A DNA stretch of 64,000 nt, from NCBI RefSeq assembly GCF_008065135.1, contig NZ_CP042914.1:5809404-5873403 (forward strand), read 5' to 3'. Both the position numbers and the translations under genes were made by a program. Numbering within the stretch: position 1 is the first letter of the stretch; the number at the start of each line of letters is the position of its first letter. This document shows positions 1 through 64,000 of this stretch, one piece after another. The notes beneath the pieces are model-generated. The model worked only from the letters and a program-made list of their open reading frames with translations. It was not told the origin of the DNA and did not search any database. Source of the stretch: Roseimaritima ulvae. GTDB taxonomy: Bacteria > Planctomycetota > Planctomycetia > Pirellulales > Pirellulaceae.

Positions 1-1059
1 CCAGCGGCCAGCGCCGGCGGTTTGATGTTGGGAGACATCTGCCGTTTGAAAGGTCAGGAAGGCAACACCCTGCAGGGCCTGGGCCTGGTCGTCGGTCTTA
101 AGGGCACCGGCGATCCCGACGCCCGTCCCACCGCCCGTGCGTTGGCTCGCATGATGCAGTTGATGGGGGGCCAAATGGCTCGCGACGGCGCCGGCCAGCT
201 GGACCTATCCGATGTGGAAGATGCCAAGAATGTGGCCCTGGTGTTTGTCTCCGCCCAGATCCCACCGACCGGCGCCCAACAGGGCGATCGATTGAACCTG
301 AGAGTCAACGCGATCAGCGCCAAGAGTTTGGACGGTGGTTATTTAATGCTGACGCCGTTGCTGGGGCCGCGCAGCGATAACCCTCAGGTGTACGCTTTGG
401 CCGAAGGGCCGCTGCAACTGTCTCCCGATGAAACGCCCACCACCGCGTTGATCCAGGGGGGAGCCAAAATGGAAGCCACCGTGAACACGCAGTTTTACGC
501 CGATGGCAAAATCACCCTGATCATTAATCCGGACTTCGCCGACTTCGATACCACCCAGCGAATCGAAGACGAGATCAATAACTTGGGCCAATTAACCATC
601 GGTTACGAAGGCGCCAATGCCAACGCCTCGCAGCGGGCCGTCAAAGCCCGCGCGATCGGGCAATCGCACGTCGAGGTGCCGATTCCCGAAATCTATCAGC
701 GGAACCCGATCAAATTTATTTCCTTGATCCTGAACATTCCCATCCAGCTGCCCAAGAACTCCTCGCGTGTGGTCATCAACGAACGCGATGGAGTGGTGGT
801 GATCGGTGAAGACGTGGAAATCGCTCCGGTGTTGATCTCTCATCGCGGGCTGCGGATCGAAGCGGTCGCCAACCGTTCCTTCGTCGAACTCGATGCCACC
901 ATGCCGCTGGATCCACAAGCTCCACGGACCGGCAACGTCAAATTAAAAAATCTGGCCGACGCATTGAACGCCTTGGATGTGCCCACCGATGATCTGATCG
1001 CCATTATCAAAACGCTGAAACTCAAAGGCGACCTGTACGGCGAAGTGATTTTTAAGTAG
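1..1059 (+). CDS. flgI: Flagellar P-ring protein FlgI (5' truncated by window)
   Basis: FlgI forms the P ring, the periplasmic bushing around the flagellar rod in the peptidoglycan layer. The reading frame is open from base 1, and the residues around GNTLQGLGLVVGLKGTGDP match the conserved N-terminal region of mature FlgI, so the signal peptide and start lie upstream of the window. A TTG at 22 could act as a start but falls inside this conserved region, so I treat the gene as partial. The C-terminal stretch NLADALNALDVPTDDLIAII is the typical FlgI ending. It is followed after 22 bases by a FlgJ-type gene, as in flagellar clusters, which supports the call. A P ring implies a diderm envelope with peptidoglycan. 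Confidence 0.95.
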   Translation, partial: PAASAGGLMLGDICRLKGQEGNTLQGLGLVVGLKGTGDPDARPTARALARMMQLMGGQMARDGAGQLDLSDVEDAKNVALVFVSAQIPPTGAQQGDRLNLRVNAISAKSLDGGYLMLTPLLGPRSDNPQVYALAEGPLQLSPDETPTTALIQGGAKMEATVNTQFYADGKITLIINPDFADFDTTQRIEDEINNLGQLTIGYEGANANASQRAVKARAIGQSHVEVPIPEIYQRNPIKFISLILNIPIQLPKNSSRVVINERDGVVVIGEDVEIAPVLISHRGLRIEAVANRSFVELDATMPLDPQAPRTGNVKLKNLADALNALDVPTDDLIAIIKTLKLKGDLYGEVIFK

Positions 1060-1081
1060 CCCCTCTATCAACCAATACCCC

Positions 1082-1396
1082 ATGACCATCCCATCCAACT
1101 TGCCGACTGCCCATCCAGCGACCTACAGCGCTTCGTCCGCTGTCAGCCCGCCCAGCGGACAGGGCGAGGAACTGCGCGAAGCCTTTACGCAGTTTGTCGG
1201 CCAGACATTGTTCGGTCAGATGCTCTCGTCGATGCGGTCGACGGTCGACAAGCCGGCGTATTTTCACGGCGGCAAAACCGAAGAAATCTTCCAACAGCAG
1301 CTCGACCAAGTGCTGGTCGAAGACATCACCGATGCGTCGGCCGACAAGATCGCCGACCCGATGTTCGAACTTTTTAACATGCGCCGAAACGGATAA
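1082..1396 (+). CDS. FlgJ-type rod-binding protein
   Basis: This 104-residue protein matches the N-terminal rod-binding domain of FlgJ: the segment EELREAFTQFVGQTLFGQML, the central YFHGGKTEEIFQQQLDQVL and the closing DPMFELF are typical of the Rod-binding Pfam family. It lacks the C-terminal muramidase domain of enterobacterial FlgJ, as is common outside gamma-proteobacteria, so any peptidoglycan-cleaving activity must come from another protein. It probably caps or chaperones rod assembly in the periplasm. It sits directly downstream of flgI and 6 bases upstream of the next frame, so the three genes look like one operon. Start is ATG; the first 25 residues are poorly conserved in type. Confidence 0.85.
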   Translation: MTIPSNLPTAHPATYSASSAVSPPSGQGEELREAFTQFVGQTLFGQMLSSMRSTVDKPAYFHGGKTEEIFQQQLDQVLVEDITDASADKIADPMFELFNMRRNG

Positions 1397-1402
1397 ACAA
1401 TC

Positions 1403-1897
1403 ATGACAAAATGGTTAGACGATTTGTCCGAATACCTGGACCAACTGGAAGCCATGGCCGGCGAGCTGGGCGAAACCGTCCAGACCGCGCGGAGCCTGAC
1501 CAAGGACGGCGCCTTTGCATCTTTGCATGAGTCGACCACCGCTTTACAGCAGGGCCTGACCGAATTGGAGAACCTGGTGGAGCAGCGGCGACGGCTGCTG
1601 GACCGGCCCGACGCGCCAGCGGGATGCTACTCGCTGCGAGAAGCCTTGTCGCAGCTGGACGCCGACGCCGACGTCCGTCACAGCGCCACGTTTTTGTGGC
1701 AGCGTTGCCAACAGATCGGTCAACAGATCGATCAGGTCCGTGAAGACGCCCTGGCCCTGTTTGTGTGTCAGTACCATCTGGCCGATACGACCAGCCATTT
1801 CCTGCGATTGCTGATGCCCGCAGCCGAACGGTCGGAAACCTACAGCCCGTCCGCAGGCAGCCACCAGGGGGGAGGATTACTGGATCAGGCGGGTTAG
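1403..1897 (+). CDS. Putative FlgN-like flagellar chaperone
   Basis: A 164-residue predicted all-helical soluble protein, rich in Gln, Leu and Glu, with no signal peptide or membrane segment. It begins 6 bases after the FlgJ-type gene. In many flagellar clusters the gene after flgJ is flgM or flgN, and the helical character with heptad-like spacing fits FlgN, the cytoplasmic export chaperone for hook-associated proteins. I see no diagnostic motif, so the call rests on position, length and composition. It could be an unrelated helical protein of the same operon. The C-terminal 20 residues are Ser/Gly-rich and likely disordered. Confidence 0.45.
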   Translation: MTKWLDDLSEYLDQLEAMAGELGETVQTARSLTKDGAFASLHESTTALQQGLTELENLVEQRRRLLDRPDAPAGCYSLREALSQLDADADVRHSATFLWQRCQQIGQQIDQVREDALALFVCQYHLADTTSHFLRLLMPAAERSETYSPSAGSHQGGGLLDQAG

Positions 1898-1981
1898 TTA
1901 CGGGACTACATGCGAGGCCTCCGGTCGGTTAAATTCCTGTGTTCGAAATCGACCTCCTGCCTCCCACCCGCATACTTCTCT

Positions 1982-4900
1982 ATGACAATTCGTCCGATCA
2001 AACGACTGCTGGCCGCTAACCGCAGTGAAATTGCCACCCGTGTTTTCCGCAGTGCGACGGAACTGGGAATCGACACCGTGGCGATTTATTCTCACGAAGA
2101 TCGCTACGCTCTGCATCGCTTTAAGGCCGATCGGGCCTATCAAATCGGCAAACCAGGTGAACCGATCCGGTCGTATTTGAATATCCCCGCTATCGTGCGG
2201 CTGTGTCAGGAACACGACATCGATGCGGTCCATCCGGGTTATGGGTTTTTGTCTGAAAATCCGGATTTCGCCGCCGCGCTCGAAGCGGCCGGTATTTTGT
2301 TCGTCGGGCCCAGCGTGCATTCGCTGACCGTGCTGGGCGACAAGATGTCGGCCCGTGAAATCGCCGAAAAAGCCGGCGTGCCCGTCCTGGGCGGCACCAA
2401 TAAGGCGTTGAAAGATGCCGACGAAGCCCTGCAAGTTGCCAACGGTTTGGGCTTCCCCGTGATCCTCAAAGCGGCCAAGGGCGGTGGCGGACGAGGCATG
2501 CGGGTCGTTCACAACCCCGAAGAGTTGCCCAGCCAGTTCGAACAGGCCCAGCGTGAGGCGTTGACCGCGTTTGGCAGCGACGAAGTGTTCGTCGAACGTT
2601 TCGTGCAGCGGGCGCGGCACCTGGAAGTCCAACTGTTGGGCGACCGGCACGGCAATCTGTTGCACCTGTACGAACGCGACTGCAGCGTCCAGCGACGTCA
2701 CCAGAAGGTCGTCGAACTAGCCCCGGCGCCCAACCTGGCTCCGGATATCCGCGAAGCCCTCTGCGCTGCGGCATTAAAAATCGGCAACGCGGTCGGCTAT
2801 GAGAACGCCGGGACGGTCGAGTTTTTGTACGACGTCGACGCCCAGGATTTCTTCTTCATCGAAGTTAATCCGCGGATCCAGGTCGAACACACGGTTACCG
2901 AAGAAGTCACGGGAATCGATCTGGTACGTTCCCAAATCCTGGCCGCGCAGGGCCATGCGTTGGACGCCGACGCCCTCGGCTTGCCGCCACAAAACGAACT
3001 TCGCACGACCGGTTTTGCGATGCAATGCCGCGTCACCACCGAAGATCCGGAAAACCAGTTTCGCCCCGATTACGGTCGCATCAGCCACTATCGTTCGGCC
3101 GCCGGTCTGGGCATTCGCTTAGACGCCGGCAGCGCGTTTTCCGGCGCCGTCGTCAATCCCTTCTACGACTCAATGCTGGTCAAAGTCACCGCCCGCGGCC
3201 GCACGCTGCCGGAAGCGTCGGGGCGGATGGACCGCGTGCTGCAGGAATTCCGCATCCGCGGCGTCAAAACCAACATTCCGTTTTTGATCCGGTTGGTCAA
3301 CAACGAAACCTTCCTGGCCGGCGAAGCCACCACGCGGCTGATCGACCAGACGCCCGAACTGGTGCAACTGCCCAAGCGTCGTGACCGCGCCACGAAAATC
3401 TTGAGATTCCTGGCCGAACAGATCGTCAACGGCAATCCGCTGGTGGCCGATCGACCGGTCGCCACGCGTCGCCAGCCCGCACCGGTGCCCGAAGCCGAAG
3501 GCCCGATCCCCGACGGCAGCCGCACGGCATTCGAAGCCGGAGGCATGCCTGCCTTGCTGGATTGGATCAAACAAAGCCAGGGATTGTTGTTCACCGACAC
3601 CACGATGCGCGATGCCCATCAGTCCTTGCTGGCCACGCGGGTGCGGACCTACGACATGCTGCGAATCGCGCCTGCGTATGCTCGTCTGGCTCCGCAATTG
3701 TTCTCGCTGGAAATGTGGGGCGGAGCGACGTTTGACACCAGCATGCGGTTCCTTAAGGAAAGCCCTTGGCAACGTCTGGCCGACCTCCGCGAACAGGTGC
3801 CCAACATTCTGTTCCAAATGCTGCTGCGAGCCAGCAACGCGGTCGGCTACACCAACTACCCGGACAACGTCGTCCAGCTGTTTGTGCAAGAAGCCGCCGC
3901 GGCCGGGATGGACGTGTTCCGGGTCTTCGACGCGCTTAACTGGGTGCCCAACATGCGGGTCGCCATGGAAGCCGTGTTGGAAGCCGGCAAGATCTGCGAG
4001 GCATCGATCTGCTACACCGGCGACTTGCAGAATCCGCAACGCACCAAATACGACTTGAAGTATTACGTCGATCTGGCCAAGCAGCTGGAGAACATGGGCG
4101 CCCAGATCCTGGCGATCAAAGACATGGCGGGGCTGTGCAAACCGGAAGCCGCGCGGATGCTGGTCAAAGCTCTCCGCGAAGAAATCGGACTGCCGATTCA
4201 CTTCCACACCCACGACACCGGCGGCACCCAAGCCGCCTCGATCCTGGCCGCTGCGAACGAAGGCCTGGAGATCGCCGATGCCGCTTTGGCGCCCCTGTCG
4301 GGCGGGACTTCCCAGGTCAACCTGAATATTTTGGTCGAAGCGGTTCGCAACACCGGCCACGATAGCGCCCTGCAAACCGAAGCCCTGACGCACCTGGCGA
4401 CGTACTGGCAAGCCGCTCGCGAATTTTATCTGCCCTTCGAAAGCCAAGTGCTGCCGGCCACCGGAGACCTGTACGAACACGAAATGCCCGGCGGCCAGTA
4501 CACCAACCTGTTCCAACAAGCTCGTGCGTTGGGCATGTCCGATCGTTGGGCGGAAGTCTGCAAGACCTACGCGACGGTCAACGAAATGCTGGGCGATATC
4601 GTCAAAGTCACGCCGACCAGCAAAGCCGTCGGGGACATGGCCCTGTTCATGGTCCAAAACGAACTGACCGCCAGCGATGTCCTGGACGGCAACAAACAGG
4701 TCGCCTTCCCGGCCTCGGTCATCGACCTGGTCGCCGGCCGCATGGGGCAGCCCATCGGTGGCTTCCCGCAAAAAATCATGGACGCCGTGCTGCAAGGCGA
4801 AACCGCGCTGACTCAACGGCCGGGCGAAAACCTGCCTCCCGCCGATATCGACGCGGCCATCAGCAAAGCCGGCGAACTGCTGGGCGGAACCGCCACGACA

Positions 4901-5428
4901 CGCGATGCGGCCTCCTACCTGTTGTACGAAAAGGTCTTCTCCGATTACGCCGAACACCTGCAGAAATACGGCCACGTCGAAGCCCTGCCGACGCCCAATT
5001 TCTTCTATGGACAAGAACCCGGCGAAGAGATCGCGGTCGAAATCGAACACGGCAAAACCCTGATCATCAAATACCTGACCACCGGCCAACCGCATCCCGA
5101 CGGAACCCGGACCGTGTTCTTTGAACTCAACGGCCAACCCCGCGAAGTCACCGTCGAAGACCGCTCGCTGGAACCCGAGAAAAAGGCGGCCGTCAAAGCC
5201 GACCCGGACCAGCCCGGACAGGTCGGCGCAACCATGCCCGGAATGGTGATCAACGTGGCCGTAGACGTTGGCGACCGCGTCAAATCCGGACAGAAACTAA
5301 TGGTCTTGGAAGCGATGAAGATGGAAACCACCATCAACGCCCCAGTCGACGGCAAAGTCGCTCGAGTGACCGTCGACCGAGGCAGCCAAGTCGAAGCCGG
5401 CGATCTGTTGGTAACGCTGGAGACCTAA
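1982..5428 (+). CDS. pyc: Pyruvate carboxylase
   Basis: Biotin-dependent enzyme that carboxylates pyruvate to oxaloacetate in the cytoplasm, an anaplerotic step. The 1148-residue length is that of single-chain pyruvate carboxylases. Domain order: biotin carboxylase at about 1-450, starting IKRLLAANRSEIATRVFRS, with the ATP-grasp glycine loop KAAKGGGGRGMRV near 160-172; carboxyltransferase at about 530-800, opening DTTMRDAHQSLLATRVRT; then a biotin carrier domain with EAMKMETT, in which Lys1113 is the biotinylation site. I chose ATG 1982 because homologues begin at MTIRPIKRLLAANR; an in-frame ATG at 1910 would add 24 unlike residues. It follows the flagellar genes on the same strand with 84 bases between. 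Confidence 0.96.
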   Translation: MTIRPIKRLLAANRSEIATRVFRSATELGIDTVAIYSHEDRYALHRFKADRAYQIGKPGEPIRSYLNIPAIVRLCQEHDIDAVHPGYGFLSENPDFAAALEAAGILFVGPSVHSLTVLGDKMSAREIAEKAGVPVLGGTNKALKDADEALQVANGLGFPVILKAAKGGGGRGMRVVHNPEELPSQFEQAQREALTAFGSDEVFVERFVQRARHLEVQLLGDRHGNLLHLYERDCSVQRRHQKVVELAPAPNLAPDIREALCAAALKIGNAVGYENAGTVEFLYDVDAQDFFFIEVNPRIQVEHTVTEEVTGIDLVRSQILAAQGHALDADALGLPPQNELRTTGFAMQCRVTTEDPENQFRPDYGRISHYRSAAGLGIRLDAGSAFSGAVVNPFYDSMLVKVTARGRTLPEASGRMDRVLQEFRIRGVKTNIPFLIRLVNNETFLAGEATTRLIDQTPELVQLPKRRDRATKILRFLAEQIVNGNPLVADRPVATRRQPAPVPEAEGPIPDGSRTAFEAGGMPALLDWIKQSQGLLFTDTTMRDAHQSLLATRVRTYDMLRIAPAYARLAPQLFSLEMWGGATFDTSMRFLKESPWQRLADLREQVPNILFQMLLRASNAVGYTNYPDNVVQLFVQEAAAAGMDVFRVFDALNWVPNMRVAMEAVLEAGKICEASICYTGDLQNPQRTKYDLKYYVDLAKQLENMGAQILAIKDMAGLCKPEAARMLVKALREEIGLPIHFHTHDTGGTQAASILAAANEGLEIADAALAPLSGGTSQVNLNILVEAVRNTGHDSALQTEALTHLATYWQAAREFYLPFESQVLPATGDLYEHEMPGGQYTNLFQQARALGMSDRWAEVCKTYATVNEMLGDIVKVTPTSKAVGDMALFMVQNELTASDVLDGNKQVAFPASVIDLVAGRMGQPIGGFPQKIMDAVLQGETALTQRPGENLPPADIDAAISKAGELLGGTATTRDAASYLLYEKVFSDYAEHLQKYGHVEALPTPNFFYGQEPGEEIAVEIEHGKTLIIKYLTTGQPHPDGTRTVFFELNGQPREVTVEDRSLEPEKKAAVKADPDQPGQVGATMPGMVINVAVDVGDRVKSGQKLMVLEAMKMETTINAPVDGKVARVTVDRGSQVEAGDLLVTLET

Positions 5429-5496
5429 ACGCGGGAAGGGAATACCAATGCCCAGGGGAGACGTGAGCGAATTCCACGAGGCGACGCCAGCAGCCC

Positions 5497-6483
5497 CTAT
5501 GGCTTGGGCTTGTCCGGTTTGGGTTTATCGCCGCTGGGCTTTTCCGGCTTGCCTGCGGCCGGTTTTTCTTTTTCCGCTTTGGCGGCGTCGCTTGCGGCTG
5601 CTTCGACCGGTTCTTCAAAGCCCGCTACGGCGACCTCGGATTCCTCCACGGGATCGGGTTTTGCGCTCAACATGCTATGCGGCAGGTCGTTGCTTAGCAG
5701 CGGCCAGCCTTCATCGAAATGCACCTCGGCGGTGTAATCGACCGGCGGCCGGTCGGAGATGCGAACCGGCATGCCGTTGTTATCGTCGTGTCCAAATTCG
5801 ATATCGCCGGCGACAAAACGCGTGCGATCTCGGATCGTTCCGCCCTGGAAGGGTCCCACGCCCAACACCCACAAATCTTTGGCCGAAGCCGTTGCTTGGG
5901 AGGTCCCCGACTGCCACACCGGCTTGCGGGTTTCGCGGTCATAGGCAAAGGCAGCGATCTTGGCGGCCGCTTCGCTGCTTTCTCGCCGCGCCAAGGAGAT
6001 TTCGGGAATCGTTGGCACCGCCGGCGCCGAGGGCAACAGCTGGGCCGCCGTCGAAACCGTGTTGCTGGCGGGAATCCCGTAGGTGGTTTGAAAACCATCG
6101 GATCCCAAGGTCCCGCAACGGGCCTCGATAACTAGTTCCGCGTCTTTTTGATTTTCCTGCAGCAAACAACCGGCGGCCACCACCTGCTGTCGCAGCGAAC
6201 TGGTGATGTAATCGGCATTCACAAACGCAGCCCCTTTGACGGACTTGATGTAGGTGGTATCCAGAAACACCTTCTTGCCGGCCAGGGGACGGAAATCGAT
6301 CGCCGCAATGCTGTGGTCGACGGCCTCGCTAAGCACCATCTGGTCGGTGGCTTCGTGCATCTTCGTGACTCCGCATCCGGATCCGCAGACGCATAACAGG
6401 GCGCAGGCAAGCAGCCCCATTCGCCACCCGACGTGACGAATCGGCAGAACGATAGAAAATGGGGTAGGCAACAAATTCAGCAT
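5497..6483 (-). CDS. Exported planctomycete protein, putative lipoprotein (DUF6655-like)
   Basis: About 328 residues from ATG 6483. The N-terminus has a basic residue and a hydrophobic run followed by a Cys-rich stretch (CVCGSGCGVT), which suggests a lipoprotein signal, although position -3 is not the usual Leu. After it come HEATDQMVLSEAVD and FRPLAGKKVFLDT, which resemble planctomycete lipoproteins catalogued as DUF6655; that assignment is from memory and not computed. The last 40 residues are a Lys/Pro/Glu tail (KPEKPSGDKPKPDKPKP). Function unknown. Longer in-frame starts up to 6639 would extend into a purine-rich intergenic repeat, so I reject them. Divergent from the DUF11 gene. Confidence 0.65.
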   Translation of the reverse strand: MLNLLPTPFSIVLPIRHVGWRMGLLACALLCVCGSGCGVTKMHEATDQMVLSEAVDHSIAAIDFRPLAGKKVFLDTTYIKSVKGAAFVNADYITSSLRQQVVAAGCLLQENQKDAELVIEARCGTLGSDGFQTTYGIPASNTVSTAAQLLPSAPAVPTIPEISLARRESSEAAAKIAAFAYDRETRKPVWQSGTSQATASAKDLWVLGVGPFQGGTIRDRTRFVAGDIEFGHDDNNGMPVRISDRPPVDYTAEVHFDEGWPLLSNDLPHSMLSAKPDPVEESEVAVAGFEEPVEAAASDAAKAEKEKPAAGKPEKPSGDKPKPDKPKP

Positions 6484-6582
6484 GGTGAAGGCGGGATGCT
6501 GGGCAGGCTCTGGAAGAATTAGAGATAAGAAAAAGCGAGCGGCACAGGCAAGAGCAAAGAGGAAGGGGGAAGAAAGGGGTGA

Positions 6583-6690
6583 AGGGTAAAGGGGTGAAGG
6601 GTAAAGGGACCTAAGGGACGGAAAGGACCAAAGGGACAATAGCGCTGTCCTTTCTGTCCCTCCTCTTTCTTGCTCTTTCTTTTTTTCGCT
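6583..6690. repeat. GGGAC-type purine/pyrimidine inverted repeat
   Basis: The left arm is almost pure purine with AAGGGAC and AAAGGAC units. The right arm is pyrimidine with GTCCTTT and GTCCCT units, around a central AGCGCT. Similar elements occur at 48011-48075, 52204-52318 and 59990-60091. It sits between the divergent genes at 6483 and 6727. Confidence 0.7.
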
Positions 6691-6726
6691 CTTTAGACAA
6701 TTTCCAAATTTTGTTAAGAACCCCCT

Positions 6727-9429
6727 ATGCAGCCCAAGGAAGTGGCTGCGTTTGCTTCGTCCCGCACAGGAATTGCTGCGATGAAACGCTTGGGCGTTAA
6801 ACTAGCCGGTGGAGCCGGCGTCGTACTATTAGGGGTTCTGGCAGCCGCTCAGGCCCAGAAAGATCCTTCGACTTCGACCGCCGAGTTGGAACGCGAGCTG
6901 ATCGCCAACCAACCGGCCGCTCCCATCGCGGCGATCAACGAAGAACCCTGGGATTCCGAGTCGACGATTTATCGCGGCAACGATCCGGCGCCCGGCGTGC
7001 CCGACGCCGCCGCCTCGCCAGGCTTTCCGTCTGCCGCGCCGACGAACCCCGCTGAAGACTATCCCGCGGCGGCTGGACCGGCGACCATCCAATTGGCCGC
7101 CCATGAGGCGCCCGTGACGGAATCACCTGCTGCCGACGTGCATCCCGATTTCCCTATGACCTCGCCCCCCGATGCGGCCGCTCAGCCCGTCCCGACGGGA
7201 GCCGAAATGCAAGCCGGCCCGGGCCTTGCCATGCCGCTTGGCGAGGCCGCCACCAGCCCCGACGCCGCCGCCGCTTCGGGCCCCGCCATGGCATTTCCCG
7301 GTTCCTTCCCCGGTGAAGCGCCCGCACCAACCGAAAACACGGCTCCCGCCGCCGCGGACTCAGCCAGCATGCCCGAGCTGGACATGTCCGCCGAAGCTCC
7401 CGGCAGCAACGCCCTGACCACGCCCAACGTGCTGCGAGGCGAAGTCTCGATGCAGGATATCTCCGCCCCCGAAGCGGAAAACGCCGCCGAGATGTCGGCC
7501 GCAGCGATAGCGCCGGAGACGTCAGCCGAAGCCCCACCAGCGACCGTCGCTGCGCCCCAAGCCGCCACCTTGGCCGCTCCCACCGCTGCCGACGATTCCG
7601 CCTATCAATTCCAAGCCGCCGAAATGCGGACCGTCCCGGCGATGCCCGAAACCGATCCCCTCGCCGCAGCCGCCCCCGAAGCCATGGCGCCTGCCACAAC
7701 GATGCCCGCAGCCGTCATGGCCGAAACGCAACCCGCCCCGCCTCCGCAAGCCAACGCAGCCTTCCCAGCCGCGGCGAACGATCCACCTTCGTTGGCCGGC
7801 AACAGCGTGCCAGCCGGCGGCGTCCAGTCGCCCACAGCAGTCGCGTTCCCCGCTCAATTACCGGCTGCTCAACCACCGGCTGCTCAACCCGCCATGGCAC
7901 CGCAAAGCACCGCGGCGCCCCAGGGCTTCCCCGCAGCCGCGCCCCAGCCCATCGCCGCGGCACAGCCCCAAGCGGCTCCGGCGATCGGACGCATCGCCTC
8001 GCGTGACACCACTTCGCTGCCGGCGATGGAAAATGTCATGGGACAGCCCGGCGACCGTCGCTGGGAGGGAGCTCAGGCGCCCAGCGTGTTGATTCACAAA
8101 CGAGCTCCCGAAGAAGTCAAAGTCGGCAAGCCGGCGACCTTCGTGATCGACGTCCGTAATGTCGGTACCACCGATGCCTACAACGTTCAGGTTCACGACA
8201 AGGTTCCCGATGGAATGCGTTTGGTCGATGCCATGCCGCAACCCACCGGCACCGCCGATGCATTGACTTGGTCGCTGGGTGGACTGGAACCGGGCGGCGA
8301 GCGTTCGATCACGATGCAATTGATTCCCGAAACCGAAGGCGAACTTGGCAGCGTGGCACGCGTCACCTTCGAAGCCGCCGCCTCGGTGCGAACCATCGCC
8401 ACCCGTCCCGAACTGCGTATCCGTCAACGGGCTCCCGAACGTGTGCTGATCGGCCAACAGTTGGAGCTGGAAATCAGCATCGAAAACGTGGGTACCGGAA
8501 CCGCCACCGGCGTCGTGTTGCAAGAAGATGTCCCCGAAGGTCTGGAACACCCCAAGGGCCGCCAGCTGGACAACCTGCTGGGCGATCTGGGCCCCGGCGA
8601 AACCCGCACCCAGATCCTGCGACTGCGAGCCACCGCGGCCGGCAACGTCCAGAACGTGGTCCGGCTGATCAGCGATGACAACCTCAGCGCCGAAGACGCC
8701 GTGGCCGTGGAAGTCGTGGCCCCGCAAATTGCGCTGGAACTGCAAGGCCCCTCGAAGCGATTCTTGGAACGCCCCGCGACCTACAATATCGCCCTGGCCA
8801 ACACCGGTACGGCCAACGCCACGAACGTCGAACTTGTGGCTTACCTCGATCGCGGCTTCAGCTTCGTCAGCACCGAACACGAAGGCCAGTATGATCCTTC
8901 GCGTCACGCCATCTATTGGTCGCTAGCCGAACTGCCGACCGGAGCCAATGGCACCGTGCCGCTGACGCTGCTGCCGGTTGAAGAAGGCGAACAAGCGGTC
9001 CGTCTGGAAGTCACCGGCGACCTGGGTGTCCGTGAGAAAAACGAAAAATTGGTGCTCATCGATACGCTGGCCGAACTGTCGTTCTCGGTGGCCGACGATC
9101 AAGACCCCGTGGAAACCGGCAGCGAAACGACCTACGAAATCCGTGTGACTAACAGCGGATCGCGTGGCGACACCAACGTCCAGCTGAAAGTCCAATTGCC
9201 GCCTCAACTGGAGCTGGTCAGCGCCGACCGCAATGCCGGCACCGACGGCCGAGGTCTGGTCGCCTTCGAACCGCTGCCGCGCCTGACCTCGCAACATGAA
9301 GAGGTCTATCGACTGCGGGTTCGCGGCAACACGCCAGGCACGCACAAGATCCAAGCGATCTTGACCAGCGATCAGTCCACCGTCCCGGTGACCAAAGAAG
9401 AGAGCACCACGGTCTACAGCGATCAGTAG
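6727..9429 (+). CDS. Large exported protein with four DUF11-like repeats
   Basis: A 900-residue protein. The N-terminus contains a hydrophobic signal-like helix (VKLAGGAGVVLLGVLAAAQA); the true start may be ATG 6781, giving MKRLGVKLAGG. Residues about 30-440 are a low-complexity Ala/Pro/Glu/Met region, probably an unstructured stalk. From about 447 to the end there are four DUF11-type immunoglobulin-like units of roughly 110 residues, each with the theme FVIDVRNVGTTDAYNVQVHD and VPDGMRLV. DUF11 repeats are frequent in planctomycete surface and cell-wall proteins; adhesion or envelope structure is an inference. No C-terminal anchor is seen. Stands alone, with REP-like hairpins immediately downstream. 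Confidence 0.85.
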   Translation: MQPKEVAAFASSRTGIAAMKRLGVKLAGGAGVVLLGVLAAAQAQKDPSTSTAELERELIANQPAAPIAAINEEPWDSESTIYRGNDPAPGVPDAAASPGFPSAAPTNPAEDYPAAAGPATIQLAAHEAPVTESPAADVHPDFPMTSPPDAAAQPVPTGAEMQAGPGLAMPLGEAATSPDAAAASGPAMAFPGSFPGEAPAPTENTAPAAADSASMPELDMSAEAPGSNALTTPNVLRGEVSMQDISAPEAENAAEMSAAAIAPETSAEAPPATVAAPQAATLAAPTAADDSAYQFQAAEMRTVPAMPETDPLAAAAPEAMAPATTMPAAVMAETQPAPPPQANAAFPAAANDPPSLAGNSVPAGGVQSPTAVAFPAQLPAAQPPAAQPAMAPQSTAAPQGFPAAAPQPIAAAQPQAAPAIGRIASRDTTSLPAMENVMGQPGDRRWEGAQAPSVLIHKRAPEEVKVGKPATFVIDVRNVGTTDAYNVQVHDKVPDGMRLVDAMPQPTGTADALTWSLGGLEPGGERSITMQLIPETEGELGSVARVTFEAAASVRTIATRPELRIRQRAPERVLIGQQLELEISIENVGTGTATGVVLQEDVPEGLEHPKGRQLDNLLGDLGPGETRTQILRLRATAAGNVQNVVRLISDDNLSAEDAVAVEVVAPQIALELQGPSKRFLERPATYNIALANTGTANATNVELVAYLDRGFSFVSTEHEGQYDPSRHAIYWSLAELPTGANGTVPLTLLPVEEGEQAVRLEVTGDLGVREKNEKLVLIDTLAELSFSVADDQDPVETGSETTYEIRVTNSGSRGDTNVQLKVQLPPQLELVSADRNAGTDGRGLVAFEPLPRLTSQHEEVYRLRVRGNTPGTHKIQAILTSDQSTVPVTKEESTTVYSDQ

Positions 9430-9457
9430 GCGTTCGAAGTCCCTCGACCGCAGCTAC

Positions 9458-9578
9458 GTAGCTACGCTCGCCAGAGCGTGGGCAGCTGCGACGCAAAGCC
9501 CTCCGTCCCACCGTCTGGCGACGGTAGCTACGATGCGCCCTCTACTCCACGGTCCAAACTCTGGCGAGTTCGGCTACG
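9458..9578. repeat. Cluster of three REP-like TGGC-loop hairpins
   Basis: Three 24-25 bp elements at 9458-9481 (minus orientation, stem CGCTC/GAGCG), 9508-9532 (stem CCGTC/GACGG) and 9554-9578 (stem AACTC/GAGTT). All share the loop TGGC (GCCA in the opposite orientation) and a GCTAC tail. Further copies are at 23419, 23460, 34734-34877, 47119 and 48082. They lie between the DUF11 gene and the PSD1-type gene. Confidence 0.85.
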
Positions 9579-9613
9579 GTGCGCTGTTCTCACCCCTCCC
9601 GCTGACGATTGAG

Positions 9614-9623
9614 TTAGAATGGG
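9614..9623 (+). promoter_or_regulatory. Possible -10-like motif TTAGAATGGG
   Basis: TTAGAATGGG ends three bases before the ATG of the cytochrome-type gene at 9627, and the identical 10-mer occurs at 21937-21946 upstream of the sulfatase. The centre resembles a -10 box, and its closeness to the start would imply a near-leaderless mRNA. No convincing -35 was seen. Confidence 0.3.
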
Positions 9624-9626
9624 AGC

Positions 9627-12600
9627 ATGTTGAAGCCCACCTGTTATCTCGCCGTCCTGTGTCTGTTTTCGCTGCCGTTTTCCCCCGCCCGGGCGGACGA
9701 CGAAGTCGACTTTAATGCCGACGTTCGCCCCATCCTGGCGACGCATTGTTTTAAATGCCACGGCCCCGATGAGGGGACCCGCGAAGCCGATCTGCGGGTC
9801 GATACCTTTGCCGCCGCGACCGCGGATCGGGGCGGTTATGCGGCGATCGTGCCCGGACACCCGGCTGACAGCGAATTGCTGCAGCGTGTGAGCAGTGACG
9901 ATCCTGACCTGCGGATGCCGCCGCCGGAGGAATCCGGGGGTTTGACCGCGGCGGAAGTCCAAACCCTGACACGTTGGATAGAGTCGGGCGCGGAGTACCA
10001 GAAACATTGGTCGCTGGTTCCGCCGGTCGCGCCCGTCGTACCTGCACGTGTCGAGTCCTTTTCGGCTCGCACGCGTTCGGCCATTGACCGCTTTGTCCAG
10101 ACTCGTCTGCACGACAAGACCGCTTTGCATCCCGCGCCGCCGGCCGACCGCTACACCTTGGTTCGCCGCCTGTATTTGGATCTAACCGGCTTGCCTCCCA
10201 CCCCCGAGCAGGCCGACGCGTTTGTCCACGATGACGATCCGATGGCCTATGTTCGCCTGGTCGATCGCTTGCTGGCCTCGCCAAGTTTTGCGGAAAACAT
10301 CACCCAACCCTGGCTGGATCTGGCTCGCTACGCCGACACCAACGGCTACGAAAAAGATCGCCCGCGAACCATTTGGCCGTACCGCGACTGGGTTTTACAC
10401 GCCCTGGCCAACGACATGCCCTTCGATCAATTTTCGACGGAACAATTGGCCGGCGATATGTTGCCCGGCGCCACCAACGCACAACGCATCGCTACCGGCT
10501 TTCATCGCAATACGATGCTGAACGAAGAAGGCGGTATCGATCCGCTGGAGTTCCGCTTCCAAGCCATGGTCGATCGAGTGGCCACGACCGGCACGGTTTG
10601 GCTGGGGCTGACCACCGGCTGTGCTCAATGCCATACCCACAAGTACGACCCCATTACGCACACCGACTACTACGCCTTGATGGCGCTGTTAAACAACGCC
10701 GACGAACCCGAAGTGGTGGTTGAAGATCCGGCCATCGAACGTCGGCAGCAACAGATCGATCGACAGATCGACCAGCGAGAATCGCAACTGGTCGAACAAT
10801 TTTTGCCGGACATGGCGGCCGTGCTGGAAGCTTGGCGGACACGGCCCCCAGGCGACGACGCGTTTGTGGGACCGCCCACCGAACAGCAGACGATTGACGC
10901 GGCTTTCCAAGCTTGGCTGGACGAACAATTCGTCGCCGCCGTGCTCTGGCAGGTCCTGCCGCCGGAAAGCATGCGGTCCACGATGCCGCGTCTGGAAGCC
11001 TTGCCCGATGGTTCGATCCTGGCCAGCGGCGACGTCACCAAACGCGATGTCTACCGTGTCCGTTTTGACTTGCAGCACCCCACCACGGCGCTGCGGTTGG
11101 AAGTCTTGCCACATGACAGCCTGCCGGCCGGCGGTCCCGGGATGGCTTACTACGAAGGGCGGCGAGGCGATTTCTTTCTGAGCGAATGGCGGGTGACCTT
11201 CAACGGAAAACCGGTTCCATTGCACGTCGCTTCGCACGATTACGGCAAGATCAGCGTGGGTTCCGGCGATCCGGCGGCGGCATCGGTACTCGACGGCGAC
11301 GGTTCAACCGGTTGGTCGACTTCGGGACGCGAAGGTCAAGCCAGCCAGTTGGTCGTCAACCTGGTAACGCCGCTGAGCGAACCGGGAGAGTTGGAGATTG
11401 AGCTGCTGTTCGAACGCCACTTCGCCGCCGCACTGGGACGATTCCGAGTGTCCGCGGCACAAACCTGCGGTCCCACCACAGCCTCTCCATTGCCGGCCGA
11501 CGTCGTGCAAGCCATCGCGGCTTGGGACCGCGACCAACAGCCGGATACGATCCCTTGTTTCGAACAACTCCGACGCCATTTTTTGCGGACTTCGCCCTTG
11601 CTGCGATCACGGTACGCGGCGGTCGAGAGGCTGCAGAAGCAACGTCCGAAGTTTGTGCGTTCGCTCGCCTTCCAGCAACGCGGGGCGGACCACACGCGGC
11701 CCACGTTTCGCCATCACCGAGGCGAGTACCTGCAACCTCGGGAACAGGTACAACCAGATATCCCGGAAGTTTTCGGGGGTCTACCCCCCGATTCACCTCG
11801 CGATCGTTTGGCCCTGGCGCGTTGGTTGGTCAGCGAACAAAACCCACTAGTTGGCCGCGTGGTGGTGAACCGCGTTTGGCGTGCCCTGTTCGGCTATGGC
11901 ATCGTGCGTACCGACGGGGATTTTGGGACGCAGTCCGAACCGCCTTCGCACCCAGAACTGTTGGACCATCTGGCCACCGAATGGATGCGACATGATTGGT
12001 CGATGAAATGGCTGTATCGCACGATCGTGTTAACGGCTACCTACCAACAAGCCTCCGCGCGCAGCGGTGACGCCGATCCTGAAAATCGCTGGCTCGCTCG
12101 CGGCGCCCGCGTGCGGTTGCCGGCCGAAACGATTCGCGACCAGTTTCTGGCTGCCAGTACGCGTCTGACACGTACCTTCGGCGGCCCCAGCGTGCGGCCG
12201 CCGCAACTGGCCGCCGTTACCCAGATCGCTTATGGCAATCCCGGTTGGCCCACGTCCAGCGGCGGGGATCGCTATCGGCGCAGCTTATACACCTTTCAAA
12301 AGCGCACCGCGCCCTTTGCCGCGCTGACGGTGTTTGACGCTCCCTCACGCGAAGCCTGTATCGCACGACGGCAGCGCAGCGATACGCCGCTGCAAGCCCT
12401 GACATTATTGAACGACGAAATGTTCATCGAACTGGCGCGACATCTTGCCGAACGGACTTACCGCGACGACCTGCCCCCCGCAGCGATCGCCAATCAGTTA
12501 TTTCGAACCATATTGATTCGTCCGCCAACTCCCGACGAGCAGGCTTCGCTGTTGGAGTTTTACGAACAACAGCGGGAGCAAGGTCTCGCGCCGCAACAGG

Positions 12601-12659
12601 CCTTCTTTCTACTCACCCGCGCCCTCATGAACACCGACGAAGCGATCACCAGGCCCTGA
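9627..12659 (+). CDS. PSD1-type planctomycete cytochrome C / DUF1549 / DUF1553 protein
   Basis: A 1010-residue exported protein with a clear signal peptide (CYLAVLCLFSLPFSPARA). Residues about 25-110 form the planctomycete cytochrome C domain with one c-type haem motif, CFKCH, near residue 46. DUF1549 follows at about 150-370 (starting SAIDRFVQTRLHDK, with NGYEKDRPRTIWPYRDW), a central variable region at about 400-680, then DUF1553 at about 700-960 (LARWLVSEQNPLVGRVVVNR). This architecture is almost confined to Planctomycetes and Verrucomicrobia and is usually paired with a DUF1501 gene, as here 6 bases downstream. The biochemical role is unproven; a link to polysaccharide degradation has been suggested. 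The haem and signal imply a periplasmic location. Confidence 0.95.
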   Translation: MLKPTCYLAVLCLFSLPFSPARADDEVDFNADVRPILATHCFKCHGPDEGTREADLRVDTFAAATADRGGYAAIVPGHPADSELLQRVSSDDPDLRMPPPEESGGLTAAEVQTLTRWIESGAEYQKHWSLVPPVAPVVPARVESFSARTRSAIDRFVQTRLHDKTALHPAPPADRYTLVRRLYLDLTGLPPTPEQADAFVHDDDPMAYVRLVDRLLASPSFAENITQPWLDLARYADTNGYEKDRPRTIWPYRDWVLHALANDMPFDQFSTEQLAGDMLPGATNAQRIATGFHRNTMLNEEGGIDPLEFRFQAMVDRVATTGTVWLGLTTGCAQCHTHKYDPITHTDYYALMALLNNADEPEVVVEDPAIERRQQQIDRQIDQRESQLVEQFLPDMAAVLEAWRTRPPGDDAFVGPPTEQQTIDAAFQAWLDEQFVAAVLWQVLPPESMRSTMPRLEALPDGSILASGDVTKRDVYRVRFDLQHPTTALRLEVLPHDSLPAGGPGMAYYEGRRGDFFLSEWRVTFNGKPVPLHVASHDYGKISVGSGDPAAASVLDGDGSTGWSTSGREGQASQLVVNLVTPLSEPGELEIELLFERHFAAALGRFRVSAAQTCGPTTASPLPADVVQAIAAWDRDQQPDTIPCFEQLRRHFLRTSPLLRSRYAAVERLQKQRPKFVRSLAFQQRGADHTRPTFRHHRGEYLQPREQVQPDIPEVFGGLPPDSPRDRLALARWLVSEQNPLVGRVVVNRVWRALFGYGIVRTDGDFGTQSEPPSHPELLDHLATEWMRHDWSMKWLYRTIVLTATYQQASARSGDADPENRWLARGARVRLPAETIRDQFLAASTRLTRTFGGPSVRPPQLAAVTQIAYGNPGWPTSSGGDRYRRSLYTFQKRTAPFAALTVFDAPSREACIARRQRSDTPLQALTLLNDEMFIELARHLAERTYRDDLPPAAIANQLFRTILIRPPTPDEQASLLEFYEQQREQGLAPQQAFFLLTRALMNTDEAITRP

Positions 12660-12665
12660 ACGATC

Positions 12666-14090
12666 ATGCATCACCTCCAGCACATCACCCGTCGACAACT
12701 GTTTCAAACCTGCGGCGTCGGTCTGGGCAAAGCCGCCCTGGCGTCGCTGCTTTGCCAAACGTCCACCGCCACGGCTGCGTCGGCCGCAAGCGAACCGCAC
12801 CCCGCCTTGCAATATCGGCCCCGGGCCAAGCGGGTGATTTATTTGTTCATGGCCGGCGCGCCGAGCCAACTGGATCTGTTCGATTATAAACCCAAACTGG
12901 CTGAACTCGCCGGCCAGCCCTTGCCTCCCTCGGTGATCGACGGTCAACGCTACGCTTTTATTCAACCCGACGCCGCCGTTCTGCCACCTCAGTTTCCGTT
13001 TGCCAAACACGGCCAATCGGGGGCGGAGCTGTCTGATCGGCTGCCGCATCTGGCCACCATCGCGGACAAAATCGCGATCGTTCGCAGCGTCACCACCGAC
13101 CAATTCAATCACGCTCCGGCGCAATTGTTCGTCAACACCGGAAGCGCCATCCCAGGTCGTCCAGCGATCGGCTCCTGGCTCAGTTACGGCATCGGCAACG
13201 AAGCCGAAGACCTGCCCGCGTTTGTGGTTTTGAAAAGCGGTGGCAGTTTGAGCGGCGGCGCGTCGATGTGGAGCAGTGGTTTTTTGCCGTCGCAGCATCA
13301 AGGCGTGCCGTTCCGCGGTTCCGGAGATCCCATCCTGCACGTTTCCAATCCAGAATCGATCGATCAACGCATGCAACGCGATTCGCTGGATTTGATCGCG
13401 GACTTGAACCGTCAACAGCTGCAAGCCACCGGTGATCCGGAAATCGCAGCCCGGATCAGCGCCTATGAAATGGCGTACCGGATGCAATCCCGAGCTCCCG
13501 AACTGATGGACTTCCAGCAAGAGACCGCGGCCACGTTGGAACTCTATGGCGCCGAACCTTCGAACCCCGCCAAAGCGTATGCCAACAACTGCTTGTTAGC
13601 GCGGCGGATGGCCGAACGAGGCGTGCGGTTTATCCAGTTGTACCACGCCGGTTGGGATCACCATTCCAACGTTGCCGGTGGCGTGAAGGCACAGAGCAAG
13701 CAGACCGATCAGGCTTCGGCCGCTCTGATCAAAGACCTGGCACAGCGGGGGCTGCTGGACGATACGCTGGTCGTCTGGGGCGGTGAATTTGGCCGCACGC
13801 CGATGGTCGAAGCCAGCGCGGCGTTGGGACGAGCCAAAGGCCGCGATCACCATCCGCAAGCCTTTACGATGTGGTTTGCCGGTGGTGGAGTGCGTCCGGG
13901 GCAAACCATCGGAGCCACCGACGAACTGGGATTTCACCCCACCGAATCTCCGGTACACGTGCACGACGTGCAGGCCACGATCTTGCACCAATTAGGCATC
14001 AACCACGAAAAGCTAACATTCACGTACGCCGGCCGCCCCTTCCGCCTGACCGATGTTCACGGGCATGTGATCAATACCTTGGTAAGCTAA
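12666..14090 (+). CDS. DUF1501 family protein with Tat-type signal
   Basis: A 474-residue protein of the DUF1501 family, the regular partner of PSD1-type cytochrome proteins. The N-terminus has a twin-arginine motif (ITRRQLFQTCG) followed by a moderately hydrophobic helix, so Tat export is likely. The fold is related to alkaline phosphatases and sulfatases: the segments YLFMAGAPSQLDLFDYKP, YHAGWDHHSN and VVWGGEFGRTP are typical DUF1501 signatures, and the last two hold His and Asp residues that may bind metal. The substrate is unknown. Six bases separate it from the upstream gene, so the two are surely cotranscribed. Confidence 0.93.
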   Translation: MHHLQHITRRQLFQTCGVGLGKAALASLLCQTSTATAASAASEPHPALQYRPRAKRVIYLFMAGAPSQLDLFDYKPKLAELAGQPLPPSVIDGQRYAFIQPDAAVLPPQFPFAKHGQSGAELSDRLPHLATIADKIAIVRSVTTDQFNHAPAQLFVNTGSAIPGRPAIGSWLSYGIGNEAEDLPAFVVLKSGGSLSGGASMWSSGFLPSQHQGVPFRGSGDPILHVSNPESIDQRMQRDSLDLIADLNRQQLQATGDPEIAARISAYEMAYRMQSRAPELMDFQQETAATLELYGAEPSNPAKAYANNCLLARRMAERGVRFIQLYHAGWDHHSNVAGGVKAQSKQTDQASAALIKDLAQRGLLDDTLVVWGGEFGRTPMVEASAALGRAKGRDHHPQAFTMWFAGGGVRPGQTIGATDELGFHPTESPVHVHDVQATILHQLGINHEKLTFTYAGRPFRLTDVHGHVINTLVS

Positions 14091-14164
14091 ACCTGATATC
14101 CTGAAACGCTCAAGGTTGATGCAACACAAGATTGAGAACCAGGCCCCAGTTGCGAGCCCAAACG

Positions 14165-14743
14165 ATGCGACTAGACATTCGACGAATATGCGTTCCCACC
14201 GACTTTAGCAAAGCGGCCGAACATGCCGTGCACTATGCGGCCGCGTTGGCGAATACCTACCAGGCCGAGCTGTATCTATTGCATGTCATCGAACATGCCG
14301 GTCCACTGGTTCACCATCCGGACTTCACGCACGATGGCGCGGTCGCCCGTGAGTACTTCAATCGGCTGGAACGGGCCGTTGCCGAAGCGGAGCAGGAGCT
14401 CGGCGCGGACGGCGAACAACACGAAGTCTCCGAGCTGATTCGGTCATTGGAAGCCGATGCGCTGGACAACATTCAATCGCTCGGCAATTCCTGGTGGACG
14501 GGTCTGAAGGTGCACCGCGATATCCGCTACGGACACGCTGTCAAAGAAATCAATCACTACGTCGAAAAGTTGAACATCGACATTGCGGTAATGGGCACCC
14601 ACGGCCATTCCAAACTGGCAAGCGTGCTGTTGGGGAGTGTTACCGAACGAGTTGTTCGCACCTGCCCGTGCCCGGTGACTGTCGTCCGACATCCCGAACA
14701 CACCTACAAAGTGATCGACAGCCAAGAGACGCCCTATGAGTGA
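14165..14743 (+). CDS. Universal stress protein (UspA family)
   Basis: About 192 residues from ATG 14165. It opens [20 protein letters not shown], the standard UspA beginning, and ends with [20 protein letters not shown], which fits the G-2X-G-9X-G(S/T) signature of ATP-binding Usp proteins, followed by [10 protein letters not shown] cytoplasmic nucleotide-binding stress protein whose exact role is unknown. An in-frame ATG at 14132 adds 11 residues unlike the family. The stop codon overlaps the next gene by 8 bases, suggesting translational coupling. The middle (about 70-125) is longer than in minimal Usp proteins. Confidence 0.9.
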
Positions 14744-15170
14744 ACTGCGTCCCTTTCATCTCGCCTTTCCGGTCCGCGACATCGAAGAGGCTCGGCGTTT
14801 CTACGGCGAAGTGCTGGGCTGCCCCGAAGGCCGCAGCGACGATACCTGGGTGGATTTCAATCTGTACGGGCACCAGATTGTCGCCCACTACAAACCGCCA
14901 GCCGGCAACGGTAAGGATGCTTCGGCGATCCACAATCCGGTCGATGGCCACGACGTTCCCGTGCCACACTTTGGCATCGTTCTGGCGATGAACGACTGGA
15001 AACAGATTCGCGACCGACTGATCGCCGCCGGCATCGAATTTACGATCGAGCCCTACATTCGCTTCGAAGGGCAACCCGGCGAACAAGCCACAATGTTCTT
15101 CCTCGATCCCTCAGGAAACGCCTTGGAATTCAAAGCGTTTCAAGACCTAACGCAACTGTTCGCCAAGTAG
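14736..15170 (+). CDS. VOC (glyoxalase/bleomycin resistance/dioxygenase) family protein
   Basis: A 144-residue single-subunit VOC protein with two beta-alpha-beta-beta-beta halves. The first half opens [20 protein letters not shown] and the second has [18 protein letters not shown], ending [12 protein letters not shown]. His in the first half, His of PHFGI and Glu of LEFK sit where VOC enzymes bind a divalent metal. The substrate cannot be told; the sequence resembles glyoxalase-like dioxygenase relatives rather than canonical lactoylglutathione lyase. The start ATG lies within the last codons of the Usp gene. Its TAG stop falls in the left arm of a long inverted repeat. Confidence 0.88.
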
Positions 15171-15301
15171 CATGGGTCCCCGGCCCGTGTCCCGTGTCCC
15201 CCAAAACGGTCGCGGTCACACCGATTGAGATGGAAAACCTCTGCCGCGACCATTTTGGGGGAGGGGGGACACGTGACACACGGGCCGGGGACCCATGCTA
15301 C
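15167..15301. repeat. Long inverted repeat between convergent genes
   Basis: Arms of about 50 bases (15167-15216 and 15244-15301) are inverted copies: GTAGCATGGGTCCCCGG at one end and its complement at the other, with CCCCCAAAA and its complement inside. The TAG stops of both convergent genes lie in the outer ends of the arms. It may terminate transcription from both sides. Related GCATGGGCCC/GGGCCCATGC elements are at 40303, 47933 and 54734. Confidence 0.85.
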
Positions 15302-16569
15302 TTCATCTCCAAGGCGAGCAATTCGCCTGATGTTGGCGAGATCGTGCGGCGGCAGTACAGCGTGCCGTCGGCCAGAGCCGGCAAGGCGCGATACACGCCT
15401 TCGGGCAGTTCCGCTTGGGCCAACGAGCGGAATTGTTCGCTGTCCGCAGCGATCAATTCCAATTTACCGCTAACGTGTTGCGCCAACACGCGATCTCCGA
15501 CCGCGATCAAATGCGCTGTGCCAAAGCCTGGACGCTGCCAGGCGACCTTTCCGTCGGACCAACGCGCGCATAACAATTCACCATTGCCGAAATCCTCTCG
15601 TCCGGTGATCGCGTATAACCATCCATCGTTTAGCACCGGGGTCACGTATTGGCTACCGATCACATCTTGCTGGCTCCAAATATCTCGTGGCGGCTGGACG
15701 CTCATATCCAGCATCCGGCAGCCGACGCCGTAAGACGCCGTAACAAACAGTTCGGTTCCTTTGACCAAGGGCGTGGCCGCGTTCACCGTCGGACCACGCT
15801 GGCCGAAATCAAACTCACTAATCACCTTTCCGGTCTGGGGGTCCAGCATCACGGTCTTTAAACGCAACACGGCGATCACCCGTTGCTGTCCAGCGATCTC
15901 GATCACGGTGGGAGACGCATAGGCGGCTTCCTGATCCACGGCCGTCCAGCGCGTTTTACCATCGCGAATATCGACGGCCACCACGCCCGCGTCCTGACGG
16001 CCTCCCACCGCGATGATCAGCGTCGCGCCAACGACGATCGGAGTGCTACCGGCACCGAAGTAGCCGTCATCGGCCTCGTAGTCGGTGCGCAGTTGCCGCG
16101 TCCATTGCGTCTTGCCATCGGCGACCGCCAGCGCTGTTAAATCGCCGGCCGCTCCGTAGACAAACACCTGTTCGCCGACGACCAGTGGCACGCAACGCGG
16201 CCCCCGGTCGGCATTCACGCCGCCGCGATAGATCGCCGGCAGCTTAGCCTGCCACAACCGCCGCCCTTCTTGGGTATCCAAACAATCGAGAACCTCGTGA
16301 TCTTGTTGGCGGTACCACAAAAAGACCTTGCCCTGTGCCACGGCGACGCCCGAATAGCCCGCGCCGCAAGCTGCTCGCCAGCGGATCTTGGGCTGCCCCG
16401 TCCAGGGCTCGATGGTTTCCTCTTCAGCTTGCCCATCACGCTGCGGACCGAGGATTTGCGGCCAGTCTCCAGCCATCGCCGGGTTCGTAAACCGCCCTAC
16501 AGATAAGAGTATCGCAAGCAGGCAAACGAACAGTAGAAACGCTGGCAAAGCACTTCGCTGGTGATGCAT
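15298..16569 (-). CDS. Exported PQQ-like beta-propeller repeat protein
   Basis: About 423 residues from ATG 16569, starting with a hydrophobic signal peptide (LPAFLLFVCLLAILLSVG). The body carries repeated propeller blades with the recurrent sheet DGKTRWTA or DGKVAWQR and GKVFLWYRQ, typical of PQQ-like or WD40-like planctomycete proteins that open GDWPQILGPQRDGQ. Most members lack quinone-binding residues, so an enzymatic role is not implied; they may serve as periplasmic scaffolds. A longer frame from 16662 would put 31 non-hydrophobic residues before the signal, so I prefer 16569. Convergent with the VOC gene and ending inside the inverted repeat. Confidence 0.88.
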   Translation of the reverse strand: MHHQRSALPAFLLFVCLLAILLSVGRFTNPAMAGDWPQILGPQRDGQAEEETIEPWTGQPKIRWRAACGAGYSGVAVAQGKVFLWYRQQDHEVLDCLDTQEGRRLWQAKLPAIYRGGVNADRGPRCVPLVVGEQVFVYGAAGDLTALAVADGKTQWTRQLRTDYEADDGYFGAGSTPIVVGATLIIAVGGRQDAGVVAVDIRDGKTRWTAVDQEAAYASPTVIEIAGQQRVIAVLRLKTVMLDPQTGKVISEFDFGQRGPTVNAATPLVKGTELFVTASYGVGCRMLDMSVQPPRDIWSQQDVIGSQYVTPVLNDGWLYAITGREDFGNGELLCARWSDGKVAWQRPGFGTAHLIAVGDRVLAQHVSGKLELIAADSEQFRSLAQAELPEGVYRALPALADGTLYCRRTISPTSGELLALEMK

Positions 16570-16722
16570 TTGGTGGCCACTACAGGGAGGGGGCGAAGAG
16601 GGGAGAATCGTATTGTAGCAGTTCTTCGCGAAACTTCGTGATTCCCAGATGGTTCCATCCAATAGGGCATCAAGGAAAACGGAGATTGCCTTGGGCCTTC
16701 ACTCCCACCCACAAAGCCTGCC

Positions 16723-17067
16723 ATGAACGCCATCAAAATCAGTTGTCCCAACGGCCATCGCATTCAAGCCTCCAACAAGCTTGTCGGGCGGACCTTGCCA
16801 TGTCCCAAATGCCAACAGCCGGTCACCGTGCCCCAAGCCTCCGCGACGGCGCTTAGTGACACCGGCGTGATGCGAATCTTGGGCGAAGTCGCTCCGCTGC
16901 CGCCGGCCCCGGAACGCATCCCCGACAGCAAACGGGTTTGTCCGCGTTGCCACCGCGCCAATAGTGCTTCGCTATCGGTTTGCCCGCATTGCAAGTGCTA
17001 CGTCGGTCTGGCTCCCAACTTCTTGAACAGCCTAAGCGAAACCAGCACCCGCCCAACAGCAAAATAG
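16723..17067 (+). CDS. Small zinc-ribbon protein
   Basis: A 114-residue protein with two Cys-based knuckles. The first, at residues 8-40, reads SCPNGHRIQASNKLVGR then PCPKCQQPVTVP, a planctomycete zinc-ribbon type related to the MJ0042-like N-terminal domain. The second, at about 70-92, reads CPRCHRANSASLSVCPHCKC. The region between is Pro/Ala-rich linker. No membrane segment or enzyme domain is present. Such double-ribbon proteins are abundant in this phylum; protein-protein or nucleic-acid binding is possible but not shown. The homologous first knuckle recurs in the gene at 62542. Confidence 0.7.
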   Translation: MNAIKISCPNGHRIQASNKLVGRTLPCPKCQQPVTVPQASATALSDTGVMRILGEVAPLPPAPERIPDSKRVCPRCHRANSASLSVCPHCKCYVGLAPNFLNSLSETSTRPTAK

Positions 17068-17078
17068 ATCGGGGACGA

Positions 17079-18131
17079 TCAGGGTTGCGCCGCCGCGGGA
17101 CCCTCGGCAGCTTCGTTGATCGCCGCAACCATTTGCGATAGCACCAGCGGGATATAAACTACACCGGAGTAATGGTTGGCCTGCATACGGACATGATGCT
17201 GTGCCGACAGCGGAATCCGCTTCGCCAATGCTTCGGCGTTCTTGATGTCGACGACTTGGTCGTACATGGCCGAATACAACCAAGTGCGTTGGGGGTTCAG
17301 CCGATGAGCGATCCGCAAAGGTTCCACTTGATTCATCAGAGCTTCAACCTGTTCCATGGTCAGGCCGGATTGTTCCAAGCTCCGCCGGAAACCAGCTGCA
17401 TCCTTCTTGCCGTTTTGAATCACATCAACCAGGTTGCCGCCGGCCAACATCAGAAACACGTTTTCAAATCCTTGTCCGGCATAACCGCTGTCGAGGCTGG
17501 CGGTGGTCGCGGAGACGAATCCTCCCAAGCTGGTGCCTTGCAAGGACACGTGCGGCGTTTGCACGAAAGGCAGTGCGGCCACCGCATCGCGAGCGCGACG
17601 CACATCCGCGATCGCCTGCCGCATAGCTCGGACCACCTTGGTTTTATGGGGACGCTTGTCCGGGTCGCGACGGGCGCCATAGTAGGGCAGGTGAATCATA
17701 AAAGCATGCACGCCGGCAGCTTGAAAACTGCGAGCGAAAATATGTCCGGCCGTCATCTTGGAACCCGATTCGTGGACCACCACCACGGCGGGTCGCCGCA
17801 GCGGCCGCTCCTCCGTATCACGGACCAAATACCATTCCATCGCCACGCGATCGTTGTTGGCATCCCCGCTGGGAATCGCCGAGGGGAACGTCACCAAGGC
17901 ATCGCCGGGGAAGGGCAGGGGCGGTTGGCAGCGGACTTCAAATTCAGCCGGCGCCCAGACCAAGCCTTCGACACACTGCTGGGCATCGAGGACATCATCG
18001 GCCGGGGCCGCGATCGTATCGTGAGCGGTGAACACGTCGGTATCGAGGAACGCCACTTGAGCCGATACGGCGGCCAGGGTTAAACACTGCAACGTGGCCC
18101 CGGTCACGAACGAAAAGAGTAGGCGACTCAT
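17079..18131 (-). CDS. Exported alpha/beta hydrolase
   Basis: A 350-residue protein with an N-terminal signal peptide (LLFSFVTGATLQCLTLAAVSA). It is an alpha/beta hydrolase: the strand PAVVVVHESGSKMTAG carries the oxyanion region, Ser201 in GTSLGG is the nucleophile elbow, and a late Asp (YDQVVD) and His (NHYSG) are candidates for the rest of the triad. Probably an esterase or peptidase-like hydrolase acting outside the cytoplasm; the substrate is unknown. Its ATG overlaps the stop of the C45 gene by 4 bases (ATGA), so the two are coupled and may act on the same class of amide or ester. Confidence 0.82.
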   Translation of the reverse strand: MSRLLFSFVTGATLQCLTLAAVSAQVAFLDTDVFTAHDTIAAPADDVLDAQQCVEGLVWAPAEFEVRCQPPLPFPGDALVTFPSAIPSGDANNDRVAMEWYLVRDTEERPLRRPAVVVVHESGSKMTAGHIFARSFQAAGVHAFMIHLPYYGARRDPDKRPHKTKVVRAMRQAIADVRRARDAVAALPFVQTPHVSLQGTSLGGFVSATTASLDSGYAGQGFENVFLMLAGGNLVDVIQNGKKDAAGFRRSLEQSGLTMEQVEALMNQVEPLRIAHRLNPQRTWLYSAMYDQVVDIKNAEALAKRIPLSAQHHVRMQANHYSGVVYIPLVLSQMVAAINEAAEGPAAAQP

Positions 18132-19984
18132 CGTGCATCCTTGGTCGTGTTGAATTCCGCCGGCGAATCTGCTTCACGAATTTCATCCAACAACGCCGTC
18201 AGATCGATTTTGGCATACGGTCGATTGGCGGCCGGTTCGTCGTGGCTGGCATTGGCAACGTAGAACACACCGTCCTGCGGCACAAACAACACGTTGTGCA
18301 GGTTGGATGACATGGCTACTGGACGCGACATCAGCCATTGGCCCAGTTCCACATCGATTTCACCGTAGTTCTGTTGCACGCGTTGGCGGAGTGCTTCCAA
18401 GCGGCTGCCGGCCGACAACACCACGGCATCCTCGATACCTTCGCCCAGTCGCTCATGAGTCTGACCCGGCAGAATGAATTCCACCGATTCGGGAACCGCC
18501 GCCACGCCCACCGCGCGGTTGGTTTTACCATCGGCGAACACGTAATAATATTCGCAGGTACGCGGGCTTTCTTTCCACAGCTCCATGACTTCGTCCAGCG
18601 TCGAACATTCCTCGAGAGCGCGTCGCATCAGGGTCGCCATCGGCACGCCGTCCCACTGGCCCTCGCCATGTCCGCCCATTTCGCCCAGCGAGATCGCTTG
18701 GTCGTTCATCCCGCTGACGCTGCCCATAAAGCCCGCATAGCCGATGTTGCCAAACGCGTGCTTACCATCGACTGCGACGATAAAGGTGGTGGCGGAATCT
18801 TGTAGACCAATCGTCGTCATGTAGTCCAACACGCGGCCGTGATACAGCTTGCCGTCTTTGGTGGCCTTGCCATACAAGGCGAATCCGGAGCAGTGGAACA
18901 GTTCGGGAAACACATTCAGCACTTCCGCGGTCCGCGGCTCGACGCCCGCGGCGGCGGCAAAGGCGATCGTTTCGGTTTTATGATCGACCGGAATGTGGGG
19001 TGCCAAGCGTTGGTAAGCGGCATCCAAGTCGTGTCGGAACCAGCGTCCGGTACGGATCGTGTTGACGGTGCCAAAGGTACACAACACCGAATCGATACAG
19101 CGGCGAGCTTCCTTGGCCAACAGCGTGCCGTGAGCCGTGCCGATTTCTGCGGGCGTGCCTTTGAGCAACGCCACTCGCTGCCCATCGATCCAACGCAGTT
19201 CGCCATTCGCGACTTTGCGATTTCGCTGCAGGGGCGCCGTCAACAGACGCGACGGCGAAGCAATTTCGAAACCGCGACGAACCCCGCGGGCCAGTGTCCG
19301 TTCCAGCTCGCGCCGCGGCAGGGCAACCTGTTTAAAATCGGGCCAATCGTCCGCCTTGCGAGCCGCCGGAACCGCCTTCTCCAGCGTCAACGTGGCCCGG
19401 TGCTGGTCGGCCAACGTCAGCAGCAGACGGTTTTCAGCGGCATCGATTTTGAAAGCAACGTCGTCGCCGGCCGTCCAATGCTGCTTTGCCGCATCGAACC
19501 GTACATCCAACAGTCCGGTCAACACTTGTGCGATCGACGACGCGTCCGCTTGCTGCAGCAGCGATACGCCCAGCGTGATATTCGATCCCGATCCTAACAA
19601 CCGGTCGGTCATCCCCAGCGGCGACAGTTGATCGTCTGCATCCACCGCTCCGGCCCCGACAAACACCACTTTGTGATGCGGCAAGGCCAAGGCCGTCGCG
19701 TCGCCGCGACGGCGAATCTGCAAGCTGTAATCGGGATGGGTTAGCTGTAAGTCAAACGATTGATCGTCAAACCGCACCAACCGCCCATCAACATGCTGCG
19801 GCTGTCCGTCGATAACCACATCGGCGTCCAGAGAAACCGCAAAGCTGTGCTGCGAGCCGGAAAAGCATTTTAGAAAGGGTTGCAGCTGCGGCCCCAAGCG
19901 TTGCGCATCGTTAGCCGATTGAGCAAACGCCAGCGTGGGAAGCAAGAAAACGCAAATGACACAGCGTGATACGAAGCGAAACAT
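18128..19984 (-). CDS. C45-family Ntn acyltransferase/peptidase with extra N-terminal domain
   Basis: A 618-residue exported protein (signal CVICVFLLPTLAFAQ). Residues about 30-240 form a beta-rich region reminiscent of LolA or DUF2092-type lipid-binding folds (inferred only from pattern). From about 275 it matches the C45 / acyl-CoA:6-aminopenicillanate acyltransferase family: GTPAEIGTAHGTLLAKEA, then ELFHCSGFALYGKATKDG with Cys365 as the expected autoprocessing nucleophile, and GYAGFMGSVSGMNDQAISLG. Members hydrolyse or transfer amides such as acyl-amino acids; the substrate here is unknown. Cleavage before Cys365 would split it into two chains, as in the family. Coupled to the downstream hydrolase. 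Confidence 0.82.
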   Translation of the reverse strand: MFRFVSRCVICVFLLPTLAFAQSANDAQRLGPQLQPFLKCFSGSQHSFAVSLDADVVIDGQPQHVDGRLVRFDDQSFDLQLTHPDYSLQIRRRGDATALALPHHKVVFVGAGAVDADDQLSPLGMTDRLLGSGSNITLGVSLLQQADASSIAQVLTGLLDVRFDAAKQHWTAGDDVAFKIDAAENRLLLTLADQHRATLTLEKAVPAARKADDWPDFKQVALPRRELERTLARGVRRGFEIASPSRLLTAPLQRNRKVANGELRWIDGQRVALLKGTPAEIGTAHGTLLAKEARRCIDSVLCTFGTVNTIRTGRWFRHDLDAAYQRLAPHIPVDHKTETIAFAAAAGVEPRTAEVLNVFPELFHCSGFALYGKATKDGKLYHGRVLDYMTTIGLQDSATTFIVAVDGKHAFGNIGYAGFMGSVSGMNDQAISLGEMGGHGEGQWDGVPMATLMRRALEECSTLDEVMELWKESPRTCEYYYVFADGKTNRAVGVAAVPESVEFILPGQTHERLGEGIEDAVVLSAGSRLEALRQRVQQNYGEIDVELGQWLMSRPVAMSSNLHNVLFVPQDGVFYVANASHDEPAANRPYAKIDLTALLDEIREADSPAEFNTTKDAR

Positions 19985-20379
19985 ACCCCATCCTCGGAAA
20001 CCGGTTCGGTGTGAAGGTCAATGTAGGGGCGTGATTATAGAACCTGGCGCCGCAATATCCAGCTTTCAGCGAAATAAGGGACCGCAACCATGGGCTGGTA
20101 AGTCTAATGGCATCTACATCGGCGTCAGGGGTTCCGTGACGCGAAATCGCAGTGCAGTCGCACAGCAGGTTTCAGCCGCGCAGCGGCGGCATCATGTAGC
20201 CATGGGCGCGAGCCCATGGACCCGGTGACACAAGCATGCGCCAAGTCCCAACGGGAGGACATAAGTTTGGGGCCGCCGAGGACTGCTGTCGCTCCGTTGG
20301 GGCTTGGCACGAGTGGACGTCCCCCAACCATGGGCTGGCGCCCATGGCTACATGCCGTCGTCCCTTCGGGACTTAAGAA
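19985..20379. other. Gene-free stretch with promoter-like box and repeat
   Basis: About 395 bases. Near the C45 gene, TATAAT is present on the minus strand at 20034-20039, 50 bases before its start, without a convincing -35. The rest is occupied by the TTTCAGCCGCG repeat described separately and a short unexplained segment at 20050-20160. Confidence 0.55.
20167..20372. repeat. TTTCAGCCGCG / CCCAACGGG composite repeat, copy A
   Basis: Begins AGGTTTCAGCCGCG, then GCCATGGGC...GCCCATGG (hairpin), CAAGTCCCAACGGG, GACATAAGTTTGGGG and ends with an inverted part (CCATGGGCTGGCGCCCATGG). The first 130 bases match 40440-40570 with few changes, and the hairpin end recurs inverted at 63097-63144. No coding function is seen. 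Confidence 0.8.
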
Positions 20380-21633
20380 CTAAGCGAAGCTAGACGCTTT
20401 ACGACTTCGATTGCGGCCATTGCTGCGGTTGCCACCACTGTGATTGCGATTGCCGGAACCGCCACGGCGACGCGGCTTGCTAGGGGCCGGTTGCGGCGGG
20501 TCGAGTTTGGCATCGGGGTTTTCGATTCGCAGTGACTGGCCGATCCATTTTTCGATGGCCTGCAACTTGTCACGTTCGTCGGATGTGCAGAACGAGATGG
20601 CGATCCCATCGGCGCCGGCGCGACCGGTTCGGCCGATCCGATGCACGTAGCTTTCCGGTTCGACGGGCATGTCATAATTGATCACGTGGCTGATGCCATC
20701 GATGTCGATCCCGCGGGCCGCCACGTCGGTAGCAACCAGCACATTGACGCGTTTATTGCGAAAAGCGGTCAGCGCCTGTTGGCGGGCATTCTGAGTTTTA
20801 TTGCCGTGGATGGCTGCAGCCGAAATCCCGGCTCGAGCCAGTTTTTTGCTCAGCCCATTAGCGCCGTGTTTGGTACGAGTAAACACGATCGATTGCTCCA
20901 CCTGGTCACTGCCCAGCAGATCGCGGAGCGAAGCCAGTTTTTCACCGCGGTTGATCAGTCGCACCGACTGTTCGATCTGTTCCACGCTGGTCGTCTTGGG
21001 CGTGACGTTGACCGAGATCGGATTGAACAACAACTGCGAGGCCAGCTCGCGAATTTTGGGTGCCAAGGTGGCCGAGAAGAACAGCGACTGACGTTCGCGC
21101 GGCAGGTCGGCAATGATCTTCTTTAGCGCCGGCAGAAAGCCCATGTCCAACATCCGATCGGCTTCGTCGAGGACAAACATTTCCACTTCGGAAAGGTTGA
21201 TATGGCCCTGTTCCATCAAATCCAACAGGCGACCGGGCGTAGCGATCAGCACATCGGCGCCGCGGCGTAGCGCCCGGACCTGTTCGCCCTGGCCAACACC
21301 ACCGTAGACAAGTGCCTGACGGAACTTGACGTGTTTGCCATACACCTCAAAGCTTTCACTGATCTGAATCGCCAGCTCGCGCGTCGGCGCCAGCACCAAA
21401 GCGTTGGGGCGGCCCGGCGTGGGCTGCTGCGGTTCGTGGCCCAAGTAATCCAAAATCGGCAACGCAAATGCGGCCGTCTTTCCGGTCCCGGTTTGCGCGC
21501 ATCCGAGCACATCTTGCCCGGCAATCGCCGCGGGAATCGTTTGAGCTTGAATCGGAGTGGGCTGTTCGTAGTTTTGTTCCGCCAGCGCACGCTTCAGCGG
21601 AGCAAACAAATCCATTGTTTCAAAAGTAGTCAA
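20380..21633 (-). CDS. DEAD-box ATP-dependent RNA helicase, RhlE type
   Basis: Unwinds structured RNA in the cytoplasm. All motifs are visible: Q motif PTPIQ, motif I AQTGTGKT, Ia APTRELA, motif II VLDEADRMLDMGF, motif III FFSATL, IV-V, and VI HRIGRTGRAG. The C-terminus is a basic Gly/Arg/Asn-rich tail (KPRRRGGSGNRNHSGGNR) for RNA binding. I place the start at TTG 21633: the conserved aromatic 17 residues before the Q motif (FETMDLFAPLKRAL) lies upstream of the first ATG (21615), so starting at that ATG would delete it. The product is then 417 residues, a normal RhlE length. A 250-base upstream open frame is not conserved in type. Confidence 0.93.
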   Translation of the reverse strand: MTTFETMDLFAPLKRALAEQNYEQPTPIQAQTIPAAIAGQDVLGCAQTGTGKTAAFALPILDYLGHEPQQPTPGRPNALVLAPTRELAIQISESFEVYGKHVKFRQALVYGGVGQGEQVRALRRGADVLIATPGRLLDLMEQGHINLSEVEMFVLDEADRMLDMGFLPALKKIIADLPRERQSLFFSATLAPKIRELASQLLFNPISVNVTPKTTSVEQIEQSVRLINRGEKLASLRDLLGSDQVEQSIVFTRTKHGANGLSKKLARAGISAAAIHGNKTQNARQQALTAFRNKRVNVLVATDVAARGIDIDGISHVINYDMPVEPESYVHRIGRTGRAGADGIAISFCTSDERDKLQAIEKWIGQSLRIENPDAKLDPPQPAPSKPRRRGGSGNRNHSGGNRSNGRNRSRKASSFA

Positions 21634-21988
21634 AGGTTTTCTTTGTGTTCGAGGTCCCTGGGCAGCGATTTTCCATCGCTGGCAGTCAGGAGTTCCGGAC
21701 CAACAAGAAAGTCTCGGAAGGGCGCGGGAAATTCCGCGGAGGTGAGAAGCCAAGCTGTTAGCTCGGCGAATGCTCTCGCTGACTGGAACACGCACGCCTT
21801 GGAGAGGTGCATTTCTCGTTACATTCCAGCCTTCTCGGGGATCGAGCGCGTCGAATTGGCTCAATCTGTTTACAACAGTCTAGCTGCGCTGGGGGAAAAC
21901 GCCAATCCCAATTGCGGAAATGCTCGTTACCGCGTGTTAGAATGGGCGCCCTTCCTGTCTATCTCCCTTTTCCCGAGTCCTTCCCACC
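21634..21988. other. Divergent intergenic region, helicase / sulfatase
   Basis: About 355 bases without a supportable gene. A hairpin CAGCGAT-TTTCC-ATCGCTG lies at 21663-21681, in what would be the 5' leader of the helicase mRNA; leaders of cold-shock helicases are often regulatory, but no further evidence is present. TTAGAATGGG at 21937-21946 is a possible -10 for the sulfatase. Confidence 0.45.
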
Positions 21989-23392
21989 ATGCATCGAACG
22001 CTTCTGTTTTTGGCTTTATTGGGTTCTCTGTTGCCGCTGATTGCCTCCGCTGCGGACTCCAAACCAAACTTCGTCATTATCTTTGCCGACGATCAGGGCT
22101 ACGGCGATCTGGGCTGCTTTGGGTCCAAAAAGATTAAGACCCCCAATATCGACCGGATGGCGAAAGAAGGCCGGCGGTTTACCAATTTCATGGTCGCTTC
22201 CCCGGTTTGCACGCCGTCGCGCGCCGCCTTGTTGACCGGGTGTTATCCCAAGCGAGTTGGCCTGCACCAACACGTGCTGTTTCCGCAATCGACCAAGGGG
22301 CTGAACCCCAACGAACACACGATCGCCGATCATTTAAAAGCAGAAGGCTACGCCACCGCCTGCTTTGGCAAGTGGCATCTGGGCCATCATCCCGAAACGC
22401 TGCCTCGGCAAAACGGCTTTGATGTCTATTTTGGCATTCCCTATTCCAACGACATGAATCACCCCGACAACAAGGGCAAGCCCCGCGTGCCGTCGGACCA
22501 ATTGTGGCGAAACCAAGCCAGCGCCGTGGAACTGTGGAAAACGCCGCTGATCGAAAACGAAAAAATCGTCGAAGTCCCCGTCGACCAACGCACCGTCACT
22601 CGGCGTTACACCGATCGAGCGATCGACTTTATCAGCGAACACAAAGACGAACCGTTCTTCGTCTACCTGCCGCACAGCATGCCGCACATCCCGCTGTACG
22701 TGCCCGAAGATGCGTATGATCCCGATCCACAAAATGCCTACACCTGCGTGATCGAACACATCGATACCGAAGTCGGACGGCTGATGGATACTATTCGCCA
22801 GCTGGACTTGGCCGACAACACTTACGTGATCTACACCTCGGACAACGGCCCTTGGTTGCAGTTCAAAAACCACGGCGGGTCGGCCGGCCCCCTGCGAGCC
22901 GGCAAGGGCACCACCTTCGAAGGCGGCCAACGCGTGCCCTGTGTAATGTGGGGCCCGGGACGTATTCCCGCCGGCAGCCAGTGCGACGAACTGGTGGCCT
23001 CCATCGATATCCTGCCCACGATCGCGACCCTGGTCGGCAGCCCGCTGCCGCAAGATCGCAAGATCGATGGAATGGATATGTCCCATCAACTGACCGGCGC
23101 CCCCCGGCCCACTCGCGATGAATACCTGCACTACACCTCGCGTGGCCAAATCGAAGGCATTCGGGTTGGCAACTGGAAACTGTTGGTCAAGAACCAGCGC
23201 CAACGGAACGCCAAGCAAAATACTAAGCTGCCCACTCCGGAGGTCTTGCTGTTCGATCTAGACGCCGATGTCGGCGAGCAAAACAATCTGGCCGCATCGC
23301 ATCCCGACGTCGTGCAGAAGTTGCAAACCCGAATGCTGGAGCTGGACGCCGAAATCGAAGCCAACGCTCGGGCGCCTTGGAAGAAACCCTAG
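21989..23392 (+). CDS. Exported Cys-type sulfatase (arylsulfatase family)
   Basis: A 467-residue periplasmic or secreted sulfatase. The signal peptide (LLFLALLGSLLPLIASAA) is followed by the metal-binding start PNFVIIFADDQGYGDLGCFG, and the formylglycine signature CTPSR at residues 74-78 (Cys74 converted by a sulfatase-modifying enzyme encoded elsewhere), then LLTGCYPKRVG. YTSDNGPW carries further metal ligands. Family S1 sulfatases hydrolyse sulfate esters of algal and host glycans; Pirellulaceae encode very many. The exact substrate is not evident. Single gene, flanked by the helicase and a repeat pair. Confidence 0.94.
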   Translation: MHRTLLFLALLGSLLPLIASAADSKPNFVIIFADDQGYGDLGCFGSKKIKTPNIDRMAKEGRRFTNFMVASPVCTPSRAALLTGCYPKRVGLHQHVLFPQSTKGLNPNEHTIADHLKAEGYATACFGKWHLGHHPETLPRQNGFDVYFGIPYSNDMNHPDNKGKPRVPSDQLWRNQASAVELWKTPLIENEKIVEVPVDQRTVTRRYTDRAIDFISEHKDEPFFVYLPHSMPHIPLYVPEDAYDPDPQNAYTCVIEHIDTEVGRLMDTIRQLDLADNTYVIYTSDNGPWLQFKNHGGSAGPLRAGKGTTFEGGQRVPCVMWGPGRIPAGSQCDELVASIDILPTIATLVGSPLPQDRKIDGMDMSHQLTGAPRPTRDEYLHYTSRGQIEGIRVGNWKLLVKNQRQRNAKQNTKLPTPEVLLFDLDADVGEQNNLAASHPDVVQKLQTRMLELDAEIEANARAPWKKP

Positions 23393-23418
23393 TGCTGTGG
23401 TCCGCTTAGAAATTAGGA

Positions 23419-23484
23419 TAGCGGATCTCGCCAGAGATTGGATCGGGGCGGAAAAAGGTCCAAAGTCTGGCGACTTCGGCTACG
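23419..23484. repeat. Inverted pair of REP-like TGGC-loop hairpins
   Basis: Element 1 at 23419-23441 (stem ATCTC/GAGAT, loop GCCA) and element 2 at 23460-23484 (stem AAGTC/GACTT, loop TGGC) face each other across 18 bases. Both carry the family's GCTA(C) end. They lie between the convergent sulfatase and DUF900 genes, a position where such hairpins could terminate or stabilise both transcripts. Confidence 0.85.
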
Positions 23485-23526
23485 GCCAGCCCCCAAGCAA
23501 ATGTCTACACAGCCTTAGGCGATTAC

Positions 23527-25266
23527 CTACCGCAGGTTTCCTGCGGCGGGTTGCTGTGCCAGTTGCCAATAGATGCCGGCCATGCTTTGGCGGCTGATCA
23601 GCTGGTTCCGCTGGGGGGCGGGCAGCCGGGCGCGGATGACTTCGTATAATTCCCGCAACATCGACTCGTTGTCACCGTAATAACTGTGCCCCAGCAAACT
23701 CAGATCGATGCCGCTAACATCGATCGTTTCCACGCCGGGGACCACCACGATGTTGTCTCCACCGTCGCCGGCTCGCGGATAACCGTGAACCTGTTTCGAA
23801 GCCTGCAACGCTTGGTCATCCGACGAAGCGTATAGGGTGACTTGGTTGGCGATGTCCAACAGAGCCGGTGCCAGGTCACGGCGGAAGCGGTCGGCGTCCA
23901 CGTCCGGCGCGGCCAAGACCACGCGGTCGAACAGCGGCGACGACTGCTCAGGACGCTGCCAATGCAGCTGTTGCAGCGCCGCCGTCATGGCTCGATTGCC
24001 CATGCTGTGAGCCACCACGTTGATCGATTTCGCCCCGCTCTCTTCGGCTAATTCCAACAAGAACGATTGCAGATGGGTGACCGTCCAAGCCACATTGTTT
24101 TCGTCGATGGTGTAACCGACCAACGATCCCTGACTGGGCCAGCTGTAACAAACGGGCACGCCTTCAAAGGGCAGGTCGATGGCGATTTGAGCAGTCCGCT
24201 GCACGGCCGATTCGAAGTCCACGTTGTAGCCATGGATAAACACCAGCATGTCCTGGTCGGGCGAAGCGGCCACGGTACCGGACAACCGCTGCATAAAGTC
24301 GCCCTCCGACAACTCCGTGGCACTGGTCAGCACGATGTGCTTCTGCTGGTCTTCATGAATTTCAAATCGCAGCAGACTGGGCCGTTCGACCTGACCTCGT
24401 TGATGCGAATTGGGCACCGTGACTTCGCAAACCCCGCGGGCCAACGTGCCGCGGTCGCCTCCATAGGTGACGCCATGCTTTTCGATATTGGTTTGTCCAC
24501 TGGCCAGTAACGCGACACCTGCACAGCCGCTGAGCCCCGCCAACATGGCGGCCGTCGCCGCCGACGTGGTCCGGCCCCGCAGCCCCTGTACCGCGGCGGC
24601 CAGCAGTAACAGAACCGCACAACCGGCTAACAGCAAGACCGTTTGCTGCTGTCCGGTGACTTCGATGGCTGACAGCGGCAGCGATCCGCGTTGTCGATCG
24701 GTGGCGTAAAACACCTGGACGGTGGCAAAGCCGTCTCCGGGACGGACCTGCGTGCCGGCCGGCAAAGTTGCCATCGGGGGCTCCATCGCCTGCGGCGCCG
24801 GGCTCGCCGACGCCGCGGCGACCTCCATCTGAGGCACGCGAGCGTTCTGAGGAGCCACCATCGCCTGCGGCGCTGCCGTCGTGGCTTCGCTGCGGACGGC
24901 CATGGATTCACTGCGGACGGCCATCGCCTGGCTGCGGACCGACATGGCTTCACTGCGAACCGACATCGCTTGCTGGGAAGCCGCACTGGTTTGGATGGGC
25001 ATCTGTAGGCCATCAACGGGAGCCGCTGCCGCATCGGCACGCGCCGTATCAGCCGGCACCCGAATCGTCTCCGCGGGCACGTAAGCCGAATCCTCGACAG
25101 CGGCCGTCTCGGCGGGAGTGGTCTCGGCGGGAACGGTCTCGGCTGGCTCCGGTGCCGCTTCCTTTCCGCCGCAGCCGCTCAACACCAACGACACGCACAC
25201 CAATAGCAGCGACGTGTGGGGGCGCCACGCTGTAAAACGTCGTGGCAAACAGGAAACGCGTTCCAT
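23527..25266 (-). CDS. Lipoprotein with DUF900-type alpha/beta hydrolase domain
   Basis: About 579 residues from ATG 25266 (GGAG lies 12 bases upstream; an ATG 24 bases further up is possible). The signal ends in the lipobox LVLSGC. A Glu/Ala/Pro region with PAETVPAETTPAET follows, then four AM(S/A)VRS(E/Q) heptapeptides at 24880-24990, then two hydrophobic segments (VLLLAGCAVLLLLAAAVQGL and MLAGLSGCAGVALLASG). The C-terminal half is a DUF900 / alpha-beta hydrolase: FIHGYNVDFESAVQRTAQIA, CYSWPSQG, and Ser421 in the nucleophile elbow AHSMGN. Probably envelope-anchored esterase; the substrate is unknown. Planctomycete caspase-like toxins are sometimes near DUF900, but none is here. Confidence 0.8.
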   Translation of the reverse strand: MERVSCLPRRFTAWRPHTSLLLVCVSLVLSGCGGKEAAPEPAETVPAETTPAETAAVEDSAYVPAETIRVPADTARADAAAAPVDGLQMPIQTSAASQQAMSVRSEAMSVRSQAMAVRSESMAVRSEATTAAPQAMVAPQNARVPQMEVAAASASPAPQAMEPPMATLPAGTQVRPGDGFATVQVFYATDRQRGSLPLSAIEVTGQQQTVLLLAGCAVLLLLAAAVQGLRGRTTSAATAAMLAGLSGCAGVALLASGQTNIEKHGVTYGGDRGTLARGVCEVTVPNSHQRGQVERPSLLRFEIHEDQQKHIVLTSATELSEGDFMQRLSGTVAASPDQDMLVFIHGYNVDFESAVQRTAQIAIDLPFEGVPVCYSWPSQGSLVGYTIDENNVAWTVTHLQSFLLELAEESGAKSINVVAHSMGNRAMTAALQQLHWQRPEQSSPLFDRVVLAAPDVDADRFRRDLAPALLDIANQVTLYASSDDQALQASKQVHGYPRAGDGGDNIVVVPGVETIDVSGIDLSLLGHSYYGDNESMLRELYEVIRARLPAPQRNQLISRQSMAGIYWQLAQQPAAGNLR

Positions 25267-25373
25267 CGTGGACAACTCCGGCCGAGGCAATGGTCGTGGA
25301 AGGTTTCCCCCCAGCTATAACAATTGTCCGGTGGCGAGGTCGATGGCGATTTTTTCTCTCGGGGGGAGGGCGT

Positions 25374-25793
25374 TCAGCGGATCATCAGCAGCTGGCAAAG
25401 CCCGCAAGCCGCCGCCGTCACGCCGACGCTTAACAACTTGGCCGCGATTGCCAACAGACTTCGATAAGACTTATGAGCGGACATTTGCATAGCGGCGTAA
25501 TGGAGCATCGCACAAGCCACCGCCGGCAGCAGAGCCAACACCAAAGCTACGCCGATGTAGGCGATGCCGCCGATCACCTGCGGCCCCGCGATCAAGGGCC
25601 AACCGGGAGGCGTCGTCGACCCGCGATACTGCAGCGGGACAAAGCCCACCCACATCAACACGATCACCGCGGTCAGCCAACTGACCGCCGCCGTCGATTC
25701 CCAATCTGCCGGCTTGGTTTCAAACCAGCGTGGTCCAGGCCGGGCCAGCGAGGACTCTTTGCCAGACGGGGGCTGATAAGGGTTTTCGTTCAT
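25374..25793 (-). CDS. Small membrane protein of unknown function
   Basis: About 139 residues from ATG 25793. The start MNENPYQPP is the N-terminal box common to many small planctomycete membrane proteins. Three or four hydrophobic stretches follow: TAAVSWLTAVIVLMWVGFV, GGIAYIGVALVLALLPAVAC and LLAIAAKLLSVGVTAAACG. No catalytic motif is visible and the topology is a guess. It lies downstream of nothing obvious, and its start is 95 bases from the divergent adenosine kinase gene, with which it shares the upstream region. Confidence 0.6.
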   Translation of the reverse strand: MNENPYQPPSGKESSLARPGPRWFETKPADWESTAAVSWLTAVIVLMWVGFVPLQYRGSTTPPGWPLIAGPQVIGGIAYIGVALVLALLPAVACAMLHYAAMQMSAHKSYRSLLAIAAKLLSVGVTAAACGLCQLLMIR

Positions 25794-25807
25794 GAGGCAC
25801 ATGGGAA

Positions 25808-25836
25808 TTGGCGAATTTGGGGCACCTGTCTATACT
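25808..25836 (+). promoter_or_regulatory. Predicted sigma-70-type promoter for adenosine kinase
   Basis: TTGGCG at 25808-25813, a 17-base spacer, then TATACT at 25831-25836, giving a start about 45 bases before the ATG at 25889. This is the best -35/-10 pair noticed in the window. It overlaps the upstream region of the divergent small membrane protein. Confidence 0.55.
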
Positions 25837-25888
25837 CTGGCTTCGAAATTTCTAAAGATTTTCCACCCTCCCGATCCATTGAGAATCC

Positions 25889-26875
25889 ATGTACGACGTG
25901 TTGGGCGTAGGCAACGCACTGGTTGATATTCAAACCCAGGTCTCTGACAAACTGGTGGCCCAATTCGGGTTCGACAAGGGCATCATGACCCTGGTCGACA
26001 ACGAGCGGCAACTGCAGGTGCTGGGCAGCTTGGACCATAATACATTGTACCGCTGCGCCGGCGGGTCGGCGGCCAACACGATCGTCGCCATTGCCGAATT
26101 CGGGGGCAAATCGGCTTATATCGGCAAAGTCAGCAACGATGAAGTGGGCGAGTTCTTCCTCAAGGACATGCGCGACAACGGCGTCAAAATCGACGTCGAG
26201 CGTTCCTCCGAGGGCCCCACGGGCACCTGTGCCGTGCTGATCACCGACGACGCCCAACGCACCATGCTGACCAACCTGGGCGTGTCGGCAACGCTTGACG
26301 TGAACGACGTCGACGAAGCCGAAATCAAACGCGCCAAGTACGTCTACGTCGAAGGCTATCTGCTGACCGGCGAATCGACCAAGGCCGCGGCCATGCGAGC
26401 GATCGAAATCGCCAAGCAACACGGCGTCAAAGTCGCCTTCACGGCCTCGGACCCGTTCCTGGTCAACATGCTGCGGGACGAGCTGTGGGAGCTGATCAAA
26501 GGCCCGGTCGACCTGCTGTTTTGCAACGAAGAAGAAGCCAAGAGCCTAACCGGCAAAGAGTCGGCCGAAGACTGTGCCCAGGAACTGCACAAGCACGCCG
26601 AAAACGTGGCCATGACGCTGGGCGCCGAAGGATCGATCGTGATGCACGATGGACAAACCATTCGAATTCCCGGGGTGCCCTGCCAAGCCATCGACACTAC
26701 CGGCGCCGGCGACATGTACGCCGGAGCGTTTTTATACGCCATCACCAACGGGATGACCTGGCAGCAAGCCGGCACGTTGGCCTCGCACGCCGCCTCGCGG
26801 ATCGTGTCGCAAATGGGCGCCCGACTGGACCAGAAGTTCACGCCCCACGAAGTCGAAGAGCTGATCGCCGTCTAG
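25889..26875 (+). CDS. Adenosine kinase / PfkB-family sugar kinase
   Basis: A 328-residue ribokinase-fold kinase. The start [17 protein letters not shown] and the second signature [17 protein letters not shown] (catalytic Asp in GAGD) are characteristic of the PfkB family. Length and the N-terminal pattern GNALVDI fit the bacterial adenosine kinase subgroup, which phosphorylates adenosine to AMP in purine salvage; ribokinase or fructokinase activity cannot be excluded without structure-guided alignment. The gene is monocistronic, has its own promoter-like pair upstream, and converges on the BBP7 gene, with stop codons overlapping by 4 bases. Confidence 0.9.
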
Positions 26876-28320
26876 TAGCACCAACGGATGCCAAAGTTAA
26901 TCCCCTGCGCCCAATGGTCACCATAGGTAAAGTTGGCCGTGGGCTCGCTGGGGTCGTCACTAAGGTCCGAAGCCAAACTCGAATCGATCGTCCGCCATGG
27001 CTGCAAGGCTTCGGTCAGCACGACCAAGCTGTAGCCGACCGTCAGGTCGACACAGGGTCGCCAGCGGTAGCCCACGTTCAAGTTCAATTCGGGCACCCAA
27101 GCAAAGGTGTCGTCGGTATAGCTGCCGGCGTTGCTGCTGCGGACCAGCAAACCGTTGGAGTCGGTTGCCGTTTGCCCGCCGCTGGCCGTCATCGTCTCGC
27201 CATACAACGTGGCTCGACGCGATAGATTACCAAATCCAAACTTGACCAGACCGTCCAACGTCCAATTGCCCTCGCGGTGAAAACCGCTGAAGCCCACGTG
27301 CCCGCCGTGGAACTCGTTGACCACGTCAAACTGGTCGCGAACCGTGATCATCGATCCGATGTCGAACGTCGTGCCGCCGATCACCATCGTTTCGCTGGCG
27401 ATGTCCAAGCCTTCGTTGATCCGTAAATATTGGTAGCCGTACATCAAGTCGATGCGGCCTCCCAGACCCTGGCGGCACAATTGGCTGAACGAGATGTCCG
27501 TTCCATACATGTCACTGGTTCCGCTGACCGAAACGTTGCCGTTCAGTTCGTTGGTAAAGGCGATCAACTGGGCGTCGTTCTCGCCATCCGGGTCGTCGGT
27601 GACATTCAAGAACGGGCGAGCCAGAATGGGGTTGTCCAGCGAGTTGGCCGAGAAGCCGTAGTTTTCCGAACCGGACAGCCAAAACCGGCCGACCAGCGAA
27701 AAGCGTTGTGCGGGGTCGAGCCATTTGCCCAGCGTGAACCGGCCTCCGGCGGACATCGCTTTGCCATAGCGATCGGCGCCAAACAAAATCGACGTGTCGT
27801 CTTCGCCCAACTGGCCAGCCAAGTCGCTGTCCGTGCCGTCCGGGCTGGTCGTCACCAAAGCCGGCAAGACCTGCGGGCGACGCCACCACAACAGCACTTC
27901 GGCCGAACCGAACCAAGGGCTGAAGGCCGCACACCGTCGGCAGGCGCGGCAATCGATCCCGTCACAGCCGCCGGCGTCGCAGCCACCGCCGGGATAGGAA
28001 TCGCAATACACAGCGTCTTCATAATAGGGGCCGTCATCATAGTACGCGCCCGGCGGCAACGCTTCGCCTTCCTTCAACACCGGCCCATCGATCGATTCGT
28101 AGCCCACCTGCTGGATCGGCTGGTCCCCGGCGTCGGCTTGCCGGCGAGCGTCCGCATCGGTCCTCGAACGATCGTTCGCCGCAGGCACTGCGGGCGGTTG
28201 GTAGACACCGCGGTCCTGCCGCTTGCTCCGCACCTGCGCAGAGGCTTGCGAAGCGGTCGCGACCAGCACCAGCGAACCGATCAGTAAGGCGAACAGGGAA
28301 AATAACGATCTAGCTAGCAT
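26872..28320 (-). CDS. BBP7 family outer membrane beta-barrel protein
   Basis: About 482 residues from ATG 28320 ([28 protein letters not shown] is the signal region; an ATG at 28350 is possible). Features of planctomycete BBP7 proteins: a Cys-rich segment ([17 protein letters not shown]), then [37 protein letters not shown] and a C-terminal barrel ending [14 protein letters not shown], an aromatic terminus typical of outer-membrane barrels. Predicted porin-like or structural role in the outer membrane; no substrate is known. A Lys/Arg/Asp-rich linker follows the signal. Convergent with adenosine kinase. Confidence 0.85.
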
Positions 28321-28451
28321 GCTTTGCAATCGCACGGTTGGGAGCCTCATTGCCAAAATGTTGGGGTACATCTCTTACATCGACCATTCGGGTCGCAACG
28401 ATTAAGCAAACCTGGCAAGTTTTACCGGTTAGCAGTATTTGGTCGTTGCAT

Positions 28452-28530
28452 GGTCGTTGTTCGCTCCGCGAACAAAACGAAAAGAGGTGTTGCCGCTCGT
28501 TGCGTAGCGTTCGCGGAGCGAACGACGACC
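28452..28530. repeat. 22-bp inverted repeat downstream of the CBS-domain gene
   Basis: Arms 28452-28473 and 28509-28530 are inverted copies with one mismatch, built around TTCGCTCCGCGAA, itself nearly palindromic. The element begins 5 bases beyond the stop of the CorC-type gene and may terminate that long operon. No T-run follows on the minus strand. Confidence 0.7.
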
Positions 28531-28534
28531 TTGG

Positions 28535-29818
28535 CTAGACGGCTTCGCGGCGATGCTTGGTGTGGCGGACTAAGCGGAGGCGTTCGATTTGGCGGTTGGT
28601 GGCTCTGAGGATTTCCACCCGGATCGGACCGATCTCCAGTTGCTCGCCGTCCTCGGGAATGCCGCCGCTGTGATGCAGCACGTAGCCGGCGATGGTTTCA
28701 TAATCCTCGCTCTCGGGCAGCTCCCATCCCAACAGTTCGTTGATGTCGTCCACCATCACGCGGCCAGCCGTTTCGGCGGTGTCTTCATCGATGACCACCA
28801 CGCCCGACTCTTCCTGCTCGTCGGATTCGTCCACAATTTCACCGACGATCTCTTCCAGCACGTCCTCGATGGTGACCACACCCACGGTCTGATGGAACTC
28901 ATCGACCACAATCGCCATGTGGCTGCGGCAGTGCAAGAACTCGCGCAGCAACTGCTCAACGGTGCGGTCGACCGGGACGCTCCAAGCGTTCCGCAGCAGA
29001 TCGGCCAGCGGGGTTTTGGGTTTGCCGTCCTCGATCAGCTGCTCCATCAAATCTTTGGCATACAACACTCCGACGACTCGGTCCAAGGTGCCTTCGTAGA
29101 CGGGCATCCGCGTGCGTCCACATTCGGTGACGAACCGCAACACTTCGGGCCAGGGCGTGTTGACCTCCACCGCGTTGACTTCGCTTCGCGGCGTCATGAT
29201 ATGGCCCACGGTATCGTCATCCAGGTCCATCACGCCCTGGATCATTTCCCGAACGCCGGGGCCAAAAAAGCCTTCGCGCGTTCCGGCGGCCACCATCGTG
29301 CGGATTTCGTCTTCCAGCTGTTCTTCTTCTTCGTCTTCGTGTTGTTGTTTGCCGGCCAGGCGGCGAGTCAGCAAGGACAGCAATTCGTCGGGCGCCGACA
29401 GCGGCCGCATGGCGATCGAGAGCGCATTCCAAAACGGCCAGGTATGAAACAACAGCGGCGAGGAAGCAAACCGGGTCACGGCGCCGGGCAGCCACAGGTG
29501 GGTCAGCATCATCAGCCCCGCGGCACTGATCGCCCAGCTCACCAGTCGCAGATTGCTGGGCGTTTGACCGTCGCTGTACAGCGCCGAGGTGCCACAGATC
29601 AAAAACAAAGCGGTGCCGATCACGCGGAGGTATTCCGAGGCCCGCATGGCTTTTTCGTATCCATCGAGCACAGCGCCAAAGCGTTCGCGGCGTTGTCGCA
29701 GCCGACAGTAAGCTTCTAGCGAACGGCCGGCAAAGCGGTCCAACAACTCGGCTCCCAATCCGCCGGCGGCGCCAGCCAGAAAGCCCACGAAGGACAGCGT
29801 CAGGAACACCAGCGTCAT
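28535..29818 (-). CDS. CNNM/CorC (HlyC) family membrane protein with paired CBS domains
   Basis: About 427 residues. Start is ATG 29818, whose bases overlap the stop of ybeY (ATGA); an ATG three codons upstream is less coupled. The N-terminal part has three or four hydrophobic segments in the place of DUF21. Residues about 195-320 hold two CBS domains (VGHIMTPRSEVNAVEVNTP, RMPVYEGTLDRVVGVLYAKD, MAIVVDEFHQTVGVVTIED), and the C-terminal CorC_HlyC domain has GYVLHHSGGIPEDGEQLEIG. The family is linked to divalent-cation (Mg or Co) efflux or membrane homeostasis. Last gene of the phoH-pgpH-ybeY run, as in many bacteria. Confidence 0.9.
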   Translation of the reverse strand: MTLVFLTLSFVGFLAGAAGGLGAELLDRFAGRSLEAYCRLRQRRERFGAVLDGYEKAMRASEYLRVIGTALFLICGTSALYSDGQTPSNLRLVSWAISAAGLMMLTHLWLPGAVTRFASSPLLFHTWPFWNALSIAMRPLSAPDELLSLLTRRLAGKQQHEDEEEEQLEDEIRTMVAAGTREGFFGPGVREMIQGVMDLDDDTVGHIMTPRSEVNAVEVNTPWPEVLRFVTECGRTRMPVYEGTLDRVVGVLYAKDLMEQLIEDGKPKTPLADLLRNAWSVPVDRTVEQLLREFLHCRSHMAIVVDEFHQTVGVVTIEDVLEEIVGEIVDESDEQEESGVVVIDEDTAETAGRVMVDDINELLGWELPESEDYETIAGYVLHHSGGIPEDGEQLEIGPIRVEILRATNRQIERLRLVRHTKHRREAV

Positions 29819-30366
29819 GATTGGCAACCCTGCGAGGGAGCCTGCGCGGACGTCTGCGAATCGGCGTCCGGGCTGAAGCGTTGGAAGTCTTCGATGCCCA
29901 ACTGCTGCAGCACGGTTTGTTCGGCTTGCCGCATCGCCTGACGTTGCTCGGGTGTACCGTCTTCGAGTCCGCAGATGTGTAAACTGCCGTGCACCGCGTA
30001 AAGGATCAATTCGTGCTCCGCCGCCCAGCCCAAGGCTTTCGCTTCACGCGCGGCGGTATCGCGACTGACGACCAACTCCCCCTCAATCTCCGGTGCATTT
30101 TGTTCGTAACAAAAACTGATCACATCGGTGGGGTAGTCATGCTGCAGATGTTGCAGATTGATTTTGTGAATGGCCGGGTCATCGACGACCGCCAGTCCGA
30201 TGGCGCCGTGGGTGAAGCCGCGGTGTGCGGCGGCCGCGCGGATCGCATCACGTAATTTTTGGAGGAGAGCGCCAGACAACCCCGTGGTGTCATGGACTTC
30301 AACTTGCAGGCGAGCGGGTGACGAGTCGTTCACGTTAGGCGGATTGTTGTCCTGGATATTTAACAC
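29815..30366 (-). CDS. ybeY: Endoribonuclease YbeY (rRNA maturation factor)
   Basis: A 183-residue protein of the UPF0054 family, a metal-dependent RNase for 16S rRNA 3' maturation and ribosome quality control. PTDVISFCY and HGSLHICGLEDG are the family signatures. Two of the three zinc-ligand His are present (HGSLH); at the third, where E. coli has GYDH, the sequence is GLED, an Asp in place of His. About 25 extra residues at the C-terminus (PDADSQTSAQAPSQG) look disordered. It overlaps the pgpH gene by 32 bases and the corC gene by 4, so it is translationally coupled on both sides. Confidence 0.9.
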   Translation of the reverse strand: MLNIQDNNPPNVNDSSPARLQVEVHDTTGLSGALLQKLRDAIRAAAAHRGFTHGAIGLAVVDDPAIHKINLQHLQHDYPTDVISFCYEQNAPEIEGELVVSRDTAAREAKALGWAAEHELILYAVHGSLHICGLEDGTPEQRQAMRQAEQTVLQQLGIEDFQRFSPDADSQTSAQAPSQGCQS

Positions 30367-32698
30367 GGGCGTGGTAGATGGCCGTCAGCGACTTGACGAG
30401 ACTTTGTTTGATGCGATCGAGCTGCATCAGGGTCAGACCACATTCATCGAATTGGCCGTCGCTTAATTTTTTCATGGCGATCGCATCCACCAGACTTTTG
30501 ATCCGGGCCGGCGTGGGATCGACCAACGTCCGGCTGGCGCTCTCCACCGTGTCGGCCAGCATCATCACGGCGGCTTCGAGCGTTTGCGGTTTGGGGCCCG
30601 GATAGCGGAAGTCTTTGTCGGACACCTCTTCGCCGTTGGGATCTTCCTCGCTGCGTTTGGCGGCTTCGCGATAGAAGTATTCGACCAGCGTGGTGCCGTG
30701 ATGCTGCAGGATAAAATCGATAATCGGTTCGGGCAGGTGATGGGTGCGAGCCAGGTCGGCGCCGTCTTTGACGTGCGCGATGATCACCAGCGTGCTCATC
30801 GCCGGCTGCAAGGAATCGTGTTGGTTGGGGCCCTGGCCTTGGTTTTCGATGAAGTAGTTGGGCTTGAACATCTTGCCGATGTCATGGAAATACGCGCCCA
30901 CGCGGACCAGCAAGCCGTTGGCTCCGATGGCGTCCGCCGCCGCTTCGCCGATCGAGGCCACGTTAATGGAGTGGTTGTAGGTGCCCGGTGCCCGCTGCGC
31001 TAGTTGCCGCAACAGCGGATGGCCGGCGTCGCCCAGTTCCAGCAGGCTGAGGTCGGTTTGCACGCCAAACACCCGTTCCACCACCGGCAACAAGCCCGTC
31101 ATCGCCAAGCAGGACACGATCACACATCCCCCCACCCAAACCGCTTCGGCGAACAACGTGTCGAGCAAATCGCCCAGCAACGTGGAACGGATCAGAGCTT
31201 CCTGACCGGGGCCCGCGTTGCCGGCCGACAACGACTGACCGGTGACGATACCCACGCCGACCACGGTGGCGGCGACAATGGCCGCTACCGAAACGCCCAG
31301 ATACAACAGTCGCGTGCGGCTGCGGAGTCGTCCGAGCAGCAAAATACAGCTGGTCGCGGCCGCCGCCATGGTGACCAGATCAGCCAGATCGCTGCCGTTG
31401 AACAAGGTCACCGCCAGACATACCGAAGCCAGCAACAGCAGCGCCAATTCGCGGCCGTAGACGACCGTCGCGGTGATCGAGCCAATCACCAGCGGGATGG
31501 TGGTCGCCTGCCACTGCTCACGCGCCGTCCAGTGGCAAAATGCGACCAGCAAAACCATGAACCCTAGCAACAGCGACAGCTTGAGGGGATCGTTCAGGAG
31601 GTGGCGATCATCGACGAAATACACGTACGAGCCGCACAGCAGATAGATGGCGACGATCATCCCCGCATAAGCGCCCATCCGCAACAGACGGTCCGACCAA
31701 CTCATCCGACTGGTCAGCACCTCCCATTCGGTTCGCAGCAGGTCCAGTTGAACCTGCGTGATCGGGCGGCCAGCCGACGCGATCGGCGTGATGCCGCTGC
31801 GGAAGGGCGTCATCACGGCGCCCACCGACTGGGCGGCTTCCTCGCGCGCTTTTTCGCTCAGTTTGTCGTCGTAGACCAACGTTTCGGGCAGGTGCTCTTG
31901 CAGCCAGTGCGTGACCATCTTGGCAGCCGTCTGGTACTGCTCACTGTTCTCCGAAAATTTGGAGCGAAAACTGTCGTCCAGTTCCGAAGCCAGTTTCTCA
32001 CGCGCCTCGGCGATCCGTACGGCAGAGATTTCGATCTGCTGCGCCGCTTCAGGACGACCGACCGGGTACACATAGATCACCCGTTGGTTGCCCTCATCAA
32101 TTTTGTGAGTAGGGACCTGCAGCAAACCGTTGGTGTACATTTCGGCCATCGCCAATTTGACGGCCGAATCCAAAATCGTCAGCCCGGTATCGCTGGCCAG
32201 GGTGGATTTAAGCGCGGCGAACTGAGCCGCCGGCGAAGATTCTTCGTCGGAGGTTTCGTCGCCCAGCCAAAAATCGTCGAAGACCTTCCGCTGTTCGGGA
32301 GACATCTGTTCATGGGAAGCCGCGTCGAGAATCAGGAACAACTGGTTTTTCAGCGTTTCGCGGCGCTGGTTCAGGGGCTGGGAATCGTTGCGGTAGTAGG
32401 TCACCACCTCGGCCCGCTTGCGTTCCTGAGCCACCTGGGTGCCGCTGATGTCGGGAACCTCGAAGTCGGCACGAGCGACCATGTCGCGTGGGGGGATAAA
32501 GCCCGTGCGGTAAGCGAAGGGAGGCTTCCAGGTTTCACAGACCACCAGCATCAGCAGGGCAGCCGTGGCCGCGATGGCCAACCGCGTCCAGATCGCCAGG
32601 TCCAGGAAATCCTGCAACCATTGACGCAGTCGAGGCGGTTGAGTGCCCAGCGACTGCGCGCGTTCGGAACGTGTGCGTTTAGATGGATTGCCGTTCAT
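30335..32698 (-). CDS. 7TM-HD phosphohydrolase, PgpH-like (c-di-AMP phosphodiesterase family)
   Basis: A 787-residue membrane protein. One TM near residue 38-55 is followed by a large extracytoplasmic 7TMR-HDED domain (about 60-350), then six or seven TM helices at about 355-545, and a cytoplasmic HD domain at about 570-720 with GAYFHDIGK, the H...HD metal motif, and HHGTTLVEYFY. This architecture defines PgpH-type enzymes that hydrolyse cyclic di-AMP; in other bacteria they lie between phoH and ybeY exactly as here. The substrate in planctomycetes is unproven, and no diadenylate cyclase is in the window. The N-terminal 30 residues are basic. Confidence 0.92.
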   Translation of the reverse strand: MNGNPSKRTRSERAQSLGTQPPRLRQWLQDFLDLAIWTRLAIAATAALLMLVVCETWKPPFAYRTGFIPPRDMVARADFEVPDISGTQVAQERKRAEVVTYYRNDSQPLNQRRETLKNQLFLILDAASHEQMSPEQRKVFDDFWLGDETSDEESSPAAQFAALKSTLASDTGLTILDSAVKLAMAEMYTNGLLQVPTHKIDEGNQRVIYVYPVGRPEAAQQIEISAVRIAEAREKLASELDDSFRSKFSENSEQYQTAAKMVTHWLQEHLPETLVYDDKLSEKAREEAAQSVGAVMTPFRSGITPIASAGRPITQVQLDLLRTEWEVLTSRMSWSDRLLRMGAYAGMIVAIYLLCGSYVYFVDDRHLLNDPLKLSLLLGFMVLLVAFCHWTAREQWQATTIPLVIGSITATVVYGRELALLLLASVCLAVTLFNGSDLADLVTMAAAATSCILLLGRLRSRTRLLYLGVSVAAIVAATVVGVGIVTGQSLSAGNAGPGQEALIRSTLLGDLLDTLFAEAVWVGGCVIVSCLAMTGLLPVVERVFGVQTDLSLLELGDAGHPLLRQLAQRAPGTYNHSINVASIGEAAADAIGANGLLVRVGAYFHDIGKMFKPNYFIENQGQGPNQHDSLQPAMSTLVIIAHVKDGADLARTHHLPEPIIDFILQHHGTTLVEYFYREAAKRSEEDPNGEEVSDKDFRYPGPKPQTLEAAVMMLADTVESASRTLVDPTPARIKSLVDAIAMKKLSDGQFDECGLTLMQLDRIKQSLVKSLTAIYHARVKYPGQQSA

Positions 32699-32725
32699 GG
32701 CAGACGAACAATTTGCGACCGACCG

Positions 32726-33712
32726 CTAAGATTTGCTCTCGTGTTCCTCGTACGCGTTGACGATTTTCTGCACCAGCCGATGACGTACAATATCAGTACT
32801 GCCCAGTTTTACCACGCCTATCGAACTGAGGTGTGATAATCGTTTTAACGCATCGGATAGCCCGCTGGTCACCCCCCGTGGCAAATCCAACTGGGTAATG
32901 TCGCCCGAAACGACCATCCGGCTGCCCTCTCCCATCCGGGTCAGGAACATTTTCATCTGCGCCACGGTCGTATTTTGGGCTTCATCCAAAATAATAAACG
33001 CGTTGTTCAGGGTGCGGCCTCGCATATAAGCCAACGGAATGACTTCGATTACGTCCAATTCCATCAGATTGCGTGTCTGGTCGAAATCGATCATTTCGCT
33101 CAGCGCGTCCAACAGGGGCCGCAGGTAAGGGTTCAGTTTGGCCCGCAGGTCGCCTGGCAAAAATCCCAGACTTTCGCCCGCTTCGACCGCCGGACGCACC
33201 AAAACAATTTTGCGAACCTGCTGGCTTTTGAGGGCTTCCACCGCCGTGGCGACCGCCAAAAACGTCTTGCCCGTACCGGCCGGCCCGATGCAAAACGTCA
33301 GATCGTGCTTGCGAATCGCGTCGATATAAGCCGCTTGGCCACGGGTTCGCGGTTTGACCCGCCGGCCGACGTGCTGAATGTCGATCTCGCCCTGCGTCGT
33401 CCGCAGCGGACTGGACGCCCCGCTGCCGCCCGGCATCGCCCGAATCACCGGCGGAGCCGTCTCGCCCGCGGCCACCGCCTCGATGTCTTCGATCGATAAC
33501 ATGCCTCGACGCTGCGCCAGGCTCCGCAATTGCTCGAGCACGCGGATCGCCTTTTTGACGTCCTCCGATTCGCCACGAACGCGAATCCGACTGTCACGGT
33601 GCGTGATCGAAACGTCGAATATCCGCCGCAACATCTTCAGATTCTGATCCCGAGGACCAAAGATGTTCAACAGTTCATCGGGCTGGGTGCCCGGCAGGGT
33701 AGCTTCTGTCAT
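32726..33712 (-). CDS. PhoH family ATPase
   Basis: A 328-residue cytoplasmic ATPase. An N-terminal KH-like region (about 15-80) contains FDVSITHRDSRIRVRGESE, and the PhoH domain (about 120-325) has Walker A GPAGTGKTFLAV, GDLRAKLNPYLRPL, LDEAQNTT (Walker B) and VVSGDITQLDLP. The family is implicated in RNA metabolism and phosphate stress; its exact activity is uncertain. It begins the conserved phoH-pgpH-ybeY-corC run. On the minus strand TATAAT lies at 33753-33758, 41 bases upstream of the start, a possible internal promoter, though with no good -35. Confidence 0.93.
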   Translation of the reverse strand: MTEATLPGTQPDELLNIFGPRDQNLKMLRRIFDVSITHRDSRIRVRGESEDVKKAIRVLEQLRSLAQRRGMLSIEDIEAVAAGETAPPVIRAMPGGSGASSPLRTTQGEIDIQHVGRRVKPRTRGQAAYIDAIRKHDLTFCIGPAGTGKTFLAVATAVEALKSQQVRKIVLVRPAVEAGESLGFLPGDLRAKLNPYLRPLLDALSEMIDFDQTRNLMELDVIEVIPLAYMRGRTLNNAFIILDEAQNTTVAQMKMFLTRMGEGSRMVVSGDITQLDLPRGVTSGLSDALKRLSHLSSIGVVKLGSTDIVRHRLVQKIVNAYEEHESKS

Positions 33713-33779
33713 AAACCTGGACAGTCTGTGAAACGGTTGAAAGCGCTACGCAATTATAGGGTGGTTCACGAACGGCAAG

Positions 33780-34697
33780 CTACGCTCCGGCCAATCCCGC
33801 CGCAAAGCATAAAAACCCTGGAACCGACGCTGCAATCAACGAATCCGTTACATCCCATACCCCTCCCAAGCCCGGTAGGGTGGATCCGCTGTCCTTCGCT
33901 CCCGTATCGCGTTTTATTAAGGACTCCGCCAAATCGCCAAGCGATCCAGCTGTGGCACACACGATGCCCAACACCAACGGCCCCCATACGGGTGGCGGCG
34001 TCGTAAATAATACGCCCGCCGCGGGAAACAGCAGGTGGACACATCCATAAGCGACGCCCACCGACAAGCTCACCCCGCCGATCGATCCTTCCCAGGTTTT
34101 ACCGGGACTGAGCCGAGGAATTAACTTGTGGCGGCCGATCAGCCGGCCGGTAAAGTAAGCGCCGGCGTCACAGGATTTGGTCACCGCGATCAGGGTGATC
34201 AAGGCGACCAGCCCCCAATTGCCATCGTTCAAATTCCGTACGGCCACCAACATGGCCATCGGGACGCCGACGTAAATGGCGACGAAACCTCCCGCCTGCA
34301 CCCGTTCGGTCGCGCCGGCCGGCCCACGTCCGTACTGGAACATCTCGGTCACCAGCACCAACGCGATGGCCGCAAACGCGCCCACGGCAATCCAGCCCAC
34401 TCGCCCCACCGGACAATCCGCCGGATAGGCAGCCGAGCCCAGTTCCCAGAGGTACGGGATGCAAGCGAACAGCGGCACCATTGCCGCAGCGATTAGTGTG
34501 ACCGGTTTATTCACCAACCGGTTCGCGCCGATTAATAATCGGCAGATATCCATGGCCGTGCCCACCGTCAGCAGTAACAGCAAGGGCAACAACCACAGCC
34601 CGGCCACGCCCAGCAGCGGATGCCGAGCGTCCAGCCATAACAAGACAGATACCAGCGACAGCAGAACCGCCGACGAGAGCAGCCGGTCCTTTAACAT
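33780..34697 (-). CDS. cdsA: Phosphatidate cytidylyltransferase CdsA-like (divergent signature)
   Basis: A 305-residue polytopic protein (eight or so hydrophobic segments) that would make CDP-diacylglycerol from phosphatidate and CTP. The signature SPGKTWEGSIGG and LGDLAESLIKRDTGAKDSG match the family. In the C-terminal part of the signature, usually PGHGGxxDRxDS, this protein has PGLGGVWDVTDS, so the His and the Arg are both replaced. Asp residues that bind metal remain. It may still be active or may be a paralogue with altered activity; another cdsA elsewhere would support the latter. Upstream is an array of REP-like hairpins. Confidence 0.82.
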   Translation of the reverse strand: MLKDRLLSSAVLLSLVSVLLWLDARHPLLGVAGLWLLPLLLLLTVGTAMDICRLLIGANRLVNKPVTLIAAAMVPLFACIPYLWELGSAAYPADCPVGRVGWIAVGAFAAIALVLVTEMFQYGRGPAGATERVQAGGFVAIYVGVPMAMLVAVRNLNDGNWGLVALITLIAVTKSCDAGAYFTGRLIGRHKLIPRLSPGKTWEGSIGGVSLSVGVAYGCVHLLFPAAGVLFTTPPPVWGPLVLGIVCATAGSLGDLAESLIKRDTGAKDSGSTLPGLGGVWDVTDSLIAASVPGFLCFAAGLAGA

Positions 34698-34712
34698 CGC
34701 GGCAACTCTCCC

Positions 34713-34877
34713 GTAGCGACGCTCGCGATCCCCGTAGATACGCTCGCCAGAGCGTGGTCCTCCCCCGTAGCGACGCTCGCCAGAGCGTGGACCTCTCCCG
34801 TAGCGACGCTCGCCACAGCGTGGAACCGCCGGGCGCCGCCTCCCTCAGCGTCCCACCGTCTGGCGACGGTAGCTACG
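34713..34877. repeat. Array of REP-like TGGC-loop hairpins
   Basis: Four elements at 34734-34757, 34767-34790, 34800-34823 (GCCA loop orientation, stem CGCTC/GAGCG; the last has a C-C mismatch at the top pair) and 34853-34877 (opposite orientation, stem CCGTC/GACGG), preceded by a truncated start at 34713-34726. Spacing between the first three is regular at 33 bases. Lies between secDF and cdsA. Confidence 0.85.
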
Positions 34878-34916
34878 GTGATGGCGGTGGCGAGGCTGCG
34901 AGACGGCATCTTGCGG

Positions 34917-37900
34917 TTAGGCATTGCGGGCGGCGGGCTGATTGCGTTCGATCATCCACAACAGCAATGGGCTGGCGACGAAGATCGAACTGTACGTTCC
35001 CACCAACACGCCGACCACCAAGGCGAAGGCGAAGGGGTGAATCCCTTCGCCACCGAAGGCGTACAGCACGCCGACCACAAACAGCGTGGTCAACGAGGTC
35101 AGCAAGGTTCGGCTGAGCGTTTGGCTGATACTGGAGTTGACCATGTCCTTGGTCAACCGCGGGCTCTTGCCCTTGGTCTCGCGGATGCGGTCGAACACCA
35201 CAATCGTGTCGTTCAAGGAATAACCGACGATCGTCAGCAAAGCCGCGACCACCGTCAGGCTGATCTTGAACTGGTCGATCAACAGGAAGCCCAGAGCGTC
35301 GGACAACCAGAAGCTGACGGCGATGGCCCCCAGCGTGATCAACACGTCGTGAATCAAAGCCACCACGGCGGCCAGACCATACATGACTCGTTGGAAACGG
35401 AACCAGATGTAGCCGATCACGCACAACAAGCTGGCGAACAAAGCTCCCGCGGCACGGCTGATCATGTCCCCGGCCACGCGTTTACCAATGCTGCTGCTGG
35501 AAATCCAAATCGGGTCCTGCCCCAATGACTGCTTCAGTCGCTGCGTGATCAACATCCCGGATTCGCGGTCGGTCCGCAGATTGATTTTCCAATCGCTGAA
35601 CGTCAACGCCGAATCGGGCGTCCACTTATCGGCGCCTTCACCGATCGGTTGCAGCGTGATCGCCGTTTCGTCCAGACTCAAGCCCACCTGTTCGGCCGAC
35701 TGAACGATCCGCCGCGTCAACACATCGGCTTGCACCTGAGCCGTGCCGGCGTCTTGGTCGCCTTCCACGCCCAAGCTCAGTCGAGCGGAGAAATTGCCGA
35801 CCGGGGCCGCGTCATCGTCCGCCGGGGCCAATACGCCGACACCGGGAGTCCCAGCGGCTTGCGGAGCATCTTCGGTTTCGGGAGCGTCTTCAGTTGCCGG
35901 GGCGTCTTCGGTCGCAGGAGCGTCTTCGGCTGCTGGGGTATCTTCAGTTGCCGGGGCGTCCTCGGTTGCCGGGGCGTCCTCGGTTGCGGGAGCGTCCTCG
36001 GTTGCGGGAGCGTCCCCGGTTGCGGGAGCGTCTTCCATTTCGGGAGCGTCTTCCGCGGCCGGCGTTTCCTCAGTCACCGCAGCGTCTTCGGCAGGCGGCG
36101 CATCCTCAGCGGCCGGTGCTTCTTCAGCAGCAGGTGCTTCTTCAGCGGCGGGTGTTTCTTCGGCGGCCGGAGCGGGGTCGCCTTCGGCCGGCGGTTGATC
36201 TTGGGGCCGGAAGGCGACCAGATGTGCGGCTGAGATGCTGGGGATACTGGAGGTGTCTTCGGCAGCCGGTTCGGCCGGTGCGTCCACGTTGCCATCGGTC
36301 AGTTCAACCTGGTAGGTCACCAAGCTGATCCCATCGGCGGCGGTAAAGCCATCGCGGATCAAGGCCTTCAACACATTCACGTCCTCCAAGTCGGTATCGA
36401 CCTTGTAGACCAGCTCTCCGGCGTTGTCGCCCAGCGAGTCGATGGTCACGCTGTTGAGCGTGAATTGGTTGCGATCTTCCTCGGTGGGGTTGAGCGCCTT
36501 GTCGACAAACTCTCGCACATCGCTGGCGGGCATCGGTTCTTTCAGCTGGAACGTCACCGACGATCCACCGGCGAAGTCGATGTCCAGGATCGTCTTGCCA
36601 CGCTGGTAGACCGCAAAGATCCCGGCCAGCATCAGCAGCAGCGATACCATCAGGGTGATGCGTCCCAGTTTGATGAAGTCGAAGACCTCACCTTGACCTC
36701 GCAGCCGATTGATCAAGTCCGACATGGCCAGCGAAGCGAATCCGCGACGTTCGGCGATATCGAAGAAGGTTCGCGACATGTAAATCGCGGTGAACATACT
36801 GAACAGGATGCCCAGAATTAAGGTCACGGCAAAGCCGCGAATCTGGTCGGTACCGATCGCGTACAGCACGATCGCGGTGATCAGCGTCGTCAGGTTGGCG
36901 TCGACGATCGTCGTGGTCGCTCGAGCAAATCCGTTGCGGATCGCCATCCGGTCGGCGGCACCCTTTTTCAGTTCTTCGCGAATGCGTTCGAAAATCAGCA
37001 CGTTGGCGTCCACCGACATACCGACGGTCAACACCAAACCAGCCAATCCCGGCAGCGTCACTGGCTGACTGATCAGGATCATCACGGCTAGAGTCATCAA
37101 CAGGTTCAACACTAGAGCGATACAAGCAATGATGCCGGCAAAGCGGTAGTAAACCAAGATGAACAGCAACACCAAGCCCAGCGAACTGCCGATGGCCAAG
37201 ATACCTTTTTCGATCGTGTCCTTACCGAGCGTCGAGCCGATTTGATTTTCGGCGATCGGTTGCTTGGTCAAGGCAGCGGGCAATTGGCCGGCCTGCAGAA
37301 TATCGACCAACCGATCGACTTCGTCTTTGGAAAAATTACCACTGATGATCCCGGCACCGGAAATCGGCGAATTGATCGACGGAGCGGACAGCAGTTCATC
37401 GTCCAAAACGATTCCGAGACGGCGTTTGAATTCGCCTTCGGGCTTGTTTTCCAAGGTCAGCCGGTAGAACAGCTTGCTGCCGGCGGTGTTCATTTTGAAG
37501 TTCACGGCCGGGCTGCCGTCGGTATCGACACCGCGAGAGGACATCGCAAGGTCTTCTCCCGTGACGTCCATCCCGGGCCGGTTGGCCATCAGCACCTGCA
37601 GGTCCTGGACGCCGGTCTGAGCCAGATACAACGCCGCTCGTTCGTTGTCCGCGGCGGCGTCCGGTGGCAGATTGACGATCCGTCCGGTGGCACGATCGCG
37701 AAGCGTTGCGCCGGAGACGGCCACACGTAGCGGCTTGACGCCCGACTTGCCGGGCTTCTGTTCACGATCCACCGTGGCCCAAAAACCCACCGCGTCGCCG
37801 GAACTGTCCAACACCACCTTGGACAACCGTTCGCTACCGGGCAACTCGGCCTTTTCGGTAGCCAAGCGGATCAATTCAGCGTCATCGCGACCATTGGCGA

Positions 37901-38465
37901 CAATCGCAAACCGCAGAATCCCCGCTTGTTCGATGATGTCTTTGATCCGAGCGACTTCGAACTGATCGACTTCGGGGATAATGATTTCGATTTGTTCGTC
38001 ACCGTAGGGACGCACCACGATTTCCTGGGTGCCCGATGGGTTGATTCGTTTGACCAACGAAGGCACCAAGTCTTCGGCGACGATTTTCTGTTCGCCGGCC
38101 TGAGCTCGCTCTTTGCTGGCTTCTGGGTCCATTTCGTAAACCAGGATCGTGCCCCCGCGGAGGTCGACGCCGTACTTCATGGTCCCCAGCAGCAGCACAC
38201 AAACCGCAGCGGTCATGGCGAACAACACCACGCCGATTCGCGTCCCGTCGGCCGGCATCCGCAACTGCTTGGCGAAAAAGTTCCCCAACATGAAGGGCAG
38301 GATCAACACCGCCGCGATGCCGACCAGCCAGACGACTTTCATCCAGTCAAAGCCTTCGTCCAACTTCTCGGTCTGCACGCCATTTTCTTGGGCAAACAGC
38401 AACGACTCTGTCAACACGGATCGGCCCAGGTCGGCCAATACGGTGGGGGTAAGCATGTCCATCAT
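34917..38465 (-). CDS. secDF: Fused protein translocase subunit SecD-SecF
   Basis: A 1182-residue SecD-SecF fusion, the proton-driven accessory motor of the Sec translocon. The SecD half has an N-terminal TM, GVDLRGGTILVYEMDPEA, the large P1 periplasmic domain and a TM bundle with MSVDANVLIFERIREELKKG. SecF begins about residue 600 (FDFIKLGRITLMVSLLLM, then FAGGSSVTFQL) and ends with VVFDRIRETKGKSPRL and ILAS-type helices. Residues about 760-868 are an acidic low-complexity insert of APATED, APAAED and APAAEE units inside the SecF periplasmic domain, absent from typical SecDF. Fusion is common in Bacteroidetes and Planctomycetes. Transcribed with yajC upstream. Confidence 0.95.
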   Translation of the reverse strand: MMDMLTPTVLADLGRSVLTESLLFAQENGVQTEKLDEGFDWMKVVWLVGIAAVLILPFMLGNFFAKQLRMPADGTRIGVVLFAMTAAVCVLLLGTMKYGVDLRGGTILVYEMDPEASKERAQAGEQKIVAEDLVPSLVKRINPSGTQEIVVRPYGDEQIEIIIPEVDQFEVARIKDIIEQAGILRFAIVANGRDDAELIRLATEKAELPGSERLSKVVLDSSGDAVGFWATVDREQKPGKSGVKPLRVAVSGATLRDRATGRIVNLPPDAAADNERAALYLAQTGVQDLQVLMANRPGMDVTGEDLAMSSRGVDTDGSPAVNFKMNTAGSKLFYRLTLENKPEGEFKRRLGIVLDDELLSAPSINSPISGAGIISGNFSKDEVDRLVDILQAGQLPAALTKQPIAENQIGSTLGKDTIEKGILAIGSSLGLVLLFILVYYRFAGIIACIALVLNLLMTLAVMILISQPVTLPGLAGLVLTVGMSVDANVLIFERIREELKKGAADRMAIRNGFARATTTIVDANLTTLITAIVLYAIGTDQIRGFAVTLILGILFSMFTAIYMSRTFFDIAERRGFASLAMSDLINRLRGQGEVFDFIKLGRITLMVSLLLMLAGIFAVYQRGKTILDIDFAGGSSVTFQLKEPMPASDVREFVDKALNPTEEDRNQFTLNSVTIDSLGDNAGELVYKVDTDLEDVNVLKALIRDGFTAADGISLVTYQVELTDGNVDAPAEPAAEDTSSIPSISAAHLVAFRPQDQPPAEGDPAPAAEETPAAEEAPAAEEAPAAEDAPPAEDAAVTEETPAAEDAPEMEDAPATGDAPATEDAPATEDAPATEDAPATEDTPAAEDAPATEDAPATEDAPETEDAPQAAGTPGVGVLAPADDDAAPVGNFSARLSLGVEGDQDAGTAQVQADVLTRRIVQSAEQVGLSLDETAITLQPIGEGADKWTPDSALTFSDWKINLRTDRESGMLITQRLKQSLGQDPIWISSSSIGKRVAGDMISRAAGALFASLLCVIGYIWFRFQRVMYGLAAVVALIHDVLITLGAIAVSFWLSDALGFLLIDQFKISLTVVAALLTIVGYSLNDTIVVFDRIRETKGKSPRLTKDMVNSSISQTLSRTLLTSLTTLFVVGVLYAFGGEGIHPFAFALVVGVLVGTYSSIFVASPLLLWMIERNQPAARNA

Positions 38466-38558
38466 GGAATCAAGCGGGGGTGTGGATTGAAGGAGTGGGG
38501 ATGGGGAACAGGAGATTTATTATCAATGGACCGCGGATGGGCGAGATCTCGCCGGCGG

Positions 38559-39038
38559 TCATTTGGTTTCTTGATCTTTTTTGGCTTCGGCCTTGTCTTT
38601 CTTGGCTTCCGCCTTGTCGTCGCTCAAGACCGTGGCTACCGCCGAGCGGTTAACCCGCAAGCGGCTGCTGCCGCTGTCGTCGGTTTTGATGGTCACCACG
38701 TCCGAATCGGCCGGAGCGGAGACGATCACGCCGTGAATCCCGCCGATAGTGACGATTCGCTGGTTCTTCTTCAGCTGGTTCAGTTTTTCCGCCGCCGCCG
38801 CCTTCTTGCGTTTTTCAGGCAGTAATACCATCAGGTAAAACAGGGCCAACAAGCCGCCGCCCAGCACAAAGGGGCTGCCCAATATCCGCTGCAAAGGACT
38901 GACGTCCTGCACCGGGCCAGGGGGAGCCGCGGGGTCGGCACCTTCGCCACCTTCACCTTGAGCCAGCAAAAACACGAAATCGCAGCCGCGATACAGCCAC
39001 GATTCAGCAATTAACGTTAGGGGCTTGAAAGAGATCAC
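38559..39038 (-). CDS. yajC: Preprotein translocase subunit YajC
   Basis: A 159-residue single-pass membrane protein. After about 50 extra N-terminal residues (Gly/Glu/Pro-rich, GEGGEGADPAAPPGPVQD) the TM segment FVLGGGLLALFYLMVLLPEKR and the following KNQRIVTIGGIHGVIVSA are the YajC core, which associates with SecDF. The C-terminal tail is Lys/Asp/Glu-rich (DKAEAKKDKAEAKKDQETK), with a doubled DKAEAKK. The gene precedes secDF by 93 bases on the same strand, as usual. The alternative start nearer the TM cannot be excluded. Confidence 0.9.
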   Translation of the reverse strand: MISFKPLTLIAESWLYRGCDFVFLLAQGEGGEGADPAAPPGPVQDVSPLQRILGSPFVLGGGLLALFYLMVLLPEKRKKAAAAEKLNQLKKNQRIVTIGGIHGVIVSAPADSDVVTIKTDDSGSSRLRVNRSAVATVLSDDKAEAKKDKAEAKKDQETK

Positions 39039-39128
39039 GTTCAGGGTCGTCTATGAGGAGCAAACGCGGCATAATAGGGCGTGTGAAAAACACCGACAAG
39101 CCCATCCTTTCCCGGACGCTCCCCCGCC

Positions 39129-40289
39129 TTGCCCCAAGACCCTGCTTTACCAACGGAGCCTTCCCCGGAAGGTTCTTCATCCGACCAGCCCCCCGGTGAA
39201 CCGCTCCCGCCCCGCTGGCCTGACTGGCCGCCCAACTGGCCGGAAATCCAGAAATCGGTCGCCAGCGTCCTCCGAGACGGCCAGTGGGGGCACTACCACG
39301 CAAAGGTCACTCGGCGGCTGACCGAGCAAATCGCCGAGCAATTCGGCAGTCCCCACGTGCAACTGTGCTGCAGCGGGACCGCCGCGATCGAACTGTCGCT
39401 GCGTGCCGCGGGGCTGAAAGCGGGCGACGAGGTGATCCTGGCGGCATTCGATTTCCCAGGCAATCTCCGCACCATTGAACTGCTCGGCCTGCGTCCGGTG
39501 CTGGTCGATTGCCAAGCGGACTCCGCAAGCATCGACTGCCAGGAAGTGATGCGTGCCGCGTCCGTTCATACCAGGGCCGTGATCGTTTCGCACCTGTATG
39601 GGACCATGGTCGACCTGACGGAATTGCGAGCTTGGGCGGATGACCAAGACATTATATTGGTGGAAGATGCCTGCCATTGCCCGGGAGCGACGGTGGCCGG
39701 CAAGGTCGCCGCAACAGCTGGCCACGTCGGCGTGCTCAGCTTCGGCGGCAGCAAAACGCTGACCAGCGGCAACGGCGGCGCCATCCTGACGGCGGATCCG
39801 CGACTGGCTCAGCGAGCCCAAATGATCGCCCACCGTCCCAGCGACGCGACGCCGCTGAGCGCGCTGCAAGCCGCCGCGCTGCTGCCACAGCTGACGCGCC
39901 TGGACGAACAAGCCACGCGGCGGCGACAGGCGGCCGCTCAGCTAACGCAACTAATCGACTCGCTGGCGGCCCAAGGTTTTGCGAACCTTCGCCCGGCGGC
40001 CGCCGGTTCGCAGCCGGATTACTACAAGTTCGCTTTCCTGGCGCCCAGCGAAACGGTCCGCAACCGGGTGGTCGCGGCGGCGGAGGCGAATGGTTTCCCG
40101 TTGCGGGCGGCGTACCGATCGTCCAGCCGTGTCTCGCCCCGCCGCTGCCGCCGGCCGGAAACGCTGCCGCACGCCGAGCGACTGGGCAAGTGCCTGCTGA
40201 CGATCGACCACCCGGTGTTAGCGGCCGACCCGGAACAATACCAAGCCATCGAAACCCTCCTCCGCCAGTTGCTAGCCGCCCAACAGTAG
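39129..40289 (+). CDS. DegT/DnrJ/EryC1/StrS aminotransferase family protein
   Basis: A 386-residue fold-type I PLP enzyme. Features include GSPHVQLCCSGTAAIELSLR (cofactor phosphate loop), DEVILAAFDFPGN, VEDACHCPGA (Asp for the pyridine nitrogen) and SFGGSKTLTSGNGGAI, with the Lys forming the PLP Schiff base. Such enzymes aminate nucleotide-activated keto sugars for surface glycans. Start is TTG 39129; upstream there is an in-frame stop at 39084 and no ATG or GTG before the conserved region. The N-terminus is Pro-rich. The protein is short after the Lys domain and the C-terminal region is Arg-rich, so the sugar specificity is unclear. Confidence 0.85.
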   Translation: MPQDPALPTEPSPEGSSSDQPPGEPLPPRWPDWPPNWPEIQKSVASVLRDGQWGHYHAKVTRRLTEQIAEQFGSPHVQLCCSGTAAIELSLRAAGLKAGDEVILAAFDFPGNLRTIELLGLRPVLVDCQADSASIDCQEVMRAASVHTRAVIVSHLYGTMVDLTELRAWADDQDIILVEDACHCPGATVAGKVAATAGHVGVLSFGGSKTLTSGNGGAILTADPRLAQRAQMIAHRPSDATPLSALQAAALLPQLTRLDEQATRRRQAAAQLTQLIDSLAAQGFANLRPAAAGSQPDYYKFAFLAPSETVRNRVVAAAEANGFPLRAAYRSSSRVSPRRCRRPETLPHAERLGKCLLTIDHPVLAADPEQYQAIETLLRQLLAAQQ

Positions 40290-40370
40290 CGTCGCCCCAA
40301 AGTACCATGGGCCCCCGGCCCGTGCCTGGGCTGTCAAAAATTCCCAGCGGTAGCCAGTCCGGCTCCTGCG

Positions 40371-40428
40371 AAATGGGGACATGAACCTCTCCCCAGCTGC
40401 CAAATGGGGACATGAACCTCTCCCCAGC
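40371..40428 (+). repeat. Tandem AAATGGGGACATGAACC units
   Basis: Two copies of AAATGGGGACATGAACC, each followed by TCTCCCCAGC, at 40371 and 40402, 31 bases apart. The 17-mer is identical to the ends of the twin elements at 42301 and 42454, and a related unit is at 40653-40670, overlapping the PhoD-like stop codon. Confidence 0.8.
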
Positions 40429-40439
40429 GGTCGCACTAC

Positions 40440-40570
40440 AGGTTTCAGCCGCGAAGCGGCGGCGCCATGTAGCCATGGGCACCAGCCCATGGAGCGGAAT
40501 CCAGAGGGGGCAAAGTCCCAACGGGACGACATAAATTTGGGGCTGCCACGGACTCTGGTCGCCCCATTGG
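40440..40570. repeat. TTTCAGCCGCG / CCCAACGGG composite repeat, copy B
   Basis: Matches 20167-20299: AGGTTTCAGCCGCG, then a CCATGGGC...GCCCATGG hairpin, CAAAGTCCCAACGGGACGAC, ATAAATTTGGGG. Copy A and copy B are about 20 kb apart, which shows dispersal. The sequence does not encode a protein that I can recognise. Confidence 0.8.
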
Positions 40571-40668
40571 ATGTGCGATTTATAGGTGGTGAGTGGTGAG
40601 AGGGCCGAGTCCCCAGGCCTTCACTTCGCTCGCAAGCTCGCTACGTTCTGCCGAATGGGGACATGAAC

Positions 40669-42204
40669 CTACTTTTGGCAGCGATAAAGTAGTTTGCCCT
40701 TCTCATCGTGAAACTCAAAAGTCAGCTTGGCCGGTTCCCTGTCAGTTTCGGGCAAGCACTGGATCATCAAGAAACCGCCGCTGCGTTGGGTTTGGGTATG
40801 CAGATGTCGGATCAGGCCCTGAGGATCCGTACCTTTGGGATCTCCCGGCAACCGTGCCAGCCGTGAGTTGGCATCGACCAACGCGCCGCAGGAGAACTCT
40901 TCGATGCCCGTTGAATCAAGCGCGTGGTACTGCCAGTGACGGTCGCCGCAAACAATAAAGAAGTTCTGTTGATCCAAACCGTTGTCGCGGAGAAATCGAA
41001 AGAACTCGTCACGTTCATGCTGGAAGCCGCCGACGTCGCAGTGGTTGTCTGTTTTCCGCAAGTCATCCGGCCCGACCATCGGCGTGGGCGAAATCAGCAG
41101 CTTGAACGTCGCGTCGCTGGCGACCAGCGTGTCTTTCAACCACCGCTTTTGTTCATCGCCCCATATCGATTTTTGCGGCCCGTCTGGCATCGCGTTCGAA
41201 CTGCGGTAGAAGCGGTTTTCGGGAATCCAGACCTGTAAGTCTTGGCTGACGCGATGCGTGCGATACGTTTTGGCCGCCGGTTCATGACTGGGAGCGTAGG
41301 GCAACTGCTCCAGCAGCACGCGGCGAGCCGTTTCCGGTAGCGGGAAATAGCTTCCCGTGTTGTCGCCGTCGTCGACGCGGTAGTCGTGGTCGTCGACGAT
41401 CCAATACGTCGGCACGCTGGCGAACAGACTTCGGAACCGCGGCTGGATAAACTGCTCGTGCCACTTCTGCCGCATTTCAGCAACCGTCTGGGCACGGGGA
41501 TCGTCGGGTGTGTCGTAGTAGACATTGTCACCGGTGCCAATAAAGAAGTCCGGCTTGAGCTTCTGAATCGACTCCAGAGCGGGGTAGCCAAGCTGTTTAT
41601 CCGGCCCGTCGTACGGAGCCGGTAGTTCGGTGTTGTTTTCTTCCAGATGCTGCCGCCGGTCGATGCGGTTATCGCCGTGGAATTTTGCATAATTCATACC
41701 GGTGACGACGGCAAACCGCACGGCCGTCGCACGGCTGCGGCCCGGCAACGTTTTAAATTGCAGTTCAGGCCCATCCCGCAATTGGTCCAACGTGAGGCCG
41801 AACCGCACGCTGCAGCGGTACTGGGTGTTGGCTAGCAGTCCGGTGAAGGCCGCGCGCGCGATGAAATCGCGTTGGGGAAAGGCATATGCGGTCTGCACCA
41901 TCGGCACTGCGGAACGATTTTGCGGCTGGGCAGTAAACTGCACCACACCCCAAGCCCCCGGGACATCGCCGTCGACCAGCTTTTCGGTTGCCGTCAGCCG
42001 AACTTGCACCAACGCCGAAGCGTCGCTCACTTCCCCCGCCATCATCCCCATCGCCGCCAAAGGCTGGGCAGCCCCGGCAGGCGGCTCCGGTATCGAGCGA
42101 ACTTGAGCGGATAACGAAGTGGCCGAGCCAAGCCAGACAGCCAAGCAACAGCCCCACCGCATCCAGCACCAAAAATCCAGCGTTCGTAAATCCATGTTTT
42201 GCAT
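40669..42204 (-). CDS. PhoD-like metallophosphatase
   Basis: A 511-residue exported protein (signal near MRWGCCLAVWLGSATSLSA; an alternative start inside the first ten codons is possible). An N-terminal Ig-like domain at about 60-150 is followed by the PhoD-type calcineurin-like catalytic domain at about 155-440: FFIGTGDNVYYD, YWIVDDHDYRVDDGDN, PTPMVGPDD and VCGDRHWQYHA, with Asp and His residues positioned to bind a metal centre. PhoD enzymes are secreted phosphodiesterases or phosphatases that need Ca/Fe. Substrate not evident. The 3' end abuts a repeat unit at 40653-40670. Confidence 0.85.
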   Translation of the reverse strand: MQNMDLRTLDFWCWMRWGCCLAVWLGSATSLSAQVRSIPEPPAGAAQPLAAMGMMAGEVSDASALVQVRLTATEKLVDGDVPGAWGVVQFTAQPQNRSAVPMVQTAYAFPQRDFIARAAFTGLLANTQYRCSVRFGLTLDQLRDGPELQFKTLPGRSRATAVRFAVVTGMNYAKFHGDNRIDRRQHLEENNTELPAPYDGPDKQLGYPALESIQKLKPDFFIGTGDNVYYDTPDDPRAQTVAEMRQKWHEQFIQPRFRSLFASVPTYWIVDDHDYRVDDGDNTGSYFPLPETARRVLLEQLPYAPSHEPAAKTYRTHRVSQDLQVWIPENRFYRSSNAMPDGPQKSIWGDEQKRWLKDTLVASDATFKLLISPTPMVGPDDLRKTDNHCDVGGFQHERDEFFRFLRDNGLDQQNFFIVCGDRHWQYHALDSTGIEEFSCGALVDANSRLARLPGDPKGTDPQGLIRHLHTQTQRSGGFLMIQCLPETDREPAKLTFEFHDEKGKLLYRCQK

Positions 42205-42574
42205 GCTTTAAAAAAAGACGACAGTTGTGACGAAAGCAACCGGCTTACCGAGTGTACTCGCCCAAGCGATCGCTCGCGGACCTCAAATGGGGACAGACCG
42301 CAAATGGGGACATGAACCACTCACCAGTCCCCGCAACTCGCTAGCAAACCCCTTCAATGGTTCATGTCCCCATTTATGAGTTGGTTGCGAGTGGTTCGCG
42401 GTGATCGACCGGAAGATTGGACGACCGGAAAATTAGTTGCAGTCGTCTTCTCCCAAATGGGGACATGAACCACTCACCAGTCCTCGCAACTCGCTAGCAA
42501 ACCCCTTCAATGGTTCATGTCCCCATTTGAGAGTCCCCATTTAAGAGTTGGGGGCGGGGGGTTAACGTTTATGC
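42205..42574. other. Gene-free stretch with twin 75-bp elements
   Basis: About 370 bases between the divergent PhoD-like and surE genes. It holds two 75-bp repeat units (listed separately), a degenerate AAATGGGGACAGACCG at 42285 and a final CCCCATTTAAG at 42535. No gene. Confidence 0.75.
42301..42528. repeat. Twin 75-bp elements with 17-bp inverted ends
   Basis: Copy 1 at 42301-42375 and copy 2 at 42454-42528 differ at one base. Each begins CAAATGGGGACATGAACC and ends GGTTCATGTCCCCATTT, so AAATGGGGACATGAACC forms perfect 17-bp terminal inverted repeats. The middle is Cys/Ser-less noncoding sequence (CTCGCTAGCAAACCCC). They resemble MITEs or REP units mobilised by a transposase in trans. Confidence 0.85.
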
Positions 42575-43273
42575 ATGCATATTCTGTTGACCAATGATGA
42601 TGGGATCGCCGCGCCGGGCTTGGCGGCCCTTCGCGCCTGCTTAGAACCAATGGCCGAGCGGGGCGTCCGCTACTCGGTCGTCGCGCCCGACCAAAACCGC
42701 AGCGAATGCGGCCATAGCGTGACCACACGTCGAGCCCTAAAGGTTCGCCAAACCGAAGCCAACGCATGGAGCGTCGATGGCACGCCGGTCGATTGCGTGC
42801 GGCTGGCGCTGAGCGACCTGGTTCCCGAGATCGACATGGTGATTTCGGGCGTCAATGACGGGGGAAACCTGGGGGTGGACCTGTTGGTCAGCGGCACCTT
42901 TGCCGCCGCCAAAGAGGGGTTCCTGCGCGGCTTGCCCGCCGTGGCGCTGTCGCACTACCGGCACCCAAGTCGTCCGCGAACCTGGGACCATGTGCCGCGC
43001 TGGGTGAGGGGGCTGCTAGAGGAAGCCACCGAGCACGCATCGACCGACACGTTCTTGATGAATATCAACTTGCCCGCGGTAGACCCGCAGCAGATGCCCG
43101 AATGCGTTGAGTGTGATGTGGATTACTCGCCATTTGACGTTCGGTACGAATCGCTGGAATCAAATGCCTTTCTGCTGCGGTCGAGTTACCAAGACCGTCC
43201 GCGGAAAACTGGTAGCGATGTCGAACATTGCTTCGGCGGCAAAATTACCGTCACGCGTCGGTTTATTAGCTGA
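42575..43273 (+). CDS. surE: 5'/3'-nucleotidase SurE
   Basis: A 232-residue acid phosphatase family enzyme that dephosphorylates nucleoside monophosphates. The start MHILLTNDDGIAAPGLAAL contains the metal-binding Asp pair, and VAPDQNRSECGHSVTT and SGVNDGGNLGVDLLVSGT are the other SurE motifs. The length is typical. The gene starts just after a run of repeats, and no upstream partner is on its strand. Cytoplasmic, often linked to stationary-phase survival. Confidence 0.94.
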   Translation: MHILLTNDDGIAAPGLAALRACLEPMAERGVRYSVVAPDQNRSECGHSVTTRRALKVRQTEANAWSVDGTPVDCVRLALSDLVPEIDMVISGVNDGGNLGVDLLVSGTFAAAKEGFLRGLPAVALSHYRHPSRPRTWDHVPRWVRGLLEEATEHASTDTFLMNINLPAVDPQQMPECVECDVDYSPFDVRYESLESNAFLLRSSYQDRPRKTGSDVEHCFGGKITVTRRFIS

Positions 43274-43327
43274 CCCGCAATTTTTCAGCTAACCCGCTAG
43301 CATAACGGTTTTTGACCACATTGAACG

Positions 43328-43561
43328 CTAACCGGCCAAACCTTCCAACTGAGTCGCGTCGACTTCCATAAAGGCTAACTGCTTAGCCACCGTAGGCGCG
43401 TCCTGCTGTTCCTTCGGTTTCAGTTCGCCGCGAACGATGCGAACTTCTCGCGGGGCTTCAATGCCCAAGGTGATGCGGTTGCCAGAAATGCGATTGACCG
43501 TGATCACCACGTTGTCGCCGATCACCAAACGCTCACCTTCTTTTCGACTCAGAACTAACAT
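43328..43561 (-). CDS. csrA: Translational regulator CsrA
   Basis: A 77-residue RNA-binding protein starting MLVLSRKEGERLVIGDNVVI, with the conserved RITLGIEAPREVRIVRGEL that forms the RNA-binding strand. Homodimers bind GGA hairpins near ribosome binding sites. I chose ATG 43561 because the family starts exactly at MLVLSRK; an upstream ATG would add six residues. In bacteria with flagella, CsrA often regulates flagellin via FliW; no fliW is in this window. The extra C-terminal 20 residues (APTVAKQLAFMEVDATQ) exceed the 60-residue minimum. Confidence 0.95.
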   Translation of the reverse strand: MLVLSRKEGERLVIGDNVVITVNRISGNRITLGIEAPREVRIVRGELKPKEQQDAPTVAKQLAFMEVDATQLEGLAG

Positions 43562-43935
43562 GTTTAGGATTCCTTCCAATTCGTAAACGACAGTAACAAG
43601 TTATTAAGGGGGCTTTAGAACAAATAGCGTGCCGGAATAATCAATTTCTTCATTATTTCCGGAATTCCTCAATTTCCGCTAACGGTCCGGCCGATAACGA
43701 CCCGGCAGAGGCATTTGCTATCGATTCTGCGGCGAAAGCTAGCAAGGACAACAATGAGACCGGGTGTCTCATTCTGTGACAGCTTGCCTCCGCTCGACAG
43801 GATTAGTTATCGCAGAGCGGGGTGACACCTTAGGTCACAGGACAAATTTCCTTTGCGGAAAATCCCCCTACCAACCGGTCGCTCGGTTTTGTTACATCCG
43901 GGGTCGTATCTGCTGAACACCCTGGACGAGGTCCA
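43562..43935. other. Divergent intergenic region, csrA / HEAT lipoprotein
   Basis: About 374 bases. It holds a perfect hairpin AATGAGAC-CGGGT-GTCTCATT at 43753-43773 and a smaller palindrome GTGAC-ACCTTAG-GTCAC at 43822-43838. The csrA side is AT-rich (TTCATTATTTCC), suitable for a promoter. No gene. Confidence 0.55.
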
Positions 43936-44634
43936 ATGATGCCGCGATTGCTGCTCTTTCCTGTCGCCCTGTGCTGCTTGGCCGTATGCGGCTGCCACGA
44001 CGGTCCGCTGTACGCGCTCAAGCACGCCAATCCGTACTTCGTGCGTGAATGGAAGAAGGACGAAGCGTTGGGAATTACCGATTTCCAACGCCGCAAAGAA
44101 CTGGAGCTGCTGGTTCGTACGCTTCCCAGCATGTCGGCCAACGAACAGGCCGAGTACATGGTGCACCTGCAGCAGATCCTGGACAAAGACCCCAGCCCGG
44201 ATATGCGACACTTGGCCGTCCGAGCCTCCACATCGATCAGCGGGCCGGCAGCGCTGTCGTTGGCCCAGCAGGCGCTCGACGACGACAGTCTCAAAGTCCG
44301 TATGGCCGCCTGCGACGTGCTGGGCAAACGCCCAGAACCCGAAGCCGCTCAATCGCTGGCCAAACTGGTCGGCGAATCGTCGAACCTGGATATCCGGCAA
44401 GCCGCCCTGCGAGCGTTGGGCGGTCACCGCGGCGACGTCGTTAAAGATTCCCTCAAGCTGGCCCTGGACGATCGCGATCCGGCCATCCGCATGGCCGCCA
44501 TGCAGTCGCTTGAACAGGTCACCGGCGAACCGCTGGGCACTTCCGACCCGGACGTCTGGGTCGCTTACCTGGAAGGCAAACCGTACGAATCGAACCCCGG
44601 CAGCTTTGCCGAACGCATGCGTTCGATGTTTTAG
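43936..44634 (+). CDS. HEAT-repeat lipoprotein
   Basis: A 232-residue exported protein. The N-terminal stretch MMPRLLLFPVALCCLAVCGC contains a plausible lipobox ending in Cys20. Residues about 90-190 are helical HEAT-like repeats: MRHLAVRASTSISGPAALSLA, LKVRMAACDVLGKRPEPEA, LDIRQAALRALGGHRGDVV and PAIRMAAMQSLEQVTG. Such repeats act as protein-binding scaffolds. The role in the envelope is unknown. It is divergent from csrA, with inverted repeats upstream. No partner gene on the same strand. Confidence 0.75.
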   Translation: MMPRLLLFPVALCCLAVCGCHDGPLYALKHANPYFVREWKKDEALGITDFQRRKELELLVRTLPSMSANEQAEYMVHLQQILDKDPSPDMRHLAVRASTSISGPAALSLAQQALDDDSLKVRMAACDVLGKRPEPEAAQSLAKLVGESSNLDIRQAALRALGGHRGDVVKDSLKLALDDRDPAIRMAAMQSLEQVTGEPLGTSDPDVWVAYLEGKPYESNPGSFAERMRSMF

Positions 44635-44664
44635 CCGTCCAGTTTTAGTTTTAGCGGACAAACC

Positions 44665-44775
44665 GAGTCCTGGGACTCGCGTCCCAGGCTCTACGCGTCC
44701 GCTGCTCCGCAGCTCAGAATGGCTGCCGGACCCTCCCCGGGCCTGAGAGCCCGACCCTCCCGCAAGCGGGAGGGT
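44665..44775. repeat. Two GC-rich hairpins between convergent genes
   Basis: 44665-44691 forms CCTGGGAC-TCGC-GTCCCAGG with flanking GAG/CTC. 44754-44775 forms ACCCTCCCGC-AA-GCGGGAGGGT, a perfect 10-bp stem. A similar CCCTCCC..GGTAGGGT sequence is at 53849-53868. They lie between the HEAT lipoprotein and trpA stops and may act as a terminator without a T-run. Confidence 0.65.
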
Positions 44776-44809
44776 GAATTGCGACGCACCAACGCTAACT
44801 GCCAGTCGA

Positions 44810-45619
44810 TTAAATCGACGTACCCATAGCGGTCAACAACTCTTTGGCAAAGCTTTGCACATCCTGCAGCACCTTCCCGCGGGATTCCGGCGTCACGCCG
44901 GCGATCCGCCGAACGAAGGCCGAACCAACGATTAACCCATCGGCCACCGGCGCCAACTGACGAGCCGTTTCGGGACCGCTGATCCCAAACCCGATGCAGA
45001 TCGGCAAGTCCGTCTGCTGCTTGAGCCACTGCACGTTTTCCACCAGGTCGGTCGGCAGCTCGGTCCGCTCCCCGGTGATTCCGGTTACCGAAACGAAGTA
45101 CAGAAACCCGGTCGACGATTCGGCGATCTGCACCTGTCGCTCGCGCGGCGTGGTGGGGGTGACCAGCTGGATCAGGTTGAAATCATGGGCGTGGCAGACC
45201 CGCGAGACCTCGGCGGCTTCTTCGACCAGCAGATCGGGCACGATGGCACCGCTGTAGCCGGCCGTCAGGGCTCGCTGCACATAGGCTTCCAGTCCGATGC
45301 GGTGGATGATCGAATAGCTGACCATGGTGACCATCGGCATCTTCATGGCGGGCTTCAGCGAAGCGGCCAAGTCAAACACCTGTTGCAGTTTGAAACCGTT
45401 ATCCAGGGCCCGTTGGTAAGCGGCTTGAATCACCGGACCATCGGCGATCGGATCGCTGTAGGGCACGCCCACCTCACACATACTAGCTCCGGCCTCGGCC
45501 AGGGCTTTGAGCAGTTCGCCGGTAAAGGCGATATCGGGGTCGCCGGCGGTGACAAAGGGCAACAGGGCTTTGCGGCCTTGTTGGCGAAGATCTTCAAACA
45601 GGTCGTCGATAGCGGTCAT
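44810..45619 (-). CDS. trpA: Tryptophan synthase alpha chain
   Basis: A 269-residue TIM-barrel enzyme converting indole-3-glycerol phosphate to indole and glyceraldehyde-3-phosphate. CEVGVPYSDPIADGPVIQ carries both the Glu and the Asp catalytic residues, and ICIGFGISGPETARQL and the C-terminal DGLIVGSAFVR bind phosphate. The start ATG 45619 shares its first base with the TGA stop of the upstream pgi (TGATG), so the two are translationally coupled. trpB is not in the window, an unusual separation. Confidence 0.95.
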   Translation of the reverse strand: MTAIDDLFEDLRQQGRKALLPFVTAGDPDIAFTGELLKALAEAGASMCEVGVPYSDPIADGPVIQAAYQRALDNGFKLQQVFDLAASLKPAMKMPMVTMVSYSIIHRIGLEAYVQRALTAGYSGAIVPDLLVEEAAEVSRVCHAHDFNLIQLVTPTTPRERQVQIAESSTGFLYFVSVTGITGERTELPTDLVENVQWLKQQTDLPICIGFGISGPETARQLAPVADGLIVGSAFVRRIAGVTPESRGKVLQDVQSFAKELLTAMGTSI

Positions 45620-47058
45620 CAGGTTCGTCCCAAGTGCTTGTGAGTGTTCGTGATGTAAGGAGCCGACCCCGAGGGGCCGAACGGATTTTGGCCCTGCCAA
45701 TGCATTTCGACGACCGTGGCGATCATCAACAGCTGAAACAATTGGCCCAGGACATGGGTATCGATGGTGGGCAGAATCAAGTCGGTGGTGGGATGTCCGG
45801 CCGCGTGCCAGGCGTCGTTGGCGCCGCGAATCGCCGCCGCGCCGAGCTGGGGGATGGATTTGTCGGCTAGGTCATCTAAACCGTCTTGATTTTGATTGCC
45901 GCCGTGGCTGCCCACGGCCAATGGATCGGTCCGAAAACGATCGACGATCAGGTTATTAAATACGGGGTTGGGTCCGCCGCCGGGCCGGTTGGGGCGTCGA
46001 CTGTGCAGATCCCGGGGATTGGTCATTGTCAACGGCAGCACGCCGGCGGAACAGCCAGCAGCCGATTCGCTGAGCAATTGTTCGTACCACTGGCCGATGC
46101 TCGTCAGCGCGTGGCTCCATACGCTCATCACCCGCACGTCGCCGCGGCGATGGCGAGCCAACAGGTGATTGGCGGCCACGAACTGCAGGACCACGTTGTC
46201 TTCCACCGCCGCCGTTTCAAAATGCTTGTTCATCGCCATCGCCCCGACCAGCAACTGCATGCAGTCCAAGCCCAGGAAAGCCGCCGGCAGCAAGCCCACC
46301 GGAGACAGCACGCTGAACCGGCTCTCCACCCGCGGCGGGACGGCAAGGATCGGCTGGCAGCCCAATTGCTGGACTAAATCGTAGAGTTTTCCGGACGGTC
46401 CGGTGACCGGAAACACAAATTCCGCCAGCGAATCGCCGGGGCGGCCGGGCATCGTCTGTTCCAGCGCCGCCAAGAATTGCCGCACCGCCACGGCCGTCTC
46501 CAGCCGCTCGCCGCTCTTGCTGACCACGCATAGGCCCCACCGCGACGCGACTTGGTTGTATTCGCAACTGCCCAGAGCCAGCCGATGCAGCAGGGCGGAG
46601 CTGACATCGTTGTCCAGGTGGTCCCCGGCAAAGTACATCCGCGGCTTGCTGCCTCGGGCTCCCCGCGATAATTCGTTGTGGTAGGGATGGCAGCAAGCTT
46701 CCATCATCGCTCGGCCGCCCAGCGACGAGCCGCCCACGCCCAGTACGACCACGGCGTCCAAGCGATCGTGCATCCCGTTGGCCAACGCAAACACCCGCCC
46801 CAGTTCGCTCTGCTCCCGCTGCGACTCATAGGCTTCCAGCTGCTCGATGGGCAGCCCATAAAAACCGGATTCCGCCAGCAGCCCGCCCGCTGCCAGCAGG
46901 TCGTGGCGGAGCGACTGCAGCGTTTCCAAACCCTCGTTCCACTGGCTGGCGGTCAGCCCAAAGTCAGGGTCAAGGGCTCCGGACGGGTCGAACTGCAGCA
47001 AACTCAAAGCGATCTTCTTTAGCGGGAATCGAGGGTCAAGCGATGCCGTATCGTACAA
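45619..47058 (-). CDS. pgi: Glucose-6-phosphate isomerase-like protein (altered C-terminal motif)
   Basis: A 479-residue SIS-fold protein. VVLGVGGSSLGGRAMMEA, VVSKSGERLETAVAVRQF, LLSESAAG and DLHSRRPN correspond to the phosphoglucose isomerase core; the acid/base Glu of ES and His of DLHS are present. Near the C-terminus, where bacterial enzymes read NPFDQPGVEAYK, this protein reads NPFGPSGSAPYI, so the catalytic Lys is replaced by Ile. The N-terminus matches the family. It may be an active divergent isomerase or a repurposed sugar-isomerase domain. Coupled to trpA through TGATG. Confidence 0.8.
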   Translation of the reverse strand: MYDTASLDPRFPLKKIALSLLQFDPSGALDPDFGLTASQWNEGLETLQSLRHDLLAAGGLLAESGFYGLPIEQLEAYESQREQSELGRVFALANGMHDRLDAVVVLGVGGSSLGGRAMMEACCHPYHNELSRGARGSKPRMYFAGDHLDNDVSSALLHRLALGSCEYNQVASRWGLCVVSKSGERLETAVAVRQFLAALEQTMPGRPGDSLAEFVFPVTGPSGKLYDLVQQLGCQPILAVPPRVESRFSVLSPVGLLPAAFLGLDCMQLLVGAMAMNKHFETAAVEDNVVLQFVAANHLLARHRRGDVRVMSVWSHALTSIGQWYEQLLSESAAGCSAGVLPLTMTNPRDLHSRRPNRPGGGPNPVFNNLIVDRFRTDPLAVGSHGGNQNQDGLDDLADKSIPQLGAAAIRGANDAWHAAGHPTTDLILPTIDTHVLGQLFQLLMIATVVEMHWQGQNPFGPSGSAPYITNTHKHLGRT

Positions 47059-47118
47059 GCTGGCTCGGATCGCTCGTAGACGGCATGCAGCGGGAGCCTC
47101 CCCGTCTCGCCATCTCCC

Positions 47119-47143
47119 CGTAGCTACCGTCGCCAGACGGTGG
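47119..47143 (-). repeat. REP-like TGGC-loop hairpin (stem CCGTC/GACGG)
   Basis: Single copy in the GCCA orientation upstream of the DUF374 gene, with the GTAGCTA tail and stem CCGTC/GACGG identical to 9508-9532 and 34853-34877. Confidence 0.85.
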
Positions 47144-47232
47144 ATCGCGGTTTACTCATTCACGGGATTTTTATACAAGCCGTTCGGGGGCCTGCGCCCG
47201 GTTTGCCACCCTTACCCGATCGAAGCATTAGG

Positions 47233-47916
47233 ATGAGAACGCTTTTTGCCTGGCTGGTTGCCCTGACGGTTTATGCGCTGCGATACACCTGCCGCGTCAA
47301 AGTTTACAACGACTCCCGGCCTCAACTGCAGGCCGACTCGACGCCCTACGTTTACGCGGTCCTTCACGCGCACCAATTGTCGGCCCTGATGGTCGCCGAC
47401 AAGGGGCTCGGAACGATGGTCTCGCGTTCGGCCGACGGCCAGATGATTATCCCCACGCTGCGGATTTTGAGCTGCGTCCCGGTCCGCGGTTCGAGCGGCC
47501 AGGGGAAAAACAATCGCGGCGGCCGCAGTGCGTTACAAAACCTGGTCCAACATGTGCTCGACGGCCGAACGGCCTGCCTGACCGTCGATGGCCCCCGCGG
47601 CCCGCGAGGCCGGGTTCACAAGGGAATCGGCGAACTGGGGCGACAATCCGGGGCCGTAGTGCTGGCCACCACGGTGATCCCACGCCACCGCTGGTTGATC
47701 TCCAAAGCCTGGGATCGGCTGCAAATCCCCTTGCCCTTCACCACCTTGGAGCTGCATTTTTCAGCCCCCATCCGGCACCGCGAGGGCGAATCGCTGGAAC
47801 AATACCGCCGCCGCATCCACCGCAGCCTAGCCGTTTTGGAGCAAACCACCGACCCCGACGAAGCGGTGTACAGCGAATCGCCGCCGCCCACCGCGAGCAC
47901 CCGCCGCGCAGCCTGA
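47233..47916 (+). CDS. DUF374 / lysophospholipid acyltransferase family protein
   Basis: About 227 residues. ATG 47233 gives MRTLFAWLVALTVYALRYTC, a signal-anchor-like start; an ATG at 47140 overlaps a repeat and adds 31 unlikely residues. Motifs include VLHAHQLSALMVADKG (family His), VSRSADGQMI, GSSGQGKNNRGGRSAL and TVDGPRGPRGRVHKG, the DUF374 signature related to LpxL/acyltransferases of lipid A and outer membrane lipids. It likely transfers an acyl chain at the inner membrane. Substrate unproven. Ends with a Pro/Thr/Arg-rich tail. Confidence 0.88.
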   Translation: MRTLFAWLVALTVYALRYTCRVKVYNDSRPQLQADSTPYVYAVLHAHQLSALMVADKGLGTMVSRSADGQMIIPTLRILSCVPVRGSSGQGKNNRGGRSALQNLVQHVLDGRTACLTVDGPRGPRGRVHKGIGELGRQSGAVVLATTVIPRHRWLISKAWDRLQIPLPFTTLELHFSAPIRHREGESLEQYRRRIHRSLAVLEQTTDPDEAVYSESPPPTASTRRAA

Positions 47917-47932
47917 AGAGGAGCCCCGTGCA

Positions 47933-47966
47933 GCATGGGCCCGTAGCATGGGCCCCCGGCCCGTGC
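47933..47966. repeat. GCATGGGCCC-GGGCCCGTGC element
   Basis: GCATGGGC at 47933 then GTAGCATGGGCCCCCGGCC at 47943 (with CCGTGC to 47966). The same type is at 15167-15301, 40303-40325 and 54734-54792. The core is palindromic (GGGCCCCCGGCCC). Confidence 0.7.
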
Positions 47967-48010
47967 AGGATACGCCCGTGGGTTGAAAGAAACCGCAAGG
48001 TCTGGAAAAC

Positions 48011-48075
48011 CAAGGGACAAAAAGGACCAAAGGGACGAAAAGGACGGTCCCTTGCGTCCCTTCCTGCCCCGTCCC
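48011..48075. repeat. GGGAC-type purine/pyrimidine inverted repeat
   Basis: Left arm has AAGGGAC, AAAAAGGACC, AAAGGGACG; right arm has GGTCCCTTGCGTCCCTTCC. Same family as 6583-6690, 52204-52318 and 59990-60091. Confidence 0.7.
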
Positions 48076-48081
48076 GATCCT

Positions 48082-48138
48082 CCAAACTCTGGCGAGTTCG
48101 GCTACGAGACGGCTACGAGACGGCTACGAGACGGCTAC
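48082..48138 (+). repeat. REP-like hairpin with 11-bp tandem tail
   Basis: The hairpin at 48082-48106 has stem AACTC/GAGTT and loop TGGC. Its tail is expanded into three consecutive CGGCTACGAGA units and a partial fourth (48099-48138), which is unique among the copies in this window. Confidence 0.85.
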
Positions 48139-48212
48139 AAATTGTGTGGGCTTCCGCAGCGGGGCGTTGCAGCCCAAGATATCGGCTACCTTAGCCCGAC
48201 GCTTGCCACCCC

Positions 48213-49196
48213 ATGACGCCATCACCTTCACCGCCCGCCGGGGGAACGAACGCTTCCCCGCAACCGCACGGCGATTCAATCGATTTTCAGCCCCGCAAGG
48301 CGGCCATCATCGGCGTCGGCCTGCTGGGCGGTTCGATCGGACTGGCGCTGCGCCGGCGGTGGCCCTCGATTGAGGTCTTCGGCAGTTCCCGCAGCGAAAA
48401 AAAGCGGCAACGGGCCCTGCAGACCGGCTGTGTGACCACGGCCTGCGAGGACGAACGCGCGGCTTGCCGCGACGCCGACCTGATTTTCATCTGCACGCCG
48501 GTGGGCCTTATCGCTGAAAAAGCCATCCAACTGGCCGCTTGCTGCCCCGAACACGCTTTGCTGACGGATGTCGGCAGCACCAAACGCAAAATCGTCGACA
48601 CGGTCGAATCCGATGCCCGGGCAGCCGCTAAATTTGTCGGTTCCCACCCCATCGCGGGCGGTGAAAAAACCGGCCCCGAACACGCCACGGCGGACTTGTT
48701 CGAGAACAAACGCGTGGTTGTGACGCCCACCGAGCGGACCGCGGCGGACCGACTGACGCGAACCATCGCTCTTTGGCAGGCCCTGGGCGCTGAAGTCCTG
48801 CAGCTGTCACCGAGTGTGCACGACGACCAGCTGGCCGGTGTCAGCCATGCCACCCACTTCGCTTCCTGCGCGGTCGCGTCGATTCTCCGCGAAGACGAAA
48901 TCACGCTGATCGGCAGCGGCTGGCGCGATACCACTCGCGTGGCCGCCGGCGACCCGCAGATGTGGAGCGACATCGCGGCCCAAAACGCCGCCCCCATCAC
49001 CGTTCGGCTGCGCGCCATCCGCCAACAGCTCGATGCCCTGATCGACGCCATCGATGCGGAAGACCGCGATACGCTGATGCGGTTGTTGACCGCCGCCCAA
49101 CAGCTTCGACAATGTGTCCCTGCTCCCGACAGTATTCGTGCACCTGACAGTATTCCTGCACCCGAGAGCGCAGCCGAAACCGATTCGGACGCCTAA
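48213..49196 (+). CDS. tyrA: Prephenate/arogenate dehydrogenase TyrA
   Basis: A 327-residue NAD-dependent dehydrogenase of tyrosine biosynthesis. KAAIIGVGLLGGSIGLALRR is the Rossmann glycine motif, FICTPVGLIAEKA and TDVGSTKRKIVDTVE follow, and FVGSHPIAGGEKTGPEHA holds the active His and substrate-binding residues. The length fits monofunctional TyrA with no chorismate mutase domain. About 20 N-terminal residues precede the fold. The C-terminus has three 6-residue units (PAPDSI, RAPDSI, PAPESA) from an 18-bp tandem repeat at 49119-49172. It is followed 31 bases later by purL. Confidence 0.93.
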   Translation: MTPSPSPPAGGTNASPQPHGDSIDFQPRKAAIIGVGLLGGSIGLALRRRWPSIEVFGSSRSEKKRQRALQTGCVTTACEDERAACRDADLIFICTPVGLIAEKAIQLAACCPEHALLTDVGSTKRKIVDTVESDARAAAKFVGSHPIAGGEKTGPEHATADLFENKRVVVTPTERTAADRLTRTIALWQALGAEVLQLSPSVHDDQLAGVSHATHFASCAVASILREDEITLIGSGWRDTTRVAAGDPQMWSDIAAQNAAPITVRLRAIRQQLDALIDAIDAEDRDTLMRLLTAAQQLRQCVPAPDSIRAPDSIPAPESAAETDSDA

Positions 49197-49227
49197 CCCC
49201 ATTTCTCCAGCTACTTAGACAACCATC

Positions 49228-52176
49228 ATGCCCCTTTGGCAAATCGACATTTACCCCGCTGAGAATCAGACCGATCGCGACGGCCAACGAATCAGCGAGG
49301 AAATCCATGAACTGGGGTTGGCCGACGAGGTGCCCGTGACCTTTGCTCGCGGCTATCTGGTGCAAGGCGACTTGAACGCCCAAGCCGCCAACACGCTGGC
49401 TCAAACTTTGCTCTCCGACCCGATCACCGAACACACCGTGGTGGCTCTGGCCAGCCAGGATGATCTCCACGAACCACCCGGCGACGAATCGACGCTGGTC
49501 TACGTGTTGCCCAAACCGGGCGTGATGGACCCGGTGGCGATGAGCACTCAAGCGGCCGCTCGCGATGCCGGGCTGGCCGTCGAAAGCGTCCGCACGCTGC
49601 GAAAATACTGGTTGCCCGAACTGGCCGATGAGCAACTGCAAGCGATTTGCCGCCGTGCGTTATCCAACGACGCCATCGAGCAAGTCGTCGTCGGTCCGCT
49701 GGAAATGGATCAGCTGGACGTCGGCCAGGGATACTCTTTCGAATGCGTCACGGTCCCCATCCGCGAGTTGGACGACGCGGCGTTGGAAGACCTGTCGCGG
49801 ACCGGCCAGCTGTACCTGACGCTGGTGGAAATGCAAACCATCGCCGCTCACTTCCGCGATCTGGGCCGCGACCCCACCGATATCGAACTGGAATCGATCG
49901 CGCAAACCTGGTCGGAACACTGCAGCCACAAAACGCTGGCCGGTCGGATCGCCTACCGCGGCCCCTCCGCCGATGGCACGCCCGAAGCCGACGTGCGGCA
50001 GTACGACAATATGCTGAAGGAAACCATCTTCGCCGCCACCCAGCAGATCCGCAAAACGCTGGGCGACGAGGACTGGTGCGTCAGCGTGTTCAAAGACAAC
50101 GCCGGCGTGGTCAAATTCGATGACCAGTACCACGCCTGCTTTAAAGTCGAAACCCACAATCACCCCTCGGCGCTGGAACCCTATGGTGGCGCCAACACGG
50201 GCATCGGCGGCGTGATCCGCGACCCGCTGGGAACCGGTATGGGCGCCAAACCGGTTTGCAATACCGACGTGTTCTGCTTCGCCCCGCCGGACACCGATCC
50301 TCAATCCCTGCCGCCCGGCGTGCTGCATCCGCGGCGAGTCATGAAAGGCGTCGTCTCGGGCGTCCGCGATTACGGCAACCGGATGGGCATCCCCACGGTC
50401 AACGGCGCGGTGTACTTCGACAAGCGATACCTGGGCAACCCGCTGGTGTACTGCGGCAACGCGGGCATCATCCCGGTGGGCATGGAAGACAAAGAAGTTA
50501 AAGCCAACGACTACATCGTCGCCCTGGGCGGACGGACGGGCCGCGACGGCATCCACGGAGCCACGTTTTCCTCGGCGGAATTGACCAGCGAATCGGAATC
50601 GTTGTCCGGCGGCGCGGTACAGATCGGCAACGCAATCACCGAAAAGATGGTCGCCGACGTGCTGCTGCAAGCTCGCGATCAGGGACTCTACAACGCCGTC
50701 ACCGACTGCGGCGCCGGCGGCTTCAGCAGCGCCGTGGGCGAAATGGGCGAAGAGCTGGGCGCGGAAGTTTGGTTGGACAAAGCCCCGCTGAAATACGACG
50801 GGCTGAGCTACACCGAAATCTGGATCAGCGAAGCCCAAGAACGGATGGTGCTGTCGGTCCCGGCCGACAAATGGGATCGACTCCGCGAGTTGGCCGAAAG
50901 CGAAGGCGTGGAAGCGACCATCATCGGCAAATTTGTGCCCACCGGTCGACTGCACTTGCAGTATCAAGGCCAAACCGTGGGCGACGTGTCGATGGAATTC
51001 CTCCACGACGGTCGCCCGCCGGTGATTCGCGACGCGGTCTACCATCCGGCTGCCGAAACCGATCTGGACATCCCGGCCCAGCATCGCGGCCCCGACGCCG
51101 ATGCCGCCACGCTGGAAAAAATCCTCGGCTCGCTAAACGTGGCCAGCAAACACTGGGTGATTCGCCAGTACGATCACGAAGTCCAAGGCGGCAGCGTGGT
51201 CAAACCGCTGGTCGGCCCCCAGTGTGACGGTCCCGGCGACGCGGCGGTCGTGCGGCCACGGATCGAATCCCGACGCGGCCTGGTGCTGTCCTGCGGAATG
51301 AATCCCTACTACGGCGACTTTGACACTTACCACATGGCCGCCTCGGCGATCGACGAAGCGGTGCGCAACGCCGTGGCCGTAGGCGCCGATCCCAAGCAGC
51401 TGGCGATCCTCGATAACTTCTGTTGGGGATACACCGACCGAGCCGAAACGCTGGGCTCGTTGGTCCGAGCCGCGATCGCTTGCCAAGACATGGCGCTGGC
51501 TCTGGGCACGCCGTTTATCAGCGGCAAAGACAGCCTGAACAACGAATTCAGCTACCACGACGACGCCGGCGACAAGCAGACCATCGCGATCCCGCCCAGC
51601 CTGCTGATCAGCGCCATGGGCCAGGTCGCCGACGTCAGCCGCTGCGTGACGATGGACCTCAAGACCGCTGGCAACGCGGTGTACCTGATCGGCGACACCT
51701 TCAACGAACTGGGTGGCTCGCATTTCGCCGTCGTCCACGGCTTGTCCGGCGGTCACGTGCCGCGGGTCAACGTCGCGCAAGCCGTCAACACGTTTGCCGC
51801 CGTACACGCCGCCATCAATGCCGGCTTGGTGCGTGCCTGTCACGATTTGAGCGAAGGAGGACTGGCCGCCGCGGCCGCCGAAATGGCCTTCGCCGGCACG
51901 CTGGGGCTGAAGCTGGATATCGCCGCCGTGGTCGAGCAAGTGGCCTCGCCGACACACGCCCTGTTCAGCGAATCCAACACGCGGTTCTTGATCGAAGTCC
52001 CGGCAGACGCCACCGCCGCGTTCGAACAACAGTTCGCAAGCGCCAGCGTGCCCTGCCGCCGACTGGGGAGCGTCACCTCCAACGAATCGCTGGCGATCCA
52101 CGTCGGCGAAGACCAGACGCTCTGCGTCGGCACCCAGCGTCTGAAAGCCGCCTGGCAGAAGCCGCTGGATTGGTAG
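49228..52176 (+). CDS. purL: Phosphoribosylformylglycinamidine synthase, PurL with PurS-like N-terminus
   Basis: A 982-residue enzyme of purine synthesis (FGAR to FGAM). Residues about 1-85 ([20 protein letters not shown]) and 88-165 ([20 protein letters not shown]) each look like a PurS-like unit, so the N-terminus resembles a PurS dimer, then the PurL catalytic core with [35 protein letters not shown] and [20 protein letters not shown]. There is no C-terminal glutaminase; PurQ must be supplied elsewhere. The 740-residue small PurL and 1300-residue fused PurL bracket this length. Shared direction with tyrA. Confidence 0.95.
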
Positions 52177-52203
52177 CGGCGGGAGTAGGGGTTAGTGGTT
52201 GTG

Positions 52204-52318
52204 CCGAAAAGGGACGAAAGGGACCGAAGGGACGAAAGGGACCAGGGGCGTCGCCCCGGTAGGTAGCCGTCCTTTTCGTCCCTTCGGTCCTTCGGTCCTT
52301 CGGTCCTTTCCTTTTCGC
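52204..52318. repeat. GGGAC-type inverted repeat with inner GGGGCG hairpin
   Basis: Left arm CGAAAAGGGACGAAAGGGAC and right arm GTCCTTTTCGTCCCTTCGG are inverted; the loop itself is AGGGGCGTCGCCCC. Multiple short GTCCTTCG units in the right arm suggest slippage (three consecutive GGTCCTTC). Between purL and wecB. Confidence 0.75.
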
Positions 52319-52339
52319 CCCTCCCTTTACCGCCTGCCC

Positions 52340-53488
52340 ATGACCACCTCCTCGCCGCTGCGGCCCCTGATCGTGCTGGGCACCCGTCCCGAAGCGATCA
52401 AGCTGGCGCCGCTGATCCGTCATTGCCTCGAGCGGCCCACCGAGATCGCCCCGATCGTTTGCAGCACCGGCCAGCACCGTGAAATGCTGGCTCAGGTGCT
52501 GGGCTATTTCGAGATCACGCCGGATATCGATCTGCAGCTGATGCAGCCCGGGCAGACGCTGACCAGTCTGTCGGCGGCCTGCCTGACGGCCGTCGATCAA
52601 ACGATTCGCCAGCAGCGTCCGGACTGCCTGGTCGTGCAGGGCGATACCACCACCGTGATGGCTTCCTCGATGGTGGCCTTCTACCACCGGCTGCCGGTCG
52701 TGCATGTCGAAGCCGGATTGCGGACCGGCGACCTGATGGCGCCCTGGCCCGAAGAATTTAATCGCCGCGTCGCCGGGATCGTGGCCACGCTGCACTGCGC
52801 GCCGACCGAAGGAGCCGCCGCATGTTTGCGAGCCGAAGGCGTGGCGGAGGACAGCGTCCGAGTCACCGGCAACACGGTGATCGACGCGCTGCTGTGGACG
52901 GCCGAGCGGGAACGCGCCGCGACGCAGCGTTGGGCGGCCAAATATCCCTTTCTCGAAAACGCTTCGATGGTCCTGGTCACCGGGCACCGCCGCGAAAATT
53001 TTGGGTCCGGCCTGCAAAACATCTGCGATGCGCTGGGGCAGTTGGCAACCGACTTTCCCGACACCCACTTCGTCTACCCCGTGCATCTCAACCCCAACGT
53101 GCAGGGTCCGGTTCGCGAGCGGCTGAGCCAATTCGATAACGTGCATCTGGTCCCGCCAGCCGATTACCCGGAATTCGTCTGGCTGATGGACCGCAGCCGA
53201 TTAATTCTGACCGATTCGGGCGGCGTGCAGGAGGAAGCGCCCTCGCTGGGCAAACCCGTGCTGGTGACCCGCGAGAAAACCGAACGCCCCGAAGCCGTCG
53301 AAGCCGGACTGGCGGAACTGGTCGGAACCGATCGCCGCCGGATCGTCGACAGCGTAACGCGACAGCTGTCCAAGACGCCGCAAACTGCAGACGCCCGCCA
53401 CACGCAAGGTTTTGAAAATCCCTACGGCGACGGCCAAGCCTCCAAGAGGATCACCGACTGGATGTTAGAAGCGATCGAAAGACGGTAG
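52340..53488 (+). CDS. wecB: UDP-N-acetylglucosamine 2-epimerase (WecB family)
   Basis: About 382 residues; converts UDP-GlcNAc to UDP-ManNAc for surface polysaccharides. The start MTTSSPLRPLIVLGTRPEAI (ATG 52340) matches family N-termini; the in-frame region from 52199 is inside a repeat. Motifs: GTRPEAIKLAPL, VQGDTTTVMASSMVAFYHRL, HVEAGLRTGD, LVTGHRREN and LTDSGGVQEEAPSLGKPVLV with Glu and His of the active site. The WecB homologue is a GT-B-like fold. Context: it lies 163 bases after purL on the same strand. Confidence 0.94.
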   Translation: MTTSSPLRPLIVLGTRPEAIKLAPLIRHCLERPTEIAPIVCSTGQHREMLAQVLGYFEITPDIDLQLMQPGQTLTSLSAACLTAVDQTIRQQRPDCLVVQGDTTTVMASSMVAFYHRLPVVHVEAGLRTGDLMAPWPEEFNRRVAGIVATLHCAPTEGAAACLRAEGVAEDSVRVTGNTVIDALLWTAERERAATQRWAAKYPFLENASMVLVTGHRRENFGSGLQNICDALGQLATDFPDTHFVYPVHLNPNVQGPVRERLSQFDNVHLVPPADYPEFVWLMDRSRLILTDSGGVQEEAPSLGKPVLVTREKTERPEAVEAGLAELVGTDRRRIVDSVTRQLSKTPQTADARHTQGFENPYGDGQASKRITDWMLEAIERR

Positions 53489-53999
53489 GCGAGTCGAGGA
53501 AGCCATCGTTTAACCCGTAGCCGCAGGAGCCTCGAAAAGCTCGGCGATCACCGAAAAACACGACAGGCTCCGCAGGCGCAGGCGTTGTCCGGCGAGGCAT
53601 ATAAGATCTAGCGAACCGATGGGGTACACCAAACGGGAGCGCCGCGCGGGGACAGTCTCTGCGCGTTTGGGTTCCGAGCAGGCCCGGAGGGCCGACATAG
53701 TCCTGCCGATACGCCGCGCTGCCCAGAATCGCTTTGTGTCGGCCCTCCGGGCCTTCGGTTTGGCCGAGGGCGGGTACCGGGGGTTTACCCCCCCGGCAGA
53801 GACTATGTCGGCCCTCCGGGCCTACAACCCTCCCCTCGCTAAGGCTCGACCCTCCCAGCGGTAGGGTGAAGTGCTACGAATTCTGTCCCCTGCCACTACG
53901 GCGCCCACGCTTGCCCAGCCTGCTAGGCCGAACTCCAGCTTGGTATGCTACGGCGGACCTGATTCCTGCTCCGTCCCTTACCGCCTGATAGCTACCACC
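53489..53999. other. Gene-free stretch with GGCCCGGAGGGCCG repeats
   Basis: About 511 bases. It contains three GGCCCGGAGGGCCGACA elements (one forward at 53681-53697, two inverted at 53737-53753 and 53806-53822), a CTACCGGG/GTTTACC stretch and a GAGGGTCGA-type fragment. Related sequence recurs at 63191-63232. No gene seen. Confidence 0.65.
53681..53870. repeat. GGCCCGGAGGGCCGACATAG repeat cluster
   Basis: Forward element at 53681-53700; inverted copies at 53737-53753 and 53806-53822. The last is preceded by CCCCGGCAGAGACTA, matching the sequence at 63191-63232 (GGCCCGGAGGGCCGATACAA then TCTCTGCCGGGGG). A CCCTCCC..GGTAGGGT hairpin follows at 53849-53868. Confidence 0.75.
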
Positions 54000-54725
54000 A
54001 TGGACTATACGTACGCTCAGATCGCCAAGATGATCGACCACTCGTTGCTGCAGCCCACCATGACTTGGGACACGCTGGAAGCTGGTTGCCGATTGGCGGT
54101 CGCTTATGACGTGGCCAGCGTGTGCATTCTGCCCTATGCGCTGCCCCGCTGCGTCGAATTGCTCTCCGGCAGCACGGTCCAGCCCAGCACCACGATCGGG
54201 TTCCCGCACGGCGGCCACACCACGGCCATCAAAGCGGCCGAAGCCGAACAAGCGATCGCCGACGGCTGCCAGGAACTGGACATGGTCTGCAATATCTCCA
54301 AAGTCCTGAGCGGCGACTGGGATTATGTGCGGCGTGATATCCAAGCCGTCATTGAACCGGCGCACGCCGCCGGCCGGAAGGTCAAAGTGATCTTTGAAAA
54401 CTGCTACCTGGCCGACGCGGACAAGCAGCGATTGTGCGAAATCTGCGGCGATCTAGGCGCCGACTGGGTGAAGACCTCGACGGGCTACGGCAGTGGCGGA
54501 GCGACGCTGGAAGACCTGCGGTTGATGGTCCAGCACACGCAGGCCCCGGTGCAGGTCAAAGCGGCTGGCGGCGTTCGCGAGCTGGACAAATTGCTGGAAG
54601 TCCGAGCCTTGGGCGTGACCCGGATCGGCGCCAGTGCCACCAAAGTCATCCTCGACGAGTGCCGCCAACGGCTGGACCTGCCCGCCATCGACACGGAAGC
54701 CACCCCCGACGCAGCCGGGTATTAG
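54000..54725 (+). CDS. deoC: Deoxyribose-phosphate aldolase
   Basis: A 241-residue class I aldolase that cleaves 2-deoxyribose-5-phosphate to glyceraldehyde-3-phosphate and acetaldehyde. The start MDYTYAQIAKMIDHSLLQPT matches the family; the Schiff-base Lys is in WVKTSTGYGSGG, and the second active Lys is in VQVKAAGGVRELD. The protein is of standard bacterial size. The 5' region (53871-53999) is repeat-rich and not conserved in type. Role in nucleotide catabolism; no neighbour of the pathway is seen. Confidence 0.93.
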   Translation: MDYTYAQIAKMIDHSLLQPTMTWDTLEAGCRLAVAYDVASVCILPYALPRCVELLSGSTVQPSTTIGFPHGGHTTAIKAAEAEQAIADGCQELDMVCNISKVLSGDWDYVRRDIQAVIEPAHAAGRKVKVIFENCYLADADKQRLCEICGDLGADWVKTSTGYGSGGATLEDLRLMVQHTQAPVQVKAAGGVRELDKLLEVRALGVTRIGASATKVILDECRQRLDLPAIDTEATPDAAGY

Positions 54726-54733
54726 GCGTTTTC

Positions 54734-54792
54734 GTAGCATGACTCTCCGAGTCGTGCAGTCCGCAGCCACACGGGCCAGGGGCCCATGCTAC
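54734..54792. repeat. GTAGCATG...CATGCTAC inverted repeat between convergent genes
   Basis: Outer arms GTAGCATG (54734-54741) and CATGCTAC (54785-54792), with an inner hairpin GCATGACTC-TCC-GAGTCGTGC on the left. The right arm GGGGCCCATGCTAC is the same sequence as in 15167-15301. Confidence 0.7.
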
Positions 54793-54797
54793 TTTTC

Positions 54798-55589
54798 CTA
54801 TTCCCCGTCGATGGGGACGATCGAGAGTCCGTCGCTGGCTCGCAGCACGATGCGGTAGCTGCGGCCCTTTTCGGCTTTGATCGATACGGCTTCGCCATGA
54901 GCGGCTCGAATGCCTTTTTCACGAGCTTTTTCGCGGTCGTTGGCGAACGTCCAGAATTCGTCCCAGATCTGCTGTTCGAATTCCGAGGGCTGACCGCCGC
55001 GGGCGTAGGCTTGGGGCAACAAACCGACCTGATCCAAAGCAAATCCGTCGGCTGGCTTTTGTTGTTCGCCGAAAATCCGCCGGAACAGGGCCAGTGAGGT
55101 GCCGCGCTGCAAATGCGCCTGCTCGACGAACTCGTCCTCGAACTTGACCACCCAGTTGTCCAGATAGACCACGTCGCCGTCGACCGTGAACTCGCGGGGG
55201 TCTCCCACCGGCTCGCCGTCGGGGGTCAATTCGTGAAATCGCACGGTGGTTTGCACCATGCCCTGCTGGTCGGTGGTTTGATCGACGATATCCAGGCGAG
55301 CCAGTCGCTGGTCCATTTTCAGCAACCGCAGCGAGGTTTCCAAGCGATCGATCTGCTCGCCGGCGACCTGCAGGTCCCCTTCCAGACCGACGATTTGCTG
55401 TTCCGCGTCGCCCAATTGGCTCTGCGCCAGCGTCAGCTGGTCCTGGGCCATCTGCAGTTCGCGTTGGTCGCGGGTGACTTTGTCGTAGACGACCCACCCG
55501 GTGCCGCCGAGAAAAAACAGCACGACGGTCGCCAGGACCGTGCGAATGGTACTATTGACCGTCGCAACGGTGTCAGTAACGCGTCCCAT
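54798..55589 (-). CDS. Membrane-anchored coiled-coil protein of unknown function
   Basis: A 263-residue protein with one N-terminal TM (RTVLATVVLFFLGGTGWVVYDKV) and a long helical coiled coil at about 40-105 (LQMAQDQLTLAQSQLGDAEQ, LRLLKMDQRLARLDIVDQTT). The C-terminal half has strand-like segments (VQTTVRFHELTPDGEPVGDP, DGDVVYLDNWVVKF) and a helical end (GFALDQVGLLPQAYARGG, FEQQIWDEFWTFANDREKAR). No known domain was recognised. The gene is divergent from the large VWA protein, sharing a 300-base region with palindromes; a functional link is possible but unproven. Confidence 0.65.
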   Translation of the reverse strand: MGRVTDTVATVNSTIRTVLATVVLFFLGGTGWVVYDKVTRDQRELQMAQDQLTLAQSQLGDAEQQIVGLEGDLQVAGEQIDRLETSLRLLKMDQRLARLDIVDQTTDQQGMVQTTVRFHELTPDGEPVGDPREFTVDGDVVYLDNWVVKFEDEFVEQAHLQRGTSLALFRRIFGEQQKPADGFALDQVGLLPQAYARGGQPSEFEQQIWDEFWTFANDREKAREKGIRAAHGEAVSIKAEKGRSYRIVLRASDGLSIVPIDGE

Positions 55590-55890
55590 GGTGAATCCAG
55601 CTCGCTAAAAACGCGGTTGAAGTGACGGGGTTGGCGTTGCCCCTCGTCGATTTTCTTGTCCCGATGTCGATTTCCCCTTGTCGATACTGTATCGACCTCT
55701 GATTGGCACGCCAGTCGCGTTAAATGAGATATTACCTTGTACGCCAGTTGTATGGGGCCGAACGATACTGCGGAATGCAACAGGTGTTGCATAATGCAAC
55801 AGTCATAACCGGCCCTGGAAATCGGTAGGGATTGGGGATTTCCGAGGAAAAATGTTCGCACCCTTTCAAGACCCCAAATAGACTGCAGAG
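55590..55890. promoter_or_regulatory. Divergent regulatory region with two perfect palindromes
   Basis: GTCGATACTGTATCGAC (55680-55696), ATGCAACAGGTGTTGCAT (55775-55792) and two ACGCCAGT copies 33 bases apart (55708 and 55741). AT-rich AAATGAGATATTACC lies between. These are of the size and arrangement of operators; the binding protein is unknown. Confidence 0.5.
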
Positions 55891-58800
55891 ATGAAACTTT
55901 TCGGAAAACACTTCTCGGAGAATAGACGCATGGGACCCCGACGCGTCATGAACTTACTGGCTGCGGCTGCCGTGTTGGCAACCACCGGCCTGACCGCTGC
56001 CGACCCGGTAGCGGGCAACCATCGCTTGGCCACTTACAGCACGCCGGCTGGAGACGCTTATTTTGCGTTATCCGTGCAGCCCTCGGCGGATAACGGCATG
56101 TTGCAAGCCGCCCGCTCGAAGCCCGCCAGTGTGGTGGTCGTGGTCGACACTTCGGCCAGTCAAGTCGGTGCTTATCGCGATGCATCGATACAGGCCCTGC
56201 AATCGTTGCTGAGCCAGCTGCGTCCGGAAGACTCGGTCAAGCTGTACGCGGTCGACGTCAACGCCGCACCGCTGAGCGACTCGTTCGGTTCGGGCAACGA
56301 CGCGACCACGCAACAGGCGTTCAGCCAACTGCGTCGCCGGTTGCCGCTGGGCAACACCAACCTGTCGGCGGCCCTGCATGCGGCCCGTGGCGATTTGGTC
56401 GACAAACAGGCCACTCGCAGTATCGTCTACATCGGCGACGGTTCCTCGCTGGGCGAAATTCGCGCCGAAGACCGCTTCACCAGCTTGGTCGACGCTCTGC
56501 GAGCCGACAAGATTTCCGTTCACAACCTGGCCGTCGGCCCGACCACCAACGTGGAATTGCTGGCGACGCTGTCCAACCAGACCGGTGGGATCACACTGGT
56601 TCCCGGCGAAAAACACTTGGCGCAAGCCGGCACGCTGGGTCGCCAATTGGCCGACGCCACCAGCACGGCTCCGATGTGGGTCGACAACCTGAGCTTGCCC
56701 GCGGGCATGCAGACCGTGCAAGCCAAACGCTTGCCGCCCCTGCGACTGGATCGCGACAGCGTGCTGATCGGCCAGATGGACGCGGCCACCAAGGGCACGA
56801 TCGCCGTCACCGGTCGCGTCGCCGATGTGCCCTTTGAAGTTCGCGTCGTCGCCGCCCCCGAACCGACCAACCCGGACTTTGGGTTCCTGCCCGGAATGGT
56901 CAGCAGTTCGTCCTACAACCACGGGCTGATGCTGCCCACGCCCGGATCCTGGGCGCTGCAGGAAGTGGCTCGAGCGATGACGTACCGGGCCGAACAGATG
57001 GCCGAAGCCGGTACGCTGGCACTGAAACAAGGCAACGCTCGCGGTGCAGCCGTGGTGGCCGATCTGGCTTTGCAAGTCGACCCGGCTAACCCCACGGCCC
57101 AAACCATCTCGCGGTTGGCCGAAGACGAAAGCACGCTCACGGCCATGCTGCAACAAGGCGGCTACACCCCGATCCTCGATGGCGACGAGCTGACCGAAGA
57201 ACCCAGCGGTTTGCTGGGACAGGTGAACGCTGAACGCCAACAAAACACGGGACGCCTGCGTGCCGAAGTCCGCGCGGGACTGGCGCTGGCTCGCCGTGAA
57301 ATGGAACGCAATCCGGCCAAGGTCACCGAAAGCCTCAAAGTCCTACAGGCGATCGTCGTCAGCGAACCGGATATCGATCCCGAAGCCCGCGAAGAACTGC
57401 TCGGACAAGTCCGCTCGGCTCTGCAATCCGCTGCCGCGGCCACGCGGGTCTACGAAAGCGACCAACAATCGGCGCAGCAGCAACAGGCCGCTGCCGAAGC
57501 GGTGGAACGTTTGCTGGAAGACACCTTCCGCAACGAAGCTCGCATCAGCCAACTGTCGCAACAGCTGAACGCCGTGATGCGGGAAGGCCGTTACGAAGAA
57601 GCCGCCGGATCGATCGCGCCGGATCTGGCCGAACTGGCCGGCCCCGAACGGATTATCTCGCAGCACGCTTTGGAACACTCGCACATCGCCATGACCGTGC
57701 GACGTCACATCCGCTACCAAAACCTGCGGGAACGAGCCTTCGTCGACGCCCTGGCCCTGGTAGAAAAAGCCTTCATCCCGTTCATCGACGAACCGCCGAT
57801 CGTGTACCCGGATGCGGAAGTCTGGGGGCGTCTGAGCCAACGGCGTCTGGACAAATACGGTTCGCTGGACCTCGCTGGGGATAACGCTACCGAAAGCCGC
57901 ATCTACCGCGCGTTGGACTCCGAAACCACCGCGGGTCCGTTTGTCGAAGAAGCTCTGGATCAAGTCGTTCGCACGCTTAGCGAAGCCCACGATATCCCGA
58001 TTCGTGTCGATGTGCGGTCGCTGGAAGAAATCGGTCTGAGCGGTGACGTGCCGGTCTCGATGGATCTCCAAGGCACCAGCCTACGTTCGTACCTGCGACT
58101 GATGCTGGAAGAACTAGACCTGACCTACATGATCAAGGACGAAGTCCTCAAGATCACCACCATCGAAACTGCCGAAGCCAACCTGGTGACCAAAGTCTAT
58201 CCCGTCGGTGACCTCGTCGTGCCCGTGATCAGCATGGGCGGTATGGGAGGCATGGGCGGCATGGGCGGCGGCATGGGAGGTATGGGCGGCGGCATGGGAG
58301 GCATGGGCGGCGGCATGGGAGGCATGGGTGGCGGCATGGGAGGCATGGGCGGCGGCATGGGTGGCGGCATGTTTGTCGTTCCCGATGACATCACGCTGTC
58401 CAGCAAAGCCACGCCCGCTAACACCCCCAGCGTGCTGGACTCGGCCGGTCCTATCCGTGTGACGCCCAGCGAAGGCCAAACCACGGCCGACGCCTGGGCC
58501 GAGCACTTTGAAAACCTGTCCTTCGAATCAGCTGCTCAACAAGCAGCGCATGACCGTCAGATCCGCAGCAGCGTTCGCATCCTGAACGCCCGTGCGGGCA
58601 AAGCGGCGGAAGCCGACGACGCCGAAACCGCTCAGCAGTGTTTTGCGGAAATGCGAGACCTGATCGCTGCGGCCATCGGCAACGGACACGTCCAACCCTG
58701 GATGTACGAAGCCTACGCTTTGGCGCTGATGGGCACCAACGGCGAACAACAGGAAGTCGAACGAGCGTTGTTGTCGGCGGTCGATTTTGCCGACACGCCC

Positions 58801-59910
58801 GATGACGTTATGAACGTCGCCATGCACCTGAAAGCCATCGGTTCGCAAGCTGCCGCGCTGCGGCTGTGCATGGACATTTCGCGACAATACCCGCACCGCC
58901 AGGACTGCTACCTGGTTGGCTTGCGGATCGCGGAAGACCTGCAAGACATCGAAGGCTTGACCTGGGCCTGCACCGGCGTGCTCAGCCAAGCCTGGCCGAA
59001 TGAACAAGCCGACTTGGAAAACCGCGTCCGCCTGCTCGCCCGAGCCACCTACCTGAGCTTGAAAGAGCAGGGCCAATACGAAGTCGCTAAGAAATTCGCC
59101 GCGGATCTCGAGGCCGCTACTTCGCACGATGTGATCGTCCGCGTCACCTGGACCGGCGATGCCGACATCGACCTGTTGGTCGAAGAGCCCTCGGGCACCG
59201 TGTGCTCCCTGCGCAACACACATTCGGCCGGCGGCGGCGTGCTGCTGGGCGACTCGCTGCCCGGCGTTTCGGGCGACGGCAGCGCCACGGAGACCTACAT
59301 CTGCCCCAAAGGTTTTTCGGGCGTGTACCGGTTGGCCGTGCACCGCGTCTGGGGCAACGTTTCCACCGGCACGGTTTCGGTATCCATTCTGACCGACGTC
59401 GGTCGGCCCACTCAGCGTTTGATCCAGCAACAGATCCCGCTGAAAGAGAAGGACGCCATCCTGGCGTTTAACGTTCGCGACGGTCGCCGCCGTGAACGCG
59501 TCGCAGCGGCTCAACTGGAAAACATCGCAGCGGCCAAAGAGAAGATGGGCGGCGCGATGCTAGCCCAATTGGCTGGCGGTTCGGACCTGTCCTCCGCAGG
59601 CGAATTCATCCGCGATCTCCGTCGCTTCGGCGGCAATGCGGGGCAACTGCCCTTCGGTCGCTCGGGCGCGGTCGGTTTCGAACCCGAAATCGAAACCTTC
59701 CCCGAAGGGGCTCAACTGACCGCGATCGCGATCATCTCCGCCGATCGCCGTTACGTGCGAATCACCCCCACCCCGGTGTTCTCGCAAATCGGTAACGTCA
59801 GCACGTTCAACTTCATCGACGGTGAATCGGAAAACATCCCCGACACCGACGCTGGCGGCGGTGGTGGCGGCGGCCAGAACGGTTTCCAGGGAGCCGGCGG
59901 CCTACTGTAG
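55891..59910 (+). CDS. Large exported VWA protein with STN-like domain and GMGG repeats
   Basis: A 1339-residue protein (alternative start 55930, MGPRRVMNLLAAAAVLATTG). Order: signal; VWA domain at about 77-240 with MIDAS-type DTSAS and IGDGSSLG; helical/Gln-rich region (about 400-680); a secretin/TonB short N-terminal-type domain at about 689-770 (VSMDLQGTSLRSYLRLMLEE, LDLTYMIKDEVLKITT); a glycine-methionine repeat (GMGGGMGG units) at about 780-828; then a C-terminal domain at about 1079-1190 (VTWTGDADIDLLVEEPSG) resembling DUF2135/YfaP. Envelope function likely, substrate and partner unknown. Divergent from the coiled-coil gene. Confidence 0.82.
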   Translation: MKLFGKHFSENRRMGPRRVMNLLAAAAVLATTGLTAADPVAGNHRLATYSTPAGDAYFALSVQPSADNGMLQAARSKPASVVVVVDTSASQVGAYRDASIQALQSLLSQLRPEDSVKLYAVDVNAAPLSDSFGSGNDATTQQAFSQLRRRLPLGNTNLSAALHAARGDLVDKQATRSIVYIGDGSSLGEIRAEDRFTSLVDALRADKISVHNLAVGPTTNVELLATLSNQTGGITLVPGEKHLAQAGTLGRQLADATSTAPMWVDNLSLPAGMQTVQAKRLPPLRLDRDSVLIGQMDAATKGTIAVTGRVADVPFEVRVVAAPEPTNPDFGFLPGMVSSSSYNHGLMLPTPGSWALQEVARAMTYRAEQMAEAGTLALKQGNARGAAVVADLALQVDPANPTAQTISRLAEDESTLTAMLQQGGYTPILDGDELTEEPSGLLGQVNAERQQNTGRLRAEVRAGLALARREMERNPAKVTESLKVLQAIVVSEPDIDPEAREELLGQVRSALQSAAAATRVYESDQQSAQQQQAAAEAVERLLEDTFRNEARISQLSQQLNAVMREGRYEEAAGSIAPDLAELAGPERIISQHALEHSHIAMTVRRHIRYQNLRERAFVDALALVEKAFIPFIDEPPIVYPDAEVWGRLSQRRLDKYGSLDLAGDNATESRIYRALDSETTAGPFVEEALDQVVRTLSEAHDIPIRVDVRSLEEIGLSGDVPVSMDLQGTSLRSYLRLMLEELDLTYMIKDEVLKITTIETAEANLVTKVYPVGDLVVPVISMGGMGGMGGMGGGMGGMGGGMGGMGGGMGGMGGGMGGMGGGMGGGMFVVPDDITLSSKATPANTPSVLDSAGPIRVTPSEGQTTADAWAEHFENLSFESAAQQAAHDRQIRSSVRILNARAGKAAEADDAETAQQCFAEMRDLIAAAIGNGHVQPWMYEAYALALMGTNGEQQEVERALLSAVDFADTPDDVMNVAMHLKAIGSQAAALRLCMDISRQYPHRQDCYLVGLRIAEDLQDIEGLTWACTGVLSQAWPNEQADLENRVRLLARATYLSLKEQGQYEVAKKFAADLEAATSHDVIVRVTWTGDADIDLLVEEPSGTVCSLRNTHSAGGGVLLGDSLPGVSGDGSATETYICPKGFSGVYRLAVHRVWGNVSTGTVSVSILTDVGRPTQRLIQQQIPLKEKDAILAFNVRDGRRRERVAAAQLENIAAAKEKMGGAMLAQLAGGSDLSSAGEFIRDLRRFGGNAGQLPFGRSGAVGFEPEIETFPEGAQLTAIAIISADRRYVRITPTPVFSQIGNVSTFNFIDGESENIPDTDAGGGGGGGQNGFQGAGGLL

Positions 59911-59940
59911 CCCTAGTTCCGATAGTCGAATCGCAACGAG

Positions 59941-59969
59941 AAAACGCCCCGCTAAGCGGGGCGTTTTTT
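59941..59969 (+). terminator. Rho-independent terminator of the VWA gene
   Basis: 12-bp stem AAAACGCCCCGC-TAA-GCGGGGCGTTTT followed by extra T residues, 31 bases after the TAG stop at 59908-59910. On the other strand it also ends in a T-rich run, so it could work both ways. Confidence 0.85.
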
Positions 59970-59989
59970 ATTGGGGGCAGGGGGGCAGG

Positions 59990-60091
59990 ACCAAAGGGAC
60001 GTGGGGCCTTCGCCCCAATCGAAGTTGTCCCTTATGTCCTTTCCGTCCCTTTCGTCCTGTCCTTTTAGTCCCTCAAGTCCCTCAAGTCCCA
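59990..60091. repeat. GGGAC-type purine/pyrimidine inverted repeat
   Basis: Left arm CAGGACCAAAGGGACG; right arm GTCCCTTATGTCCTTTCCG, then CTCAAGTCCCTCAAGTCCC. The loop holds GGGGCCTTCGCCCC. Same family as 6583, 48011 and 52204. Lies between the two terminators in the gap before groEL. Confidence 0.7.
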
Positions 60092-60100
60092 TCCCCCCAC

Positions 60101-60136
60101 AAAAAAACCTCGGCAGCTGCATGGCAGCTGCCGAGG
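60101..60136 (-). terminator. Rho-independent terminator of groEL
   Basis: Perfect 13-bp stem CCTCGGCAGCTGC-ATG-GCAGCTGCCGAGG, with seven A on the plus strand at 60101-60107, i.e. a T-run on the minus strand after the hairpin. It lies 31 bases beyond the groEL stop. Confidence 0.85.
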
Positions 60137-60167
60137 CATTGAACAATTACGAGGAGCGATTAGCGTC

Positions 60168-61790
<1,623 letters not shown>

Positions 61791-61869
61791 TTAACTTGAT
61801 TTGGGATTGAATGGGGGTGAGTTATAAACCTTGTAGCGGGTCTCGATCCGGTTCGCCGGAGGGGCAAAC

Positions 61870-62187
61870 CTACTCGATGACCGCCAAGATGTCGTCTTCA
61901 CGCATCAGCAGGTATTCCACGTCGTCGATTTCGACGGTTTCCCCAGCGTAGGAGCTGAACAGCACTTTTTCGCCGTTCTTGATCTGCGGGGTCGCTCGGC
62001 TGCCATCGTCGAGCAATTTGCCGGTTCCGATTGCCACAATCGTGCCACGTGCGGGCTTTTCTTGTGCCGAATCGGGCAGCACGATGCCGCCCGCGGTCGT
62101 CGCTTCGCCCTGGTCGCGCTGCACAACCACTCGCTCGCCCATGGGTTGCAAACGGATCTTGTTTTTTGCTTTCGTGGCAGTTGCCAT
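61870..62187 (-). CDS. groES: Co-chaperonin GroES
   Basis: A 105-residue heptameric lid protein. The mobile-loop region QGEATTAGGIVLPDSAQEKP and GKLLDDGSRATPQIKNGEKV are family signatures. A good ribosome binding site (GGAGG) lies about 9 bases before the ATG on the minus strand (62187). Ten extra residues precede the usual N-terminus. First gene of the groES-groEL operon. Confidence 0.96.
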   Translation of the reverse strand: MATATKAKNKIRLQPMGERVVVQRDQGEATTAGGIVLPDSAQEKPARGTIVAIGTGKLLDDGSRATPQIKNGEKVLFSSYAGETVEIDDVEYLLMREDDILAVIE

Positions 62188-62541
62188 ATGTTTCTAGCCT
62201 CCGAGGAAAATTAAGGATGCGTTACGGTAAATTGGAAAGTTGAATGCGGGATTATCAATCTCGGTCGGACCTGACAGTCCAAGGAGATTTTTCCCATCCA
62301 TAAGCAATACGTGTGCCGAAAAAACAAGATCATCTCCTAACCCATTGCATGAACTACACTTGCGTGTTTTCCAGAGCTTCTGGAGGGGCTTGAAGGGCGG
62401 CAGGTTGGCAGAACGCATCGAGGCTCGCTTTCGCATGCTGTCACAGTGGCAGGGGGCGATTTGCAGGCTAAACTAATGCTCTGCCGAACCGCCCTTCGGA
62501 CCTCCTTCCTCCTCCTATCCTTCGTCGCAGAACAAATCGCC
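62188..62541. other. Divergent intergenic region, groES / zinc-ribbon gene
   Basis: About 354 bases. A groES promoter should lie here on the minus strand, but no strong -35/-10 pair or CIRCE element was found. Small open frames exist but show no recognisable protein. Confidence 0.5.
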
Positions 62542-63090
62542 ATGCCCATCGCAGCCACCTGTGCGTGCGGAAAGAAACTGCAGGTCAAAGATGAACTGGC
62601 CGGCAAAAGAGTTCGCTGCCCCAACTGCAAACAGCCGCTGACCATCCCCGCCAACCAGCCAGCCCCGCAGCCCCAGGCACCGGCATCACCGCTGGGCGGT
62701 GGCATGGATGACCTGTTCGAAGAAGAAGGTTTCACGCAGCGACAGGGCGCTACCTGCCCGAACTGCACCCGCGAGATGAAACCCGGCGCCATTCTGTGCA
62801 TCGAATGCGGCTTTAATACCCAGACCGGGGAGATGCTGGCCGGCCACCAAACCGAAGCCGAACGCGCGATTCTGGGGCACAGCCTGCTGGACAAAGCTCA
62901 GAGCGACATGGCCACCGACGACGAACTGCAACGCAAGATGCAAAACGCCGGGATGCCCTGGTGGGTGCTGCTGATCATGTTGCTGTGTCTGGTCGGCTTG
63001 GCGGTGATGTTCGTGATGGGCGTGAACTTCATCAAAGGCGATCCCGATGAAGAGGCCGCCGTCGAACAAGTCCTGCACATTATCTCGTAG
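62542..63090 (+). CDS. Zinc-ribbon protein with C-terminal membrane segment
   Basis: About 182 residues from ATG 62542. N-terminal ribbon at 6-35 (CACGKKLQVKDELAGKRVRC then CPNCKQPLTIP), like the gene at 16723; a second CxxC pair at about 74-91 (CPNCTREMKPGAILCIECGF); then a hydrophobic segment (WWVLLIMLLCLVGLAVMFVMG) and a short tail. The Pro/Gln-rich linker (NQPAPQPQAPASP) lies between the ribbons. Typical of planctomycete small zinc-ribbon membrane proteins; function unknown. An upstream ATG at 62446 adds 32 residues with no homology feature. Confidence 0.65.
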   Translation: MPIAATCACGKKLQVKDELAGKRVRCPNCKQPLTIPANQPAPQPQAPASPLGGGMDDLFEEEGFTQRQGATCPNCTREMKPGAILCIECGFNTQTGEMLAGHQTEAERAILGHSLLDKAQSDMATDDELQRKMQNAGMPWWVLLIMLLCLVGLAVMFVMGVNFIKGDPDEEAAVEQVLHIIS

Positions 63091-63096
63091 TCCCAA

Positions 63097-63232
63097 CCAC
63101 GGGCTCGCGCCCGTGGCTACATCATGCCGCCGCTTCGCGGCTGATGCTCGCGTCGATGGGGACCGCGACCTCGGCGAGAGCTACGCTCCAGGCCCGGAGG
63201 GCCGATACAATCTCTGCCGGGGGTGTGAACCC
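63097..63232. repeat. Mixed repeats upstream of the IS4 gene
   Basis: 63097-63144 is an inverted copy of the CCATGGGC/TTTCAGCCGCG hairpin end (CACGGGCTCGCGCCCGTGG, then GCCGCCGCTTCGCGGCTGA). 63191-63232 matches the 53681 family. No coding content is claimed. Confidence 0.7.
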
Positions 63233-63349
63233 AATGCCACCTACTTTGGTTTTTCCGGGGGGGATGGCTGGAATCGACAGCTCTTTGGCACGGAATTCGC
63301 GCAGTGAAATTGGTTTCTTTTCCAATGTCACTTTGGCGTAGAAACCGTG

Positions 63350-64000
63350 ATGGTAGCACCAACAAACGAATCCGATCCTGATTCTCCGTTCTGTCGCGCA
63401 AAGACTTTGCTTGCCGATTTGATTGGCTTACCTCAGCTTCAAGCTGCCTTTGAAGGACAGGAACCTTCTCACGCCAAAAGGGTCTACACGCAGGCACCCA
63501 CGCTCTGGTTGCTGGTGATGCAGCGACTAGGAGGTGGACTGTCGCTTGAGCAAGTTGTCAAAGACCTCATCAATAACCACAGTGACATTCTGCCCGAGAA
63601 TCGACGAGTCACCGAAGGCAAGCTGTCTGAAAATAACTCCGCTTACAACAAGGCTCGGCAGAATCTGCCAATTGAAGTGATCGAGGAATTCTCACATCGA
63701 GTATGCGATCACCTGGCTCGTCGGGCGGAACCAGCTTTCCTAGACCAGCGCGTCTTCATCCTCGATGGAACGACCATCACGCTGCCGCCAACACAGGAAC
63801 TAAAAAAGGCTTTCCCGCCCGCAATGAACAAGCACGGCGAGTCGGTATGGCCAGTGGCTTGTTTGATGGTTGCTCACGAAATGCAGACCGGCTGCGCGTT
63901 GGTTCCCCAGGTCGATCCGATGTACGGCTCCAAAAACTCCAGCGAACCGAAACAAGCTGAGAAGATCATTGACCGACTTCCCGAGAACTCGATCGTGTTG
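63350..64000 (+). CDS. IS4-type transposase (3' truncated by window)
   Basis: The frame is open from ATG 63350 (or GTG 63347) to the last base, 217 codons so far. It reads MVAPTNESDPDSPF, a helical segment (LWLLVMQRLGGGLSLEQVV) and ILDGTTITLPPTQELKKAFP, where Asp is the first residue of a DDE triad, as in IS4 elements. The catalytic core continues outside the window. No inverted repeat or target duplication could be identified at the left end. It starts beside repeat clusters, a frequent IS location. Confidence 0.75.
   Translation, partial: MVAPTNESDPDSPFCRAKTLLADLIGLPQLQAAFEGQEPSHAKRVYTQAPTLWLLVMQRLGGGLSLEQVVKDLINNHSDILPENRRVTEGKLSENNSAYNKARQNLPIEVIEEFSHRVCDHLARRAEPAFLDQRVFILDGTTITLPPTQELKKAFPPAMNKHGESVWPVACLMVAHEMQTGCALVPQVDPMYGSKNSSEPKQAEKIIDRLPENSIVL

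What the first reader, a model, noticed from the sequence alone, without database searches (positions are those of the whole stretch)
9458..9578. REP-like hairpin family with covarying stems and an invariant TGGC loop
Eleven copies in the window share the layout CCA-stem-TGGC-stem-xxGCTACG. Five different stems occur and each keeps its pairing: CGCTC/GAGCG, CCGTC/GACGG, AACTC/GAGTT, AAGTC/GACTT and ATCTC/GAGAT. Changes on one arm are matched on the other, which argues for selection on the hairpin in DNA or RNA form, while the loop and GCTAC tail stay fixed. I do not recall this family being described; it may be a planctomycete REP element.
Basis: seen in the sequence. Interest (0 to 1): 0.75.

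Follow-up and report, generated by a model that had tools for sequence, protein, structure and literature searches.

The report
Orphan GTAG repeat family in Roseimaritima
The hairpins are a very abundant family of short repeats (REPs), a kind of mobile DNA already known in bacteria; they often sit as pairs of two unlike hairpins, and none of the transposase genes examined is flanked by them.

Summary
The window holds 11 copies and the 8.2-Mb genome 1231 strict-pattern copies against 17 for the reversed pattern. Read on the other strand each is 5'-GTAGC-TA/CG-5 bp stem-GCCA-stem-TGG: a REP of the published GTAG super-family (PMC3733652), not an unknown kind. The covariation needs re-reading. 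Stems fall into six main types. Within 247 copies, stem changes hit one arm 27 times and both arms once, so pairing is kept when new types are founded or copied, not at each resident copy. Most copies lie between genes. Many form inverted dimers with GTAG ends outward (248 by strict pattern). In 93 of the 97 dimers listed the halves carry stems of two opposite classes; shuffles average 49. One relative breaks this rule with homodimers. Of 13 Y1_Tnp matches in the genome and 140 stretches around such matches in 22 others, none is flanked on both sides by this family. So the mobilising enzyme is inferred, not shown. Side result: Rfam's 'Acido-Lenti-1 RNA' looks like the same kind of element.

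The parts
9457..9481 (-). family A REP, stem CGCTC/GAGCG, linker TA; left half of a feet-out heterodimer with 9508-9532
   Evidence: 0 mismatches to the type consensus
9508..9532 (+). family A REP, stem CCGTC/GACGG, linker TA; right half of the heterodimer
   Evidence: 0 mismatches
9554..9578 (+). family A REP, stem AACTC/GAGTT, linker CG; in tandem behind the dimer
   Evidence: 0 mismatches
23417..23441 (-). family A REP, stem ATCTC/GAGAT, 3 mismatches; heterodimer with 23460-23484 between convergent sulfatase and DUF900 genes
23460..23484 (+). family A REP, stem AAGTC/GACTT
   Evidence: 0 mismatches
34733..34757 (-). family A REP, stem CGCTC, 1 mismatch (foot)
34766..34790 (-). family A REP, stem CGCTC, 1 mismatch (linker)
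34799..34823 (-). family A REP, stem CGCTG/GAGCG (one pair broken), 2 mismatches; heterodimer with 34853-34877
34853..34877 (+). family A REP, stem CCGTC
   Evidence: 0 mismatches
47119..47143 (-). family A REP, stem CCGTC, single, between divergent genes
   Evidence: 0 mismatches
48082..48106 (+). family A REP, stem AACTC, single
   Evidence: 0 mismatches
20174..20219 (-). related GTAG element (family E), left half of an inverted pair; matches Rfam RF01687 Acido-Lenti-1
   Evidence: 45.8 bits, gathering 37
20328..20373 (+). related GTAG element (family E), right half of the inverted pair; matches RF01687
   Evidence: 45.7 bits
63097..63142 (+). related element, matches RF01687
   Evidence: 49.5 bits
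54734..54753 (-). GTAG REP of family C, the type that flanks transposase RAYT11 elsewhere in the genome
47943..47962 (-). GTAG REP of family B (GTAGCATGGGCC type)
54773..54792 (+). GTAG REP of family B

Best explanation
A family of GTAG-type REPs whose mobile unit is likely a REPIN-like inverted dimer of about 50-80 bp. Proposed mechanism: a Y1 (HUH) transposase acting in trans binds the elements as single-stranded hairpins, reading the GTAGC foot and the hairpin/loop rather than the stem letters, and spreads them into gaps between genes. A new stem type can found a lineage only if both arms match; after insertion each copy decays with no visible repair of pairing. The two halves usually carry stems from opposite classes, which keeps the unit from being a 25-bp perfect palindrome. 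Shown: copy number, anatomy, intergenic placement, dimers, opposite-class rule in the listed part of this genome, pattern of decay. Inferred: mobility, enzyme and the reason for the opposite classes.
For: 1231 copies against 17 in control. GTAGC foot with hairpin: in a GTAG-hairpin scan of the 1.2-Mb sample most of the 397 hits fall into a few recurrent families, whereas the GATG control foot gave 249 hits and no sequence more than once. 106 of 117 clusters intergenic, 5 genic, 6 at sample edges; 82% of random positions genic; convergent gaps hold 37 clusters for 109 such gaps, codirectional 52 for 374, divergent 17 for 129. Of 100 neighbouring pairs within 250 bp 57 have feet out, 28 are tandem, 15 feet in, one array of ten dimers included. 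248 strict dimers. Opposite classes in 93 of the 97 dimers listed, shuffle mean 49, largest 67 in 20,000; in the sample, arrays collapsed, 29 of 32, shuffle mean 16, largest 25 in 10,000. Private stem changes: 27 one-arm, 1 two-arm. Thirteen Y1_Tnp matches in the genome, several between their own palindromes, show that REP/RAYT-type machinery is present.
Against: No Y1 transposase gene examined is flanked on both sides by this family, and the high-count genomes do not share a RAYT class: G078 has only an R1-like gene with an internal stop and an R9-like gene, G171 has R2-, R3-, R4- and R13-like genes. No empty site was found (inconclusive). The opposite-class rule fails in G053, which keeps homodimers; an SbcD-like gene, below the curated cut-off, is found there as in the other five genomes searched, so this does not explain the difference. 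The long hairpin stays the predicted fold of 29 of 31 heterodimers, with much less advantage.
Confidence: 0.75

Rival explanations
1. A host-level RNA element (mRNA 3'-end stabiliser or terminator-like hairpin) selected at each locus.
For: Intergenic, with about twice the share of convergent gaps expected from random intergenic positions (37 of 106 clusters against 518 of 3258 positions); hairpins could form in RNA.
Against: Stem changes in single copies are not compensated: 27 one-arm, 1 two-arm. Strict-pattern counts run from 0 to 1231 across 199 genomes of the family. No Rfam match of the finding's stretch up to E=5.
Confidence: 0.1
2. A DNA binding site, such as a gyrase or nucleoid-protein site (BIME-like function), kept for chromosome structure.
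For: High number and placement between genes fit; Di Nocera et al. recall gyrase binding of E. coli REPs (PMC3733652).
Against: Congeners differ widely in number: 1231 here, 343 in G083, 80 in G028, 0 in G109 (an 82% complete genome).
Confidence: 0.1
3. A 50-80 bp MITE with imperfect terminal inverted repeats, moved by a DDE transposase rather than by a Y1 enzyme.
For: The dimer has inverted ends; no Y1 gene examined carries it on both sides.
Against: Single and tandem copies occur and each half is a complete foot-plus-hairpin; other repeats with the same GTAGC foot flank Y1 genes, such as family C at RAYT11. Target-site duplications were not tested.
Confidence: 0.08
4. Only segmental or tandem duplication of a few copies, no constraint on pairing.
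For: Tandem arrays exist, for example ten dimers with spacings near 88 bp at L086 15323-16111.
Against: Copies are dispersed over the genome and most listed dimers have unlike spacers; six paired stem types and further paired types in relatives are not explained by copying one sequence.
Confidence: 0.04

Closest known systems
GTAG REP super-family, families GTAG-1 and GTAG-2 (Di Nocera et al. 2013, PMC3733652)
   Same: GTAG foot, a dinucleotide between foot and stem, short stem, 3-nt motif at the other end, feet-out dimers predominant, intergenic; several families in one genome are reported, R. baltica included
   Different: 4-nt GCCA loop and TGG end here; no RAYT found flanked by it. The paper's Figure 1 with the R. 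baltica sequences is not held, so identity could not be tested
REPINs (Bertels and Rainey 2011, PMC3116915; start of abstract seen in a search listing only, otherwise recalled)
   Same: inverted REP pair with feet outward as the likely mobile unit
   Different: two halves of opposite stem class in 93 of 97 listed dimers; most GTAG-1 dimers of P. putida and P. entomophila are homodimers (PMC3733652)
Acido-Lenti-1 RNA, RF01687 (Weinberg et al. 2010, PMC2864571)
   Same: first hairpin has the same geometry: 8-nt arms, 4-nt loop, then CTA; inverted pairs
   Different: has a second hairpin; the finding's stretch gives no RF01687 match
TnpA-Y1 class 1.2 proteins (PMC6006769)
   Same: RAYT1 to RAYT3 carry a Y-motif of the YIxxQxxHH kind given for that class (table; read off the translations)
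   Different: the survey's table lists no REP for class 1.2; here RAYT1-like genes often sit beside RF01687 elements

Membership tests
GTAG REP super-family | GTAG tetranucleotide at one end, next to the hairpin | tested here: met
   Foot GTAGC in the recurrent hairpin families; foot mismatch rate 2.4% per site in 247 copies found by consensus with at most 4 mismatches
GTAG REP super-family | short stem-loop (5-13 bp stem) | tested here: met
   5-bp stem, 4-nt loop; 224 of 247 perfectly paired
GTAG REP super-family | extragenic, interspersed, many copies | tested here: met
   1231 copies; 106 of 117 clusters intergenic, 5 genic, 6 at edges, with a home-made gene finder
GTAG REP super-family | head-head (feet-out) dimers predominant | tested here: met
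   57 of 100 neighbouring pairs
REPtron / RAYT-REPIN system | a Y1 transposase gene flanked by the same REP | tested here: not met
   0 of 13 Y1_Tnp matches of the genome (by eye over 500-bp flanks) and 0 of 140 fetched stretches of 22 other genomes by an exact loop-and-foot pattern; not all listed matches were fetched, some stretches repeat and some end at contig ends
REPtron / RAYT-REPIN system | mobility of the element | tested here: inconclusive
   Downstream side of the sulfatase orthologue not syntenic in two congeners; the joined-flank search showed only matches to neighbouring repeats in the part of the output that was not cut
Acido-Lenti-1 RNA (RF01687) | covariance-model match at gathering score | tested here: not met
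   9380-9660: no match up to E=5
CGTC REP super-family | CGTC tag at one end of the hairpin | tested here: not met
   The end motif is GTAGC

The most novel reading that the evidence does not exclude
Family A is a REPIN population with no transposase of its own in cis: the same foot, loop and geometry are carried in several planctomycete genera, while the resident Y1 enzymes differ from genome to genome. It would be a parasite that several RAYT classes mobilise by reading foot and loop alone, with two opposite stem classes per unit as a device against long-palindrome removal. Rfam's Acido-Lenti-1 'RNA' would be the autonomous cousin, the end of class 1.2 Y1 transposons, and not an RNA gene.
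Probability: 0.3. Interest if true: 0.65.

Novelty: new member of a known kind. Interest (0 to 1): 0.42.

Why it matters
Di Nocera et al. wrote that the preference for heterodimers 'has no obvious explanation' (PMC3733652). Here one genome offers 248 strict dimers, of which the 97 listed follow a clear rule (opposite stem class in 93), and a relative with homodimers offers the contrast, so the question can be tested. The decay pattern also shows how to tell selection on mobilisation from selection on each resident copy: compensation between main types, hardly any within them. If the Acido-Lenti-1 reading holds, a database RNA family used to annotate bacterial genomes should be re-labelled as a mobile DNA element.

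Tried and rejected
Cognate RAYT: all 13 Y1_Tnp matches of the genome were read with 500-bp flanks; several have palindromes of their own, none family A. Near misses: a family A copy 1.1 kb from RAYT13 (L043); L310 has an 8-bp-stem GCCA-loop element about 330 bp from a Y1 gene on one side; L140 and L278 have a family-A-like copy about 1 kb away; L172 has one between two R5-like genes; L144 has a pair about 1.6 kb away.

Candidate by analogy: the RAYT of L168 and the R7-like gene of L150 stand beside GTAGC-GAAACTC / GAAAGTC repeats that resemble family A in stem but have other loops and end in TCG; kept only as a lead. A tblastn of the L168 protein against the RAYT stretches of the own genome gave nothing better than E=0.011.

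Heterodimers as an SbcCD escape: sbcD-like matches, all below the curated cut-off, occur in all six genomes searched, also in G053 with homodimers; not supported as stated. Folding: heterodimers lower the advantage of the long hairpin over local hairpins from -20.4 (made homodimers) to -6.3 kcal/mol on average, but 29 of 31 heterodimers still fold long, so 'prevents the long hairpin' was dropped in favour of 'breaks the perfect palindrome'.

Empty sites: inconclusive (the output was cut).

Hand coding: the dimers's listing (first part of the chromosome, 97 of 248) were coded by hand. My first count (88 of 92, shuffle mean 46, largest 64) left out five rows, three copies of one array and two neighbours of a coded dimer, all of opposite class; the recount with all 97 is. 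The rule in G083 was read by eye, not scripted.

Full report
WHERE IT IS. The window is G000:C1:5809404-5873403 of an 8,212,515-base single-contig genome. The finding lies between a DUF11-domain gene (6727-9429) and a PSCyt1/PSCyt2/PSD1 gene (9627-12659), both on +.

THE OBSERVATION. Eleven copies are in the window with the five stems named; 10 of 11 stems pair fully and the tail differs in two. Chance gives 0.27 matches of the core pattern in the window against 10 seen; one of the 10, at 20336, belongs to a related family. The genome has 1231 strict-pattern copies against 17 for the pattern read backwards.

ANATOMY. On the other strand each copy reads GTAGC - TA or CG - five-base arm - GCCA - five-base arm - TGG. 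Of 197 strict copies in the 1.2-Mb sample 182 have a perfect stem; CGCTC, CCGTC and CCTTC go with linker TA, AAGTC, AACTC and ATCTC with linker CG. With the three end bases the arms are eight bases long and hold one mismatch: A pairs T next to the stem in the TA types, the two C pair two G in the CG types (read from sequence). A scan for hairpins behind GTAG found this family and at least four others with foot GTAGC: B (GTAGCATGGGCC...), C (GTAGC-MT-GACTC-TCY-GAGTC), D (GTAGCCTAGGCT...) and E (GTAGCCAYGGGC-GNCA-GCCCRTGG); a control foot gave 249 hits, no sequence more than once.

COVARIATION. Pairing across copies is far above a shuffle of arms, 224 against 51 of 247, but this comes from six main types. 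Within types, 247 copies with at most four mismatches show 22 broken pairs, 5 G-T pairs and 1 pair changed on both sides, an AATTC copy. Per-site change is 1.2% in the stem, 2.0% in the loop, 2.4% in the foot; the stem rate is biased down because copies are assigned to the nearest type. So there is no excess of compensated change at resident copies. Selection on pairing acts where types are founded or multiplied, which is what a transposition substrate predicts and what a per-locus RNA function does not. Relatives add other paired stems, such as GAATTC in G053.

DIMERS. Of 207 copies in sample and window, 100 neighbouring pairs lie within 250 bp: 57 feet out, 28 tandem, 15 feet in; one array of ten dimers is among them. 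A strict pattern finds 248 feet-out dimers in the genome and none with the pattern reversed. Call stems with C at position 3 (CGCTC, AACTC, ATCTC) class 1 and those with G or T (CCGTC, AAGTC, CCTTC) class 2. Of the 97 dimers that the listing shows, 93 join class 1 with class 2 and one is a homodimer; random joining gives 49 and 20. In the sample, after arrays are collapsed, 29 of 32 join the classes and 2 are homodimers. In G083 the 37 dimers join AAGTC, or a mutated AAGTC, with a different stem (by eye), three of these with AATTC, which would be class 2, so the safer wording there is 'unlike halves'. G198 (another genus, loop GCCAA) also shows unlike halves in the part listed. G053 does not: most of its 55 dimers are GAATTC homodimers. 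DNA folding gives the long hairpin an advantage of 6.3 kcal/mol in 31 heterodimers and 20.4 in made homodimers; 29 of the 31 still fold long. Di Nocera et al. report heterodimers in other GTAG families and propose escape from hairpin-cutting enzymes (PMC3733652, section read). The sbcD search does not separate G053 from the other five genomes.

PLACE. With a home-made gene finder (84% of bases genic), 106 of 117 clusters are intergenic, 5 genic and 6 at edges; convergent gaps are over-represented (37 clusters for 109 gaps; 52 for 374 codirectional; 17 for 129 divergent).

DISTRIBUTION. In 199 genomes of the family strict-pattern totals run from 0 to 1231; high ones are G171 655, G198 517, G182 483, G147 460, G082 416, G078 388, G083 343. 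Many genomes are at the level of the reversed control, and the pattern also catches relatives of the family, such as that of G198. The exact 25-mer of the AAGTC type occurs in 69 stretches of the genome collection, whose titles name planctomycetes (Roseimaritima sediminicola, Fuerstiella, Pirellula, Rubripirellula and unnamed Pirellulaceae, Planctomycetaceae and Planctomycetota).

ENZYME. The genome has 13 Y1_Tnp matches. Several stand between palindromes of their own: RAYT11 between family C dimers, RAYT12 between GTAGGCCGGAAC repeats, RAYT9 between GTAGCCGCAGGC repeats; RAYT1 is followed by a family E array; RAYT4/6/8, 5 and 7 stand between other repeats without a GTAG hairpin (by eye). None has family A within 500 bp; one copy lies 1.1 kb from RAYT13. 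In 22 other genomes (13, 10, of which G201 appears to equal G182) 140 stretches around Y1 matches were searched with an exact loop-and-foot pattern, not all matches listed, some repeated, some cut by contig ends; none has family A on both sides. G078 and G171, both with high counts, share no RAYT class. The enzyme therefore stays open: a resident RAYT in trans is the likeliest, RAYT1 (its family E has the same foot and a GNCA loop) and RAYT11 (family C has the same foot-dinucleotide-5 bp layout) being the best candidates by resemblance only.

ACIDO-LENTI-1. Rfam finds three RF01687 matches in the window. The family was published as 'probably' RNA and probably not cis-regulatory (table in PMC2864571, passage seen). 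Here it behaves like a mobile element: 102 matches in the genome, 86 over the cut-off, of which 23 pairs stand inverted with starts 144-154 bp apart (a few partners are below the cut-off); six such pairs, 135-157 bp apart, are listed for G219. In the phylum 19 of 79 genomes have a match and 15 of 79 one over the cut-off, with 1 to 66 matches each, at most 67 candidates being scored. RF01687 lies 43-224 bp from the Y1 gene in 8 of 20 scanned loci: 8 of the 12 R1-like loci scanned (not L121, L124, L125, L133) and 0 of the 8 R2- or R3-like ones; in only three (L117, L127, L140) is it on both sides. With the density of this genome a random gene would have one within 600 bp with probability about 0.02; densities of the other genomes were not measured. 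Two sub-threshold matches stand on either side of RAYT3. The first hairpin of its consensus has the geometry of family A: 8-nt arms, 4-nt loop, CTA.

LITERATURE. Searches 'REP-associated tyrosine transposase' with 'planctomycet', 'Rhodopirellula' with 'repetitive extragenic palindrom', RAYT/REPIN/Planctomycet, 'Roseimaritima' with 'palindrom', 'repetitive extragenic palindrom' with 'Planctomycet', REPIN/RAYT/orphan and 'Acido-Lenti-1' returned no description of this family, or of Acido-Lenti-1 as a transposon end, in the titles, abstract starts and passages that I saw; of the three papers naming Acido-Lenti-1 I opened one. Of PMC3733652 I saw the abstract, passages, the sections on GTAG families, dimers and tyrosine transposases and the first part of the discussion; of PMC6006769 passages and one section; of PMC2864571 passages. 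Figures and supplements were not available, so the 2013 R. baltica families may include this one.

Noticed in passing
window 20174-20219, 20328-20373, 63097-63142; L044, L114, L115, L117, L127, L130, L140, L320: Rfam RF01687 'Acido-Lenti-1 RNA' has 102 matches in this genome (86 over the cut-off), 23 pairs of them inverted about 150 bp apart, and lies beside class-1.2-like Y1 transposase genes in 8 of 20 loci scanned; it looks like the end of a mobile element rather than an RNA gene.
   Followed up: partly
L047 (G000:C1:4997000-5016900): Three near-identical RAYT-like genes (RAYT4, 6, 8) within 13 kb, two of them shortened, with end sequences GGTGTCAGGAGTC / GACTCCTGACACC (the far end altered at RAYT4): a recently duplicating Y1 element with inverted ends.
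   Followed up: no
L086 15323-16111: Ten CGCTC x CCGTC dimers repeated in tandem with spacings near 88 bp.
   Followed up: no
G053: A relative whose dimers are mostly homodimers of GAATTC stems, while several of its Y1 genes carry other GTAG repeats; a natural contrast for the unlike-halves rule.
   Followed up: partly
L150 1443-1511 and L168 1326-2720: Y1 genes beside GTAGC-GAAAGTC / GAAACTC repeats with loops such as GTCAA or GTGAA; at L150 a heterodimer of AAGTC and AACTC stems like that of family A.
   Followed up: partly
G198: A related family with loop GCCAA and end TCG, with long tandem arrays of heterodimers near G198:C1:849000-853000 and 1723800-1726800.
   Followed up: no
L049 (RAYT9) and L050 (RAYT10): RAYT9 lies among repeats GTAGCCGCAGGCGCCGGCGCGGGGCTGCCGCTAC; RAYT10 among TTAGCGGCACGGCGCAAGCCGTCCGGT-type repeats without a GTAG foot.
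   Followed up: no
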